Source of the DNA: Nitrospirota bacterium
GTDB taxonomy: Bacteria; Nitrospirota; Thermodesulfovibrionia; Thermodesulfovibrionales; UBA6898
DNA length: 64,000 nt
Assembly (NCBI GenBank): GCA_003252075.1
Contig: QKDO01000080.1
Span: 1 to 64,000, forward strand
Direction of reading: 5' to 3'
The notes beneath the pieces were generated by a model, which made no database searches, was not told the origin of the DNA, and saw only the letters and a program-made list of their open reading frames with translations. The translations under genes were made by a program, and so were the position numbers. Positions 1-64,000 of the stretch are shown here, piece after piece; within the stretch, counting starts at the first letter, position 1, and every line of letters starts with the position of its first letter.

Positions 1-33
1 CGATAAAAAATGACCCTTAGGTCCATCAGGGCA

Positions 34-870
34 TTATCCCTTTTTTTCGAACCACTCTGCCGGGTCGACCTTGTAGAATTCTTTGAGTTCGGCGTAGAGA
101 TAAGGTGATTTCTTCTTCAGCTGGCGTGGTTTCTCAAAGAACGTTTCAGTAGCAACGGCAAAGAACTCGGCAGGATTGGTCGCGCCGTACTCATCCAGAA
201 CGCTTTTTTTATGGTGCCCGGTATCGGCGCGAAGCCGTTGATATTCCTCGTTCATGATCTGAGCCCAGACCGCATAGCTGGACTGTTTTCCGAGCAGGGG
301 AGCGCCGTCTGCAATGCCGTCCTCCTGGTCGAGTTGGTGGGCGAATTCGTGAAGTACGACACTATGGCCATCCTCTGCGTTTTGTGCCCCCCGCTTTACA
401 TCGTCCCAGGCAAGTATTACGGAGCCGTGCTTCCAGGATTCTCCCAGGCGGACCGAAGGCCCTTCGACATACACGCCTCCGCCGATGGGAGTGTTCTCTT
501 CCGCCACATACGCACCGGGATAGACGAGGATAGAGATAAGCCCGGGATAGTAACGGTTCTCCCTGTTCAGAAGGAGCATACAGGCCTCGGCAGCTATGGT
601 GACCGTTATTTCATCAGTCAGCTCAAGCCCTCCCAGCCCCTCAAACTTTTTTTCATCCAGGAAGATCTTGATATCGTTGCGGAGCTGATCCCGCAAATCT
701 TCGGGCAGGTGCCGGTAGAGGGCTACGTTCCTCTCCAGGATGCTCTCCCATTCCTGGGGGAACTGCATGCTCGTCAGCTGTCTGCGCCTCCGGCTGCGAA
801 GCGCCCGCTTCCCTGCAAGGAATATCAGGAATACTCCCCCAACCACTATGAAGAGAATGAATATCCGCAT
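34..870 (-). CDS. mtfA: MtfA-like zinc-dependent peptidase (M90 family), N-terminal TM
   Basis: 278 aa ORF; HEFAHQLDQEDG zinc-binding motif; N-terminal hydrophobic segment. Confidence 0.85.
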   Translation of the reverse strand: MRIFILFIVVGGVFLIFLAGKRALRSRRRRQLTSMQFPQEWESILERNVALYRHLPEDLRDQLRNDIKIFLDEKKFEGLGGLELTDEITVTIAAEACMLLLNRENRYYPGLISILVYPGAYVAEENTPIGGGVYVEGPSVRLGESWKHGSVILAWDDVKRGAQNAEDGHSVVLHEFAHQLDQEDGIADGAPLLGKQSSYAVWAQIMNEEYQRLRADTGHHKKSVLDEYGATNPAEFFAVATETFFEKPRQLKKKSPYLYAELKEFYKVDPAEWFEKKG

Positions 871-1139
871 GTGCCGTGTCCCCGGTCGCTCATTGCGCTC
901 TGCGCGTGCGCGTGCGCGGCGCCGTCATAATACGACCCGTCATGGAGAGATGAGAAAACTGACCTTACGCGAAAGACTTTCCTTTTTCATGGACAGCACC
1001 TTTCCCTGCACTTGTCGAGCCAATTATATGGGTATTCTATCATCTTCTGAAAGACTCCTGTGCTCTGTCAAGGTCTGTCTATCCATGTCAGATGGACAGA
1101 GTGCATCGTAATTCTGCGTCGGCTGGTGTAACGCCGGAA

Positions 1140-1285
1140 TGATAATGTCCCCGGTGACAAAAGTTCAACAGTCCTGAGGTGACAGATGCTGCTATGCTGA
1201 GTCTCAGGAGGTATGGATGGCAGGAAAGCACCTTATTATGGCAAGCCAGAGGGAGCTGAAGAGCTGCTGTCTTCAGCCCTTCTGA
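1140..1285 (+). mobile_element. Possible vestigial insertion-sequence end with truncated transposase N-terminus
   Basis: GGTGACAAAAGTTCAACAGTCCTGAGGTGACA IS-end-like sequence, AGGAGG, then MAGKHLIMASQRELK (resembles MSQRELKRL start of ISNCY-type transposases), then frame decays. Confidence 0.4.
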
Positions 1286-1305
1286 TTTCTCTGCTCTCAT
1301 CGGGG

Positions 1306-2085
1306 CTAGTATCCGGGAGGATAGGGTGCATAATCCTCTTTGTCCCACATTCTGTTTTTTTCCTCAGGCCGGCAGTGCAGGATACCCTTTCTGCAGAGCT
1401 CTTCCCTCCAGGCATATTTCACGAGCACCTTTTCAACGGCATATCGTTCGGGTTCAAACTCCACCGGTACGACCGGTGAATACTGTTCATTACCAAAGCC
1501 GGTCCCGGCCTCGTCTTTTTCCTCCTGTTTCGACTCGCTCCGCGGTGCTGAAGGTACAGCGGCCCTGCCGGCAGCACGACGTTCCGGGGACAACGCTGTA
1601 TAACGGTTTTTTTCGCGGAACACTGCCACGGCTATCACACCCATTGCAGACGAATCGCTGAAGGTTCTGACTGAATACGAATCCGCGCTGGAGGTGAAAT
1701 AAAACCGGTTGACCGTATCATTGCTCGTCCTCCAGCCTTCAAGCCGTGTCTGCTCGTAGGGCCCGATAATGTACATCATCTCGCTGCCGGCAAGAAAGGA
1801 CTTCCTGCCGGTGATGATGTTCCGCCCGTCAACAGCGATGACCACACCTATCCGTTCCGGAAGATGGTTCCTGATAAGTATGCTGTAGTTCTCTCCCTTG
1901 CGTGCCTCAAGATATTTCTTGACTGTCAGCGTACCTCCGGAAGCAGACTCCCTGAAAGGAATGAGGATAAGGGTGTTCCCGAGGTCAGGCACGACCTCAA
2001 CAGCCACTCGGCTGCCGAAAGAAGGGGCAGGTACTGCCACGATCAAAAAGACGAGTCCTACGATTACTGCATGTGCTGCTTTCAT
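1306..2085 (-). CDS. Hypothetical secreted protein
   Basis: 259 aa ORF with signal-peptide-like N-terminus (MKAAHAVIVGLVFLIVAVPAPSFG). Confidence 0.65.
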   Translation of the reverse strand: MKAAHAVIVGLVFLIVAVPAPSFGSRVAVEVVPDLGNTLILIPFRESASGGTLTVKKYLEARKGENYSILIRNHLPERIGVVIAVDGRNIITGRKSFLAGSEMMYIIGPYEQTRLEGWRTSNDTVNRFYFTSSADSYSVRTFSDSSAMGVIAVAVFREKNRYTALSPERRAAGRAAVPSAPRSESKQEEKDEAGTGFGNEQYSPVVPVEFEPERYAVEKVLVKYAWREELCRKGILHCRPEEKNRMWDKEDYAPYPPGY

Positions 2086-2177
2086 GTTCTTCTCCTCTCT
2101 GAAATGGACTTTGATGTCTTAGACAGCAGAAGAAGAGGTTTTGTTCCCGGATAATGAACGCAGGCGTCTTTTTCTCT

Positions 2178-4757
2178 CTAAGGGATGCTCCTCCGATGCT
2201 TCCCGTTGAATATCTTCATCATCTCGAACCAGAGGATGCTCAGGAGTCCGGCTGCGAGGCAGATGACAATGTCAACGGGGTGAAGGAATGCGAAATGGAA
2301 GAGGTTTCTGAAAAAGGGGACGTACAAGATGCAGCCCAAACCTGCTGCGGTGCCGGCAGTTACCCACCAGAGTGCAGGGTTGGGTACGGAAAGCGTTGAG
2401 AAGATTGTTCGTGACCATGAACGGTTCACAAAGATAAGGCCGAGGTTGGCGATGATGAGCGTTGTTACGGTCAGTGCACGCGCGTCCAGTTCCCCCTGTC
2501 CGCGCTTCATCGAGATCGCGAAGACAGCAAGGACAATGAACAGCACGCTGAGACCCTGCATTATGCTCAGGCCTATGGTCTTCATGCTGAAGAGCGGTTG
2601 CTTCGGGTTTCGCGGCATCCTCTTCATAATGTCCTTCTCTTCGTTCTCCGCCTCAAAGACGATGGAACAGGCAGGGTCAATGATCAGCTCGAGGAATACA
2701 ATATGCATGGGAAGGAGGATAAGCGGCCAGCCAAAAAGCACCGGGAGGAGCGACAGACCGACGATCGGCACATGCACGGCGAAGATATATGCCATGGCCT
2801 TCCGTATGTTGTCGAAGATCCTCCTGCCCATCCGTATCGCCCCGACAATGGAGGTAAAATCGTCATCGAGGAGCACCAGGGAAGATGCCTCACGCGCAAC
2901 GTCAGTGCCCCGTCCCCCCATGGCGATGCCGATGTGGGCTGCCTTGAGTGCAGGTGCATCGTTCACGCCGTCGCCGGTCATAGCCACGACCTCGCCGGCG
3001 TGTTTCAGGGCATTCACGATGCGCAGCTTCTGCTCGGGGACGACCCGTGCGAAGATATTCACGTCCCGAATGCGCATCTTCAGTTCCTCATCATCCAGGG
3101 CATCGAGTTCCTGTCCGGTCATGACCACGTCGCGGGGAGCAAGACCTATCTGCTGGGCTATGTTCTGGGCAGTCCCGGCATAGTCGCCGGTAATCATCAC
3201 GACGCGTACGCCGGCATCGTAGCACTCCTGGATAGCCTCCGCTACGTGAGGTCGCACGGGGTCTGCGAGACCGATAAGGCCAAGGAACCGAAACGGGAAG
3301 TCATGCTGCTCCCCCGGCAAAGGAGCAGCGGTGAATTCGGCCTTTGCAACACCGATGACCCGCAACCCTTCACTGGCAAGTGCATTGATCCTTCCGGCAA
3401 GCTCCCGGTTGTTCTGTTCACTGAAATGGCAGAGGTCTGCTATGGCCTCGGGGGCGCCTTTGCAGGCGATGACAAACTTCCTGCCATCGGGCGATTTCCA
3501 TACATGAGAAAGGGCAAGCAGTCGTTCCGACAGGGGATATTCCTGAACCAGGCCCCAATCATCGTGCAGGTGCTCCGTGTTGGAGAGGGTATGGACCCCC
3601 AACTGTTTCAGCGCCTTTTCCATCGGGTCGAACGGGTCTTTCTTGCTTGCAAGTATGCCGAACTCTATGAGCTCATGGAAACCTTCGGGAAAGGACCTGC
3701 TCGCATGTTCCGGGGAACTCGCATGTATGCTGCCGAGTTCGTAGAAATTCTGACCTGCGAAGATCTTTTGTACGGACATGGCATTCATCGTGAGCGTACC
3801 GGTCTTGTCGACACAGAGCACGGTGCATGACCCCAGGGTTTCGATTGCCGGCACCCGTCTGGTGAGAACCTGTTTTTTTGATATACGCCATGCGCCGATT
3901 GCCAGAAATATGGTGAGTACGACCGGAAACTCCTCCGGAAGCGTTGCCATCGCAAGGGTGATGCCGGCCAGGAAACCGTTCAGCCAGTTACCCCGCGAAA
4001 CGCCATAGATGACAACGACAAGCACGCAGACGAAGAGACCGGCCAGAGCTATCTTCCGTACGAGCCGACGGGTCTCCTTCTGCAGGAGCGTCTCCTCCTG
4101 TTCGAGTTCCTGAAGTGATCTGCCTATCCTGCCGAATTCTGTATGGGCACCGGTCGCGCGTATGACCGCAATGCCCTGACCCTGCACGACCAGCGTCCCC
4201 GAGTAGACAAAGGGCGTATGATTGCCCCCGGGACGCGGCATGTCGAGATCGCCGCTGCAGGCTGTCTTGCGCACCGGCATGGACTCTCCGGTGAGGATCG
4301 ACTCATCGACGGAGAGATTGATGCATGAAATAAGGGCTGCATCTGCAGGTACGCGGTCTCCCTCGGCCAGGACAAGGACATCATCGCGCACGACCTCGCG
4401 GCCTGGTATTCTCCGCTGTTTTCCCTCTCTGACGACCAGTGCCCGGGGACTCGAGAGGTCGCGAAGAGCTTCGAGTGCGCGCTCAGACCGCTGCTCCTGA
4501 TAGAACGTGATGACCATGACAACGATCACAAAGCCGAGCAGCATCAATGCTTCCCTGATGTCGCCCAGGATCAGATAAATCAAGCCGCAGGCAACAAGGA
4601 GAAGGAACATCGGCTCACGGACAATCTCGAAGGCGATGGAAAACATGGACCGTTTCCGGCTGGCCGGCAGTTCGTTATACCCCTCCTTCTGCAGCCGCTG
4701 GCCTGCTTCAGTCTCGCTCAGGCCGGTGAGGGATGCTATGTCGATCAGGTCAGACAT
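2178..4757 (-). CDS. Cation-translocating P-type ATPase (P2/Ca2+-ATPase-like)
   Basis: 859 aa; DKTGTLT phosphorylation motif, TGES, MTGDGVNDAPALKAAHIG hinge, PEEFP TM4 motif. Confidence 0.95.
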   Translation of the reverse strand: MSDLIDIASLTGLSETEAGQRLQKEGYNELPASRKRSMFSIAFEIVREPMFLLLVACGLIYLILGDIREALMLLGFVIVVMVITFYQEQRSERALEALRDLSSPRALVVREGKQRRIPGREVVRDDVLVLAEGDRVPADAALISCINLSVDESILTGESMPVRKTACSGDLDMPRPGGNHTPFVYSGTLVVQGQGIAVIRATGAHTEFGRIGRSLQELEQEETLLQKETRRLVRKIALAGLFVCVLVVVIYGVSRGNWLNGFLAGITLAMATLPEEFPVVLTIFLAIGAWRISKKQVLTRRVPAIETLGSCTVLCVDKTGTLTMNAMSVQKIFAGQNFYELGSIHASSPEHASRSFPEGFHELIEFGILASKKDPFDPMEKALKQLGVHTLSNTEHLHDDWGLVQEYPLSERLLALSHVWKSPDGRKFVIACKGAPEAIADLCHFSEQNNRELAGRINALASEGLRVIGVAKAEFTAAPLPGEQHDFPFRFLGLIGLADPVRPHVAEAIQECYDAGVRVVMITGDYAGTAQNIAQQIGLAPRDVVMTGQELDALDDEELKMRIRDVNIFARVVPEQKLRIVNALKHAGEVVAMTGDGVNDAPALKAAHIGIAMGGRGTDVAREASSLVLLDDDFTSIVGAIRMGRRIFDNIRKAMAYIFAVHVPIVGLSLLPVLFGWPLILLPMHIVFLELIIDPACSIVFEAENEEKDIMKRMPRNPKQPLFSMKTIGLSIMQGLSVLFIVLAVFAISMKRGQGELDARALTVTTLIIANLGLIFVNRSWSRTIFSTLSVPNPALWWVTAGTAAGLGCILYVPFFRNLFHFAFLHPVDIVICLAAGLLSILWFEMMKIFNGKHRRSIP

Positions 4758-4830
4758 GATGTTACGTCAGATTATAGCAGATACCATGACATGCGCAACG
4801 GCTGTATGTTACGGGCTGTGATGCCGGTTT

Positions 4831-5166
4831 TTGGAGTGCTATACAATTCACTGCTATTTTTTTATACTGTATGTCGCCATTAACAAGACCTGTGCTTCCT
4901 GCAGATACGGGCATGAAAGAAAACCAGGAGGAGAAAAAACTTCGGCCGGGACCGTGTGGTGCGGAAGCCGAAAGATCCAGATGGCAAAACACCGGCAGAT
5001 GGACTGTTTCTCTGCTCTGCTGAGTGCAAAGGTCAGATACTGCGCTGACTGCAAACGGGCAAGGATATCCCTGCCTTCGGGCGGTGCACTGCAGCTGGGC
5101 AATGTATGGTGCGACAGGAAGAAGAGCGAGATCCATAAGATGCGCAGCATGGACTGCTTTGAGTGA
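4831..5166 (+). CDS. Small cysteine-motif protein with two tandem CxxC..WC..MDCF units
   Basis: CASC-x15-WC-x12-MDCF followed by CADC-x14-VWC-x12-MDCFE; start codon uncertain. Confidence 0.6.
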   Translation: MECYTIHCYFFILYVAINKTCASCRYGHERKPGGEKTSAGTVWCGSRKIQMAKHRQMDCFSALLSAKVRYCADCKRARISLPSGGALQLGNVWCDRKKSEIHKMRSMDCFE

Positions 5167-5529
5167 TTGGTACGTTGAGCTCCTGCCCTGACCCGCCCTT
5201 TGTCACTTACCCTATAGGGTGATCTTGCAGAAAAGATGCAGGAAGTTGTGTATTGCTGAAAGGGTAACGGCTCGTCTTCCGGCCCTCCGGGACGATAACT
5301 CGGCCTCCGCGTGGCGATGCTGTCGGTGCGTCAGATGTCAGCACAAGGGTGAGGACGTGAAGCTTGCTGCCGGCAAGCGCCGATACCCCGCCACAAATAG
5401 GCAATATCAGGGATCTGCTCATCCTGCGAAAGACAAGGGCTGTGTCTGATGCCGCAAACACAGCCCCGAATCTGAACCAATTCCCCTGCCTCAGGTCACA
5501 AGGGCATGCGAGGGGACGTGGTGAGCGTG

Positions 5530-5835
5530 CTACCTGTCGTCTACCTTGCTGTTAACGGGCGGCTGGTAGTCAAAATCTCCTACACGTCTTCCGAAGGTGT
5601 AGCTGACCGGATTGGTGATCAGTGTCTGCGTTGTCTTATGCAGGCTGCCGGTCAGGACGGCAAAGGGCAGAGAGACAACCCAGAGGGCTGCACCGCCGGC
5701 GATCGAGGCAACGCCAAGGGGACGGGCAAACATTGTATCCCCCACAATTTCACGGTCATACTCTGTTCCTGCCCATGCAGGGACAGATGCTGCGAGAAGA
5801 GCCAGTACCAGAATTACCACGGCGATCCTTTTCAT
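5530..5835 (-). CDS. Hypothetical exported protein
   Basis: 101 aa; signal peptide MKRIAVVILVLALLAASVPAWA; SD AGGAGG upstream. Confidence 0.75.
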   Translation of the reverse strand: MKRIAVVILVLALLAASVPAWAGTEYDREIVGDTMFARPLGVASIAGGAALWVVSLPFAVLTGSLHKTTQTLITNPVSYTFGRRVGDFDYQPPVNSKVDDR

Positions 5836-5947
5836 AAAGTCCTCCTTTAAAGGTAACGGTGTAACTCAGCCCCATTATAGTGAAATTTAGATACGTAATC
5901 AATAGTCAATTTTTAAAAAGAGGATATTTATTGTCCTAATTATTATC

Positions 5948-6205
5948 TCAGTAAGGAAGCTTTGGCTGTTTTCCCTGATGATACAGCTGGTTCTGAAGCT
6001 CTTCCTGGACCATGTACCATCCTTCCTCTGTGTGGGGGATGACGCACCGGGAACAGTCTTTGAAGCCAGTGGGCAGGACACTGAAGTCACCAGGGCATGA
6101 GAGAAGGAAGAGCGGGCAGTAGCAGAAGAGGCATGACTTCCAGTCATCGAGCTTATGGCACGGCAGAAATTCGCATTTTGTATTAATAAAATGTTTATAA
6201 TTCAT
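5948..6205 (-). CDS. Cysteine-rich small domain protein (PF04071-like)
   Basis: MNYKHFINTKCEFLPCHKLDDWKSCLFCYCPLFLL..C..CSRC; AGGAGG 10 nt upstream of ATG. Confidence 0.75.
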   Translation of the reverse strand: MNYKHFINTKCEFLPCHKLDDWKSCLFCYCPLFLLSCPGDFSVLPTGFKDCSRCVIPHTEEGWYMVQEELQNQLYHQGKQPKLPY

Positions 6206-6616
6206 ATAGTTTAGTCCTCCTACGCATGGTCGCGTCTGCAGTATCATACATTTCCGCACTTGCCCCGGGCCTTGTCCGCTGAGCCATGAGTTGTCTTTTC
6301 CTCCCCTATCGTTTCCTGATCAGAATGATGAGAAAATATATTCCCCCTAGGAGGGTGACCAGACCGAGGACGTGGACATATCACCACTCAATCGGCGGCA
6401 CATTGTTCATAATGGCCTTGCCATAAATATTTCCCGACACCAGATGCCGCAGGCCTGTCCAAACAATGACGGGGCGACGAAAAACCAGGCTATCCGTTTC
6501 TGTGTTGCCCTGTTCATTGCCTTGTGTAATGTCCTTGTCTTTCTTGTTTTAAGATACGTCGGCGCTAATTTTTTCTTTACGCATTTGCGTCTCTATCTTT
6601 CTGCACAACCACGCGT

Positions 6617-7426
6617 TTACGCATTTCTTATATGCTCATGTTCCTTCAGATGTTTCATGCAGTACTCATAATGGCCCTCACAGGTGCTGCAGTACCTGAA
6701 GTCCATCATCGGGTCATCCCTCTCGGTAATGCCGCATACCGTACACGTGTGCATCGGGCCCTTCGTGCCTGTACCCTGTTCCCGCTTTGCCGTGAAGGAT
6801 TTCCTTCGCCGGAGCGTGGACCCGCGGTTTTTTGCGTTGCTGATGATCTCTGCGCCGAAGAAGAGAAAATAATTCGCTACAGATACCAGTGCTGCCGCCT
6901 TACCGGACAGCGGGGCAGTCAGGACCGTGAAGGCGATAAAGGCCCAGTTTATCCAGGCAAGGTACTTGACCTTCACCGGGAGGATAAAGAAGAGCAGAAT
7001 CTCAAAGTCCGGATAGATATACGCAAAGGCAAGGAAGAGCGAGAGGTTCAGGTAGATCGCGGTAGTGCCTTGGCCCACGATAAACGCTGCAAGAATTGTC
7101 GCTGCCATGCCGGTGAAGTAATAGACATTGAACCGGAAGCTGCCCCATTCGTGCTCAAGCCCTATGCCGACCATATAATAGAAATAAAGAATAAAGAATA
7201 TCCATATGAGCGAGGCGGAGGGTGGTATGAATATCCAGGTAATGAGGCGCCAAACCTCGCCCTGCAGGACGAGGTGCGGGTACAGCCAGAGTTTGCTGAT
7301 CGCGTCGCTCTGCGGCATACCATAGCGCAGCATATAAACGAGCGCGTTGATCCCGACGATATAGACGATCAGCTGCGGGATGGCGTACCGGCCGAATTTT
7401 CTTTCAAGCTTGTCGAGCAACTTCAT
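6617..7426 (-). CDS. Rhomboid-like multi-TM membrane protein with C-terminal zinc-ribbon-like Cys/His segment
   Basis: Rhomboid-type architecture (GEVWRLITWIFIPPS loop); C-terminal CTVCGITERDD..YCSTCEGHYEYCMKH; lacks a GxSG motif. Confidence 0.75.
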   Translation of the reverse strand: MKLLDKLERKFGRYAIPQLIVYIVGINALVYMLRYGMPQSDAISKLWLYPHLVLQGEVWRLITWIFIPPSASLIWIFFILYFYYMVGIGLEHEWGSFRFNVYYFTGMAATILAAFIVGQGTTAIYLNLSLFLAFAYIYPDFEILLFFILPVKVKYLAWINWAFIAFTVLTAPLSGKAAALVSVANYFLFFGAEIISNAKNRGSTLRRRKSFTAKREQGTGTKGPMHTCTVCGITERDDPMMDFRYCSTCEGHYEYCMKHLKEHEHIRNA

Positions 7427-8670
7427 GGCAAACCTCCCGTATTCACGCCCCAAGGTTTACCTGTCCGCAGCCGTTTCACCATGTTGGCGCCGAGGAGGGC
7501 ACAGTGCTTCAGATCTTCTGCCCCGGGAGATCCTTTCACCTCAACCAGCGGCGCCACAAGCTCCCACTTCATGCGCTTCACAAAATCGCCGAGTTCTTTT
7601 ATTGCACCCCCGCTCCAGCCGCAGGAACCGAAGATGCCGGCTACCCGGTCCCGGAGCATCTTGTTTTCCAGCAGGCGGGTGAGGTGGTCCATGAGCGGAA
7701 ACAGTCCCGTATTATAGGTCGGGCTTCCCAGTACCACGCCCCGGTACCGCCAGATATCTGCAAGGATATAGGATGCGTGGACCCGCGCGAGATTGTGTAC
7801 CCTGAGCGCTCCTGCCTTTTCAGATTCCAGCGAACGGGCCACGGCCTCCATCATCTTTTCGGTGCTCCCGTACATTGACGCATAGACAATGACCACGCCG
7901 TCCACGGCCTCGTAGCGGCTCCAGCGGTCGTACAGGTCTATTGCATGCCGGGACCGGTTTCTCCAGATAAGTCCGTGGGTTGCGGCCAGCATCCTGATGT
8001 CCAGCCCCGCTATCTTTGCAAGCGCCTTCTGAACCATGACGCTGTATTTGCCGATGACATTGGTGAAGTACCTGAGCATCTCGTCCTCGTATGGTCCGAG
8101 GTCCGTGATCTCGTCATCGAAGATGCCGTCATCAAGGGCGGTAAAACCGCCAAACACATCTCCCGAAAAAAGGACCTGATGCCTTTCTTCAAAGGTCATC
8201 ATGGTCTCGGGCCAGTGGACCATAGGCGTTATATGGAACTGCAGCCGGCACCTGCCGAGGTCCAGAGTGTCGCCGTCAGAAACGGTGAGGAGGTTATCCC
8301 TTATGTCGTGGAACGCCGCGAGGAGGTCCATCGTCTTCTTGTTCCCGACGATCTGCATCCCGGGGAATATCTCCCTCAGTATCTTCACTGCACCCGAGTG
8401 GTCAGGCTCGATATGGTCGATGATGAGATAGTCGATGGTTCTGCGTCCGGCCAGAAGGCCCCGGATCTTTTCCAGGTAGCGGTCCAGGGAAATGTCCTTG
8501 ACCGCATCGATCAGCGCCACCTTGTCGTCCAGGATCAGAAAAGAGTTATAGGAAATACCGTTGGGTATGGGCCAGAGCTCCTCAAAGAGGCCTGTCTGGC
8601 GGTCATTGACGCCGGTCCAGTATATGTTTTCGTTCAGTGGTATCCCCGTGCTCATGGCAGTTCCACCCAT
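7423..8670 (-). CDS. fprA: FprA-family A-type flavodiiron protein
   Basis: Metallo-beta-lactamase di-iron domain (IDHIEPDHSG, HWPETMMTF) plus C-terminal flavodoxin domain (YASMYGSTEKM). Confidence 0.93.
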   Translation of the reverse strand: MGGTAMSTGIPLNENIYWTGVNDRQTGLFEELWPIPNGISYNSFLILDDKVALIDAVKDISLDRYLEKIRGLLAGRRTIDYLIIDHIEPDHSGAVKILREIFPGMQIVGNKKTMDLLAAFHDIRDNLLTVSDGDTLDLGRCRLQFHITPMVHWPETMMTFEERHQVLFSGDVFGGFTALDDGIFDDEITDLGPYEDEMLRYFTNVIGKYSVMVQKALAKIAGLDIRMLAATHGLIWRNRSRHAIDLYDRWSRYEAVDGVVIVYASMYGSTEKMMEAVARSLESEKAGALRVHNLARVHASYILADIWRYRGVVLGSPTYNTGLFPLMDHLTRLLENKMLRDRVAGIFGSCGWSGGAIKELGDFVKRMKWELVAPLVEVKGSPGAEDLKHCALLGANMVKRLRTGKPWGVNTGGLP

Positions 8671-8773
8671 AGTATGTTTCCGAAATCACGCTTCATCTCT
8701 TTTTTCTTCTATCTGTCACGCATTCCTTTTCGCTTCCACGCATCTTCGCATGTGAACATCTTATATTATGCAT

Positions 8774-9172
8774 TTACCCTTGTGCCTCAAGCACCTTTTT
8801 CAGATTCCGGAGGTCCTGGTTCACCCGTCGCTTATCTTCTGCGAATTTCTGATCCGGCGTGTCTTTCGCCTGAAACAGCGTAAAGAGCACCTCGCTCCCC
8901 TGGCCGTTTTGCACCACGCGCATGGGAACATATACCTCGACGCCCGGAGAGACCGTCACATAGTGGTCCAGAACGCCTAAGGCATTCCTTTCCGCAAACC
9001 TCAGCTTTACAGAACCCTGCGGCGTTTCAATAATCCAGTTACCTTCTGCGCGTGTGACAGACAGACAGAACATCTTCGCCCACTTCGGGAGATTCTCAGC
9101 GTTAGAGACAAAGTAGTATACCTCTCGCGGGGCGCGGTTGATAGAAATGCTCAGGGTAAGTGACTTCAACAA
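8774..9172 (-). CDS. SRPBCC/START-like domain protein
   Basis: 132 aa; SISINRAPREVYYFVSNAENLPKWAKMF. Confidence 0.75.
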   Translation of the reverse strand: MLKSLTLSISINRAPREVYYFVSNAENLPKWAKMFCLSVTRAEGNWIIETPQGSVKLRFAERNALGVLDHYVTVSPGVEVYVPMRVVQNGQGSEVLFTLFQAKDTPDQKFAEDKRRVNQDLRNLKKVLEAQG

Positions 9173-9188
9173 CTATGTGTTCCTTTAT

Positions 9189-9359
9189 TCACAAACGTGC
9201 AAGAAGGTAACAATACCCATCCGCATCAGTCTGCGGATGATAGTCAGGAAAGCCGCCTACCTTGCAGTTGGTCAACAAGATTTCCTTCCTGATCTGCTTG
9301 AAGTGATATAAAACCCCATCTATCTGTTTCGTAGCAACTTCCCGGCCGTCATCAAGCAT
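9189..9359 (-). CDS. Small hypothetical protein (56 aa), not in ORF track
   Basis: MLDDGREVATKQIDGVLYHFKQIRKEILLTNCKVGGFPDYHPQTDADGYCYLLARL. Confidence 0.35.
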   Translation of the reverse strand: MLDDGREVATKQIDGVLYHFKQIRKEILLTNCKVGGFPDYHPQTDADGYCYLLARL

Positions 9360-9369
9360 CAAAGAAATT

Positions 9370-9534
9370 TTAATGCAATCTCGGCCTGATTAAGTCATCG
9401 CCTTTTCTTTCATGACCCTGTTTCTTATTTCTAAATCTGTCAAGGATGTAGTCCTGATCCTTCAGGCTTTGCTTTATTTCCGCGATGCGACTAATAAATA
9501 TCGTAGCGAGATCATTTTTGCTGCCGTGGTTCAT
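9370..9534 (-). CDS. Small hypothetical protein
   Basis: MNHGSKNDLATIFISRIAEIKQSLKDQDYILDRFRNKKQ...; weak support. Confidence 0.3.
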   Translation of the reverse strand: MNHGSKNDLATIFISRIAEIKQSLKDQDYILDRFRNKKQGHERKGDDLIRPRLH

Positions 9535-9607
9535 TGTACTTTGAGCTGCGGCTGCCTTCGTGCTTGACTGCACTGCGAAATGATCAGCAAAACATCCATA
9601 CGCCTTT

Positions 9608-10036
9608 TTACCTCACCAGCCACTCGGAGCTGGAGACCGTCGGCTCGTTATTGTGCTCGTCGATGCAGCAGCCGGAGATGCGGAAGTTGACGGCAGAGGA
9701 TGCTGCATGGTCGAAGATGTAGATGGCGTTGCCGCGGACATTGCCGATGAAATAGGAGGAGCTTCCCATGATGCGGCAGATAAATGATGTTCCGTTGAAG
9801 GTCATCTCCAGGGTCTCTCCGGATTCGTCGATCCTGTACTGATAACTGCCGCCGGTTGCATATCCCGGCAGGTAGTCACGGAAGAGCTCACGAAATTCTT
9901 TCAACCGCGGGGCATTGGGCAGATTGTCGATCTCGAGGGTACCCGGCAGGGAGAAGTCATAGAGCGACGTGACTGCCTTCCCCGCGATGAGTTGAGCGGC
10001 TATTACCGCAATACTGGCATATACGTAAGGGTGCAT
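9608..10036 (-). CDS. Hypothetical protein immediately downstream of nrdJ
   Basis: 142 aa ORF, same strand and 10 bp from nrdJ, SD present. Confidence 0.65.
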   Translation of the reverse strand: MHPYVYASIAVIAAQLIAGKAVTSLYDFSLPGTLEIDNLPNAPRLKEFRELFRDYLPGYATGGSYQYRIDESGETLEMTFNGTSFICRIMGSSSYFIGNVRGNAIYIFDHAASSAVNFRISGCCIDEHNNEPTVSSSEWLVR

Positions 10037-10046
10037 AGCAACCTCC

Positions 10047-12283
10047 CTATGCGCATTTCGTGAAGCCGCAACTGTGGCAGACTGCGCAGCCTCCTTCGTG
10101 CTCTACTGCTCCGCCGCATTCGGGGCATGCGCCGATGAATACATTAGCGCCGTGGTGCTTGCCGCCGTTGCCGTTGTCTTTGCTTTTTGAACCCTTTTCC
10201 ATGTATTTCTCAAGCGCTTTGGCGATCGCATCAGAGCAGGACGTGATCTTGCCGCCGTTCGCCCAGGTCTGATTGTGGCAGGTGATGCCCTTGAGCTGCT
10301 TGATGATCACGTCAGGTTCGATGTTCGAACGGAGCGCGAGGCTTACAAGTCTGCCGATAGCCTCTGCCTGGCTGGATGCGCAGCCTCCCGCCTTGCCCAT
10401 GTGGGTGAAGAGCTCGAAAAGATGGCCGTGTTCATCCTCGTTTACCGTGATATAGATGGTGCCGCACCCAGTGTTCATGGTGCGGGTCTCGCCGATGATC
10501 GAGTCAGGCCTTTTCCTCGGTACGATCTTGGCCTGGGTTGGTTCAGGCTCGGTCGTTTTTGCGGCTGTCTTGCCGGTAGACAGGACCTGTTCGTCGCGGG
10601 AGCCGTCGCGGTAGACCGTAACGCCCTTGCAGTTCAGCTGGTACGCAAGCATATAGACGTCTTCGACGTCCTTGGGCGATGCACTGTGGGAGAAGTTCAC
10701 GGTCTTGGAGACCGCGTTGTCTACATAGTCCTGAAAGGCAGCCTGCATCGCAACATGCTCGATCGGTTTGATGTCATGCGCAGTCACGAAGACCGCCTTG
10801 ACATCTTCGGGTATCTCGTCAAAGTCACGGAGCGACCCCTTGTCAGCGATCCTCTCCATGAGTTCCCGGGTCCAGAACCCGCGCGCTTTGGCGACCTTCT
10901 CGAAGTGGGGATTGATCTCGAGGAGCTTGGTGCCCTCCATGACGTTCCGCACATAGGAGACCGCGAAGAGCGGCTCTACACCGGAGGAACAGCTGGCTAG
11001 AATCGAGAGCGTGCCAGTGGGCGCGATCGTCGTCACGGTGGAGTTCCGCAGCTTCATCTGACCGTCATAGATGCTTTCCTGATAGTTCGGGAAGACACCC
11101 CTGTCTTCGGCCAGGGATGACGATGCGTTTTTCGACTCTTTCTGGATAAAGCCCATCACATCCTTCGCAAGCGCGATAGCCTGTTCGGAGTTATAGGGTA
11201 TGCCCATCATGATAAGCATGTCAGCCCAGCCCATAACGCCGAGGCCGATCTTCCTGTTCGCCCGTGTCATCTCAGCGATCTTCTGAATCGGGTACCGGTT
11301 GACGTCTATGACGTTATCGAGGAAATGCACGGCCTTCCAGACGGTCTTTTTGAGCCTCGGGTAGTCGACGCTGCCGTCGGTCACGTACTTCGAAAGGTTG
11401 ATCGAGCCGAGGTTGCAGGACTCGTAGGGAAGCAGCGGCTGTTCGCCGCAGGGGTTCGTCGACTCGATCTCGCCGATCTTCGGTGTCGGATTCGATGCAT
11501 TGATCCTGTCGATGAAGACAATGCCGGGCTCACCGTTCTTCCATGCGTGGTTCACGATAAGGTCAAAAACCTCGCGCGCCATGAGCGACCTGACCACGTT
11601 CTTGGTCCGGGGATTGATCAGTTCAAAGTCGGTATCGTCCTTGACCGCCTGCATGAAGCGGTCGGTGATCGCGATGGAGATATTGAAGTTATTAAAGCGT
11701 GAATTGTCATCCTTAGCCGTGATGAAGCCGAGGATGTCCGGATGGTCCACGCGGAGGATGCCCATGTTCGCACCCCTCCGGGTCCCGCCCTGCTTGACCG
11801 CTTCTGTTGCCGTATCGAATACGGTCATGAACGAGACAGGGCCGGACGAGACGCCTTTTGTTGACCCCACGATATCTCCGCTCGGCCTGAGGTTCGAGAA
11901 GCTGAAGCCGGTCCCGCCGCCCGACTTATGGATAATGGCAGTGTGCTTGACCGCATCGAAGATCGACTCCATGGAGTCTCCCACCGGGAGCACGAAACAT
12001 GCGGAGAGCTGGCCGAGCTTTCTGCCGGCGTTCATGAGCGTAGGGCTGTTTGGCAGGAAGTCTGTAGAGGTCATCATGCCATAGAACTCCTCTTCAAGGA
12101 GCATCACGTCAGCCTCTGCTTTGCCGTAAAGAAGGTCTGCGCGTGCAATGGTCTTTGCCACCCTCCGGAAAAGGTCTTCAGGCGTCTCGACGACCTTGCC
12201 TTCCTCGTCCTTCTTCAGGTATCGCTTTTCCAGGACCTTCAGGGCGTTTGGGGTAAGACCAACTGCTGATGAGGTGCTCTTCA
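10047..12283 (-). CDS. nrdJ: Adenosylcobalamin-dependent ribonucleoside-diphosphate reductase (class II)
   Basis: FLPNSPTLMNAG, SGGGTGFSFSNLRP, NPCGEQPLLPYESCNLGSINLS, C-terminal CPECGG/CHSCG; likely start MKSTSSAVGL. Confidence 0.95.
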
Positions 12284-12417
12284 TGATAATTCCCTCCATA
12301 GGAATGAAAAATGTAAAAATTGCCGGTATTTTGAGCGAAAACAGTGTCTTTTTAAGGCTTTTTTTATTTTTTTGCCTTTTTTTTACCCTCTCTGTTCCCA
12401 AAATACGGCTGATCAAT

Positions 12418-12464
12418 AAACTACAAATTGTGCAACTGAAGAATTTAACCACAAGATATTGTAT
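12418..12464 (-). promoter_or_regulatory. Predicted tandem NrdR boxes upstream of nrdJ
   Basis: Minus-strand ATACAATATCTTGTGG (12449-12464) and GCACAATTTGTAGTTT (12418-12433), both resembling acaCwATATATwGTgt; start-to-start spacing 31 bp. Confidence 0.75.
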
Positions 12465-12635
12465 ATGTCAAGGTCAAAGTAGGGGTTTTATAAACCTTTT
12501 GTTTTTAATGGATATTTCCTGTGAACTGGCTGTTTAAAATTTGTTGGTTAGGGAAGGGTCGGGAAGAGACGCTCCGGCTTCTCGGGATCGAGGCGAAAGG
12601 ACTGGAGAAAAAGGAGTGATCCGGTTGGGGTACGG

Positions 12636-12902
12636 TCAGTCGAAAAGGCCGGTAAGGGCTTTTGCCTTTTCCTCTATTTTCCGTGTAACGGACTCCTGCT
12701 CATCCCTGATCCGGTGAAGCTCGTCGGCAATGTTGAGAGAGGCAAGGATCGACGCCTTCAGCGGGGTGATGTTGGGGTTGGCTGAGTAGATCTCCTTCAG
12801 CTTTTCATCGACGTAGGCTGCAAGCTTCTTGATATGTTCCTCGGAGGCGTCTCCCTTGATTGAGTAGTGCTGGCCGAGGATGTTTATCTCTACACTGCCC
12901 AT
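12636..12902 (-). CDS. zapA: Cell division protein ZapA
   Basis: MGSVEINILGQHYSIKGDASEEHIKKLAAYVDEKLKEI..KASILASLNIADEL. Confidence 0.88.
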   Translation of the reverse strand: MGSVEINILGQHYSIKGDASEEHIKKLAAYVDEKLKEIYSANPNITPLKASILASLNIADELHRIRDEQESVTRKIEEKAKALTGLFD

Positions 12903-12909
12903 ATGCCCG

Positions 12910-13134
12910 TTATATCTCCAATGTCTCGAGCTCCTCGAGGAGCTCTTCGACCTGGCTCTTGATCGTCGTCTTTTCGTTCCTGAGCGACGCAATCTCCTGG
13001 TTCTTTTCGTCCAGTACTGTTTCGAGCTCCCTGATCTTCCTTTCGAGCGATATTTTTTCCTCTTTCAGGGCCTTGACCCTTTCAACGACAGTCGTGATTT
13101 TTTCCTCAAGATTTTTCAACCTGTCCACTGCCAC
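12910..13134 (-). CDS. ZapB-like short coiled-coil protein
   Basis: VDRLKNLEEKITTVVERVKALKEEKISLERKIRELE coiled coil; directly upstream of zapA; GTG start with GGAGG. Confidence 0.7.
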   Translation of the reverse strand: MAVDRLKNLEEKITTVVERVKALKEEKISLERKIRELETVLDEKNQEIASLRNEKTTIKSQVEELLEELETLEI

Positions 13135-13267
13135 TACCTCCTTGATGATATGCAATGATCTTCCTTCTGGCTCTTCTGCCGGCTCCGAACCAACAAGTTC
13201 ATTGCCAAAAAGGGAATGTTGCAACGGCATGGATTACGATACCAGATGTAAACCGTTCATGTCCATA

Positions 13268-15238
13268 TTACTGCCGGCAGCCGGAAAGTGTTCCCATACC
13301 GTCTTGCCCTCCGTTTTCAGTGGCCGAAGTTCGCCGATACTGAAAGTAGCTGGAGAGGACCTTTTTAACGTAGTTCCTGGTCTCGGGGTAAGGGATATCC
13401 TCGATGAACTCGTCTGCCGACCGGTAGGAGAAGCGGCCCTGCCATGACCTGACCGCGAGCTCTCCCGCATTGTACGCTGCAAGGGCATGGGGCAGGGAGG
13501 CAAACTCCTCGGAAAGCTTTTTCAGATAATATGTGCCGAGTGCAATGTTGGTGCCTGCATCTGTAAGCTGCGAGGGACGGGTAATGCCGAGTTTGAGGCT
13601 CCGGTCTAGGCGGTATGCGGTCTGGGGCATAAGCTGCATCAGGCCATATGCGCCAGCGGGAGATTTTGCCGACGGGTCAAAGCGGCTTTCCTCGCGCATA
13701 ACAGCGAGAACGATATAGGGATCGATCCCGTTGCGCTCTGCGGTCAATGCAACCGTTTCCCAGAATGCACGGGGATACCAGAAGTGGTACATCTTTTCCG
13801 CATAGGGGATACTGGTAGCAAGGCTGATCGAACGTTTATACTCCCCAAGCTCCTGGAACAGGGAAGCGCTGTAAAGCAGGTCAGTCGCGGACGAAAGCCG
13901 CCTGCTGAGCGCAGCCAGCTCCGTAATAGCCTCGCTCCTCATATCGAGGGAGATGAGCATGTCGACCCGTTCCTGCGCCGGGGTCTTCTCCCGGGCCAGG
14001 TCCGGCGTGAAGGCAGCCGATGTCGCCCTGGGCATTGGCTTGTTATTCCGGGCATAGGCAAGCGCTGCATAAAAGCTGTTTTCTGATGTCATGACCCTGC
14101 TGAAGAGACCTTCCGCATCGTCACCAGCCGCCTCGACGCTCCTTGCCTGCCAGTAGCGGTATTTGGTGTCTCCGTACGTTTCAGTGAGCCGGGAAAAGGT
14201 CTCTGCCGCTTTTCGGTGGTCGCCCGAGAGATACTGGGTCCAGCCCATACCCCAGAGCGCATCTTCTGCGTCTGCAGGGTAGCCTGTCAGCACCTTCTGG
14301 TATGTCTGCAGGGCGCCGTCAAAGTCCTTGTCTCTCCTCTTGTCTGCAGCCACGGCGATGAGCAGGTATCCTGCCTTTTTGTCATTGCGGGCGGTCATCG
14401 CCTGCAGCGCGGCATCGAACCCTTTGTTGTCTCCGGCGCGGTAGAGGGAGCGGGCCCTGAAGAAGGCATCGTTCACCTGGCCGAAGATATCGGCGGCCTC
14501 GCGGTATTTTTTTTGCCTGAAAAGGGCAGAGGCAAGGTTTCTGAGAAGTTCCTGGCGGTCCTTTTCCTCGCATCGGGACAGCGCATGCCTGAGGTCACGT
14601 TCGGCGTCTGCGAAGTCATACTGTTTTGAGAGGTTTGCAGCCCGTTCCAGGATATCTGCGACTGTGATATCGTCGGACGATAGCTCGATGCGTGCTGCGG
14701 CGGCGAGATGGCCTGCGCTGACATAAAGCCGCTTGAAGACGGCAACCGCCCTGCTTTTTTCGTTGTTCCGGTTCAGGAGCTGACCGTACAGGTACGCAGC
14801 TTCATCATCGTTAGGAAAGTCCCTGACATATGCCTGGAGCAGGTCGAGCAGGCCCGTGCCGCCGCTGTCGGTTACTTCCCGGATCTCGGTCATGCGAGCC
14901 TTCTGTTTCAGGACAGAAGAAGGGTACTCTTGAAGGAGCGACCTTGCAGTATCGAGCGCCTTGGTATGTTCTCCCAGGTTATGATATGCCTCAGCCAGGT
15001 AGGAAAGGGCGTAGTCGCCGAGTATGCCGAACTCCTGCCGGGCTATCGCAAGGTTGGTTACGGCATCTGTATAGCGGCCGGCTTCAAGAGCTGCTTTTCC
15101 GTTTCTGAATGCGTCCTTGCCCCCTGCGTCACCGGCAGAGACGGAGATGAAAACGGTAAGGGGGATGAGCACAAGAGAAATAAGGATGAGGACAGCTCTC
15201 TTCCCGGGAGAAGGGATATGCACAGGGTTGTTCATCAT
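13268..15238 (-). CDS. Lytic transglycosylase (Slt70-like) with TPR-rich N-terminus
   Basis: VMREESRFDPSAKSPAGAYGLMQLMPQTA; NIALGTYYLKKL; AAYNAGE. Confidence 0.92.
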   Translation of the reverse strand: MMNNPVHIPSPGKRAVLILISLVLIPLTVFISVSAGDAGGKDAFRNGKAALEAGRYTDAVTNLAIARQEFGILGDYALSYLAEAYHNLGEHTKALDTARSLLQEYPSSVLKQKARMTEIREVTDSGGTGLLDLLQAYVRDFPNDDEAAYLYGQLLNRNNEKSRAVAVFKRLYVSAGHLAAAARIELSSDDITVADILERAANLSKQYDFADAERDLRHALSRCEEKDRQELLRNLASALFRQKKYREAADIFGQVNDAFFRARSLYRAGDNKGFDAALQAMTARNDKKAGYLLIAVAADKRRDKDFDGALQTYQKVLTGYPADAEDALWGMGWTQYLSGDHRKAAETFSRLTETYGDTKYRYWQARSVEAAGDDAEGLFSRVMTSENSFYAALAYARNNKPMPRATSAAFTPDLAREKTPAQERVDMLISLDMRSEAITELAALSRRLSSATDLLYSASLFQELGEYKRSISLATSIPYAEKMYHFWYPRAFWETVALTAERNGIDPYIVLAVMREESRFDPSAKSPAGAYGLMQLMPQTAYRLDRSLKLGITRPSQLTDAGTNIALGTYYLKKLSEEFASLPHALAAYNAGELAVRSWQGRFSYRSADEFIEDIPYPETRNYVKKVLSSYFQYRRTSATENGGQDGMGTLSGCRQ

Positions 15239-15346
15239 CACGCCTCTTTCTATAATAGATGAAACCGTTTCTTTCATCAATATTTCCGGCCCTGTATAAG
15301 CCCTCTGCATTAGAATTAAACATCAGCGCTGTGGTATATTTTCACT

Positions 15347-17170
15347 ATGATCAAAGACCTCAGACTCCACGGCAGTCTCGGTCCCGCAGATTTCTTTGCT
15401 TTTGTGTCCGGCGCGGATATTTTTAGCACCTATTTTTATGAGGAGGAGCCCGGCCGCATCCGGTTCTTCGCCCGCGGCAACGAGCTGAGCATTTCCGATA
15501 CCGGCGTCAGCTACCGCGGGACCGGCGGCAGTTTCTGCAGCTATATGTTCGGTGTTGAAAAGCCGCTCAAAGACCTGGAAAAGGATGATGTGCTCAACCG
15601 GCTCATTATGTTCGGGGCGGTCATGGATGAGCAGGAGAAGGTCGTTTTCACGAACGACACTGAAGGGTCGGAAACCTTCTACCGCCTGTTTCTCCAGGGA
15701 CATGCCGTCGCCAACTACTTTTTTCTGGTTGCATCTGAGGCCGATCGCGACTATAAGAAGCGTCAGAAGCAGGTGCTGAGGTCCGTGGGAAAGTTCCTGA
15801 AACGCACGGATCTCGTGTCCCTCAACAGGGACACGGAACTTCTCGAAGCCTTCTGCGCGGAACTCCGGGAGAAACGGTCCATGGTATTCATCTTCAAACT
15901 GATCAACAGGGCGAACAAGGAATATTATGATGCGTATCGAGACTTCTATGCCCGCAGCAAGACGCTTTCCCCCCAGGAAGCGCTGCACCTTGCAGAGATC
16001 GTGGAGCGGAACAATATCGACCAGTACCAGCAGGAGCGGATGAAAATCAATGTCATGTACCTGCATCCCGACAACAAGCTGGTGGTTGACGAATACCGTG
16101 ACATCCTGATACAGGGGCTGGCGGACGATACGCTTCAGGAATCGGAACATGCGCGGCTCAACCGCCTCAGGACACTTAGCATCCGCAATAACATACCGGT
16201 GGTGCTCTTCGACACCCTTGACGATCTCCTGCTCAAGGGCAAGAAGGTTATGGAGATCGAGGAGCATGAATACCTGAGGGAGGCGCGCGCCATCCTCGAA
16301 AACCTCTTCTTCAAGGGCATGGCGCTTAAACGGCATATCATCAAGGAGGATATCGTCAGGCTCATCAAGGCGAAGCATGTCGCGTATGCACAGAATGACC
16401 GCGGCTTCGAGCAGATTCTGCTTGATATCGGCAAGGCATGCGATGAGTTCTCGCGGGAGTATGACGACTTCTCGGTCTTTGAGGAGTTCAGCTCCATCAT
16501 CACCTATTTCGACCGGTATGACAATGTGCAGGCGCTGCTCAGCCAGCTTTCTTTCATGAAGAACATCGAGTTCAGGGAGGAAGCGCTGCGGAGCCTTGTG
16601 GGGAACAAGAATGAGTTCGACGGGCTGGAGAGCGGTCTCTTCAGGGCGCTCTTTATCAGGGATCTTCTGGACAACAAGTATATCACCGCATACGGCAGAC
16701 TCAAGCTGAAGCTTGTCGTGAAGGGCGTCGAGAACATCCTGAACGGCGAGGCATCCTACCGGGATGTTATCAGCGAACTCGCGGCCCTGGCCGAAGAGGA
16801 GAAGCTCTATTTCGAACTCCATGCGGCACTGAAGGAGCGGATGAGGAGCTTTTTCCCCGGGCTTGAATTGAAAGAGGTGAGAGACCAGATACGCCAGGAC
16901 ATTGCGCGCGAACTTACGGAAAAGGGTTTTCCCGCCAAGATACCGGTAAAGCTCTTCGAAAAGGTCTTCCTCGATCTCCGTAAGGAATCGGTCTATCTCA
17001 ATCAGATCCTTCCCAAGGTCATTCAGGCCAGAGACGCTGACCTCCGGGAGGACTTCCTGCAGAACAGCGGTCTTGACCGGTTTTATCTGGAGTCTCTTGA
17101 GCAGGAATTTATCGAGGAAAAGGGGCTGGACCTTTCTCTGCTGGAGTCCATCAGAGAGGGTGTTTCCTAG
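15347..17170 (+). CDS. Conserved hypothetical protein (possibly TIGR04442 family)
   Basis: 607 aa ORF; family name from recollection, needs a profile search. Confidence 0.75.
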   Translation: MIKDLRLHGSLGPADFFAFVSGADIFSTYFYEEEPGRIRFFARGNELSISDTGVSYRGTGGSFCSYMFGVEKPLKDLEKDDVLNRLIMFGAVMDEQEKVVFTNDTEGSETFYRLFLQGHAVANYFFLVASEADRDYKKRQKQVLRSVGKFLKRTDLVSLNRDTELLEAFCAELREKRSMVFIFKLINRANKEYYDAYRDFYARSKTLSPQEALHLAEIVERNNIDQYQQERMKINVMYLHPDNKLVVDEYRDILIQGLADDTLQESEHARLNRLRTLSIRNNIPVVLFDTLDDLLLKGKKVMEIEEHEYLREARAILENLFFKGMALKRHIIKEDIVRLIKAKHVAYAQNDRGFEQILLDIGKACDEFSREYDDFSVFEEFSSIITYFDRYDNVQALLSQLSFMKNIEFREEALRSLVGNKNEFDGLESGLFRALFIRDLLDNKYITAYGRLKLKLVVKGVENILNGEASYRDVISELAALAEEEKLYFELHAALKERMRSFFPGLELKEVRDQIRQDIARELTEKGFPAKIPVKLFEKVFLDLRKESVYLNQILPKVIQARDADLREDFLQNSGLDRFYLESLEQEFIEEKGLDLSLLESIREGVS

Positions 17171-17174
17171 GGAG

Positions 17175-17250
17175 TGGAGGCGGCGAGCGGATTCGAACCG
17201 CTGCATAAAGGTTTTGCAGACCTCTCCCTTAGCCACTTGGGTACGCCGCC
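17175..17250 (-). tRNA. tRNA-Cys(GCA)
   Basis: Minus strand GGCGGCG...CTGCAAA anticodon loop...GGTTCGAATCC...CGCCGCCTCCA cloverleaf with CCA. Confidence 0.95.
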
Positions 17251-17366
17251 GGCAAAGACCGTGATCAGCATGTAGTAATCAGCGACAGGCAAAAGAATAC
17301 CGTAAGGAATTGTACCGATCTCGATGCTGCTTACGTACTACGCATAACTTGTCACGGTAATATTTA

Positions 17367-17442
17367 TGGAGCGGGAAACGGGATTCGAACCCGCGACCCC
17401 AACCTTGGCAAGGTTGTGCTCTACCAACTGAGCTATTCCCGC
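17367..17442 (-). tRNA. tRNA-Gly(GCC)
   Basis: Minus strand GCGGGAATAGCTCAGTTGGTAGAGC...TTGCCAA...GGTTCGAATCCCGTTTCCCGCTCCA. Confidence 0.96.
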
Positions 17443-17560
17443 ATGGTTTCAGCCCTTATGAGTGCGCATGCTGCCCGGTAATTCCCTTAACTTCTTGCCC
17501 TGCAATGCGCTATAATTGCAGGACATTACATAGTACTGAATTGGAGAAAAGTTTGTCAAC

Positions 17561-19033
17561 ATGCACTACCCGGACATAGCAGAGTTCAGGAGACTTGCCG
17601 AGAAGGGGAACCTTATCCCCGTCTACCGAGAGATTCTTGCCGATACCTTTACTCCGGTGACGGCATTTCTCAGACTTGGCGGAAGACCGTCGTTCCTGCT
17701 AGAGAGTGTCGAGGGCGGAGAAAAGTGGGCGCGATACTCCTTCATCGGGTCACGTCCCTCAAAGGTCCTGCGGGGAAGGGGCAGGACGGTCGAAGTGATC
17801 GAGGACCAGAACGCCCCTGTGGTGATCGAGGCTGACAACCCTCTTGATATCATCAAACAGGAGATAGCCGCGTTTCGTCCTGTCGAAGTGAAGGGGTTGC
17901 CCCGGTTCTTCGGCGGTCTTGTCGGGTATATCGGCTATGACATGGTCCGGTTCTTCGAGCAGGTGCAGCAGAGCGAGAAACAGGACCTCGGACTGCCTGA
18001 TTTCTTTCTTATGCTCACGGATACCATGCTCATCTTCGACAGTCTCCGGCAGAAGATACAGGTCGTTTCGAATGCCCATGTCAATGGCGGAGACGTCGAG
18101 GCTGTCTACCGGGAGTCCGTGCAGAAGATCGATGCGATCATTACCCGTCTCACATCTCCGGCAGAACTGCTGAACCGTGACGATGGCGGCAGTTCTGCCG
18201 GGTTTGTCTCGAACATGCAGAAACAGGATTTCCTTTCTGCCGTAGAGCGCTGCAAGGAATATGTCATGGCCGGAGATATTGTCCAGGTCGTGCTCTCCCA
18301 GAGATTCGAACGGCCGTCCCGGGTTGATCCCTTCACGGCATACCGTGCGCTGAGGGTGATCAATCCGTCACCCTATATGTACTATCTCGACACCGGGGAG
18401 GCAAAACTGGTGGGATCTTCTCCCGAGATCCTGGTTCGCATGGAGAACGGCAGGATCGTGCTTCGTCCTATTGCGGGAACCCGACGTCGGGGCGAGACCG
18501 AGTCTGCTGACCGTGCGCTCGAGGCAGAGCTGAAAAGCGATCCCAAGGAGATAGCCGAACATATCATGCTGGTCGACCTCGGCAGGAACGATGTTGGAAG
18601 GGTTGCAAAAATAGGATCGGTTACGGTGACCGACCTCATGACCGTAGAGCGTTACAGCCATGTGATGCATCTCGTGTCAAACGTGGAAGGCGACTTGAAG
18701 GATGGCCTTGATGCCTTTGATGTGCTAGCAGCGTGTTTCCCTGCAGGGACGGTGTCAGGTGCGCCGAAGGTACGGGCCATGGAGATCATCGAAGAACTTG
18801 AACCGGCCCGCCGCGGCCCCTATGCGGGATCGGTCGGGTATTTCAGCTATTCGGGCAACATGGACATGTGCATCACGATCCGTACGCTCATCATGAAGGA
18901 CGGCAAAGTCCATGTGCAGGCGGGCGCCGGCATTGTTGCCGACTCCGATCCGGAAAAGGAATACGTGGAGACGGTCAATAAGGCAAAGGGCATGATGAAG
19001 GCGGTCGATATGGCGGAAGAGGGACTGGATTGA
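17561..19033 (+). CDS. trpE: Anthranilate synthase component I
   Basis: PIAGTRRRGET, ELKSDPKEIAEHIMLVDLGRNDVGR, FPAGTVSGAPKVRAMEII. Confidence 0.95.
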   Translation: MHYPDIAEFRRLAEKGNLIPVYREILADTFTPVTAFLRLGGRPSFLLESVEGGEKWARYSFIGSRPSKVLRGRGRTVEVIEDQNAPVVIEADNPLDIIKQEIAAFRPVEVKGLPRFFGGLVGYIGYDMVRFFEQVQQSEKQDLGLPDFFLMLTDTMLIFDSLRQKIQVVSNAHVNGGDVEAVYRESVQKIDAIITRLTSPAELLNRDDGGSSAGFVSNMQKQDFLSAVERCKEYVMAGDIVQVVLSQRFERPSRVDPFTAYRALRVINPSPYMYYLDTGEAKLVGSSPEILVRMENGRIVLRPIAGTRRRGETESADRALEAELKSDPKEIAEHIMLVDLGRNDVGRVAKIGSVTVTDLMTVERYSHVMHLVSNVEGDLKDGLDAFDVLAACFPAGTVSGAPKVRAMEIIEELEPARRGPYAGSVGYFSYSGNMDMCITIRTLIMKDGKVHVQAGAGIVADSDPEKEYVETVNKAKGMMKAVDMAEEGLD

Positions 19034-19319
19034 TGTATCCGGCAAGCCGTGACGGATATCTGATTGCTGAATCCGGGCCCGCCAGATGGCATGCAAAACC
19101 GTTCCATGGAGTAACACTTCCCTTGGCCTTGCATCGTACTCTCATGGAGTCTTTGAATATCCAGGGCTTCCAGGACATGCGGTCGTGGTGGCTTCCGATG
19201 CATTTTGGAATCGCTGCAAACGGTTTTTCAGTCCCGCTGACAGGTCCATGCCAAGATGGTATGATTCCGGAAGATAACCATAAATGCTTGCAGGAACAAG
19301 GAATGAAGAGGACCCCCCG

Positions 19320-19898
19320 ATGTTATTAATGATCGACAACTACGATTCGTTCACCTATAACCTGGTCCAGTACTTCGGTGAACTGGGCGAGGATGTACGG
19401 GTATTCAGGAATAACAGGATCACCCTTGCCGAGATCGAGACACTGCAGCCCGACCGGATCGTTATCTCCCCCGGACCCTGCACGCCCAACGAGGCGGGGA
19501 TCTCGGTCGAGGCGATCAGGCATTTTGCAGGGAGACTGCCGATACTCGGCGTATGTCTCGGCCACCAAGCGATAGGTGCTGCCTTCGGGGGAGAGATTAT
19601 CCGCGCGCCGCGGCTCATGCATGGCAAGACCTCGCTGATCCATCACGACGGAAAGACCATCTTTGCGGGCCTGCCCAACCCCTTTGAAGCCACACGGTAT
19701 CATTCACTGCTCATCAGGAAAGAAACACGGCCCGAATGCCTTGAGACCACGGCATGGACTGAAGCAGGAGAGATCATGGGGGTGCGGCATAAAGAGCTGG
19801 CCATCGAGGGGGTGCAGTTTCATCCCGAATCGATACTGACCCTTGCGGGAAAAGATCTGCTGAAAAATTTCCTGAAGCTGAAGCAGCCCCGGGGTTAG
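19320..19898 (+). CDS. trpG: Anthranilate/aminodeoxychorismate synthase component II
   Basis: [48 protein letters not shown]. Confidence 0.95.
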
Positions 19899-20905
19899 AG
19901 GCTGTTCGAGACCTTCCTGATCTCCTCAAGCTTTTTTGCCGCACTGCCTGAATCGATCGTCTCCTGAGCAAGGGCAAGGGCTGTTTTCCAGTTGTTCGAC
20001 CTGCCTGCTACCGCGAGGGCAGCTGCCGCATTGATCAGTACGATGTCCCTCTTCGATCCTTTCTCGCCATGCAGGATACGGAGTGTGAGTGCCGCGTTTT
20101 CCTTGTTATCGCCTCCCACCAGGTCATCCCGCCTTCCCCTGCTGATGCCGAAGTCCTCGGGAGCGATGATAAGGTTCTCGACCCTGCCCCGGCTGAACCG
20201 CGAGACCTGTGTGCCGTCGGTTACGGTGATCTCATCCAGTCCGTCTTCACCATGTACGACCATGGCATCTTCTGCGCCGAGATTGCCGAGTACTGTCGCA
20301 AGGGTTTCAGTGAGCTTGGCGGAAAAAACGCCCAGGATCTGGCGACGCGCTCCTGCCGGGTTCGTGATGGGGCCGAGGATATTGAAGATCGTGCGAATGC
20401 CCATTTCCCGCCGGGGACCGATTGCATATTTCATGGCAGGGTGGAAAAGCGGGGCAAAGAGAAAACCGAACCCTGTGGCGAAAAGACATTTTTCCACCTT
20501 GTCCGGCGCGAGGTCTATCTTGACACCGAGCGCCTCCAGGACATCTGCACTGCCTGATTTGCTCGATACGGCCTTATTCCCGTGCTTGGCAACAGGGACG
20601 CCGGCTGCCGCAACCACCAAAGCAACCGTTGTGGATATATTGAAGGTGTGGGACATGTCACCGCCCGTGCCGCACGTGTCAAGTACGCCCTCAGGCGCCG
20701 TGATCTTGGCCGCCTTGTCCCGCATGATCCGCGCTGCACCGGTGATCTCATCGACCGTCTCGCCCTTGAGCCTGAGCGCGGTGAGAAACGAACCGATTTG
20801 CGCATCCGTGGATCGGCCTTCCATGATCTCTTTCATGCATTCGGCCATTTCGGTTTCAGAGAGGTGGATACCCCCGACGAGAAGGTTGATGGCCTCCTTG
20901 ATCAT
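19895..20905 (-). CDS. trpD: Anthranilate phosphoribosyltransferase
   Basis: [52 protein letters not shown]. Confidence 0.95.
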
Positions 20906-22062
20906 AATGGCCCTTTCCACAAAAACAAAGCATAGTCTTCGTTGTCTCCCGCAGGAATCGCACCGATTCCTGTGGGAGGCTCGGCTGGGGTAATGAAAGC
21001 CATCGGCGCAGATGAAGCTCCCTCTCTGTGCCGGTACCCTTCCGCCGCCACTTCCGCAGGTGCACCTGCAGCATCTTTCTGCAATATGAAGTCCCGGTAC
21101 TGGGGAGAGAGGTGGCGAATCCGGACATTTCCCTGCATCCTGAACTTGACATATGCAGCGCAGGCCTGAACATTGAGCCGGGAGTTTTCGATAAACCCTG
21201 CAGCTGTCTCCTCGGATATATCTTCAGGGGAGAATGTCGAGAGCTCCGGGACAATATAATACCTGTCCGCAGCGGTAAAGTTCGTCATGTACTGGTAGAA
21301 CTCTTTCTGACACCGTCCAACATAGCCGCCGCCGATCAGCATAGTTTCTGCACCGACCGCTTTCAGGAACGACAACAGGGGAATGAGGTCATCGGCAAGG
21401 AGTTTGCCGCTGCTTGATGACTCAGATTCGAGATAGAGGATGGCAGGGGAGCCGTTTGCGATCCCGTTGAGATAGCGTGCATATTCATCAGGACCCTCCG
21501 TATATCCGTAGTTCATTGCGTGGCGGTAATCTCGAGGGAGGACCAGAATGACAAGCTTCTCCTCAGTCGTAAGATATTCAATGAAGTTCTTCTCGAATTT
21601 CAGCTGTTCCTGCTCAAGCACCGCGACCGCAGTATCAGGGGAGGTTTCGAGAAAACTGTCGACGATGCTCCCGTGCCGATCCGCGGATCTCTTGAGAAAG
21701 CCGGGCTTTTTCGCATCGAAAAAAAGCGAATAGGAAGGATGGACAAAGATGTATGCAGACCCATGGTCAACATATTTTCTGTAGCGTTCGTACTGGTCAG
21801 GGGATAGGGTGTTCAGATTAGCGAGGGAAAGACCCTGATACGCCCAGTCGATCCATTCCGTGTCTGTTTCAATCCCGTGGTTTCGTTCATCAATCGCAGC
21901 CATGACATTCCGGATGGTTCTTTCTTTCTGTTCCCTGAGTTCTGTTGAGAGGATATCGTCTGGTATGCCGGCAGGTTCGCCCCTCGTCGTCTGCTGCGGT
22001 GCGCAGCCTGCCATGCATGCCAAGGTGAGGCAGACCAGAAGATATGATCGAACGATCTCCAC
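20902..22062 (-). CDS. Hypothetical lipoprotein
   Basis: 386 aa; lipobox-like LACMAGC; overlaps trpD start by 4 nt. Confidence 0.75.
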   Translation of the reverse strand: MEIVRSYLLVCLTLACMAGCAPQQTTRGEPAGIPDDILSTELREQKERTIRNVMAAIDERNHGIETDTEWIDWAYQGLSLANLNTLSPDQYERYRKYVDHGSAYIFVHPSYSLFFDAKKPGFLKRSADRHGSIVDSFLETSPDTAVAVLEQEQLKFEKNFIEYLTTEEKLVILVLPRDYRHAMNYGYTEGPDEYARYLNGIANGSPAILYLESESSSSGKLLADDLIPLLSFLKAVGAETMLIGGGYVGRCQKEFYQYMTNFTAADRYYIVPELSTFSPEDISEETAAGFIENSRLNVQACAAYVKFRMQGNVRIRHLSPQYRDFILQKDAAGAPAEVAAEGYRHREGASSAPMAFITPAEPPTGIGAIPAGDNEDYALFLWKGPL

Positions 22063-22174
22063 GATTTTCTATTCTACCTAGGGAACTTGCCCGAATACAA
22101 GAAATCCCCGGTGCCTTGCTGAAAAGGCCTGCGATAGTGCAATATATCGTTTATTTTGAAAGAAAGGGGAGCGT

Positions 22175-23086
22175 GTGCCACTGCGTGTCGGTGTGATCGG
22201 CGTCGGATACCTCGGACAGCACCATGCACGCATCTTTGCCGGTCTTGAGGGTGTGGAACTGACCGGCGTAGCGGATGCGGACAAAGCAAGGGCTGATGAG
22301 ATAGCGGCAAAGTACGGATGTGCGTCATTCGGCGAATGGAACGAGCTCGCTGGGCAGTGCGATGCGGTCAGCATCGTTACCCCGACAACAACGCACTTTG
22401 AAATCGCACGTGCTTGCCTGAGGGCTGGCAGGGATGTCTTTATCGAGAAGCCGATCACGGAACTTCTTGATGAGGCGCGCGAACTTATCAGCGTGGCTGA
22501 TGCGGGAAACCGCATCCTGCAGGTAGGCCACCTGGAGCGTTACAATCCGGGTATCGTTGCCGCAGCAGAACTGATACAGGAACCGCGGTTTATCGAGGCT
22601 GAAAGGCTCTCCCCCTTCCTCGGCAGGGGCACGGACGTGGATATCACCCTTGATCTTATGATCCATGATATCGATATTGTCACGGGATTTGTGCGGTCAT
22701 CCGTAAAGAGCATCAGTGCAGTGGGTGACCGGGTGCTTACCGGCAAGATCGATGCAGTAAAGGCGTGGATAGAGTTCGAGAACGGCTGCAAGGCGCTTAT
22801 CACGGCAAGCCGGCTGGCAGCGGAGAAGGTGCGGCGGCTGAGAATCCACCAGCAGGACACGTTTATATCCGTTGATTACCAGACCCAGGAAGTGAGAAAG
22901 TATTTCAAGGGTGCTGCCGGTATCGCATTCGACGTGATCAGGCCCGAGAGCAGGGAACCGCTCAGGGAAGAACTGAAAGACTTTGTTTCCTGTGTTCGGG
23001 GGAGGTCATGTCCGCGGGTATCCGGCAGGGAGGCGACGCAGGCACTGGAGATCGTTCTCAGGATCAACGAAATACTGAAACAATAA
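22175..23086 (+). CDS. Gfo/Idh/MocA-family oxidoreductase, candidate UDP-GlcNAc 3-dehydrogenase (GnnA-like)
   Basis: VGVIGVGYLGQHHARIF, FIEKPITE, VGHLERYNPG; upstream of DegT aminotransferase and lpxB. Confidence 0.85.
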   Translation: MPLRVGVIGVGYLGQHHARIFAGLEGVELTGVADADKARADEIAAKYGCASFGEWNELAGQCDAVSIVTPTTTHFEIARACLRAGRDVFIEKPITELLDEARELISVADAGNRILQVGHLERYNPGIVAAAELIQEPRFIEAERLSPFLGRGTDVDITLDLMIHDIDIVTGFVRSSVKSISAVGDRVLTGKIDAVKAWIEFENGCKALITASRLAAEKVRRLRIHQQDTFISVDYQTQEVRKYFKGAAGIAFDVIRPESREPLREELKDFVSCVRGRSCPRVSGREATQALEIVLRINEILKQ

Positions 23087-23115
23087 TAATTTACGGTAAT
23101 GGAGAACGAGAGAAC

Positions 23116-24204
23116 ATGGTCCCAATGATAGATCTGAAAAAGCAGTTTGCCGGAATTAAGGAAGAGGTCCTTGCTGTCGTGACCGAGATCCTTGAGAGTG
23201 CCCATTATGTTCTGGGTCCCAAAGTTTCGGAGTTTGAGAAAAAGATGGCTGCCTATCACGGCGTGGCCGAGGCCATAGGGGTTGCGTCCGGCACGGATGC
23301 CCTGCATCTCGCTGTCAAGGCGCTTGGCATAGGAGAGGGCGATGAGGTGATAACCACGCCGTTCACCTTTTTTGCCACCGCGGAATCGATCCTCTATACC
23401 GGCGCCAGACCGGTCTTTGCCGATATTGACCCCGAGACCATGAATATCGACCCGGTACAGATTGAGGCAAAGATAACAAGAAAGACTAAGGCTATCATCC
23501 CGGTGCACATCTTTGGCCACCCTGCAGATATGGATGCCGTCATGGCAATCGCCGGGAAACATCACCTCTCTGTCATCGAAGACTGTGCCCAGTCATTCGG
23601 CGCCGGCATCAGGGGAAAGAAGACCGGCAGCTTCGGCGAGGCCGGGTGCTTCAGTTTTTATCCGAGCAAGAATCTCGGTGCGTTCGGGGACGGCGGCCTG
23701 GTAACGCTTCATGATACGGGTCTTGGTGACAGGATCAGGATGCTCAGGAATCATGGGTCCCGTGGCGCATATAAGCATGAGTTTGTGGGTGTCAACAGCA
23801 GGCTCGATGAGCTGCAGGCCGGCATTCTTCTGGTCAAGCTGAGGAGGATCGACGCTTACAACAGCAGGAGAAGGGAAAACGCCGCGTTGTATAATGCCTG
23901 TCTTTCGGACCGTGTGCTCAGGCCGGCAGAGCGGCAGGGCATGACGCATGTATATCACCAGTACACGATCAGGAGTCCGAAGCGGGACCAGATAAAGAAC
24001 AGGCTCCATGAGGCCGGTGTATCGTCAGTGGTCTATTATCCGGTCCCTCTGCACCTGCAGGAGGCGCTGGGCTTCCTCGGCCACAAGAAAGGTGACTTCC
24101 CGGTTTCTGAAGAGGCAGCGGAGAAGGTGCTTTCGCTCCCCATGTACCCGGAGCTTGAAGAGAAGACCATAAGGGAGATCGCAGAGATCATCAACAATGT
24201 CTGA
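23116..24204 (+). CDS. DegT/DnrJ/EryC1/StrS aminotransferase, candidate GnnB-like
   Basis: VASGTDALHLAVKALGIGEGDEVITTPFTF; EDCAQSFGA; FSFYPSKNLGAFGDGG PLP-lysine region. Confidence 0.9.
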   Translation: MVPMIDLKKQFAGIKEEVLAVVTEILESAHYVLGPKVSEFEKKMAAYHGVAEAIGVASGTDALHLAVKALGIGEGDEVITTPFTFFATAESILYTGARPVFADIDPETMNIDPVQIEAKITRKTKAIIPVHIFGHPADMDAVMAIAGKHHLSVIEDCAQSFGAGIRGKKTGSFGEAGCFSFYPSKNLGAFGDGGLVTLHDTGLGDRIRMLRNHGSRGAYKHEFVGVNSRLDELQAGILLVKLRRIDAYNSRRRENAALYNACLSDRVLRPAERQGMTHVYHQYTIRSPKRDQIKNRLHEAGVSSVVYYPVPLHLQEALGFLGHKKGDFPVSEEAAEKVLSLPMYPELEEKTIREIAEIINNV

Positions 24205-25339
24205 AACGGTCATGATCGTTGCAGGCGAGACCTCGGGAGAGCTCTACGGAGCACTCCTTGCACAGGCGCTTAAAAAAAAATTCCCTCAGGTCAGGGTCGT
24301 CGGCATCGGCGGTGAACGGATGCAGGCTGCCGGTGTCGAGCTCATTTCCGGCATAGCAAGCGCTTTCGGTCTTGCCGAGGCCGTATCTTCTCTCAGGACA
24401 CTCAAGGAAACGTTCCGGAAAGCCTCTGATGCATTCCGCAAATATCGTCCTTCTGTCCTCGTGCTTATCGACTATCCGGACTTCAACCTCCGCCTGGCGG
24501 CAGAAGCGCGGATGCTGCGGATCCCCGTGCTCTATTATGTGAGCCCGCAGGTATGGGCATGGAGAAGGGGCAGGGTAAAGAAAATCTCCCGGCTGGTGGA
24601 CAGAATGGCGGTCATACTTCCTTTTGAAGAAGCGATCTACCGCGATACCGGCCTTGAAGTTGAATTCGTCGGTCATCCGGTCCTTGACGAGATACGCGGG
24701 ATGAAGACCGGCAAGCATGCGCTGAAGGCGGAGCTGGGCCTTGATCCGGGTCTGCCGCTCATATCTCTGCTTCCCGGCAGCAGGCCCCAGGAGCTGGAAC
24801 GGCTCCTCCCTCTGGTGCTGGATATCGTCAGGGCATGCAAAGGGACATTCCCGGGATATCAGTACTGTATCCCTTTTGCACCGAACACTGACTTGGTAAA
24901 GCACCTGTCATGCATTGATATGCTGAAGGCTGAAGACGTATCGGTCAATAAGAGTGCATCCCTCAGGACTCTTGCCGCTTCTGACTATGCAGTGATCGCT
25001 TCCGGCACGGCAACGCTGCAGGCGGCGCTGCTTGGTGTACCGCTGGTGGTGATGTACAAGCTTTTTCCCCTGACGTTCTGGTTGGGCAAACGCATCGTAA
25101 AAGTCAAATGGGTTTCACTAATCAATATCCTTTCGGACCGAGAGGTCGTTCGGGAACTGCTCCAGAAGGATGCAACCGTAGAGAACGTGCTGCAGGAGCT
25201 GCATAAGATTATGAACGATGCAACGTATCGCGATCAGATGCGGAAAGCATATGAAGACGTGCGTGCGGTCTTTGCCGAAAGACATGCCTCAGAACGGGTG
25301 GCCGACCTGATCATCGCCATGGCCGGTTGGAAGAGATAA
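24197..25339 (+). CDS. lpxB: Lipid-A-disaccharide synthase
   Basis: VAGETSGELYGALL; YYVSPQVWAWRRGR; LPGSRPQELERLLP; SGTATLQAALLGVPLVVMYK. Confidence 0.95.
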   Translation: MSETVMIVAGETSGELYGALLAQALKKKFPQVRVVGIGGERMQAAGVELISGIASAFGLAEAVSSLRTLKETFRKASDAFRKYRPSVLVLIDYPDFNLRLAAEARMLRIPVLYYVSPQVWAWRRGRVKKISRLVDRMAVILPFEEAIYRDTGLEVEFVGHPVLDEIRGMKTGKHALKAELGLDPGLPLISLLPGSRPQELERLLPLVLDIVRACKGTFPGYQYCIPFAPNTDLVKHLSCIDMLKAEDVSVNKSASLRTLAASDYAVIASGTATLQAALLGVPLVVMYKLFPLTFWLGKRIVKVKWVSLINILSDREVVRELLQKDATVENVLQELHKIMNDATYRDQMRKAYEDVRAVFAERHASERVADLIIAMAGWKR

Positions 25340-25571
25340 CGTGAAGGGCATGTGGGATACGGATTTGGCCGATGCCTCTCAAAACCGGTCAGGGCGATGA
25401 GACTCCCCGGCGCCTTGGATTGTGGTATCAGATGCTCAGCGCCCGGACCCCCCCTGAATGAGTATGCTGTTGCGGCTTCCGGTGCTCTTTGGTACCGTTG
25501 CGGCCGGATTTCTGCTTTGCCTGCCTCAGCTGCACGCCGGGTATCGTTGCAGCCGGAAAGACAGGACTGAC

Positions 25572-26837
25572 ATGTTCCTCGTCTACAGCATCCTTTATGC
25601 AGTAGCGCTGTTCATCCTCTTCATCCCGCACTATTTCAAACGCCCCAAGGATTTGCGAAAAAAGTGGCTGCGGGAAAAATGTGGTCTCTTCGCCAGTGAT
25701 CTTCGAACCCTGACCCTTGCCCCTGTCTGGTTCCACGCTGTCTCTGTCGGTGAAGTGAATGCCGTGGTACCTCTCCTGAAAAGACTGAAACGGACCTATC
25801 CGGATCTCCCGGTTGTCCTTTCGACCATTACCGATACCGGCCGGAAGGTTGCCGCGGAAAACGCTCCGGAAGGGACCATGATCGTATATCTCCCCTTTGA
25901 CCTGGCATGCATCCTGAACCGGTGCTTTGCCCGACTCAGGCCAAGGCTCTTCATCGTGGTGGAGACCGAGCTTTGGCCCAATATCTTCAGGGTCGCCCAT
26001 GAGAGAAATGTCCCGGTTCTGGTACTCAACGGCAGGATATCCGAGAAGTCGGCACAAGGATACCGGAAGATCTCCTTTTTCATGAAGAAGGTCTTCGAAG
26101 AGGTAGCGCTCTTCTGCATGCAGAGCAGCTCCGATGCGGAGCGGATACGGTCGATCGGCGCTGATGAAAAGAAGGTCAGGGTCACAGGCAACTTCAAGTT
26201 CGATATGGATATTTCGCAGGATGTGCCTGAATGGATACGGGGGATCAAGGGCCCGGTGATCGTAGCCGGCAGTACGCACGCGGGAGAGGAGCAGATCATC
26301 ATCGATGCCTACCGGGAGAACGTCTACCTCTTCCCCGGCCTCAAGCTCATTATCGCACCCCGCCACCCGGAGCGGTTCAAAGAGGCAGAGGAGACTATTA
26401 TCAGCTCTGACATGCGCTATATAAAACGTACGGAGCTGGGTACGGAAACCGCCGGGCTGCAAGGCAGATCATTTAATATCTTTCTGCTTGATACGGTGGG
26501 AGAATTGAGCGCTGTCTACAGCATTGCCGATATGGCGATCATGGGCAAGAGCTTTGAGGGGTTTGGCGGCCAGAACCCGCTTGAGCCTGCCTACTGGGGA
26601 AAGCCGATCATCTGCGGACCGCACATGGAGAACTTCCCGTTCACGAAAACATTTCTTGATGAAGACGCAGCCTTCGAGGTAACGGCGGCTGGTCTTGCCA
26701 AGAAGATAAAGGAACTTCTCATGCAGCCCGAAAAGGCAAGGGCAGCAGGGGAAAAGGCCCGCTCCCTATACCTGAGAAATTCCGGCGCTGTTGACCGCGC
26801 AGTAAAGATCATCGGGGAATACATTACCGCAGAGTAG
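25572..26837 (+). CDS. waaA: 3-deoxy-D-manno-octulosonic acid transferase
   Basis: VWFHAVSVGEVNAVVPLL; VVETELWPNI; GSTHAGEE; APRHPERF; GGQNPLEPA. Confidence 0.93.
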   Translation: MFLVYSILYAVALFILFIPHYFKRPKDLRKKWLREKCGLFASDLRTLTLAPVWFHAVSVGEVNAVVPLLKRLKRTYPDLPVVLSTITDTGRKVAAENAPEGTMIVYLPFDLACILNRCFARLRPRLFIVVETELWPNIFRVAHERNVPVLVLNGRISEKSAQGYRKISFFMKKVFEEVALFCMQSSSDAERIRSIGADEKKVRVTGNFKFDMDISQDVPEWIRGIKGPVIVAGSTHAGEEQIIIDAYRENVYLFPGLKLIIAPRHPERFKEAEETIISSDMRYIKRTELGTETAGLQGRSFNIFLLDTVGELSAVYSIADMAIMGKSFEGFGGQNPLEPAYWGKPIICGPHMENFPFTKTFLDEDAAFEVTAAGLAKKIKELLMQPEKARAAGEKARSLYLRNSGAVDRAVKIIGEYITAE

Positions 26838-26891
26838 CTCGTTTCCCTAGAGTAATTACCTGCCTGCAAGACCGGAAGCTCTGGCAAGGCC

Positions 26892-27190
26892 TCAGGCGAC
26901 AACAACGCCGTTACGGATATTCAGTCCGACTAAGTTCGCGGCTGCAGTGAAGCCGATAACCGGGAACACACTGTCGCTGTCGTAACTGTCAACAACCGTG
27001 CATGCCGCGCCTTTGACCTCGAATCGTCAGGCTGTCCATGCGGTTACGATCACCCGCTGCAGAGAGGTCTTTCCCCGCATCGGTGCGGAGCAGACAGCGG
27101 GTTGCCGCCTTCAGCCTGATCTCATCAGCTCCCGCAAGGGCATTTGCCTCCTGCGCCGTTCCCTGCTCTCTCCGATGTCTGCCTCTGTTA
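26892..27190 (-). pseudogene. Possible decayed coding remnant read in two frames
   Basis: Minus-strand AQEANALAGADEIRLKAATRCLLRTDAGKDLSAAGDRNRMDSLTIRG then, in another frame, EVKGAACTVVDSYDSDSVFPVIGFTAAANLVGLNIRNGVVVA*. Confidence 0.25.
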
Positions 27191-27203
27191 TTCCCTCATA
27201 ACA

Positions 27204-28436
27204 TCATTTGGCAACGACAACGATCCCGGATTCGGTAACTATGCATCCCCGCAACCTGTCCTCCTCGTGGTCAAACCCGATCTCCATTCCTTCCGGAATC
27301 ACGATATTTTCATCTATGATCGCTCTTCTGATCTTTGCATGCCTTCCCACCTGGACATTATCGAACAAGATCGAATCCTCAACAAGGGCGTAGCTGTTGA
27401 TTTTGCTGCAAGGCCCGAGTATAGACCTGCGCACGGTACCACCGCTTGTAATGCAGCCTCCGCAGACAAGACTGTCGATGTTTATGCCGCGCCGGTCCTC
27501 CTCATCGAAAATGGTCTTTGCCGGCGGAAGATTGCCCTGGTTCGTGAGGATGGGCCAGCCTAAATTGTAGAGGTTGAGCTGCGGACTGATGCTGATAAGG
27601 TCCATATTTGCCTCATAATACGTATCTATGGTTCCCACATCTTTCCAGTATCCTCGCTCATTCGGCTCCATGCCCGGGACTTCATTATCAAAGAAACTGT
27701 AGGCAAATATCTTGTCTCCCCGTGAAAGCATCAGCGGAATGATATGCTTTCCAAAATCAAGGTCTTCATGATGCCTTTTCCCTTCCTGCAGGACCTCGAC
27801 CAGTTTTTTCGTAGAGAAAATATAATTCCCCATGGATGCAAAACAGGAATGCCTTCCGGGGATACGGGGAGGATTTTGCGATTTCTCGACAAATGACATG
27901 ACTTTCAGGTCTTCATCTACGGAAAGCACGCCAAGGCGGGTGGCATCCTCAGGTGAGACCTCCAGTGAGGCAACGGTAAGATCCGCCCTGTTCCTGCGGT
28001 GGTATTCCATCATCTGGGAGATGTCCATCTTATAGATATGGTCGCCGCCGAAGATGACCACAAAATCTGCACCGGAGTAATTGATGAATCTCAGATTCTG
28101 ATATATTGCATCAGCAGTACCTGAAAACCACTGCTGGCTTATGCTGTCGGTCTCGGGGGATATCGTATCGTAAAACTCTCCCAGCCCGGTCCATCTGGCC
28201 CATGATTCCTTGACGTGTTTATTGAGGGAATATGCTTGGTACTGGGTAAGGATGTATACCTTCTTGATGCCCGAATTAAACATGTTGCTTAAGACAAAGT
28301 CTATTATCTTATATTTTCCGCCAAAGGGAACCGAGGGCTTTGACCTGCGCAGGGTAATGGGACTGAGTCTCTCCCCTTTTCCACCCGCAAGGACCATCGC
28401 GATTGTGTTTCTTGTGATATTTCCTGCAGCATACAT
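27204..28436 (-). CDS. glgC: Glucose-1-phosphate adenylyltransferase
   Basis: MVLAGGKGERLSPITLRRSKPSVPFGGKYKIIDFVLSN; GGDHIYKMD. Confidence 0.96.
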   Translation of the reverse strand: MYAAGNITRNTIAMVLAGGKGERLSPITLRRSKPSVPFGGKYKIIDFVLSNMFNSGIKKVYILTQYQAYSLNKHVKESWARWTGLGEFYDTISPETDSISQQWFSGTADAIYQNLRFINYSGADFVVIFGGDHIYKMDISQMMEYHRRNRADLTVASLEVSPEDATRLGVLSVDEDLKVMSFVEKSQNPPRIPGRHSCFASMGNYIFSTKKLVEVLQEGKRHHEDLDFGKHIIPLMLSRGDKIFAYSFFDNEVPGMEPNERGYWKDVGTIDTYYEANMDLISISPQLNLYNLGWPILTNQGNLPPAKTIFDEEDRRGINIDSLVCGGCITSGGTVRRSILGPCSKINSYALVEDSILFDNVQVGRHAKIRRAIIDENIVIPEGMEIGFDHEEDRLRGCIVTESGIVVVAK

Positions 28437-28635
28437 GTTTGCGTTCCCCTTTCTTGTCGGCTCTTTCCTTGACTACAATCTATCAAAGCAAATACCACTT
28501 GAGAAGCTGTTTTCATGCCAGGAATGATAGAGCAGTTCCGGTCAGCGGGAAGGAGACGGCAACGGCGGCCAACCGTGCGGACCTCGGCTCCTGATCCCAA
28601 ACAATGCTGCAGCCGCATCCGAGAAACTCGTCAGC

Positions 28636-28824
28636 TCATGGTCCCTGCGGGCCTTCTTCCATGATATACCGAAGAAGAAATTCTTCATCCTTCGGCGTGA
28701 GATCGAACTTGAGGCATGCCCTCTCGATGAGGGTGAAGAGGGGAATGCCGGGGTGTTCGCAGCGTTCATCTGATATCCACTTGACCGCCCTTCGTAACTG
28801 CTCGCCTTCCGGAAGAATGCTCAT
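28636..28824 (-). CDS. Small hypothetical protein
   Basis: 62 aa MSILPEGEQLRRAVKWISDERCEHPGIPLFTLIERACLKFDLTPKDEEFLLRYI; ggggg SD upstream. Confidence 0.65.
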   Translation of the reverse strand: MSILPEGEQLRRAVKWISDERCEHPGIPLFTLIERACLKFDLTPKDEEFLLRYIMEEGPQGP

Positions 28825-28861
28825 AATGCTCCCCCCTTGGATGCCGCGTAATCGCTATGTT

Positions 28862-29353
28862 TCAGTTGCCGCAGCATTTCTTGAATTTCCTTCCGCTCCC
28901 GCAGGGACACGGGTCATTACGACCGGTCTTGGGCTCCGCCCGCACAACCTGCTTTGGCGGGAGCACTTTGCCGTCAACGAGATACCATAGGCCGGACTCT
29001 TTTCTGAATGAGGACCGTTCATGGTGTTCATGTCTGGTCCCGTTATCCGTGAACGTTGCTATGAAATCGACAGTCCCTTCGCTGTCGTCCGGGCCCCCGC
29101 CGACGGTCCCTACAATCTCGAGTTTATGCCATGCAGAGCGCTCTGCCCACGCGCGGGTAGTCTCTTCATTAAAATCCGTCCGGTGGTCAGGATGAAGGGA
29201 AGAACGCAGGTAATCAATCTCTTTCATCACATATGCAGTGTAGCGTGAGCGCATGAGCTGTTCCGCAGTTGCTGCCTGACGCTCACCCTGTATCAAGGGT
29301 CCGCAGCATGCATCATATGCAGCATCTGAACCGCAGGGGCATCTATCCATCAA
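28862..29353 (-). CDS. YchJ-family protein with N- and C-terminal SEC-C motifs
   Basis: [15 protein letters not shown]...[18 protein letters not shown]. Confidence 0.92.
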
Positions 29354-29511
29354 TATCTCCTTGTGCGTTTATCACGCTCGTGCTGCAGAGTCAGCAGGTT
29401 GTATTTTCAGGGTGTATTCTACCACGGAACGTATCATCAGCAGACGGCTTTGACGGAAAAAGTGAAAGATGTCTCATGATTTTGCGGGTAGTTGCGGTAG
29501 AATATCATGAC

Positions 29512-30531
29512 ATGAACCTGCTCGAATATCTGTATTATGTTGGTATGTCCGTGAAGCGGTTCTTCGCTCTGCGGAACCGCAAACGGCTTCCGTGCAGGGT
29601 TATCAGCATCGGGAATATTACGGTCGGCGGTACAGGGAAGACACCCGCAGCGATAGCCGTAGCTGAGGAGGCGAAAAAGCGGGGATTCCTGCCGGTGGTC
29701 CTCACCCGGGGCTACAAGGGAACCGTAAAGGGGCCGTGTTTTGTGTCACGGGGTGACGAACCGCTGCTGAGCGCAGCCCAGGCCGGCGACGAGCCGTACC
29801 TCATGGCGGAGAGACTGCGCGGAGTGCCGATCGTCAAAGGACCGGACCGGTTTGTTGCCGGAATGTTTGCACTGCAGGCATGGGACGGCAACGAGGGTCT
29901 CCCGCCGTCAGTCATCCGCAGGATCGTCTATATCCTGGACGACGGGTTTCAGCACTGGCAACTGCACCGGGACAGGGACATTGTACTTATCGATGCCGGA
30001 AACCCTTTCGGTAACAGGAAACTGTTGCCATCAGGGAGGTTGCGGGAGCCATTGACCGGTCTGAAACGGGCCGATGTTATTGCGGTCACCAAATCAGCCA
30101 GGCAGGACAGCGGCCTTGTGGCTGAATTGAGAAAATTCAACCGGCATGCACCGATCTTTTTCCCCGATCATCGGGCTGTTTCCATAACCCTGCCGTCAGG
30201 AGAGAAGAGACCTCCTGCATGGCTTCATGGCAGGAAGGTCTTCTGTTTCTGCGGTCTTGCTGATCCGGTATCATTCAGAAAGACGGTCTCGCGTGCCGGT
30301 GCTGAGGTCTCCGGCATGAAGACGTACCCGGACCACCATCCCTATGCGCAGAAGGACATCGCTGCGATCGCGCGGGAGTGCAGTGGGTCAGGAGCTGAAT
30401 GGGCCGTCACGACGGGAAAGGACATGGTTAAGATACGAGACCTTGATTTGCCGGGAAATATTCTTATAATAGAGATTGCATTTACTGCAGATCGGCCTTT
30501 TTTCGACAGCGTGTTTGCTGAAGGTGTTTGA
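29512..30531 (+). CDS. lpxK: Tetraacyldisaccharide 4'-kinase
   Basis: VISIGNITVGGTGKTPAAIAVAEE; ILDDGFQHWQLHRDRDIVLID; TTGKDMVKI. Confidence 0.94.
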   Translation: MNLLEYLYYVGMSVKRFFALRNRKRLPCRVISIGNITVGGTGKTPAAIAVAEEAKKRGFLPVVLTRGYKGTVKGPCFVSRGDEPLLSAAQAGDEPYLMAERLRGVPIVKGPDRFVAGMFALQAWDGNEGLPPSVIRRIVYILDDGFQHWQLHRDRDIVLIDAGNPFGNRKLLPSGRLREPLTGLKRADVIAVTKSARQDSGLVAELRKFNRHAPIFFPDHRAVSITLPSGEKRPPAWLHGRKVFCFCGLADPVSFRKTVSRAGAEVSGMKTYPDHHPYAQKDIAAIARECSGSGAEWAVTTGKDMVKIRDLDLPGNILIIEIAFTADRPFFDSVFAEGV

Positions 30532-30548
30532 AAGAGCAGGGGGTTCCG

Positions 30549-30962
30549 GTGGTACGGTATATCAACGTAAAGAGCAAAACAAGAACGGAATTTGTCGACA
30601 TTACGGAAAAGATCCAGGAGATGATCAAGGAGGCCGGGATCAGCAACGGCGTCTGCTATCTCTTCGTGCCGCATACGACAGCCGGCATCACGATCAATGA
30701 AGGCGCAGATCCGTCAGTGCAGCGCGACATCCAGACACACCTTAACAAGCTTGTGCCCTTTGAGGGAGATTATCACCACCGGGAGGGAAACTCCTCGGCA
30801 CATATCAAGGCCTCGGTCATCGGTGTGTCCGCAGTTGTATTTGTAGAGGAAGGGAAACTCGTGCTCGGCACCTGGCAGTCGATCTTCTTTTGCGAGTTTG
30901 ACGGTCCCCGGCATAGAAGAGTTTCCGTGAAGTTCACTGCCGGCGACCGGAAACAGGCATAG
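30549..30962 (+). CDS. yjbQ: YjbQ/UPF0047 family protein
   Basis: VPHTTAGITINEGADPSVQRDI; YHHREGNSSAHIKASVIG; LGTWQSIFFCEFDGPRHR. Confidence 0.92.
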   Translation: MVRYINVKSKTRTEFVDITEKIQEMIKEAGISNGVCYLFVPHTTAGITINEGADPSVQRDIQTHLNKLVPFEGDYHHREGNSSAHIKASVIGVSAVVFVEEGKLVLGTWQSIFFCEFDGPRHRRVSVKFTAGDRKQA

Positions 30963-31002
30963 CCCTGCCAGCCCTTTCCCTGATGAAGGGCAGGGAGCAC
31001 AG

Positions 31003-31836
31003 ATGTCAGAACAGCATGACCAAAAAGCATACGCGCGGCTTGAACAGGAACTTTCCCGTCTCAGACATCAGCTGAATATCGTTTCATCTCCACTCGCTGT
31101 TCTTCTCAAACGGCGCGGATTCAGGATATTCCTTCAGGAGCCCGCAGGAGATCTTCTCATCCCTTCGAAACGGCATCGCGGTGTCTTTTATGACATGATG
31201 GCCAGATATTCCTTTCGGCTGTTCCTCCGGGACGTGATTAAACATCAGGCTTTTTTTACCCCGGGCATGGTCGCGCGGTATGCGACTGATGATGTGACTG
31301 CCCAGTACATCAGCTATCTCCTTTCCATCAGGCTCATAATAGGCAAGGACGACGGGTATGCGGTTGCCGGAAAGCAAGTCCGGAGCTTCGGTGAGACCCT
31401 CGAGTGGTATGTGGCCGAGATCTTCAGGCAAGAGTTCTCTGCAGAGGCTGTCTGGGGAGTCAGGTTCAAGGGCCGGAGGACGGGGGGGGATTATGATGTC
31501 ATTGCGAAGCTGGACGGCGTGCTTTGCTACACGGAGGTCAAATCATCGCCGCCTAAACAGATCTATGAAAGCGAAATAGCGGCATTCCTTGACAGGGTCG
31601 ATGACCTTGCCCCCGAGATCGCGATATTTCTCATGGATACCGAACTCAGGATGAAGGACAAGATCGTTCCGATGTTCGACGCAGAGCTTGCAACGAGAGG
31701 AAAAGGCGATATTCCGGTCGAACGGATGGAAAAAGAACTCTTTCGCATCGGCCGCAGAATCTATATAATAAACGCCAAAGACAGCATTGCCGGTAATCTG
31801 CAGAACGTTCTGAGCACATACTTCAGGGGGGGATGA
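31003..31836 (+). CDS. Hypothetical protein, candidate PD-(D/E)XK nuclease-like fold
   Basis: GGDYDVIAKLDGVLCYTEVKSSPPKQI fits D...(E)xK nuclease core. Confidence 0.7.
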   Translation: MSEQHDQKAYARLEQELSRLRHQLNIVSSPLAVLLKRRGFRIFLQEPAGDLLIPSKRHRGVFYDMMARYSFRLFLRDVIKHQAFFTPGMVARYATDDVTAQYISYLLSIRLIIGKDDGYAVAGKQVRSFGETLEWYVAEIFRQEFSAEAVWGVRFKGRRTGGDYDVIAKLDGVLCYTEVKSSPPKQIYESEIAAFLDRVDDLAPEIAIFLMDTELRMKDKIVPMFDAELATRGKGDIPVERMEKELFRIGRRIYIINAKDSIAGNLQNVLSTYFRGG

Positions 31837-32057
31837 TGGCAGGTGAGGGCTTGTGCGTTCCCGGTGCCGGGAACGTTGGCCGCCGAACAGCTTCCCGAAC
31901 TCCGCCAGGGACAGGCGCAAGGGATTGCGCTGTCTTCTGGCATGAGAATATGCCCTAGGTCAAGCAGACAGGTCCGTTCCGGAAGGAACACCGGCAAGGA
32001 TAGGACGGGCACGCGATCCGAACTGGAGAGGAGACATGAAGGCATCATGAAAAAAGC

Positions 32058-33299
32058 ATGAAGAAGGATGTTGTAGCCATAGTGGTAGGCGGAGGTCCTG
32101 CCCCGGGGATCAACGGTGTTATCAGTGCTGCAACGATCGAGGCGGTCAATGAGGGCAAAGAGGTGATCGGCATTGTCGGCGGCTTCAAGAGTCTTTTCGC
32201 GGGGGACAAAAAAAGTGCGGTTCACCTGAGCATCGATGAGGTCTCGCGGATCCACACCACGGGCGGCTCCATCCTTCGGACATCCCGCGACCCTGTGGAG
32301 GTTGCGCAGAAAGGTTTCCCGGTGCTTCAGCAGATGCTGAAGGCGCTTAATGTGCGCTACCTCATCACCATCGGCGGCGACGGCACTGCCTTCATGGCGC
32401 GCTGGATAGAGCGGGAGGCGCGGGGCAGACTTTCGGTCGTTCATGTCCCCAAAACCATAGATAATGACCTGCCGCTCCCGGGGGGCAGGTCTTCCTTCGG
32501 GTATCATACTGCTCGCCACTGGGGCGTCGAGATCGTGAAGAACATCATGGAAGATGCGCGGACTACCGGGCGATGGTATTTCATTACGACCATGGGCAGG
32601 AACGCCGGCCACCTTGCCCTCGGCATCGGGAAGGCTGTCGGTGCGACCGTGACCCTCATACCCGAGGAGTTCACGGGTGGGGCGCTTCACTTTCAGAAGA
32701 TCACGGATATCCTTGAGGGTTCGATCATTAAGCGGCTTGCCATGGGAAAAGATCATGGCATTGCGGTGCTGGCTGAAGGCATTGCGGCAAAGATCGGTGA
32801 GCAGGAACTTCGTTCCTGCGATGACATCAAGTGCGACGAACTGGGAAGACTGCGGCTTTCAGAGATCCAGCTCGGCAGGATCATCGGCGACTATGTCAGG
32901 AATAGCCTTGATGGCCGCGGGGTATCGATGACCATTGTCCATAAGACCATCGGCTATGAATTACGTGCAGCCGATCCGATTCCCTTTGATATCGAGTATA
33001 CCCGCGACCTCGGCTACGGGGCTGTCCGTTTCCTGCTCAGCGGCGGAACCGGGGCCATGATCACCCTTGATGAAGGCAGGCTCAGGCCTGTCTCATTTGT
33101 TGAGATGGCTGACCCGGCAACCGTCAAGACAAAGGTGCGCCTCGTCGATATCAGGTCAGAGGCCTATGAGGTTGGCAGGAAATACATGATCCGGCTTGAA
33201 AAAGGGGATTTCGAGCCCGGCAGCATAGAACCGCTTGCAAGCAAGGCTGGCATGAGCGTATCTGACTTCATGAAGCGTTTTTCCTATCTTGCTGCATGA
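32058..33299 (+). CDS. 6-phosphofructokinase (ATP- or PPi-dependent)
   Basis: GGGPAPGINGVI; ITIGGDGTAFMA; VPKTIDNDLP; TMGRNAGHLALG. Confidence 0.93.
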   Translation: MKKDVVAIVVGGGPAPGINGVISAATIEAVNEGKEVIGIVGGFKSLFAGDKKSAVHLSIDEVSRIHTTGGSILRTSRDPVEVAQKGFPVLQQMLKALNVRYLITIGGDGTAFMARWIEREARGRLSVVHVPKTIDNDLPLPGGRSSFGYHTARHWGVEIVKNIMEDARTTGRWYFITTMGRNAGHLALGIGKAVGATVTLIPEEFTGGALHFQKITDILEGSIIKRLAMGKDHGIAVLAEGIAAKIGEQELRSCDDIKCDELGRLRLSEIQLGRIIGDYVRNSLDGRGVSMTIVHKTIGYELRAADPIPFDIEYTRDLGYGAVRFLLSGGTGAMITLDEGRLRPVSFVEMADPATVKTKVRLVDIRSEAYEVGRKYMIRLEKGDFEPGSIEPLASKAGMSVSDFMKRFSYLAA

Positions 33300-33563
33300 T
33301 CGGTGTTCTCCCCTGCCGGACGCTGCCTCCGACTGCTCCCTGAGCGCATGGGGCAGCCTCCGAGATCTTCGCGCCGAATTTCCACTTGGGGATTGTCACC
33401 GGGGGAAACTGCATCCCGAATCTGAGGGGGCGGTTCCTGTTGTTACCGTCCTCCGCCTGCATTCTCTCACGTTCCGCAAGCCCATCCCTCACCGCAGAAA
33501 ATTCTCGCTGTCCGTGAACATAGCGGGGCCCCGTATTATCGCTGCTCGTTACGAAGGATTCTG

Positions 33564-33734
33564 CTAAACCTTCACTGCCTCACCAACGAGAATTACCGGA
33601 ATATCGTTCCGGATCGGATAGAGGAGACCGCATGATTTATCGATCAGGCCGTTCTTCTGTTCGGAAAGCGGTACAGTCTCTTTGCATTCCGGACAGGCGA
33701 GAATCATAAGAAGCTCCCTGAGAACCGTCGTCAA
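33564..33734 (-). CDS. Trm112-family small protein (not in ORF track)
   Basis: Translation LTTVLRELLMILACPECKETVPLSEQKNGLIDKSCGLLYPIRNDIPVILVGEAVKV*; start TTG 33734 or ATG 33707. Confidence 0.8.
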   Translation of the reverse strand: MTTVLRELLMILACPECKETVPLSEQKNGLIDKSCGLLYPIRNDIPVILVGEAVKV

Positions 33735-33818
33735 ATCCTCCTATTCCGGTGACTGCAGATGAGCAGGAAATGGAAACACGCTCAACGGGTCTGAGATGGG
33801 GGCGAGGAACGGAGGGCG

Positions 33819-35210
33819 CTAGGGTAGTTTGTATTCCTTGATCTTTGCCCTGAGCGTATTACGGTTAATGCCGAGAAGCCGGGCAGTCTTGAGCTGGTTG
33901 CCGTTGGATTCCCTGAGCACGATTGAGATGAGCGCTTTTTCTACCTCTGACAGAATAGTGTCGTGCAGATTGAAGTTCGTGACCCGTGCCATATCTTTCA
34001 GGTACCGCTTGAGTTTCTCTTCAAGGAACTCCTTGATGGAATAGGCACTGTCTTCTTCCAGGAGAAGATCCCTTTTTTCGATCATGGTGCCTGCTGAGAG
34101 CACGCAGGCCCGTTTTATCACATTTTCGAGCTCGCGAACATTTCCCGGCCAGTCATATTTTGTGAGCAGCACCTTTGCCTCTTTTGAAAGCTCCTTTTCA
34201 CCGGTCTCAAACTTTTCCGCAGCATCTCTCAGGAAGGCCTTGATAAGGAGAGGGATATCCTCTTTTCTGTCGCGGAGAGGGGGGACCTTGATCTGAACCA
34301 CATTAAAACGGTAATAGAGGTCCTCACGAAAGCTCCCCCGGGCAGCGGCCTCGGAAAGGTCACGGTTCGTCGCGCCGATTATGCGGACATCAGCCCTGAT
34401 GCTCTCCGTGCTCCCGAGCGGGGTAAATTCCTTGTCCTGAAGGAAGCGGAGCAGTTTTGCCTGCAGGTTCGGGTCCATCTCTGCAATCTCGTCAAGGAAG
34501 AGCGTGCCACCGTTTGCTGCCTCGATCTTTCCCGTCTTGTTGCTGACAGCACCGGTAAATGCGCCTTTCTTGTAACCGAACAGTTCGGACTCCAGCAGGT
34601 CCTTTGGGATCGATGCAGCATTCAGGGCGATGAACGGTCCGCCGGAACGTCTGCTGTTATAATGGATGGCCCTGGCTACAAGCTCCTTGCCGGTCCCGCT
34701 ATCGCCGGTAATGAGGACGGTAATGTCTTTTGCCGCGACCTTACCGATGTCCTTGAAGACCTTCAGCATTTTCGGACTCTTGCCTATCATCTGCGGCGTC
34801 TCGGTCTCAAATGCGGCCTTCTTCAGTTCCCGCAGCTCCTGTCTCATGGCGAGGTCACGGAACGCCTTTTCGACCACGATCTTTAGCTCTTCCAGGTCAA
34901 AGGGTTTTTCGAGGTAGTCATAGGCGCCTTCCTTCATTGCCGTGATCGTGCTTTCCATCATTGCATTGGCGGTGATCATGATGACCGTAATATCAGGATC
35001 GGCTGACCGGATTTCACGCAGCCCTTCCAGCCCGTTGCCGTCAGGAAGTATGAGGTCGAGTAGGATAAGATGAGGGTGATTCTCCGCTGCCCGCAGACCC
35101 GATGCAAGCCTGGTACGGGACGTTATCTTGTATCCGAGCGGTTCCAGGGCCTTTTTAATGACCCAGATGATGCTCTCGTCGTCGTCTATGATGAGGATGT
35201 TCTTATTCAT
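33819..35210 (-). CDS. ntrC: NtrC-family sigma-54-dependent response regulator
   Basis: REC domain; GDSGTGKELVARAIH; FGYKKGAFTGA (GAFTGA loop); C-terminal Fis-type HTH. Confidence 0.95.
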   Translation of the reverse strand: MNKNILIIDDDESIIWVIKKALEPLGYKITSRTRLASGLRAAENHPHLILLDLILPDGNGLEGLREIRSADPDITVIMITANAMMESTITAMKEGAYDYLEKPFDLEELKIVVEKAFRDLAMRQELRELKKAAFETETPQMIGKSPKMLKVFKDIGKVAAKDITVLITGDSGTGKELVARAIHYNSRRSGGPFIALNAASIPKDLLESELFGYKKGAFTGAVSNKTGKIEAANGGTLFLDEIAEMDPNLQAKLLRFLQDKEFTPLGSTESIRADVRIIGATNRDLSEAAARGSFREDLYYRFNVVQIKVPPLRDRKEDIPLLIKAFLRDAAEKFETGEKELSKEAKVLLTKYDWPGNVRELENVIKRACVLSAGTMIEKRDLLLEEDSAYSIKEFLEEKLKRYLKDMARVTNFNLHDTILSEVEKALISIVLRESNGNQLKTARLLGINRNTLRAKIKEYKLP

Positions 35211-36240
35211 TGTCCTGGAAAGGCAGGTAAAGCGAGAAGGATGTTCCACTGCCCTTCGTGCTCTGCACCCGGATCATGCCGCCATGATCGCTGATGATCC
35301 TTTTTGAGAGGGAAAGCCCGATGCCGGTACCGCCTTTCTTTCTGGTGAAAAAGGGGATGAATATCTTCTGAAGCTCCGCATCGGTCATGCCTTTTCCCGT
35401 GTCTGTTATGGAGATACGGGCCATGCGCTTGGTCTTCCCGTGATCACCGAACAATTCCTGGGAGGGTGCAGTGGAGATATCGATTGTTCCGCCCCGGACC
35501 ATGGACTCCAGAGCGTTCTTTATGATGTTAAGAAAGACCTGGAGCAGCTTTGACTCATCACCGCGCACCTGCGGAAGGCTGGGGTCGTAGAGCCGCTTGA
35601 GCGATATGCCGGCCTTTTTGATAGGCACGGCAAGGATCGTCACCGCCTTCTCCACGACCTCGTGAATGTTGACCGGATGGAATGAAGGTTTTCTGCAGAT
35701 GGTGAGGTAGTCCTGGAGTATGGCATTCAGCCGGTCTGTCTCGCGGATTATGAGGTCAGTGTATTCCGCGAGCGATCGATCAGGCGTGTGCAGGCGAAGG
35801 AGCTGGGCAGCACCCTTGATGCCCCCGAGAGGATTCTTGATCTCATGGGATATGGAGCCGAGCAGATAGACGAGTGACTCCTGGTCGTGGTCTTCACGGT
35901 CCGCAAGAGAAAGATTCTCTGACAGGGAAAGGATAGCCCCTCCCACCCGGTCATGGGTATAGAAGGGGGAGAGACTGAAGTCCACATTGATCTTTCTGCC
36001 CAGGGTGATGCTCACCGATTTTCCCCGGAACGAGCGTTCCTCTGCCACGGTCTTCCTGATCAGGGGAGATATCTTTCTCTCTCCGGGGACCAGCCGGGAA
36101 AATCGTTTTCCTTCCATATCTTTCGAGCTTTTTCTGAAGAGTTCCTCACCGCTCTTGTTGATGAATATCATTCTGCCGTTCCTGTCAAAAAGGATAACCG
36201 TCTCTTTGAGACTATTGATGATTGCATCAAAAGGAACCAT
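35203..36240 (-). CDS. NtrB-like PAS sensor histidine kinase
   Basis: SHEIKNPLGGIKGAAQLLR; N-box NIIKNALES; GTGIGLSLSKRII; overlaps ntrC. Confidence 0.93.
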   Translation of the reverse strand: MVPFDAIINSLKETVILFDRNGRMIFINKSGEELFRKSSKDMEGKRFSRLVPGERKISPLIRKTVAEERSFRGKSVSITLGRKINVDFSLSPFYTHDRVGGAILSLSENLSLADREDHDQESLVYLLGSISHEIKNPLGGIKGAAQLLRLHTPDRSLAEYTDLIIRETDRLNAILQDYLTICRKPSFHPVNIHEVVEKAVTILAVPIKKAGISLKRLYDPSLPQVRGDESKLLQVFLNIIKNALESMVRGGTIDISTAPSQELFGDHGKTKRMARISITDTGKGMTDAELQKIFIPFFTRKKGGTGIGLSLSKRIISDHGGMIRVQSTKGSGTSFSLYLPFQDNE

Positions 36241-36435
36241 TGCCTTTACGGTATTGGGGGTGCATGAAATGTATCATACCTGCACGGATTTGTGCAAGAA
36301 AACCCGGCATCCGGGAGAGCACCGGGGCATTCCGCGGCAGGTTGCCGAGCAAAAAACCTTGACCCGGCATGCCGCTGAGCGGTAATCTTCCTAATACACG
36401 GGCATTTTATCTGGAATACATTTAGGGAGGATACC

Positions 36436-37434
36436 ATGGAAAAGGTCTCGTACAGGGAAATCGGCCTGGTCAATACCAGGGAGATGTTTCAGAAGGCGAT
36501 GCAGGGGAAATATGCCATTCCTGCATACAACTTTAACAACATGGAACAGCTGCAGGCGATTGTTATGGGCTGCGTAGAATCGCGCTCACCCTTCATCCTG
36601 CAGGTCTCGAGCGGTGCGCGGAAGTATGCCAACCAGACCCTGTTGCGCTTCCTTGCCATGGGTGCGGTGGCGATGATCAGGGACGCCGGCTCTGCGGTCA
36701 GGTTTGCACTCCATCTTGACCATGGAGACACCTTTGAACTCTGCAAGTCCTGCATCGACTCGGGTTTTTCCTCGGTCATGATCGATGGGTCCCATCATTC
36801 CTACGAGGAGAATATCAGGCTGACGAAACAGGTCGTGGAATACGCCCATGCGCAGGATGTAACGGTAGAGGGTGAGCTTGGTGTTCTGGCAGGCATCGAA
36901 GACGAGGTCTCTGCCGAGAAATCCACTTATACCAAGCCCGAGGAGGTAGAGGACTTCGTGGGCAAGACAGGGGTCGATTCCCTTGCCATCTCCATCGGCA
37001 CGTCGCATGGCGCTATGAAGTTCAAGCCTGAGCAGTGTACCCGCGACGATCGCGGCGTTCTGGTCCCTCCGCCTCTGCGCTTTGATATCCTGGAAGAGAT
37101 CGAGCGGCGAATACCCGGCTTCCCGATCGTGCTGCACGGCGCCTCATCGGTCATCCCGGAGTATGTGCAGATGATCAATGCAAACGGCGGCAAACTGAAG
37201 GATGCCGTAGGTATCCCAGAGGAACAGCTCAGAAGGGCGGCAAAGAGCGCGGTCTGCAAGATCAACATCGACAGTGACGGACGCCTGGCCATGACCGCCC
37301 TGATCCGCAAGGTCTTTACTGAAAAGCCTGCAGAGTTCGATCCGCGGAAATACCTCGGCCCGGCACGTGATGAACTGACGAAGATGATCATCCATAAGAA
37401 CAAGGAAGTGCTCGGCTCTGCAGACCGGGCATAA
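36436..37434 (+). CDS. fba: Fructose-bisphosphate aldolase class II
   Basis: AIPAYNFNNMEQLQAI; LHLDHGDTFELC; VMIDGSHHSYEENI; VEGELGVLAGIEDEV; IVLHGASSV. Confidence 0.95.
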   Translation: MEKVSYREIGLVNTREMFQKAMQGKYAIPAYNFNNMEQLQAIVMGCVESRSPFILQVSSGARKYANQTLLRFLAMGAVAMIRDAGSAVRFALHLDHGDTFELCKSCIDSGFSSVMIDGSHHSYEENIRLTKQVVEYAHAQDVTVEGELGVLAGIEDEVSAEKSTYTKPEEVEDFVGKTGVDSLAISIGTSHGAMKFKPEQCTRDDRGVLVPPPLRFDILEEIERRIPGFPIVLHGASSVIPEYVQMINANGGKLKDAVGIPEEQLRRAAKSAVCKINIDSDGRLAMTALIRKVFTEKPAEFDPRKYLGPARDELTKMIIHKNKEVLGSADRA

Positions 37435-37443
37435 CACTCCCGC

Positions 37444-37468
37444 AGGGGGCGGCTGAGCCCCCTTTTTT
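37444..37468 (+). terminator. Rho-independent terminator after fba
   Basis: AGGGGGC-ggctga-GCCCCCT followed by T-run. Confidence 0.85.
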
Positions 37469-37576
37469 CCTGCCATGTGCACTTTCATTATCAGATTACG
37501 CGGCAAGTAGGACGACCGCGCCGGTACCAGGGCAATATTTTCTATTATTTTCAAACATTTCTTGTCTTTTTCTGCA

Positions 37577-37606
37577 TTGACACGTGTATGGATAAACTGA
37601 TAAAAT
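37577..37606 (+). promoter_or_regulatory. Sigma-70-type promoter upstream of rpsU operon
   Basis: TTGACA (37577-37582) and TAAAAT -10-like (37601-37606). Confidence 0.6.
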
Positions 37607-37643
37607 TCTTTTTATTTTTCAAACAGAGAGGAGTGATATATGC

Positions 37644-37841
37644 ATGCCCTCAATCAGGGTGCGCGAAAGCGATTCGTTCGAAAATGCTCTTAAGCGCTTC
37701 AAAAAGCAGTGTGAAAAGGAAGGGATTCTTTCCGAGGTTAAAAAGCGCGAGCACTACGAAAAGCCGAGCGTGAAAAAGAAAAAGAAGGCCATAGCTGCGC
37801 GAAAGAAAGCGGCAAAGAGAATCAAAATGGGGATGAGATAG
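37644..37841 (+). CDS. rpsU: 30S ribosomal protein S21
   Basis: [46 protein letters not shown]. Confidence 0.96.
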
Positions 37842-37842
37842 C

Positions 37843-38304
37843 ATGTCCCTGCTGAAACGGCTTGATGAAGATCTCAAGGCAGCGATGAAACGCTCGGACG
37901 CGATACATCGCTCTTCCCTTCGCATGGCTAAGGCAGCGATCAAGAATGTCCAGATAGACAAGGGCCGGGAACTCTCGGACGAAGAGGTGCTCGCGGTCCT
38001 TGCATCTATGGCGAAGCAGCGGCGCGAGTCCATAGAACAATTTTCCCTTGGAGGCAGGGAGGAGCTTGCCGAAAAAGAGCGGCAGGAACTCGCCGTGCTG
38101 CAGGCATATATGCCCGCGCAGCTTTCGCCGGATGAGGTCGAGAAGCTCATTGTCCAGGCGATACAGGAATCGTCTGCCCGTTCGGACGCAGATATGGGAA
38201 AGGTGATGAAACTGCTCATGCCGAAGATAAAGGGAGTTGCGGACGGCAAATGGGTCAATAGCCGGGTGAAAGAACTGCTCTCCTCTTCCGGCAGATCAGC
38301 CTGA
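37843..38304 (+). CDS. yqeY: GatB/YqeY domain protein
   Basis: LDEDLKAAMKRSDAIHRSSLRMAKAAIKN; AYMPAQLSPDEVEKLI; DMGKVMKLLMPKIKG. Confidence 0.94.
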   Translation: MSLLKRLDEDLKAAMKRSDAIHRSSLRMAKAAIKNVQIDKGRELSDEEVLAVLASMAKQRRESIEQFSLGGREELAEKERQELAVLQAYMPAQLSPDEVEKLIVQAIQESSARSDADMGKVMKLLMPKIKGVADGKWVNSRVKELLSSSGRSA

Positions 38305-39263
38305 TGACCCTCCGGGAGCTCTATCAACGGGCGATCGAGACCGGCATTGCCCATGATCCTCGGGGCCGCGATGCCGTAAACAAGGAACTGCGCCGCCTTG
38401 AGAAGGACTACCAGGACCTGAAGAAAGAGGAGCAGGACCTCTTTGACCGTGAGTCGCTGCAGAACCCCTATGCCGACTCCCGTATCCTGCACGGCAATGG
38501 ATACGGGGAAGTGCAGCGGGTGCTCGTCGGCATCGACATAGAGGTAGGAGAGATACTTCTTGCCGACCGACTGAGGGAGCGGGGCGAAAAGATCGATCTC
38601 GTCATCGCGCACCATCCCGAAGGCATGGCGCTTGCCAACCTCCCGGCAGTCATGTATATGCAGTCCGATATCCTCAGCCGCTTTGGTGTGCCGATCAATA
38701 TTGCTGAAGACCTCATGGAAGGCAGGGCGAAGGAGATCGAACGCCGGCTCATGCCGGTGAACCACAGCAGGGCGGTTGATGCAGCGCGACTTCTGGACAT
38801 ACCCTTTCTCTGTCTGCATACGCCTGCAGACAACATGGTCGTCACCTTCCTCCAGAGGATGTTCGACGAACAGGCGCCGTATACGCTTTCTGATGTCATC
38901 GATATCCTGAATGCGGTGCCGGAATACCGGGAGTCTCAGAAGAACGGCGCCGGTCCCAGGATCCTTCAGGGTTCCAAGGCCAGGAGGGCGGGGAAGATCT
39001 TTGTGGATATGACCGGAGGCACGGAAGGGTCAAAAGATATCTTCAAAAGCCTGACTACGGCAGGAGTGAATACCATCGTCGGCATGCATATCAGCGAAGA
39101 GCACCGGAAAGAGGCCGAAAAAAACCATCTGAATATCGTTATCGCAGGACATATCTCCAGCGACAATCTCGGCATGAACCTGCTGATCGATGCGTCTTTA
39201 GAAAGCTCCGGCATCGATGTCCTCTCCTGTTCGGGATTCTCGCGCATCAGCAGATCTTCCTGA
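38304..39263 (+). CDS. NIF3-like protein
   Basis: IVIAGHISSDNLGMNLL, DLVIAHHPEGMAL, LCLHTPADNMV; located between yqeY and dnaG. Confidence 0.8.
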   Translation: MTLRELYQRAIETGIAHDPRGRDAVNKELRRLEKDYQDLKKEEQDLFDRESLQNPYADSRILHGNGYGEVQRVLVGIDIEVGEILLADRLRERGEKIDLVIAHHPEGMALANLPAVMYMQSDILSRFGVPINIAEDLMEGRAKEIERRLMPVNHSRAVDAARLLDIPFLCLHTPADNMVVTFLQRMFDEQAPYTLSDVIDILNAVPEYRESQKNGAGPRILQGSKARRAGKIFVDMTGGTEGSKDIFKSLTTAGVNTIVGMHISEEHRKEAEKNHLNIVIAGHISSDNLGMNLLIDASLESSGIDVLSCSGFSRISRSS

Positions 39264-39335
39264 GCACCCCTCCTGCGGCAGAAAAGCGACCTGCCATGGT
39301 AAAATATCGCGGAATAATTCCGGTCCCGGGAGCGT

Positions 39336-41030
39336 ATGAAATCAGACAGGGTTCTTGAAGAAATAAAGGACAGAATAGACATTGTGGATTTCATCTCCGA
39401 CTATGTCCAGCTCAGGAAGTCGGGGCAGAACTGGAAAGGTCTCTGTCCGTTTCATTCCGAGAAGACCCCATCGTTCATGGTCAGCCCGTCAAAGCAGATA
39501 TTTCATTGTTTTGGCTGCGGCGCGGGCGGAGATGTCATAGCTTTCCTGGTGCAGTATGAGCATCTGCCTTTTCCCGAGGCGCTTCAGATGCTTGCCCGCA
39601 AGGCGGGCATCCAGCTGCAGGCCGGCACGTCTGACAGGAAAAGGGTCGAGAAGGACGAGCAGGTCCGGAAGGCCCTTGGAGATGCCGCCGAATTTTATGT
39701 CAGAAAACTGAAAGATTCGCGGTCCGCTGCGGAGTATGTCCGGAAGCGCGGAATCAGCGGGGAGACAGCAGAGCTCTTCAGAATCGGCTATGCTCCCGCC
39801 GGGTGGCATAATCTTCTGCAGTACTTGAAAGGCAGGGGATACCACGATACGATCGTCAGGGATGCCGGGCTTGCGGTTTCCGGTGAAAAGGGTATGTATG
39901 ACATGTTTCGCGACCGTATCATCTTTCCGATCATGGGAATACAGGGCAGTGTGACCGCCTTTGGCGGAAGGGCCATGGACAGCAGCCTGCCGAAGTATAT
40001 CAATTCGCCGGAAACAGCGGTCTTCAAGAAATCAGAGACCCTGTACGGCCTGTTCACGGCGAAGGAAGCGATCCGGCAACAGGAGCTGGTGCTCATGGTC
40101 GAAGGATATATGGATGTCATCATCTGTCACCAGTACGGTATCCGGAACGTCGTGGCACCGCTGGGCACCTCGCTAACCCCTGGTCATCTGCAAAAGCTGA
40201 GGAGGCTGACCAAGGAAGCGGTTGTCGTATTTGACGGCGACGCCGCGGGCATTGCCGCTGCGCGCAGGGCCCTTCCCCTGCTTAGCCAGAACGATTTCCA
40301 TGCCAGGATTCTCCTGCTGCCCGATGGTGACGACCCGGACAGTTATTTGAGGAAGCACGGGAGCGGACCGTTCAACAACCTGCTCGAAAGGGCGCAGACG
40401 GTGATCGATTTCCTCTTCAGTATTGCGAAGGGACGCAGGACCGATGCGGTGCGGGAAGCTTTGGCCGTTATCGCGGAGATGAAGGATACCCTGGAAGCCG
40501 AGCAGATGCTGGTGGAACTCTCCGGCAGGACCAGGATTCAGGAGACCGCACTGCGGGCGGAGTTTCAGAAAGTAAAAGGAAGAAGGTCCGGAGAGCAGGT
40601 CACGCCGGCGGCACGGCGTCCGGCCACTGCCGGGAATGCAGAAGAGCTGCTCCTGCTGAGTGCGGTTATCGCCTTCCCCGAGAAGGCCGACGCAGTACTT
40701 GCACGGATTGACCTGGACGCTGTGAGGGATCCGGCTGCAGGAGCGCTTTTCCGGAGGATAGCGGGGGCAACTGACCGGGTCAATCTGGCTTCGGTGCTTG
40801 AAGGTGCCGGGGAAGAAGAACGGCTCCTCTTTACCCGCCTTTCGGTCGATCCGGGCTTTGACACCGCGCTGGTCGACCGCGTTATAGAAGACTGTTTTGC
40901 GAAAATCGAGAAAAAGAAGCTCGAAGAGCGCCTGCATCAGGCGCGCGAGGCTGAGGATATTCACCTGATTAACGCATTATTGATCGAAAAGAAACAATCC
41001 ATTAAGGGAAAGAGACATGAAAGACTATAA
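39336..41030 (+). CDS. dnaG: DNA primase
   Basis: [30 protein letters not shown] zinc finger; [24 protein letters not shown]. Confidence 0.96.
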
Positions 41031-42627
41031 CGATTTCAACGAGAGCGATTTCAACGAGTACTTCGAAGAGTATGATTTTGACAAGGAGAATGCCTTTGAC
41101 AAGAGGGATGAGGAAGCCGAGGATGAGGTTATAGAGGAGGAAGAAGGGCGCAAGGACCAGACGATCGAAGGAGAATATGACCCGATCAAGGTCTATCTCA
41201 AGGAAATGGGCGGCGTACCGCTCCTGACCAAGGAAAACGAGGTCGAACTTGCCACGAAGATAGAGAAGGGTAAGGAGAGGCTTGCCGGGGTCATCTTCAC
41301 GCTTCCCTTTGCTATAACGAAGCTCATTATACTGGGCAAGATGGTTGAGGCAGGAGATGCGCCACTTGGGGATATCATCCAGAACGGCGAGGAAGAGATG
41401 GAAGAGGATCTCTCCTATGAGAAGAGGCGGTTTTATGAAATCACGCTGAAGATGAAAGCTCTTTCCCTGAAGCGCAGGCAACTTCTGCAGAAGCTGAGCG
41501 AAGCGGGGAAAAATCCCGGCCAGAAGCTGCTGAAGGCCCTCGGCGACAACCGGGAAAGGATCCTGAATGAAGTATATGAACTCCGGCTGAAGGACGACGT
41601 GATCCACGCCTTTTCCGAAGAACTGAAGAAGGCGGTCATGCGTCTTGACGAAGCGCACACGTTGCTTCGGTATGCTGCGCAGAAGGCGGCATACCTCGGT
41701 TTTGAGCCGAAAGGGCGCGGGAAGGCGGCGGTACCGAAGAACGTCAAGAACAAAGCGGTCGCTGAGGAGATCATGCAGGTCCTGGAGGAAAGCGAGACCC
41801 TCAAACGGACAATCGCGCAGACCGAGGAATTCATCGGCGCGAAGTATGAAGATATGCGGGAGGCGCTCAGGGTGCTGATAGAGGAGGAGCGGAACATTGA
41901 TGATGCCAAAGGGAAACTGACCGAAGCAAACTTGCGACTTGTGATAAGCATCGCCAAACGGTATATCGGCAAGGGTCTTGGTTTTTCCGACCTGATCCAG
42001 GAAGGAAATATCGGCCTGATGAGGGCCGTCGAAAAATTCGAATACCGGCGTGGCTACAAATTCAGCACCTATGCTACGTGGTGGATCCGTCAGTCCATAA
42101 CCCGTGCGCTTGCAGATCAGTCGCGTACGATCAGAATACCGGTCCATATGGTCGAGTCCATCAACCGGATGACCAAAGGAGTACGGGAACTCGTCCAGGA
42201 AAAAGGGCGGGAGCCCTCGCCTGATGAGATCGCCGACCGTCTGAAGTTACCGGTGGAAAAGGTCAGAGGCATGCTGAAGATCTCCAAGGAGCCCATCTCT
42301 CTTGAGACGCCGGTCGGTGAAGAGGACGACAGTCATCTGCGGGACTTCATAGAAGACAAAACAACGCTCTCGCCGCTGGACATCGCCATCCATGACGATA
42401 TGCGGAAGAACATCGACTTCGCACTCGCTACCCTTTCACCAAAAGAGCGGGATATCATCAAGAAACGGTTCGGTATCGGCGATGAGGTCCCGCATACGCT
42501 CGAAGACGTCGGCAACGAATTCGAGGTCACGCGGGAGCGCATCAGACAGATCGAGGTGAAGGCGATCAGGAAACTGCGGCACCCTTCGCGGAGCAAATGG
42601 CTCCGGACTTTCATCGAAAACAAGTAG
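41017..42627 (+). CDS. rpoD: RNA polymerase sigma factor RpoD
   Basis: [91 protein letters not shown]. Confidence 0.97.
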
Positions 42628-42824
42628 CAGCGGGGACCGTCGGCAACTGACCTGTGATGCGCGGCGGTCGAAGGGTGCGCCGCCGTCGCAGGCGTTAACT
42701 TGACTAAAAGGATCAGGCCCTTTATAGTAGCAAATTACCTTTACAGGGAGTAACCGGTGATGTTCTCTGATATTCTATATGGTGCTCATCACGATGCACG
42801 GATCACTTGTTACTGTCTTCTTGG

Positions 42825-42900
42825 GGGCCCATAGCTCAGTTGGTAGAGCTACCGGCTCATAACCGGTTGGTCCCAGGTTCGAGTCCTGGTGGGCCCACCA
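42825..42900 (+). tRNA. tRNA-Met(CAT)
   Basis: GGGCCCATAGCTCAGTTGGTAGAGCTACCGGCTCATAACCGG...GGTTCGAGTCC...TGGGCCCACCA. Confidence 0.94.
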
Positions 42901-42913
42901 CAGCTCTGGAGGA

Positions 42914-43642
42914 TTGGTGCAGGAATACTTGAAACGTCTTGTTCAACTGCAACAGGCAGACACCGCCATCCTGGAAAAGCGGAGATTCATCGACAAAGTC
43001 CCTCTTCGCGTCAATGAAGTAGACGAACCCCTCAGAAATGCCAAGGCAGAACTCGAGAAGATCCGCCAGAAGGCGACTGCCCTTGCAAAGAAAAAAAAGG
43101 AGAGGGAATCAACCCTGACGGAGACTCAGGAGAAGATCGCGAAGATGAAGAACCGCGCGTCCGATCTCAAGACCAATAAAGAATACCAGGCGCACCTGAA
43201 GGAGATCGAGGTCTCTGAAAAAGAGATCGGCAACATTGAAGAGCAGATCCTGACACTCATGGATGAGATGGAAGCCATGGAAAAGGAGATATCAGCGCGG
43301 GAAAAGAGCGTGAGGGCCGAAGAGGAAAAGATACAGGCCTTCAAAAAGGAACTTGATGCCGAGGTATCCCGGCTCGATCAGGAACTGGCCGTGCTTAAGG
43401 AAGACAGGGCAAAGACCGTATCCCAGCTTGAGCCCGACATCTATGCGACCTATCTCGCACTCCTGAAAAGGGGCAATGGCATGGCCATGGCCAGGGCTGA
43501 CCAGGAAATCTGTCTCGGCTGCAACATGAATATCCCTCCACAGCTTTTTGTGGAGATCAGGAAGAACGAAGACCTTATCCAATGTCCGCAGTGCCACCGA
43601 ATCCTGTACTATGAAGAAGAGAGACCCGCAGGGCAGGCATAG
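42914..43642 (+). CDS. Coiled-coil protein with C4 zinc ribbon (CT398/zf-RING_7 type)
   Basis: Long coiled coil then CLGCNMNIPPQLFVEIRKNEDLIQCPQCHRILYY. Confidence 0.92.
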   Translation: MVQEYLKRLVQLQQADTAILEKRRFIDKVPLRVNEVDEPLRNAKAELEKIRQKATALAKKKKERESTLTETQEKIAKMKNRASDLKTNKEYQAHLKEIEVSEKEIGNIEEQILTLMDEMEAMEKEISAREKSVRAEEEKIQAFKKELDAEVSRLDQELAVLKEDRAKTVSQLEPDIYATYLALLKRGNGMAMARADQEICLGCNMNIPPQLFVEIRKNEDLIQCPQCHRILYYEEERPAGQA

Positions 43643-43709
43643 CCGAAGACCCCAAAAGACTTCCCAAAGCGAAAGATTTTATTATATAATTATAAAAACT
43701 AGTTATAAA

Positions 43710-44131
43710 CTGCCGGAGCAGTCCAGGTAGTCGCCCATGGAACGCAGATGCGCATCATGGGAGGAAAGTCCGAGCTCCACAGGGCAAGGCGCTCCGTAAC
43801 ACGGAGTCCCGGCAACGGGAAGGAAAGTGCCACAGAAAGGGAAACCACCCTGTACAAGGGAACGGGTGAAAAGGTGTCCGCCTCCGGCGGATCCGCTGTT
43901 TTGGCGGAAGGTAAGAGCTCACCAGTGTCTCGGGTGACCGGGCAGCTTGGTAAACCCCGCCTGGAGCAAGGCCAAATAGGTTCTGTTATGAGAGGTGCCC
44001 CCTCAATTCCCTTTGTGGGAGACAGAACGGGTTAGGCCGCATGATCCCGGCTGAGAGGCCGGGGCTGAGATGAATGACTACCGTCCCGATCTTCGGGATG
44101 ACAGAACTCGGCTTACGGACTGCTTCGGCAG
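43710..44131 (+). ncRNA. rnpB: RNase P RNA, bacterial type A
   Basis: P1 pairing CTGCCGgAGCAGTCC/GGACTGCTtCGGCAG; GAGGAAAGTCCGAGCTCCACAGGGCA; GAAAGTGCCACAGAAA; AACCCC..GGAGCAAGGCCAAATAG. Confidence 0.97.
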
Positions 44132-44161
44132 ATAGTCAGGACAGAAAGCTAAAGGAGAGCC

Positions 44162-45070
44162 ATGGAAGATCACAAACTCAAGGTGTTCTGTACGGTAGCT
44201 GAAACGAAAAGCTTTTCTAAGACATCCGAGATTATCCATCTTACCCAGCCAGCCGTCAGCCTCCAGATCCAGGCACTCGAGGAAATCTATGAGACAAAAC
44301 TCTTCGACCGGTCCAGCAGTACCGTGACGCTTACGCCGGCAGGTGAAGTGCTGTACAAGTATGCCAAGGAGATCCTGAGTCTGTATGCGAATGCAGAGAA
44401 GGTGATCGGTGAGCTTACCGGGCTCGTCAAAGGCAGCATCAGCATCGGCGCAAGCTCGACCATCGGCAATTACGTCCTCCCCGTGGTCATCACGGATTTC
44501 AAAAAGACCCATCCGAAGATCAAGATCCACCTCCTGGTCGGCAATACCAAACGCGTTGTTGAGCTGCTCAACTCCGGCAATATCGACCTTGGCCTGGTCG
44601 AAGGCGAGGTCACGCGTCAGAAGATGATCGTTGAAAAGATTCTTTCGGACGAACTTGTCCTTATTGTCCCGTCATATCACCCGTGGGCGAAGAAAAAGGA
44701 TATCTCGGTCAGCGAGCTTACGAAGGAGCCGTTCATCTTCAGGGAAGGCGGTTCCGGCACGCGCCAGATGATCGAGAAGTTTCTCGCGATGCATGGCATA
44801 GCTCCTCAGGAGATGAAAATATCCATGGTGCTCGGCAGCACGGTGGCGATCAAGGAGGCGGTCGAGAACGGGTTGGGGATCTCTATCGTCTCTCGCTGGG
44901 CGGCGCGGAAGGAAAGCAAATACGGAACGCTCAGTCTCCTCAAGATAAAAGAGCAGAAAATGATCAGGGAATTCTCTCTGATCACGAACAAGGGCGCGGT
45001 ATCCTCGCATGCCGTGGACGAATTTCTCACCTACCTGAAATCCTATCCGTTTACGAAACTTCTCTCGTAG
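44162..45070 (+). CDS. LysR-family transcriptional regulator
   Basis: N-terminal HTH FCTVAETKSFSKTSEIIHLTQPAVSLQIQALE; LysR substrate domain. Confidence 0.94.
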   Translation: MEDHKLKVFCTVAETKSFSKTSEIIHLTQPAVSLQIQALEEIYETKLFDRSSSTVTLTPAGEVLYKYAKEILSLYANAEKVIGELTGLVKGSISIGASSTIGNYVLPVVITDFKKTHPKIKIHLLVGNTKRVVELLNSGNIDLGLVEGEVTRQKMIVEKILSDELVLIVPSYHPWAKKKDISVSELTKEPFIFREGGSGTRQMIEKFLAMHGIAPQEMKISMVLGSTVAIKEAVENGLGISIVSRWAARKESKYGTLSLLKIKEQKMIREFSLITNKGAVSSHAVDEFLTYLKSYPFTKLLS

Positions 45071-45098
45071 CATCTGCCTGCAGGTGGTGCGGCACAGG

Positions 45099-46703
45099 TC
45101 ACTTCCCTGCAAAAGTCCTGAAATCAATTTCCCTGAAGAGCGGGCTCTTCAGCTCGAGTAAGATCAGATGGTCCTCACGGACCGTGCCTGCCGAGACCTC
45201 TTTGCAGAGATCAAAGAAGTTGCCCATATGCTCCCGAAACGTAGCCTCTGCAAAGCCGGCGGCAGTTTCCGTCTTCATCATGAACGGCCAGTCGCTCGCC
45301 TGCGCGAGCAGGAGTTCGCGCGCTGCCTGGTTCAGGGCGCGTTCGAACACGCCGGTGGCAGTTCCGTGCTCTCTGCTGAGCCGCGACAGGGTCCCCGCAG
45401 CTTTCTTCAGGTGCCGGTAAATCCAGCTGTTTGCCGGAGCAAGCCAGACCTCGTGGAAACCATTCCTTCCCCAGCTCGAAGCAGACGGGCTTACCGTCTC
45501 GAATGCATCGTTCTCTGCAATATATTCGGACGGGGTCATAAACCTGCAGGTGCGGTGTCTTGAGGCGGGGCTTGCCAGTAAGCCGCGCAGCCATTCCGGC
45601 CCTTCATACCACCAGTGGCCGAAAAGTTCGGCGTCGAATGCGGCGGTAATGACCGGCCGTATCCGGAGGGCATTTCTGAGGGACAGAACCTGCTCGCTCC
45701 GTGCCTGCAGGAAATGCTCTGCGTGGCGCGCCGCCTGTTGCAGGCCCTGTTCAGGGAGATAGGGTTCTTTGTGTCCTGATTTTCCGGTCACCCGGTAATA
45801 TTTCATGCCCGTGAAGGTCCTGATCCCGCCGGGAAGATAGGGCTGTATATAGGTATCGTCAAGGTCAAAGCCGATGTCGCGATAGAAATCGCGGTAGACA
45901 GCATTCCCGGGATACCCTCCCCGTGAGCTCCATACCTGCGCGCATGACTGTGCGTCGCGCGCGTACACAATCAGCCCGGCAGGTGTCCTGACCGGACGAT
46001 AGATACTTTTTTTCGGCCTGGGCACGGCGTTGAGCACGCCATGGCTTTCGAGAAACACGTATCCGGTCCCTGCCGCCCTCGTGTAGGCGTCTAACCCCGG
46101 TGCATAACCGCATTCAGGAAGCCACATGCCCGAAGGCCGTTTTCCGAAATGCCTCTGAAAGGTGCTGAACCCGAGACCTATCTGCCCTCGCAGGGTTGCC
46201 GGCTCTGACATATGCAGGGGAAGAAACGCATGCGTTGCGGCACTGGTGATGCATTCGATCTTTCCCGAATGCCCGAGTGAGCGGAACGCAGGGATAAGAT
46301 TTCCCTTGCAGGTGCGGTCGAAGAAATGCTGGACCTCAAGGAACCGCGTATGGTACATCCGGGCCAGGGGGGCGAGAGCCGGGTCGTTCCTTGTCCTGAA
46401 GCGTTCTTTTTCCGCAAGGTCTATACGGCTTTCAAGGTATCGTTGAAAACGTTTCATCAGAAGCTTGTCATCCAGCATTTCCAGAAGGGATGGTGTAAGC
46501 GAAAGGGTGAGCCTGAAGTCAACACCATCGTTCAGAAGGTCCTCAAGGACCCGGATAAGGGGAATATACGATTCCAGCATCGCTTCATGCAGCCACGCCT
46601 CTTCGAGATGATTTTCATGTTCCGGATACCTGACATACGGGAGATGTGCATGGAGGACGAGAAGGAGATCACCCTGTGTTGCTGAAGCCGCGCTTCTTTT
46701 CAC
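45099..46703 (-). CDS. Glycoside hydrolase family 57 protein (DUF1957, 1,4-alpha-glucan branching enzyme-like)
   Basis: LVLHAHLPYVRYPEH; GMWLPECGYAPG; AFDAELFGHWWYEGPEWL. Confidence 0.92.
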   Translation of the reverse strand: MKRSAASATQGDLLLVLHAHLPYVRYPEHENHLEEAWLHEAMLESYIPLIRVLEDLLNDGVDFRLTLSLTPSLLEMLDDKLLMKRFQRYLESRIDLAEKERFRTRNDPALAPLARMYHTRFLEVQHFFDRTCKGNLIPAFRSLGHSGKIECITSAATHAFLPLHMSEPATLRGQIGLGFSTFQRHFGKRPSGMWLPECGYAPGLDAYTRAAGTGYVFLESHGVLNAVPRPKKSIYRPVRTPAGLIVYARDAQSCAQVWSSRGGYPGNAVYRDFYRDIGFDLDDTYIQPYLPGGIRTFTGMKYYRVTGKSGHKEPYLPEQGLQQAARHAEHFLQARSEQVLSLRNALRIRPVITAAFDAELFGHWWYEGPEWLRGLLASPASRHRTCRFMTPSEYIAENDAFETVSPSASSWGRNGFHEVWLAPANSWIYRHLKKAAGTLSRLSREHGTATGVFERALNQAARELLLAQASDWPFMMKTETAAGFAEATFREHMGNFFDLCKEVSAGTVREDHLILLELKSPLFREIDFRTFAGK

Positions 46704-46799
46704 CGTATGTAATGATACCCAATACCTCCTTTACAGGCAAGCTTGCTATTGCGCCGTCAAAATGTGATGATACGAAATCTTATGAACCAGGAGTCAGCG

Positions 46800-47657
46800 A
46801 TGCAGATCTTTCTCAACGATAAAATCGTTCCCGAACACGAGGCCGTGGTCTCGGTGTTCGATCACGGGTTCCTGTACGGCGACGGCATCTATGAGACCAT
46901 GCGCGCCTATGACGGCAAGGTCTTCATGCTCGGGCGGCATATCGAAAGGCTTGGCCGCTCTGCCGGTCTTATCCGCCTGCAGATCCCCGCGCCCCCGGTG
47001 ATTACGGATGCGGTATATGCGGCCCTGCTGGCAAACGGGCTGAAGAGCGCCTACATCCGTGTTTCGGTTTCGCGGGGAAAAGGACCGGTCGGGCTTGACC
47101 CCGCACTCTGTCCGCGTCCGACCTTTGTGGTGATCGCGGAGGAATTCAGGGAGTATCCTGATGAACTCTATGCCGGGGGTGTGAAGCTCATCATAGCACG
47201 GACGCGGCGCAACCTTATCGCGGCGCTCGACCCCAAGATAAAGTCTCTGAACTTTCTGAACAATATCCTTGCGAAGATAGAGGCAAAGGAGCGCAATGCC
47301 TATGAGGCGATCATGCTGAACGCCGACGGGTTTATCGCCGAGGGGACCGTATGCAACATCTTCTTCGTACGGGGTGGTGTTCTCTGCACACCCTCGGCCG
47401 AGGTGGGCGTGCTTGACGGCATCACGCGGGAACTGGTCATAGGCATGGCCGAAAAGGACGGCATTCCCGTGGAGGAAGGCAGATATCTACCGGAGGATAT
47501 CTTCCGGGCCTCAGAGGTGTTCTTTACGAACACGACCAGCGAGATCATGCCGGTAGCGCAGATTGAAGACATGCGGTATGAGATCGGTGCCGTAACCGGA
47601 GCATTGCGCAGACGTTACCGGGAATACGTTACGACGTATATCGCGGACAGAGCTTAG
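46800..47657 (+). CDS. ilvE: Class IV aminotransferase (branched-chain amino acid aminotransferase-like)
   Basis: VFDHGFLYGDGIYETMRAYDGKVFMLGRHIERL; IKSLNFLNNILAKIEAKERNAYEAIMLNADGFIAEGTVCNIFFV. Confidence 0.88.
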   Translation: MQIFLNDKIVPEHEAVVSVFDHGFLYGDGIYETMRAYDGKVFMLGRHIERLGRSAGLIRLQIPAPPVITDAVYAALLANGLKSAYIRVSVSRGKGPVGLDPALCPRPTFVVIAEEFREYPDELYAGGVKLIIARTRRNLIAALDPKIKSLNFLNNILAKIEAKERNAYEAIMLNADGFIAEGTVCNIFFVRGGVLCTPSAEVGVLDGITRELVIGMAEKDGIPVEEGRYLPEDIFRASEVFFTNTTSEIMPVAQIEDMRYEIGAVTGALRRRYREYVTTYIADRA

Positions 47658-47741
47658 CAGCCGGCACGCCGGCAGGGGTGCCGCACGTGATCATATATGC
47701 CCTATATCCCGGGAATGAACGGCTCATCATGAGGTCAATCG

Positions 47742-48806
47742 CTACTCCGGCATGGTTGCGAACAGATAGAGGGCAAATGACCCGAAGACAAACGGCACTG
47801 CCCATGCAGCAAGAAACGGCGGTACTATGCCTGCATAACCGATCGAGAGGGAAAAGGTATAGCCGAACCAGTAAAGAAGGCTGACACCCAGACCCATGCC
47901 GGCAGTGAACAGGCCGCTGTTCATCTTTGCCCTGCCGGCAAGCGAAATGCCCAGGAACATCATGAAAACATTTATCAGCGGGAAGGAGACCTTGGCATGC
48001 AGGTCGACGAAGAGCTTGATGTTGTGAAAACCGGCTGCCCGGAGCCGTTGGATGTAACGGTAGAGCTCTGCTATCCCCATTTCACCCGACGTTTTCATCT
48101 CCCGAGAGAATATGTCGGGAGAATCGAGATCGAGATACTCCATATTTCCCAGCTGCTCGCTTTTCCCCGTTTCATGTGTTAATACGGTCACGTTTTCAAG
48201 GACCCATCGCCCTGCATCCCACGTAGCCTTCTGCGCGGTGATCGTCTGTTTCAGGAAAGTCTCTCCCTGAACGAAGATGATGATGCCCTGTGCCACTTTC
48301 CTGTCCGGAACATAGAGCGCTATTTTTACCGGATTTCCCTTTTTGTCCTTGATCCAGAGATCACCTGAAGAAAGAACGGTCATCTTCCCTTTGCCTTCCA
48401 GCCTTGTCCTCAGCTCCGCAGCGCGCGTCGAAAAATCAGGAGCTATGACCTCGCTGATGAAAAATGCCCCCATGCTAATGAGCACACCGCTGATCACAAA
48501 AGGCCGGTAGATCATCCGCAGTCTGCCGCCGGCTGCCTTGATGGCGATTATTTCCTTTCTTCGTGCTGCCTGGCTGAAGGTGAAGAGGCTGCAGATGAGC
48601 ACCGACATGGGAAGGAGATACAGGAAAAATTTCGGGAAGTTAAAGCCCGCGTAGAGAACCAGGGACCCGATCGAAGGCTTGCTCGGCAGAAATTCGTCAA
48701 TATTCCCGATCAGGTCAATAAGACTGGCGAGCAGGGACAGGCCGCAGGCGATCAGGAGAAGGAGTTTGAAGAAATCGGCGAGGTACAGGCGGTGGACGAT
48801 CTTCAC
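47742..48806 (-). CDS. lptG: LPS export permease LptG (YjgP/YjgQ family)
   Basis: RLYLADFFKLLLLIACGLSLLASLIDLI; YLLPMSVLICSLFTFSQAARRKEIIAIKAAGGRL. Confidence 0.9.
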   Translation of the reverse strand: MKIVHRLYLADFFKLLLLIACGLSLLASLIDLIGNIDEFLPSKPSIGSLVLYAGFNFPKFFLYLLPMSVLICSLFTFSQAARRKEIIAIKAAGGRLRMIYRPFVISGVLISMGAFFISEVIAPDFSTRAAELRTRLEGKGKMTVLSSGDLWIKDKKGNPVKIALYVPDRKVAQGIIIFVQGETFLKQTITAQKATWDAGRWVLENVTVLTHETGKSEQLGNMEYLDLDSPDIFSREMKTSGEMGIAELYRYIQRLRAAGFHNIKLFVDLHAKVSFPLINVFMMFLGISLAGRAKMNSGLFTAGMGLGVSLLYWFGYTFSLSIGYAGIVPPFLAAWAVPFVFGSFALYLFATMPE

Positions 48807-49888
48807 TGAAGGTTTGCCCTTCTGAACATTGCCAAGGAGAATATGCCGAGCAGGACCGTGGCAAGCCATGCCCCGAGATAGTGGGGAAGCTTGCCGGCCA
48901 TCACCAGGTTCTCGCCATAGATGAGCAGCACGTAATAGGCGGTGAAGACGAACAGGCCGAGCGCAAGGCCGCCGAGCTTCCCCGACTTCCCTGCGATGAG
49001 CGACAGGGGAGGGCCGAGAAAGACGAGAAAGATGCAGACAGCCGGCAGCGAGAACCTGCGGTACAGCTCAAGATAAAGGCCGGCCTTCAGCTTGTAGCCG
49101 TCTGCACTCTTTGCTCTCTGCAGAAGCTCCGCAGGGGTGTATTCCATTTTTCTCGGTGTTGAGGACTCGGAAGCGTCAAGGCTCAGCACCATGTTGTACC
49201 GCTCGAAGAAGAGTTCGGTCGTTGTTCTTGCTCCCGTGATGCTGATGTATCCGTTCTCCAGGGTAAGGACGATGTTTGTTCCGTCCTGCGGAACAAACCT
49301 GCCCTGTTTTGCCATAAGCACTTTGGGCTGGTCCTTCTGACGGTTGTCATAGATGAAAACATCCTCAAGCGTATCAGAGGATCTTTTGCCTTTGACAATG
49401 ATCACAATGTCCTTAAAAGATGAGTTGAAGGTGCCTTCCTCAAGGGCCAGCGCCGAGCGGGTGGTAACGATGGTCGTTATGGTCTCACGCACGTCGGCAC
49501 TGCTTTTGGGTCCCAGATAAAAGCTTACCGCAATGCCGGTAAGGAAGCAGAAGGCACCGAGGATGAAAACCGGCTGGGAGATCTTCAGGAAGTCCATCCC
49601 TGATGCGCGCAGGATGATGATCTCGCTGTCGTGGTTCATCCTTCCGTATACGAGCAATGTCGCGAGCAGCATGCCCATGGGGATGGTGAGCATCAGGAGC
49701 TGGGGCTGGAGATACAGGATGATCTTTGCCATGTCGATGAGCGTGGCCCCGACTCCCGAGAGGACCCTGCTCAGACGGACCAGTTTTTCCATCATCAGGA
49801 TCGAGTTCAGGAATGTGACGGTTATCAGAAATGTCGCAGCAAGCTCTTTCAGCGTTGTCCTGTGGATGATCTTCAGCATCGTGGACAT
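48803..49888 (-). CDS. lptF: LPS export permease LptF
   Basis: LTIPMGMLLATLLVYGRMNHDSEIIILRASGMDF; overlaps lptG. Confidence 0.9.
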   Translation of the reverse strand: MSTMLKIIHRTTLKELAATFLITVTFLNSILMMEKLVRLSRVLSGVGATLIDMAKIILYLQPQLLMLTIPMGMLLATLLVYGRMNHDSEIIILRASGMDFLKISQPVFILGAFCFLTGIAVSFYLGPKSSADVRETITTIVTTRSALALEEGTFNSSFKDIVIIVKGKRSSDTLEDVFIYDNRQKDQPKVLMAKQGRFVPQDGTNIVLTLENGYISITGARTTTELFFERYNMVLSLDASESSTPRKMEYTPAELLQRAKSADGYKLKAGLYLELYRRFSLPAVCIFLVFLGPPLSLIAGKSGKLGGLALGLFVFTAYYVLLIYGENLVMAGKLPHYLGAWLATVLLGIFSLAMFRRANLQ

Positions 49889-49947
49889 TGTAGCATATAT
49901 CTATCTGCTGCCATGAGGAGGCCGGCCGCGCTGATTAAGACCGCTTC

Positions 49948-50568
49948 TTACGGCCTGGGCCGGTATTTCCGGTGATGCCGTGGTGTGCGGTGGGTGCTGT
50001 CCGGAGGTTTTTTATTGCGCATGATCTCGACGAAGCAATCGGCGGCCCGAACTGCATCATAGGTCGGCGATGTCAGAATGTACGTCCAGTTGTTATACCC
50101 TTTTTCTATTGCCTGCTTCAGCCATCTGCATGCCCCTGCAGCATCATCTTTCGCAGCATGGATCTCGGCCATGCTGTTCAGCGCATAGATGTTTGCCGGG
50201 TTCAGATCAAGCGACCTGCGGATGTCTGTTTCGGCCCGGTCAAGATCACCCATGAGAAGAAAAGCGAAGCCCCTGTTGTTATAGGGCATGCCGTTTTCCG
50301 GCTTGAGCTCGATCGCCCGGTCGTAATCGGCGACCGCGAGGCTATAGCTGGCTGTCTGCATATAAACGTTCCCTCTGTTGTTATAGGCAAGGAAATAGTC
50401 AGGGTCGAGTTCGATTGCCCTGGTGTAGTCGGCTATGGCGCGGTCAAACTCCCGCTTCCGGAAATAGACATTCCCCCGTTCCTTGTATGCCCGGAAATTC
50501 GAAGGGTCCTCTGCTATCTGCCGGGAATATTTCGCAATATCAAGATCATATTTCCATGTCTTTGGCAT
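49948..50568 (-). CDS. TPR-repeat protein
   Basis: Tandem AYKERGNVYFRKREFDRAIADYTRAIELDPDYFLAYNNRGNVYMQ repeats. Confidence 0.88.
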   Translation of the reverse strand: MPKTWKYDLDIAKYSRQIAEDPSNFRAYKERGNVYFRKREFDRAIADYTRAIELDPDYFLAYNNRGNVYMQTASYSLAVADYDRAIELKPENGMPYNNRGFAFLLMGDLDRAETDIRRSLDLNPANIYALNSMAEIHAAKDDAAGACRWLKQAIEKGYNNWTYILTSPTYDAVRAADCFVEIMRNKKPPDSTHRTPRHHRKYRPRP

Positions 50569-50867
50569 GTCGGTACCATACCCCTCAATCTAAGGCCCGA
50601 AAGCCTTTGCCCCCCTTTTACGGCTTATCTGCATTATCCTGATAAGTTGCTGATTATAACAGAAAAAACGGGTTAAAGGAAAAGATCCTCTGGTTGTTCT
50701 GTTTTGCTGGCATGCTGACAGGAACTTTTTTCAACACTCTGTTGCAGAAGAGCCACAGTTTTCCCCTCAGCGAAATATAAATAATTCTTAATTTTCAATG
50801 TCTTTTTTGTGGTATGTATATTGCTATCTTTTGCCAAGAGCAAGCTATATAAAAAGCATTTTTTCGC

Positions 50868-50898
50868 TTGACAGGGTTCTTTGAAAAACGGTTATAAT
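50868..50898 (+). promoter_or_regulatory. Sigma-70-type promoter for porin gene
   Basis: TTGACA (50868) and TATAAT (50893), 19-nt spacer. Confidence 0.7.
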
Positions 50899-51085
50899 GT
50901 GCAGCTCTTTGATTTATGAAAAAAACTTCATTCTTGCTGTTCTCCTGAAATGAAAAATATGGGAGACGGCATTTCTGAAAGGAGGTGGTTCGAGGAGCTT
51001 TATTGAAAAAGGCTGTTTGGTAGTTTTGTCGTAAAATCCGCCTTCGGCGGACACAATACTGAACTAACCGTAAGGAGGTTAGGAA

Positions 51086-52525
51086 GTGAAGAAAATTATC
51101 GGAATTATCGTAGCAGCAGTTTTCGTCCTGGGCTTTGCAGCCAGCGCGTTCGCAATCCACGCTGAGATCCCTGCAGAGACCCAGGCTGTCATCGCAACCG
51201 GCGGCACCCAGATCACCATCGGTGGTGAGGTCAGGACCAGAGGCTGGTACCGGAAGAACCTTGGGGCTGCCGCATCCGTCAGCCCGGTTCTCGTAGGTCT
51301 TGACGGCCTCCCGGCTGTAAAGACTGGTGCAGTCGGCCAGTCTACCAAGTCATCTTCCTGGTATGACGAGCGCATTCGGCTTTCCGTAGACGCGAAGATT
51401 TCCCCGAACGTCCAGGGGTTCATCCAGATCGAGTCATCGGGAACCAACTTTGACAACACCAATGATAAGTATGTTTGGGGCACGAGCAATGGAAACTCCG
51501 GCTTCTCCAATGCTCATCCGACGTCAGAATTGGACTTCCTTCAGGCATGGATCCTCTACACGGGCCAGGGCCTGTTCGGCGTTCCTGCAGGCCTGAAGAT
51601 CGGCCATATGCCGCTCTCGCTCTCATACGGCCAGTTCTTTGACCACACCCAGATGGGCGACGATGCACTGGTCTTCTTCGTGAACCCGGTGAAGGAGATG
51701 CATATCGCAGCGCTCACCATCAAGCTTGCAGAAGGTGCGATCACTGACAATACGGACGACCTCGATGCATATGTCGGCTTGATGACCTACAAGTTCAGCG
51801 ATGCGATCACGGCAGGCATCAACTACACCTTCCTGAACAACTCTGACCTCGGCATGAGCCAGCAGGACCTCGGTCTCCATGCAAACGGCAATGTAGCCGG
51901 TTTCGGCTACAAGGCCCAGGTTGACTTCCAGTTCGGCAAGGTTCTGAAGGATGTTCCGGGCGTTGATGAGCTGACGTTCAAAGGCTGGGCTGCCCAGCTG
52001 AATGCTGATTACAACATTGACGCATTCAAAATCAGGGGTACCTTTGCATACGGCAGCGGTGAAAAAGACGCTACCAGCGACGACCTCAAGGAGTTCACCC
52101 CTTATGTGGGCAACATCCAGAACTATTCCCTCATCTATGAGTACAATGCTGCTACAACGGCGTTCAACAAGACCGGTGTTCTCAACCCTGCTAGCCCGTC
52201 TAACGGCCATGCAGCCGGCATAGCCAACACCACCTATGTGAACCTCGGCGGAGACTGGAAGGCAACAAAGGATGTAACGCTCTCGCTCGACGGTTACTGG
52301 TTCTGGGCTACGGAAACCGGCGCATGGGAAGATTTTACCGATCATAATGTTTCAAACAACGCCGGCTGGGAAATCGACGGCAAGATCAAGTATCAGGTTG
52401 CCAAGAACCTTACCTATCAGATCGATGCAGGCTATTTCAATTCAGGATCATTCTATGATGATGCCTATAATGTCGACAAGAAGGGCATTACCGTCCTCCG
52501 TCACCTGCTTCAGCTTAGCTTCTAA
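51086..52525 (+). CDS. Outer-membrane porin-like beta-barrel protein
   Basis: Signal peptide MKKIIGIIVAAVFVLGFAASAFA; alternating barrel strands; terminal HLLQLSF (C-terminal Phe). Confidence 0.85.
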   Translation: MKKIIGIIVAAVFVLGFAASAFAIHAEIPAETQAVIATGGTQITIGGEVRTRGWYRKNLGAAASVSPVLVGLDGLPAVKTGAVGQSTKSSSWYDERIRLSVDAKISPNVQGFIQIESSGTNFDNTNDKYVWGTSNGNSGFSNAHPTSELDFLQAWILYTGQGLFGVPAGLKIGHMPLSLSYGQFFDHTQMGDDALVFFVNPVKEMHIAALTIKLAEGAITDNTDDLDAYVGLMTYKFSDAITAGINYTFLNNSDLGMSQQDLGLHANGNVAGFGYKAQVDFQFGKVLKDVPGVDELTFKGWAAQLNADYNIDAFKIRGTFAYGSGEKDATSDDLKEFTPYVGNIQNYSLIYEYNAATTAFNKTGVLNPASPSNGHAAGIANTTYVNLGGDWKATKDVTLSLDGYWFWATETGAWEDFTDHNVSNNAGWEIDGKIKYQVAKNLTYQIDAGYFNSGSFYDDAYNVDKKGITVLRHLLQLSF

Positions 52526-52560
52526 TTTCGGCGCGCATCAGACAATGCGCAGAAACTCAC

Positions 52561-52593
52561 AAGACGGGGCGAGAAATCGCCCCGTCTTTTTTT
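52561..52593 (+). terminator. Rho-independent terminator after porin
   Basis: AAGACGGGGCGA-gaaa-TCGCCCCGTCTT plus T-run. Confidence 0.95.
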
Positions 52594-52814
52594 GTGCTGG
52601 TCGCCGCAAAGAAAGAGTACTGATGCATTCCTTTTGACGCGAGATATGAGAAGACGATGCGCGATGGGCAACAGGATCTGAAGAGATCTTCAGAAATGGG
52701 TTGGGAAGCGACAGGATGCTGAAGGCAACTGCGTCCCCGCAGGGGCTGCATAACAGGGGCGGCAATGCGCTCTTCCGTATTACGGGCGGATTACCTCGCG
52801 GGTCTAAAAAGCGG

Positions 52815-53147
52815 TCAGTAAATGGAGCGCACCCTTCCGCTGATTCTGTCAAAGATCACGCTGTCCACCTGTTTGCCGTCCCTGAATATTTCGGCCCTGA
52901 TGAACCTGCCGCCATAGTGCATGCTGCCCACCATATATCCCCGCACCTCATAATATTTTTTGAGCCCATGTACTGCTTCCGGCAGCGGGATGAGTGTATT
53001 GCCGGTTCCGTAGAGGGTGCAATCCCTGGAGTGGTCGCCATAGGGCGTCACCGGCCTTTCACCTGCAGTTGCGAAAGAGGCTGCAGATATGATCAATCCT
53101 GCAACAAGGACCGACCAGGCGACAGAAGATAGATGCCATGTCCTCAT
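52815..53147 (-). CDS. Hypothetical exported protein
   Basis: Signal-like N-terminus; C-terminal FRDGKQVDSVIFDRISGRVRSIY. Confidence 0.7.
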   Translation of the reverse strand: MRTWHLSSVAWSVLVAGLIISAASFATAGERPVTPYGDHSRDCTLYGTGNTLIPLPEAVHGLKKYYEVRGYMVGSMHYGGRFIRAEIFRDGKQVDSVIFDRISGRVRSIY

Positions 53148-53202
53148 AGATACCCTATACATTATGCCAAAGTCATGAAGAAATTATGAAGAAGCAGCAG
53201 GC

Positions 53203-53472
53203 TCATGTAGTCTCAATGCCCGTCACCGCTACGATCTTTCTCTTTGAGGAATGGCCCCTGATGACGCTTACCTGAGACTTCTTGACGCCCAGCTCTTCCG
53301 CTATCACCTCGATCAGCTGTTCGTTCGCAGACCCGGCAACAGGAGGGGCCGTGAGCTTCACCTTTATAATGGTGTCATCCATGATGCCTGCAATGCCTTT
53401 CTGCGATGACCTGGGCTCGACTTTTATGTCAAGGGTTATGCCATGCTTTGTCCTTTTAAAGGGCATTTTCAT
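53203..53472 (-). CDS. DUF167/YggU family protein
   Basis: DIKVEPRSSQKGIAGIMDDTIIKVKLTAPPVAGSANEQLIEVIAEELGVKKSQVSVIRGHSSKRKIVAV. Confidence 0.93.
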   Translation of the reverse strand: MKMPFKRTKHGITLDIKVEPRSSQKGIAGIMDDTIIKVKLTAPPVAGSANEQLIEVIAEELGVKKSQVSVIRGHSSKRKIVAVTGIETT

Positions 53473-53480
53473 TCCACGGA

Positions 53481-54827
53481 TCACCGGTTGTCCGGAAGCC
53501 ATATCCTGAACGACGTACCCTTTCCCTCAGCGCTGTCCACCTGAATACTCCCTCCCATGACCTCAAGAAGCTCCTTCACAATCGCCAGTCCCAGGCCGAT
53601 ACCGGTGGACGTGTCACCTCGATAGAATCTCTTAAAGACGAGTTCCTTCGTATGATCGGGAATGCCGATTCCCGAATCCCTGATCTCGATGAAAAACCCC
53701 TTCTTATCTCTGCCGCAATCCAGCCTGATCCAGCCCGTTTCCGTGTATTTTATCGCATTCGACAGTATGTTCTGCAGCACCCTCTCAAGCTTTTCAGGAT
53801 CAGTGACAACACGAAGGTCTTCACGCTTCATGGCCGACATCTCCAGGCCCTTTTCGGCTGCAAGGGGAACCATGGTTGACGCCAACCGCGAAAGAAACTC
53901 AGGGAGGTCAATCTCTGCATAGTCAAGACTCGCAAAAAAGCTGGCTTCTGCCTTGGTGATGTCCTCAATGCCTTCAACGAGCCGTATGAGTTTTTCCACT
54001 TCAAGCCGGATGTTTTCGAGCCCCTGGGCATGATCGCTTACCACGCCGTCGATCATTGCCTCGGTATGCGCCTTCATCACCGCCAGGGGTGTCCGCAATT
54101 CATGGGCGATGTTCGAGGTGAGGCGTCTTCTGAGGGAATCCTCCCGTTGGAGCGCCTCTGCCATGTAATTGAAACTCTCCGCAAGGCGGCCGATCTCATC
54201 GCCTTTGGTGCCCGATACCCTGACCGTGAGGTCGCCCTTTGCCATTGCCTCAACCGCATCCTTCATCTTCCTGAGGGGACGGGAGAGAAAGAGCGCAAAG
54301 AAGAGGGCAAGCAGAAGCGCCCCTCCCCCGGCAATGACCGAAGAGACGATAAGAAAATATTTCCCGCGCTCCCTGAAAAGCACCTCTTTCTTGTCTGTTT
54401 CGGGTCTGTTCAGTCTCCTTGCCAGCAGGCTGCCGATCTCTTTTCCCCCCTCATAGAGCGGATAATCTTCAAACTGACCGGTTGCCGAAGAAAGATCGAC
54501 AATTGACGACATCCGGCGTTTCATGGATGGGGACAGCATGCTCATTACCGCGGCAGCGTTGGTGACTTCTTTTCCGTCCATGTCAAGGATACGGACGTCG
54601 AACCCGAGCATAACTGCCCAGTGAAGCGCGTCATGCAGCGTCGTGTAGTCCCATGTTCCGTCAGCGTAGCTTCCCTCGACCGATGCCAGGACCCAGTAAA
54701 GCTTGTCTACCTTTGTGCCGTTGACATAATCTTCAAAATCCCGGGTTATGAGCTGTTCGTAGATAAGGTGAGAGAGGAGAACAAGGAGAATGACGGCGAG
54801 GAACGCGAGAAAAAGCTTATTCCGCAT
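53481..54827 (-). CDS. HAMP-containing sensor histidine kinase
   Basis: SNIAHELRTPLAVMKAHTEAM; ILSNAIKYTETG; GLGLAIVKELLEVMGG. Confidence 0.94.
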   Translation of the reverse strand: MRNKLFLAFLAVILLVLLSHLIYEQLITRDFEDYVNGTKVDKLYWVLASVEGSYADGTWDYTTLHDALHWAVMLGFDVRILDMDGKEVTNAAAVMSMLSPSMKRRMSSIVDLSSATGQFEDYPLYEGGKEIGSLLARRLNRPETDKKEVLFRERGKYFLIVSSVIAGGGALLLALFFALFLSRPLRKMKDAVEAMAKGDLTVRVSGTKGDEIGRLAESFNYMAEALQREDSLRRRLTSNIAHELRTPLAVMKAHTEAMIDGVVSDHAQGLENIRLEVEKLIRLVEGIEDITKAEASFFASLDYAEIDLPEFLSRLASTMVPLAAEKGLEMSAMKREDLRVVTDPEKLERVLQNILSNAIKYTETGWIRLDCGRDKKGFFIEIRDSGIGIPDHTKELVFKRFYRGDTSTGIGLGLAIVKELLEVMGGSIQVDSAEGKGTSFRIWLPDNR

Positions 54828-55521
54828 CAGGGGTTCCGATGAACTTGTAGCCTACGCCATAGACCGTCTGGATGAATTCAGGAGACTTCGAGTCTTTTTC
54901 GATCTTGTGACGCAGGTTCTTTACATGTGCGTCGATGGTACGGTCATATCCTTCAAAGTCATATCCCTGGACAATGTTCACGATCTGGTTTCGCGAAAGA
55001 ATCCTCCCGTGGTTTTCGGCAAGCGCCATCAGGATCTTGAACTCCGTCAGGGTCAACTGAAGGGGCGAGCCTGCCCTTACTACCTCATGCCGTTCCAGGT
55101 CCATTTGAAGGCTGCCCCTGTTATAGCTCAGGATCTTCCTCTTCGTCTTGCCGGCCCTTCGCAGGTGTGCCTTTACCCGAGCAACGAGCTCCCGCGGGCT
55201 GAAGGGCTTGACCATGTAGTCATCAGCTCCTATGCCCAGTCCTTTGATCCGGTCCTCCTCACCGCTCTTTGCCGTGAGCATGATAATCGGGACGTTCGAA
55301 CTTTCCCTGATAATCCTGCAGAGTTCCTCCCCTGCCATATCAGGGAGCATGAGGTCGAGGATAATGATGTCCGTTCCCTCCCGGAAGAACGTGAGGGCAT
55401 CAGCGCCGTTTTCAGCGTTCCTTACCCTGAAGCCCTCTTTTTCAAGATAGGCCCTGACGATATCCGAGATCTTCTTTTCGTCCTCAATGATCAGGACGGA
55501 ATCTTTTCTGCCAGTATCCAT
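54817..55521 (-). CDS. OmpR/PhoB-type response regulator
   Basis: REC domain VLIIEDEKKISDIVRAYLEKEG; winged helix TLTEFKILMALAENHGRILSRNQIV. Confidence 0.94.
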   Translation of the reverse strand: MDTGRKDSVLIIEDEKKISDIVRAYLEKEGFRVRNAENGADALTFFREGTDIIILDLMLPDMAGEELCRIIRESSNVPIIMLTAKSGEEDRIKGLGIGADDYMVKPFSPRELVARVKAHLRRAGKTKRKILSYNRGSLQMDLERHEVVRAGSPLQLTLTEFKILMALAENHGRILSRNQIVNIVQGYDFEGYDRTIDAHVKNLRHKIEKDSKSPEFIQTVYGVGYKFIGTPDAE

Positions 55522-56368
55522 AGTAGGCATCTCCCAGGAGCAAGGTTAGGGCGGTCAGGACCGCCCCTGCTAATACATCTACCACATAATGGTATCTGAG
55601 GTAAACTGTCGAGAAGACCAGTGCCGCGACGCAGGGAAGGAACAGCAGGAAGAGCCTCTTCTCGTATTTCCGGGAGAGAACGAGGACCGTAAGGGCGATG
55701 CCGGTATGTCCGCTCGGGAACGCGTCCCGCTTAACGCCCTCAAGCCTGTTCAGAAGCTCCTGCACCGGGCCGGTAAAAAACAGGCCGCGGAGGTCCGTTT
55801 GCTGCAGATGGTTCAGGGTGAACCGAGGGCCAAGTGCGGGAAAGAGCAGGTATCCCGCATAGGAGAGGTAAAAGCAGAACATGATCAGGAAGAGGGAATG
55901 GTCAAATGCCGCGTCATCCCTTTTCATGAGGAGGACCGCCCCGAGCGTTATGGGGAGAAAATAATAGCTTGCATATGCCAGCTGAAGCAGATCGGTCAGC
56001 AAGGGTGTCATGATCTGTTCCATCATGACCGTAGGGTGCCCCCCAAACAGCAGATAGTCGAGCCTGATAAGCAGAGGATCGATGTCCCGCGGATTGATGG
56101 TGTGCACAAGATGCTCAAGACTGTCAAAGATCGCAAGGATGGATATTGTCGGAAATATCAGGTGATAGCCCCAGTGAAACATGCTGCCCTTTCTCCTGAA
56201 CAGAAGCAGGAGAGCCTGGGTGAGGAAGAGGCCGGAATAGAGCAGGACGAGATACGCTGCATGGTCCAGCACACGGCGGAAGGCGAAGGTAATGATCGTG
56301 AGCGTAAGGAGAAAGAAGAAGTTCAGGGCATCGGCAGGCCTGAGCCGAAGAAGAAACCTGAGCATCAC
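55484..56368 (-). CDS. PAP2-superfamily phosphatase
   Basis: DAFPSGHTGIALTVLVLSRKY; STVYLRYHYVVDVLAG. Confidence 0.92.
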   Translation of the reverse strand: MMLRFLLRLRPADALNFFFLLTLTIITFAFRRVLDHAAYLVLLYSGLFLTQALLLLFRRKGSMFHWGYHLIFPTISILAIFDSLEHLVHTINPRDIDPLLIRLDYLLFGGHPTVMMEQIMTPLLTDLLQLAYASYYFLPITLGAVLLMKRDDAAFDHSLFLIMFCFYLSYAGYLLFPALGPRFTLNHLQQTDLRGLFFTGPVQELLNRLEGVKRDAFPSGHTGIALTVLVLSRKYEKRLFLLFLPCVAALVFSTVYLRYHYVVDVLAGAVLTALTLLLGDAYYGYWQKRFRPDH

Positions 56369-56859
56369 AGCTTCCGGAGGACCCGCAAGAGAGCCTTGTC
56401 CTTTTTCGACGGCTGCCGCGCGTTACCTTTTTGCGGCATGGCATCGTCATCATCTTCCGGATTCCCGCAACCCTCGCTGCCTGTCCGGTTGCCGCACGGT
56501 TCCAGTCGTTTCCGGAACAGGTCAGAAGGCACCGGAACGGCTCCTGCCGACCATGCATGCTGTGAGATATCCCGGTCAGAGGTAATGACGATCCGCTCCT
56601 TTCCGTCCTGCATGAGCATCTTCCGGATCAGGTCATCAGCCCTGTCTCCCAGCCGCGAGTAGATGATGCGTATGCCGCCTGTTGCGAGATGTTCTTCGCG
56701 ATGGCCGCCGGTTTTCCAGCCGTCGAACACAACGGTTATGTCATGACCCTTCAGCTTTTTGTAGCCGATAAGCTGTTGTATGAGCTCCTCCCGTTTCTTC
56801 CGGAGGTCCCGATGCTGTATGCCGATGAGGTTATACCCGTCTATGATGATAGCGGTAAT
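56365..56859 (-). CDS. YacP/Rae1-like NYN-domain protein with likely ATT start codon
   Basis: Extended translation (I)TAIIIDGYNLIGIQHRDLRKKREELIQQLIGYKKLKGHDITVVFDGWKTGGHREEH...VITSDRDIS; AGGAGG 6 nt upstream of ATT. Confidence 0.85.
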   Translation of the reverse strand: MTAIIIDGYNLIGIQHRDLRKKREELIQQLIGYKKLKGHDITVVFDGWKTGGHREEHLATGGIRIIYSRLGDRADDLIRKMLMQDGKERIVITSDRDISQHAWSAGAVPVPSDLFRKRLEPCGNRTGSEGCGNPEDDDDAMPQKGNARQPSKKDKALLRVLRKL

Positions 56860-56887
56860 GTCAGTCCTCCTGAAGAAATATGGTGCT

Positions 56888-56896
56888 ATTATAGCA
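56888..56896 (-). promoter_or_regulatory. Extended -10 promoter for NYN gene
   Basis: Minus strand TGCTATAAT ~30 nt upstream of ATT start. Confidence 0.6.
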
Positions 56897-56965
56897 TTGC
56901 CGCATAGAAGAGGCTGTCGACTGTCCTGACGGTCGCCACCGGATTGCTACAACGAAGTTACTTAA

Positions 56966-56974
56966 TGGTATAAT
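56966..56974 (+). promoter_or_regulatory. Extended -10 promoter for Ehr/Hyf-like operon
   Basis: TGGTATAAT ~80 nt upstream of the first gene, divergent from NYN promoter. Confidence 0.5.
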
Positions 56975-57054
56975 GCAGCAGCATTTTCACGGGGGTAAGA
57001 GGTGACAGGACAACAGAGCAAGAACGCGACGAGCTGCTGCATCGGTGCTGCCCG

Positions 57055-59097
57055 ATGATGGACCCCCTGAACCTTGCAGGGAGCGCAATAATCCTGCTCC
57101 TGGGTACTGCTGCGCTTGCACTCTTCCTGGGCAGGAAGCAGCGACTGCTGCTCGTTGCAGGCTTTGTCCTTTCCGCTGTTGCCTCGTTGTCAGCCACGAT
57201 TGCCGGTGTCCGGGTGGTCGGCTGGAGTACCACCAGCCAGGCAATCATGTCGATCGGCCTTCCCGATCTGCCCTTTCATCTGCGGCTTGACCCCCTTGCA
57301 GGTTTTTTCATCACCGTTGTGGGGATACTTTCATTTGTCGTGTCCATCTATTCCATAGGTTACGTCAGAGAGATCAGCAAACAGCGGCCGATCGGCCGTC
57401 TCGTCATCTTCTACGCCTTGTTCCTTGCCGGCATGTTCATGGTCATCATTGCCGACGATGCCCTCTTCTTTCTCGTATCCTGGGAGCTTATGGCAGCTGC
57501 TTCCTATTTCCTTGTCCTGTTTGAGGATGAACGCGTCGAGAACAGGAGAGCGGCTTTCCTGTATATGGTCGTTGCCCATGTGGGCGCTCTGGCGATACTC
57601 CTGTCGTTCGGGGTCATGTCCGGACTGGCTACCGGCTTTGAGGGGTTCCATGGATATACCTTCGACGCCATGCGCCAGGCGGAGTTTCCTGCTGTCTGGG
57701 CAACCGCCGCCTTTTTGCTCGCATTCTTCGGTTTTGCGGCAAAGGCCGGGGTGATCCCCCTGCATGTCTGGCTTCCCGAGGCCCATCCGGTCGCCCCGTC
57801 CAATATATCGGCCCTGATGAGCGGCGTGATGCTCAAGACCGCCATATACGGCATTGTCCGTGTCACCTTTGATCTCATCGGGGTTTTCCCCTGGTGGTGG
57901 GGATCGATTGTACTGGTATTCGGCCTCATTTCAGCTGTCATGGGCGTGCTCTATGCACTGATGCAGCACGATCTCAAGAGGCTCCTGGCGTATCATTCGG
58001 TCGAAAATATCGGGATCATCCTCATCGGCATAGGTCTGTCCATGATCTTCCGCTCCTTTGATTTTCCCCTGCTCTCCTCTCTTGCCCTCATTGCCGGACT
58101 CTACCACACGTTAAACCACGCGATCTTCAAAGGGCTTCTCTTCATGGGTGCCGGTGCGGTGCTTCATGCCAGCCACGAGAGGAACATGGAGGAAATGGGC
58201 GGATTGATACATTTCATGCCCTGGACTGCGGCACTCTTCCTCGTGGGAAGTGTTTCCATAGCAGGCCTTCCGCCCTTTAACGGTTTTGTCTCTGAATGGC
58301 TTACCTTCCAGGCATTCCTGCTTTCACCATCGCTGCCGAGTCCGCTGATGAAGCTTCTCATCCCTCTGGGAGCGGCGCTCCTGGCCCTGACAGCAGCTCT
58401 GGCGGCCGCCTGCTTTGTAAAGGCATTCGGCGTGACCTTCCTCGGACACTGGCGCGGCCATCATCAGCCGCACGTTCAGGAAGTGGACTGGTTTATGAGA
58501 AGCGGCATGATTATGGCGGCTCTTTTGTGCCTTGCCCTTGGTGTGCTGCCGACCGTCATTATTGACTGGATGGACACCGTTCCGGAGCAGCTTGTGGGAT
58601 CGCGCATCGGTACGACAGCGGGCGCCTTCGGCTGGATGTGGCTGACACCAGTCGCACCCGCGCGGGCCTCCTATTCCGGACCCCTTGTATTTCTGGTGAC
58701 GCTGTCGGTCATCGTCATCGCCTACCTGCTGCTGCATGTGCGATCAGGATCGATCACGCGGGTGCCGCTCTGGGACTGCGGATTCGAGAAGGTGACGCCG
58801 CGCATGCAGTACACCGCCACGGCCTTTGCCATGCCCATACGACGGATATTCGGCTTCTTCTTCCATATCAGGGAACAGGTGAAGATGAACCCGCAGGCCC
58901 CCCATCGGACCGTCCCGGGGAGGATGCAGTATACGCTCCGCATACGGGACCGTTTCTGGGGATGGCTGTACCGGCCGCTTGTTGATGCCAGCTTCTGGCT
59001 ATCGCGCCGGGTGGGACGGCTCCAGCAGGGCCGTATCCAGGCGTACCTTATTTATTCCTTTGTGACCATTATCGTGCTGCTCCTGTTCCTGCGATGA
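57055..59097 (+). CDS. HyfB-like (NuoL/MrpA-type antiporter-like) subunit
   Basis: 680 aa multi-TM; SWELMAAASYFLVLFE; KAGVIPLHVWLPEAHPVAPSNISALMSGVMLK. Confidence 0.93.
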   Translation: MMDPLNLAGSAIILLLGTAALALFLGRKQRLLLVAGFVLSAVASLSATIAGVRVVGWSTTSQAIMSIGLPDLPFHLRLDPLAGFFITVVGILSFVVSIYSIGYVREISKQRPIGRLVIFYALFLAGMFMVIIADDALFFLVSWELMAAASYFLVLFEDERVENRRAAFLYMVVAHVGALAILLSFGVMSGLATGFEGFHGYTFDAMRQAEFPAVWATAAFLLAFFGFAAKAGVIPLHVWLPEAHPVAPSNISALMSGVMLKTAIYGIVRVTFDLIGVFPWWWGSIVLVFGLISAVMGVLYALMQHDLKRLLAYHSVENIGIILIGIGLSMIFRSFDFPLLSSLALIAGLYHTLNHAIFKGLLFMGAGAVLHASHERNMEEMGGLIHFMPWTAALFLVGSVSIAGLPPFNGFVSEWLTFQAFLLSPSLPSPLMKLLIPLGAALLALTAALAAACFVKAFGVTFLGHWRGHHQPHVQEVDWFMRSGMIMAALLCLALGVLPTVIIDWMDTVPEQLVGSRIGTTAGAFGWMWLTPVAPARASYSGPLVFLVTLSVIVIAYLLLHVRSGSITRVPLWDCGFEKVTPRMQYTATAFAMPIRRIFGFFFHIREQVKMNPQAPHRTVPGRMQYTLRIRDRFWGWLYRPLVDASFWLSRRVGRLQQGRIQAYLIYSFVTIIVLLLFLR

Positions 59098-60038
59098 ACC
59101 TCTATCCCTTTATGACAGAGATCCTTCAGATCATGATCGTCCTGGGCATTTCGCCTGCCTTTGTCGGATGGGTGAGAATGCTGAAGTGCTGGTCCCAGGG
59201 CAGAACATCGGCCGGTGTGTTTCAGCCCTACCGGGACATCAGGAAGCTTTTTGCCAAAAATGTGGTTCTTGCCGAGAACGCTTCCTGGGTATTCCGCTTT
59301 ACGCCCTACCTCGTCTTCGGAACGACGGTGCTTGCCGGAGGAATTATCCCTATGCTTTCGGTTGATCTTCCGTTGTCCGCAACGGCCGATGTCATCGTCC
59401 TCGTTGCTCTTTTTGCCATAGCCCGTTTCTTCATTGCCCTGGCAGGCATGGACATCGGCACGGCGTTCGGCGGCATGGGATCGAGCAGGGAGATGACTAT
59501 TGCCTCCCTGGCAGAACCTGCTATGCTCATGGCCATATTCACCCTGTCGCTGGCCTGCAGGTCAACTTCCCTGTCGCAGATAGTTACGGTGATCTTCAGC
59601 GGGCAGATCCAATTGCGGCCCTATCTTGCCTTTGCCTTCCTTGCCTTTGTCCTGATCAGCCTTGCGGAGACCGGCAGAATCCCTGTGGACAATCCTGCGA
59701 CGCACCTGGAGCTTACCATGGTCCATGAGGCAATGATTCTTGAATATTCGGGACGACACCTGGCGCTTATCGAGTGGGCGGGGATGATGAAGCTGATGCT
59801 GTTTATGGCGCTGGGGGCAGTCCTGTTTTTTCCCTGGGGTATCGATGTGACGTCGACCGCTGCCGGTGCGTTGCGTGCATTCCTGTTCCTGCTGCTGAAG
59901 CTGGGAGCATCCGGTGTGGTCCTTGTCCTGATAGAGACCGGGCTGGCGAAGATGCGGCTGTTCCGTCTGACCGAATTCCTGGGGTCTGCATTCCTGCTGG
60001 CAACACTGGGCATGCTGGCCTATTATATCCTGGACTGA
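59094..60038 (+). CDS. HyfC/HycD-like (NuoH-type) membrane subunit
   Basis: GRIPVDNPATHLELTMVHEAMILEYSGRHLALIEWAGMMKL. Confidence 0.93.
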   Translation: MNLYPFMTEILQIMIVLGISPAFVGWVRMLKCWSQGRTSAGVFQPYRDIRKLFAKNVVLAENASWVFRFTPYLVFGTTVLAGGIIPMLSVDLPLSATADVIVLVALFAIARFFIALAGMDIGTAFGGMGSSREMTIASLAEPAMLMAIFTLSLACRSTSLSQIVTVIFSGQIQLRPYLAFAFLAFVLISLAETGRIPVDNPATHLELTMVHEAMILEYSGRHLALIEWAGMMKLMLFMALGAVLFFPWGIDVTSTAAGALRAFLFLLLKLGASGVVLVLIETGLAKMRLFRLTEFLGSAFLLATLGMLAYYILD

Positions 60039-60706
60039 TGATGGACCTGCAGATCGTTTCACAGATAAGCAGTTTTCTGGCAGCCCTGGTGCTGCTCACC
60101 GCGTTTGGCATGCTGGTGCAGAAGAGGGTCTACGGCCTCATCCATCTGTTTGCCTGGCAGGGCCTCTTCCTTTCGCTGAACACCGCTGTTGTCGGCTTTG
60201 TCGCGAACAAGCATCACCTCTACATCTCGTCCGTACTGACCCTTTCGCTGAAGGTGGTGCTTCTCCCGTATATTCTCCATGTGCTGATCAACCGGCTCAA
60301 GATCCGCAAGGAGGTCGAGACGGTAGTCAATATCCCCATGACCATGATGATCGGCATTGCCCTGGTCATTTTTTCCTATCACCTTACGGCGCCCATCCGG
60401 CAGCTGTCCACGCTCATAACCCGGTCAACGCTTGCCGTAGCGCTTGCCACGGTCATGCTCGGGCTTCTCATGATGATCACGCGAAGACACGCCGTCACGC
60501 AGATTATCGGATTCCTCGCCCTTGAGAACGGCCTCTTTTTCGCGGCGACAAGCGCCACCTACGGGATGCCGCTTGTCGTCGAGCTGGGGGTTGCGCTCGA
60601 TGTGCTCATCGCGGCGTTCATCTTCGGCATATTCTTCTTCCATATCCATACCACCTTTGACACCCTCGATGTGGAGCAGATGGCAAAACTGAAGGAGGAG
60701 AACTGA
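60038..60706 (+). CDS. HyfE-like (hydrogenase-4 component E, NuoK-type) subunit
   Basis: ~222 aa multi-TM; IIGFLALENGLFFAAT; ELGVALDVLIAAFIFGIFFFHI. Confidence 0.9.
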   Translation: MMDLQIVSQISSFLAALVLLTAFGMLVQKRVYGLIHLFAWQGLFLSLNTAVVGFVANKHHLYISSVLTLSLKVVLLPYILHVLINRLKIRKEVETVVNIPMTMMIGIALVIFSYHLTAPIRQLSTLITRSTLAVALATVMLGLLMMITRRHAVTQIIGFLALENGLFFAATSATYGMPLVVELGVALDVLIAAFIFGIFFFHIHTTFDTLDVEQMAKLKEEN

Positions 60707-60708
60707 CC

Positions 60709-62169
60709 GTGAACAGCAGCGTCATGCTTCTCGTGCTTCTCGGCGTGCCGTTCTGCGCCAGTGTCGTGCTCGCCTTTGTGGGAGACCGGAAGTTTGCCCC
60801 TGAGATAAACATCCTGGGTTCCGCAGCCACCTTTGCCGTCGGTATTGGCCTGGCGCTTGAGGTATATGTGCAGGGTCCCATGCTTGCAGGAGGAAGGTTC
60901 TTCTTTGTCGACGCCTTCAACGTCTATCTCTCGGTGCTCACGGCCTTCGTGTCGATGACCACCGCGGTTTTCAGCCGGCGGTATATGCGCAGGGAGCGTG
61001 AACATGGCCGTGTCGGCCATGTGGGGATGCGGTTTTATCATGCCATGTTCCAGCTCTTCATCTTTGCCATGCTTCTCTGCCTCCTGACCAATAATGTCGG
61101 TGTCCTCTGGATCGCTATGGAGCTTGCGACGCTTTCCACGGTGCTGCTGGTATCGCTGTACCGGACGCCGACCGCGATTGAGGCGGCATGGAAATATTTC
61201 ATCCTCTGCGGTGTCGGCATTGCCCAGGCCCTTTTCGGGACGGTACTGCTCTATTTTGCCGCTGAAAAGGTGCTCGGCGAAGGAGGCGAGGCACTGCTCT
61301 GGACGAACCTGATCAGGGTGAGCGGCAGCCTCGAACCGACGGTACTGTCCCTCGCCTTTGTTTTTCTTATGGTCGGGTATGGGACGAAGGTCGGGCTGGT
61401 ACCCCTGCATAACTGGCTTCCTGATGCCCACAGCGAGGGTCCTACACCCATCTCCGCGGTGCTCTCCGGGCTTCTCCTGAACATAGCACTCTATGCGCTG
61501 GTGAGGTGCAAGGTGCTTGTCGACGGGTCTACCCATACGCACCATGCCGGCAATATCATGATGGGCTTCGGCCTTCTCTCGATCATTGTTGCCGCTTTCT
61601 CACTCCTGCGGCAGAAGGACATCAAGCGTATGTTCTCCTATTCATCCATAGAGCATATGGGTGTTGCAACCTTTGCCTTCGGGCTCGGCGGCCCCATAGC
61701 AACCTTCGGTGCTCTCCTGCATATGCTGGTGCACAGTCTCGCCAAGTCCGCCATATTCTTTACGGTTGGCCATGCATCCCAGATGCACCGGTCACAGGAC
61801 ATGGCGAGGATCAGAGGGTTGTTCAGGGGCAATCCTCTTGTCGGCTGGGGTCTCATGTTCGGCGTAATGGCCATTGCCGGGATGCCGCCCTTTGGGATAT
61901 TCACGAGTGAATTCCTAATACTCACGGCAACCATGAAAGATGCGCCCTATCTTACCCCGTTCCTTCTTCTCGGGCTTGGCGTGGCCTTTGCAGCGCTTTT
62001 CCGGAAGGTGCAGCCCATGGTGGCAGGCGATGTGCCGTCATACCAGAAGGCGATGAAGGTGGCTCACCTGCCGGTGATCCTGCACCTCGTGCTTGTACTG
62101 GCCATCGGTCTCTATATGCCCGACTTCCTCAATTCCTGGTTCCATACTGCGGTGGAGCTGCTGAAATGA
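60709..62169 (+). CDS. HyfF-like (NuoN/MrpD-type) antiporter-like subunit
   Basis: GYGTKVGLVPLHNWLPDAHSEGPTPISAVLSGLLLNIALYAL; FSYSSIEHMGV. Confidence 0.93.
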   Translation: MNSSVMLLVLLGVPFCASVVLAFVGDRKFAPEINILGSAATFAVGIGLALEVYVQGPMLAGGRFFFVDAFNVYLSVLTAFVSMTTAVFSRRYMRREREHGRVGHVGMRFYHAMFQLFIFAMLLCLLTNNVGVLWIAMELATLSTVLLVSLYRTPTAIEAAWKYFILCGVGIAQALFGTVLLYFAAEKVLGEGGEALLWTNLIRVSGSLEPTVLSLAFVFLMVGYGTKVGLVPLHNWLPDAHSEGPTPISAVLSGLLLNIALYALVRCKVLVDGSTHTHHAGNIMMGFGLLSIIVAAFSLLRQKDIKRMFSYSSIEHMGVATFAFGLGGPIATFGALLHMLVHSLAKSAIFFTVGHASQMHRSQDMARIRGLFRGNPLVGWGLMFGVMAIAGMPPFGIFTSEFLILTATMKDAPYLTPFLLLGLGVAFAALFRKVQPMVAGDVPSYQKAMKVAHLPVILHLVLVLAIGLYMPDFLNSWFHTAVELLK

Positions 62170-63746
62170 GCATGCTCAGGGATGCAATCATGCAGGCATT
62201 CGGCGAACATGTCCGGTTTGACCATGGCCTGCATCCTTCTTCGGTGGCTACCTGTCTCGTATCCAGGGACCGTTTCGGCGAGGCGGCCAAGGTGATGAAA
62301 AAGGCCTATGCCCTCCTTGCCGCAGAGTGGGCAGCCGATGAGACCTTGCTCGGCCGCGGGTATGGCGTGTTTGCCTGTTACCGGTGGGGAAATGAATATC
62401 TGATCGTAAAGACCGAGGTCCCCTCTGACGATGCATGGTTTCCCAGCCTCTCCCGCCGATTTGTTCCGGCATTCCGGTTTGAACGTCAGATCATGAGCCT
62501 GATGGGTATCACGCCTGCAGGGAATCCTGATGTCCGGCCATGGATAAAGTTCGAGGACTGGCCGGAGGATGCCTGGCCGCTCAGGAAATCCTTTGACGCC
62601 GCGCAGCAGATGCCGCGGGTCAGGGGAGAATATCCGTGGACCCGCGCTGAGGGTGAGGGCGTCTATGAGATACCGGTCGGCCCGGTGCATGCCGGTATCA
62701 TAGAGCCGGGGCATTTCCGGTTTCAGGCGGTGGGCGAAGATGTGATCAATCTCGAGGAACGTCTGGGCTATGTGCATAAAGGCATAGAAAAAAAGTTTGA
62801 ATCCCTTGCCTGGCAGGACGGCGTGAAACTTGCGGGCAGGGTCTCCGGAGACACTACGGTCGCCCACAGCATTGCCTACTGCAGGTCCCTGGAATCCATG
62901 ACCGGGTGTCCGGTGCCGCAGCGTGGCCACTGGCTCAGGGCCCTGTTCCTTGAACGTGAGCGCATAGCGAACCATCTCGGCGATATCGGCGCGATCTGCA
63001 ATGACGCTGCCTTCGCCTTCATGCTCTATCAGCTCTCACGGCTCAAGGAGTTGCTGCTGCGCACCAACCTCAGGCTTTTCGGCCACCGGTTCATCATGGA
63101 CAGGGTCATCCCCGGCGGCGTTGCCGTCGACATCGATCCTGCCGGGAAACGGGAGATCTTTGCGGAGATGGAACTGCTGCATAAGGAATTCGAAAGACTG
63201 GTATTGATCTACGACGAGAACCCCTCCCTGGAGGACAGGGTCAGGGATACGGGGATACTGAAGCCGGCAGCGGCAAGGGAACTCTGTGTTGTCGGGGTTG
63301 TTGCCCGGGCGAGCGGGCTGAATCTCGATTGCCGCATCTTTCATCCCTTCCCCCCCTACGACCGGCATGACTGGATGCAGCTCGATGTGCCTGTGCTCAT
63401 CTCCGGGGATGTGCACGCGCGTGCCTGGGTAAGGATCCAGGAGGTGCGGGAGTCGTTCAGGATCATCCGCAAGATACTCGAAGACATGCCCGATGGCGAT
63501 ATCAGCGTGCCCTGCGCTCAGCCCCCTGCGGACACGACCGGCTTTTCAGCGGTCGAGGGCTGGAGAGGAGAGATCATCTACTGGCTTCAGTCCGGTCCCT
63601 CAGGCGAGGTCAACCGCTGCATGGTGAGAGACCCGTCCGGGGTCAACTGGCTCGGCCTTGAGCTGGCAGTGCTCGGCAATATCGTGCCCGATTTTCCGCT
63701 CTGCAACAAGAGCTTCAACCAGTCCTATTCGGGGCATGACCTGTGA
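62166..63746 (+). CDS. HyfG/HycE-like fused large subunit (NuoC+NuoD type) lacking NiFe-ligand cysteines (Ehr-type)
   Basis: PGHFRFQAVGEDVINLEERLGYVHKGIEK..RVSGDTTVAHSIAYCRSLESMTG..; C-terminus NIVPDFPLCNKSFNQSYSGHDL. Confidence 0.92.
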   Translation: MSMLRDAIMQAFGEHVRFDHGLHPSSVATCLVSRDRFGEAAKVMKKAYALLAAEWAADETLLGRGYGVFACYRWGNEYLIVKTEVPSDDAWFPSLSRRFVPAFRFERQIMSLMGITPAGNPDVRPWIKFEDWPEDAWPLRKSFDAAQQMPRVRGEYPWTRAEGEGVYEIPVGPVHAGIIEPGHFRFQAVGEDVINLEERLGYVHKGIEKKFESLAWQDGVKLAGRVSGDTTVAHSIAYCRSLESMTGCPVPQRGHWLRALFLERERIANHLGDIGAICNDAAFAFMLYQLSRLKELLLRTNLRLFGHRFIMDRVIPGGVAVDIDPAGKREIFAEMELLHKEFERLVLIYDENPSLEDRVRDTGILKPAAARELCVVGVVARASGLNLDCRIFHPFPPYDRHDWMQLDVPVLISGDVHARAWVRIQEVRESFRIIRKILEDMPDGDISVPCAQPPADTTGFSAVEGWRGEIIYWLQSGPSGEVNRCMVRDPSGVNWLGLELAVLGNIVPDFPLCNKSFNQSYSGHDL

Positions 63747-64000
63747 TACGGATACTGCGCCAGATCTTTAGGACCGGTATCGTGACGGAACCGCTGCAGC
63801 TGGTGGTTGAGGAAGATATCAGTACGGTCGGCACAAAGCTCGAGGAGGCAATACGGAAAAGGTTCGGCAGAAGCCTCACGATCAGGCAGGTGGATGCCGG
63901 TTCATGCAATGGCTGCGAGCTGGAGATCCATGCCATGAACAATCCTATCTACAACTGCGAACGGTTCGGCATACACTTCACGGCATCCCCGCGATTCGCT
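63743..64000 (+). CDS. HyfI-like (NuoB-type) small subunit, truncated by window end
   Basis: GTG start overlapping the previous stop; VIRILRQIFRTGIVTEPLQ...VDAGSCNGCELEIHAMNNPIYNCERFGIHFTASPRFA. Confidence 0.92.
   Translation, partial: MIRILRQIFRTGIVTEPLQLVVEEDISTVGTKLEEAIRKRFGRSLTIRQVDAGSCNGCELEIHAMNNPIYNCERFGIHFTASPRFA

Follow-up and report, generated by a model that had tools for sequence, protein, structure and literature searches.

A Nitrospirota ehr operon, predicted to be functional, encodes a group 4 hydrogenase relative in which the four nickel-site cysteines are replaced

Introduction

Energy-converting hydrogenase-related (Ehr, also Ech-hydrogenase-related) complexes are relatives of complex I that are widespread, occurring in Nitrospirota, Geobacter, Mariprofundus, Rhizobium, Azospirillum, Burkholderia and Variovorax. 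Their six-gene set has been named ehrABCDLS (PMC6688271). In Geobacter, Ehr proteins are produced at levels that vary with the electron donor (PMC7894505) and are more abundant in syntrophic coculture (PMC8691401), and the Ehr of strain KN400 has been called 'nonfunctional' (PMC13194489, published in 2026). A first-pass annotation of the DNA described here noted that Ehr complexes have no known reaction; this still holds for type A Ehr, the type of the present locus, as the literature searched assigns them neither a substrate nor an electron partner and demonstrates ion transport for none of them.

Here we describe an ehr operon in a window of 64,000 nucleotides, the whole stretch of DNA that was analysed. 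New in this work are a case for Ehr being functional, the exact residues that replace the nickel site, and the finding that type A lost a separate electron-entry subunit along with its nickel site.

Results

The ehr operon and its subunits

The window comprises bases 1-64000 of contig C119 in a genome (G000) of 2.86 Mb in 146 contigs, whose nearest relatives belong to the Nitrospirota, order Thermodesulfovibrionales; the closest is MAG MnB_6 (locus L008), with 86% EhrL identity. The ehrABCDLS-type operon occupies 57055-64249 on the + strand. Its six open reading frames follow the order HyfB-C-E-F-G-I, as first annotated. Adjacent frames share 4 nt at three of the five junctions, and 2 nt separate HyfC from HyfE and HyfE from HyfF. 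EhrA (57055-59097, 680 aa) is a HyfB-like, NuoL-type antiporter subunit that matches the NCBIfam hydrogenase 4 subunit B model with 837.6 bits, and EhrD (60709-62169, 486 aa) is its HyfF-like, NuoM-type counterpart, matching the subunit F model with 769.9 bits; both scores are above cut-off. EhrB (59094-60038, 314 aa, PF00146) is HyfC/HycD/NuoH-like. EhrC (60041-60706, 221 aa) is HyfE-like with a NuoK-type C-terminal part and was assigned from Pfam and NCBIfam profiles, the HyfE model scoring below its own cut-off. The large subunit EhrL (62166-63746, 526 aa) is HyfG/HycE-like and matched NuoD/NuoC profiles, every one below cut-off. Subunit assignments were concordant between Pfam and NCBIfam. 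The HyfI-like small subunit EhrS starts at 63743, runs to the window's last base at 64000 and ends 249 bases beyond it; it was completed from the same contig (L004:9743-10249).

The contig ends at 65573, about 1.3 kb after EhrS. A ferredoxin-like HyfH/HyfA partner had been suggested past 64000, but none was found up to the contig end; the interval holds a toxin-antitoxin pair, a PIN-domain toxin with a MazE-type antitoxin (64621-65195; L004:10621-11195), and repeats. The assembly probably stopped because of an 84-nt direct repeat (L004:10342-10425 and 11490-11573, copies 83% identical), the second copy of which lies at the contig end. In another locus, about 6.5 kb of unrelated ORFs separate ehrL from ehrS (L009:11582-18145).

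Replacement of the nickel site in EhrL

The closest solved structure to EhrL is E. coli HycE (7z0s_E, E 1.7e-59, phmmer against PDB). In the HycE alignment the columns of the four Ni-Fe cysteines are occupied by S227 and T230 in the L1 motif RVSGDTTVAHSIAY (62838-62879) and by S520 and G523 in the L2 motif NKSFNQSYSGHDL (63705-63743), which forms the protein's C-terminus. The loss of all four ligands and the L1 start at 62838 are therefore as first annotated; NQSYSG, which had been placed at 63711-63743, lies within that interval, exactly at 63717-63734. The replacements recur in a set of 85 EhrL sequences that contains many close relatives and also spans Geobacter, Nitrospinota, Mariprofundus, Rhizobium, Azospirillum, Burkholderia, Variovorax and one methanotroph. 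Position 227 is Ser in 84 of the 85 (Thr in one), position 230 is Thr or Ser in 84 (Ala in one), position 520 is Ser in 84 (Asn in one), and G523 is invariant, as are G228 and D229 beside the replaced cysteines. Because the same residues recur across the set, in other assemblies and other phyla, they reflect neither chance nor sequencing error.

An alternative that these alignments bear on is that Ehr is a complex I-like quinone oxidoreductase core, in which quinone would enter the chamber and electrons would be shuttled between it and a soluble carrier. Sequence and fold near NuoD, NuoB and NuoH speak for it, as does the invariance of D280, the counterpart of Nqo4 D139. His38 and Tyr87, however, the residues of Nqo4 that hold the quinone head group, are paired by the phmmer alignment with I179 and G228 in 85/85 EhrL sequences, while E180, the counterpart of the hydrogenase glutamate MbhL E21, is invariant (roles of Nqo4 H38 and Y87 and of MbhL E21: PMC7684303). 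The cysteine spacing of EhrS, CxxC as in hydrogenases and not the adjacent CC of NuoB, also argues against a quinone core, which we regard as improbable.

An AlphaFold model of EhrL built from 17 sequences reached pLDDT 67.5 and pTM 0.75. Foldseek with this model returned 7z0s_E first (E 5.4e-22, TM 0.71), followed by E. coli complex I NuoCD. Residues 91-204 and 491-526, pocket regions included, fell under pLDDT 50, and we consequently make no claim on pocket geometry.

Maturation, selection and expression

EhrL terminates at the hydrogenase cleavage position, with no extra residues in 85/85 sequences; the position is the one established for HycE. HypD was not matched in seven type A genomes, six of them 88-100% complete, as would be expected of a Ni-free complex. 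HypD was dropped as a general negative, being nearly universal in the order and encoded in G000 on another contig, so that only the seven HypD-less Ehr genomes are informative; G000 also has true [NiFe] hydrogenases on contigs C73 and C138. Since Ni ligands and a cleavable C-terminal tail are both absent and seven Ehr relatives lack HypD, the complex is not a [NiFe] hydrogenase, in agreement with the first-pass annotation.

For all six genes dN/dS was 0.027-0.082 in comparisons with L008, L009 and L011, values that are approximate since dS often exceeded 1. By these estimates the operon is shown to be intact and under purifying selection. Together with the near-invariance of the replaced residues in EhrL, the low dN/dS indicates that the ehr operon here is conserved and encodes a functional machine. 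A decaying hydrogenase without function, as claimed for Geobacter KN400 (PMC13194489), would explain the loss of the Ni ligands, but it is already contradicted by the selection data (dN/dS below 0.1 in six of six genes), by motifs that are invariant across phyla and by the production of the proteins in Geobacter. We consider it very improbable; the 'nonfunctional' label took absent hydrogenase activity as absent function.

Phylogeny and Ehr types

A tree of 34 large-subunit rows, midpoint-rooted and with long branches for MbhL and L125, placed the Ehr sequences in one clade, split from [NiFe] plus Nuo with support 100/99 in the unrooted sense. The proposed kinship with Ehr complexes is supported. 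The Geobacter H2geo and Nitrospira Ru_enrich sequences fell with the window EhrL in one supported clade (100/98); GSU0739-0745 were not among the rows. Because Ehr splits from [NiFe] plus Nuo, the loss of the four cysteines in Ehr looks to have been separate from their loss in complex I.

At least four Ehr-like types occur within the order. Type A, that of the window, has the motifs RxSGD[TS][TS] and NKSFNxSYxG and six genes, and type B has RxSG[TV]SS and NKSFNLSYSG and likewise six genes. Type C (L121, L124 and Variovorax_2) has a ferredoxin-like domain fused to the EhrS N-terminus. Type D (L122 and L123) has a degenerate ferredoxin domain and has lost one proximal cysteine, with GNPP/GQPP for GCPP. 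Small subunits with a fused ferredoxin-like domain were located at L121:9620-10357, L124:7125-7868 and L006:2667-3416, and those of type D at L122:7371-8126 and L123:7418-8191.

A single predicted cluster and conserved pump residues

The proximal [4Fe-4S] ligands of EhrS, C55, C58, C122 and C152, are present in 82/82 sequences; two of the four lie in the CNGC motif encoded at 63905-63916. No conserved ferredoxin-like operon member was found among 1269 genes in 80 loci, in which CxxCxxCxxxC proteins were sporadic. A HyfH/HyfA-type gene was likewise absent from the annotated type A operons of Variovorax, Methylocalor, Rhizobium (two), Azospirillum and Burkholderia. The sole clear NuoI of G000 sits in the nuo operon on contig C48, and weaker matches were other ferredoxin-like proteins. 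As no type A operon checked encodes a HyfH/NuoI ferredoxin-like subunit, the [4Fe-4S] cluster of EhrS is predicted to be the only redox centre of type A Ehr. Two Cys-bearing group 4 loci of the same order (L120 and L125) carry a HyfH/NuoI-like gene, so that in type A loss of the Ni site accompanies loss of a separate electron-entry subunit.

The gene content also bears on a formate-linked complex, in which Ehr would be paired with a formate dehydrogenase (FDH-Ehr) or would release hydrogen from formate. Geobacter Ehr subunits do increase on formate (PMC7894505), and an FDH-Ehr has been proposed in Riflemargulisbacteria (PMC6349859). Type A Ehr is nevertheless adjoined by no conserved formate dehydrogenase or ferredoxin gene, and H2 from formate would require the missing Ni site. 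A formate link is accordingly, in our estimate, slightly less probable than the quinone core.

Pump residues are conserved throughout. EhrA E144, K230, H355 and K359, which correspond to NuoL E144, K229, H338 and K342, are invariant in 64 relatives; EhrB E141, E206 and E217 (NuoH E157, E220 and E228) are invariant in 65; and EhrD E138, K227, K306, H342 and E401 (NuoM E144, K234, K312, H348 and E407) are invariant in 76.

A PTS-EIIA/HTH regulator and other neighbours

In 19 of 54 loci with EhrA and at least 1.5 kb of upstream sequence, a regulator with HTH_17 and PTS_EIIA_2 domains lies directly upstream, and in most of these loci its gene overlaps the next by 4 nt. Of 120 genomes of the order, 17 encode a full-length homologue; every one of the 17 belongs to the 41 with a type A Ehr, and the 79 others have none (Fisher p 8e-10, with relatedness of genomes ignored). 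This regulator, on which a literature search returned nothing useful, probably controls ehr expression in many relatives. L008 and the window are colinear to 56897 and again from 57202; the regulator gene found there in L008 is cleanly missing from the window (56897-57054), and no homologue was found anywhere in G000. The gene has evidently been lost in the window genome. In a Geobacter locus such a regulator is coupled to ehrA-2, which encodes an additional antiporter subunit resembling EhrA (L068:2071-4754), and a similar regulator and antiporter pair lies apart from the operon in Geobacter L069. Zetaproteobacterial, Nitrospinota and rhizobial operons have other HTH regulators at the corresponding place.

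Genes for a two-component system, a PAP2 phosphatase and a YacP-like NYN protein adjoin the window operon on the - strand (53481-56730). The PAP2 and NYN genes recur beside Ehr in L008, L011, L018 and type B L118. These genes were rejected as parts of Ehr, being kept only in close relatives (PAP2/NYN also at L118). A link to oxygen respiration was considered as well: COX1 was found in 32 of 41 Ehr genomes and 31 of 79 others (p 5e-5). This association was not used because it tracks family structure and a strong COX1 is missing from nine of the Ehr genomes.

Discussion

The redox-driven ion pump of the first-pass annotation is plausible, and the reading that we prefer, at a probability of about 0.5, is of a redox-linked ion translocator in which the EhrS cluster and a metal-free EhrL pocket drive, or are driven by, EhrA and EhrD. 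A group 4 hydrogenase membrane arm, made up of the antiporter-like pumps EhrA and EhrD with EhrC and EhrB, would carry EhrL and EhrS. Redox change at the single EhrS cluster would be linked to protonation or small-ligand binding in the emptied, metal-free pocket, with E180, R225, D229, D280, R467 and S520 as its predicted residues. EhrB would relay the change to the channels of EhrA and EhrD, which would then move protons or sodium ions, or the process may run backwards. The electron partner would have to be a small molecule or else a soluble protein whose gene lies elsewhere.

Some observations count against the redox-pump reading. A redox pump would not be expected to have one cluster and lack a module for electron entry, and the neighbour genes encode regulators, stress proteins and transporters and no oxidoreductases, a setting as compatible with ion homeostasis as with respiration. 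The proposed mechanism has its main rival in a redox-gated ion exchanger with no net flow of electrons: the EhrS cluster would be a sensor or structural, and an Mrp-like cation/proton antiporter would have its conformation set by pocket and cluster. Besides the missing electron-entry subunit, this agrees with the CitMHS/NhaB-like transporter, TauE, Usp, CBS and PTS-EIIA neighbours of several loci (the Usp, CitMHS/NhaB-like, CBS and TauE genes lie farther upstream, in a minority of loci) and with the pH homeostasis suggested by the Methylacidiphilum authors (PMC6688271). The divergent type D complexes, short of one proximal cysteine, point the same way, L123 adjoining PTS_EIIA_2 and Usp genes. 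On the other hand, the invariance in type A of four cluster cysteines and the pocket residues goes beyond a scaffold's needs, and the ferredoxin domain fused to EhrS makes type C look wired for electrons. We judge an exchanger without net electron flow unlikely, at something over one chance in five, and return to the redox-linked translocator as the preferred account.

A further suggestion, which is speculative and a shade more doubtful than the exchanger, is that type A Ehr translocates ions under redox gating, with one cluster and without an electron-entry module, and is tied in Nitrospirota to the PTS-EIIA phosphorelay through its dedicated regulator. It would be an evolutionary halfway form, a respiratory core reused for ion homeostasis and not respiration. 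The regulator could reveal the conditions under which Ehr is used.

Comparison with known systems

Complex I core subunits (NuoB, CD, H, L and M) share with Ehr their fold, pump residues and independently absent four cysteines. Complex I has the Nqo4 His38/Tyr87 quinone pair, the proximal CC motif of NuoB, and NuoI, E, F and G, whereas Ehr is without these and has I179, G228 and CxxC instead.

The MBS sulfane sulfur reductase (PMC7684303) is similarly group 4-derived, has no Ni site and reduces something else. MBS differs in its three clusters, a proximal cluster with only three cysteines and the missing MbhL E21 glutamate; Ehr retains the glutamate and has a single cluster, held by four cysteines.

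The E. coli formate hydrogenlyase and hydrogenase 4 (HycE and HyfG) resemble Ehr in subunit homology and order and provide its best solved match. HycE and HyfG, however, keep the four cysteines, and their operons carry HyfA/HyfH ferredoxin subunits, the HycI protease and hyp genes, in which Ehr differs. The marks of group 4 [NiFe] hydrogenases that Ehr lacks are the four L1/L2 cysteines, the C-terminal extension removed by an endopeptidase and a HyfH/HycF-type subunit.

The Ehr complexes of Geobacter (GSU0739-0745), Methylacidiphilum, Sulfobacillus and Nitrospira are alike in their six genes and in a large subunit without CxxC motifs, and EhrL of the Geobacter loci is 64-67% identical to that of the window. 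Geobacter differs in its additional ehrA-2 and, at L068, in having the EIIA/HTH regulator in the operon, where the window has lost it. The window operon encodes all six subunits (A, B, C, D, L and S) in synteny, and its EhrL groups with Geobacter and Nitrospira members. The first-pass annotation had ranked it as the best candidate for an undescribed system, a view that gives way because the same six genes are already known as ehrABCDLS; the operon is a further instance of the known Ehr family.
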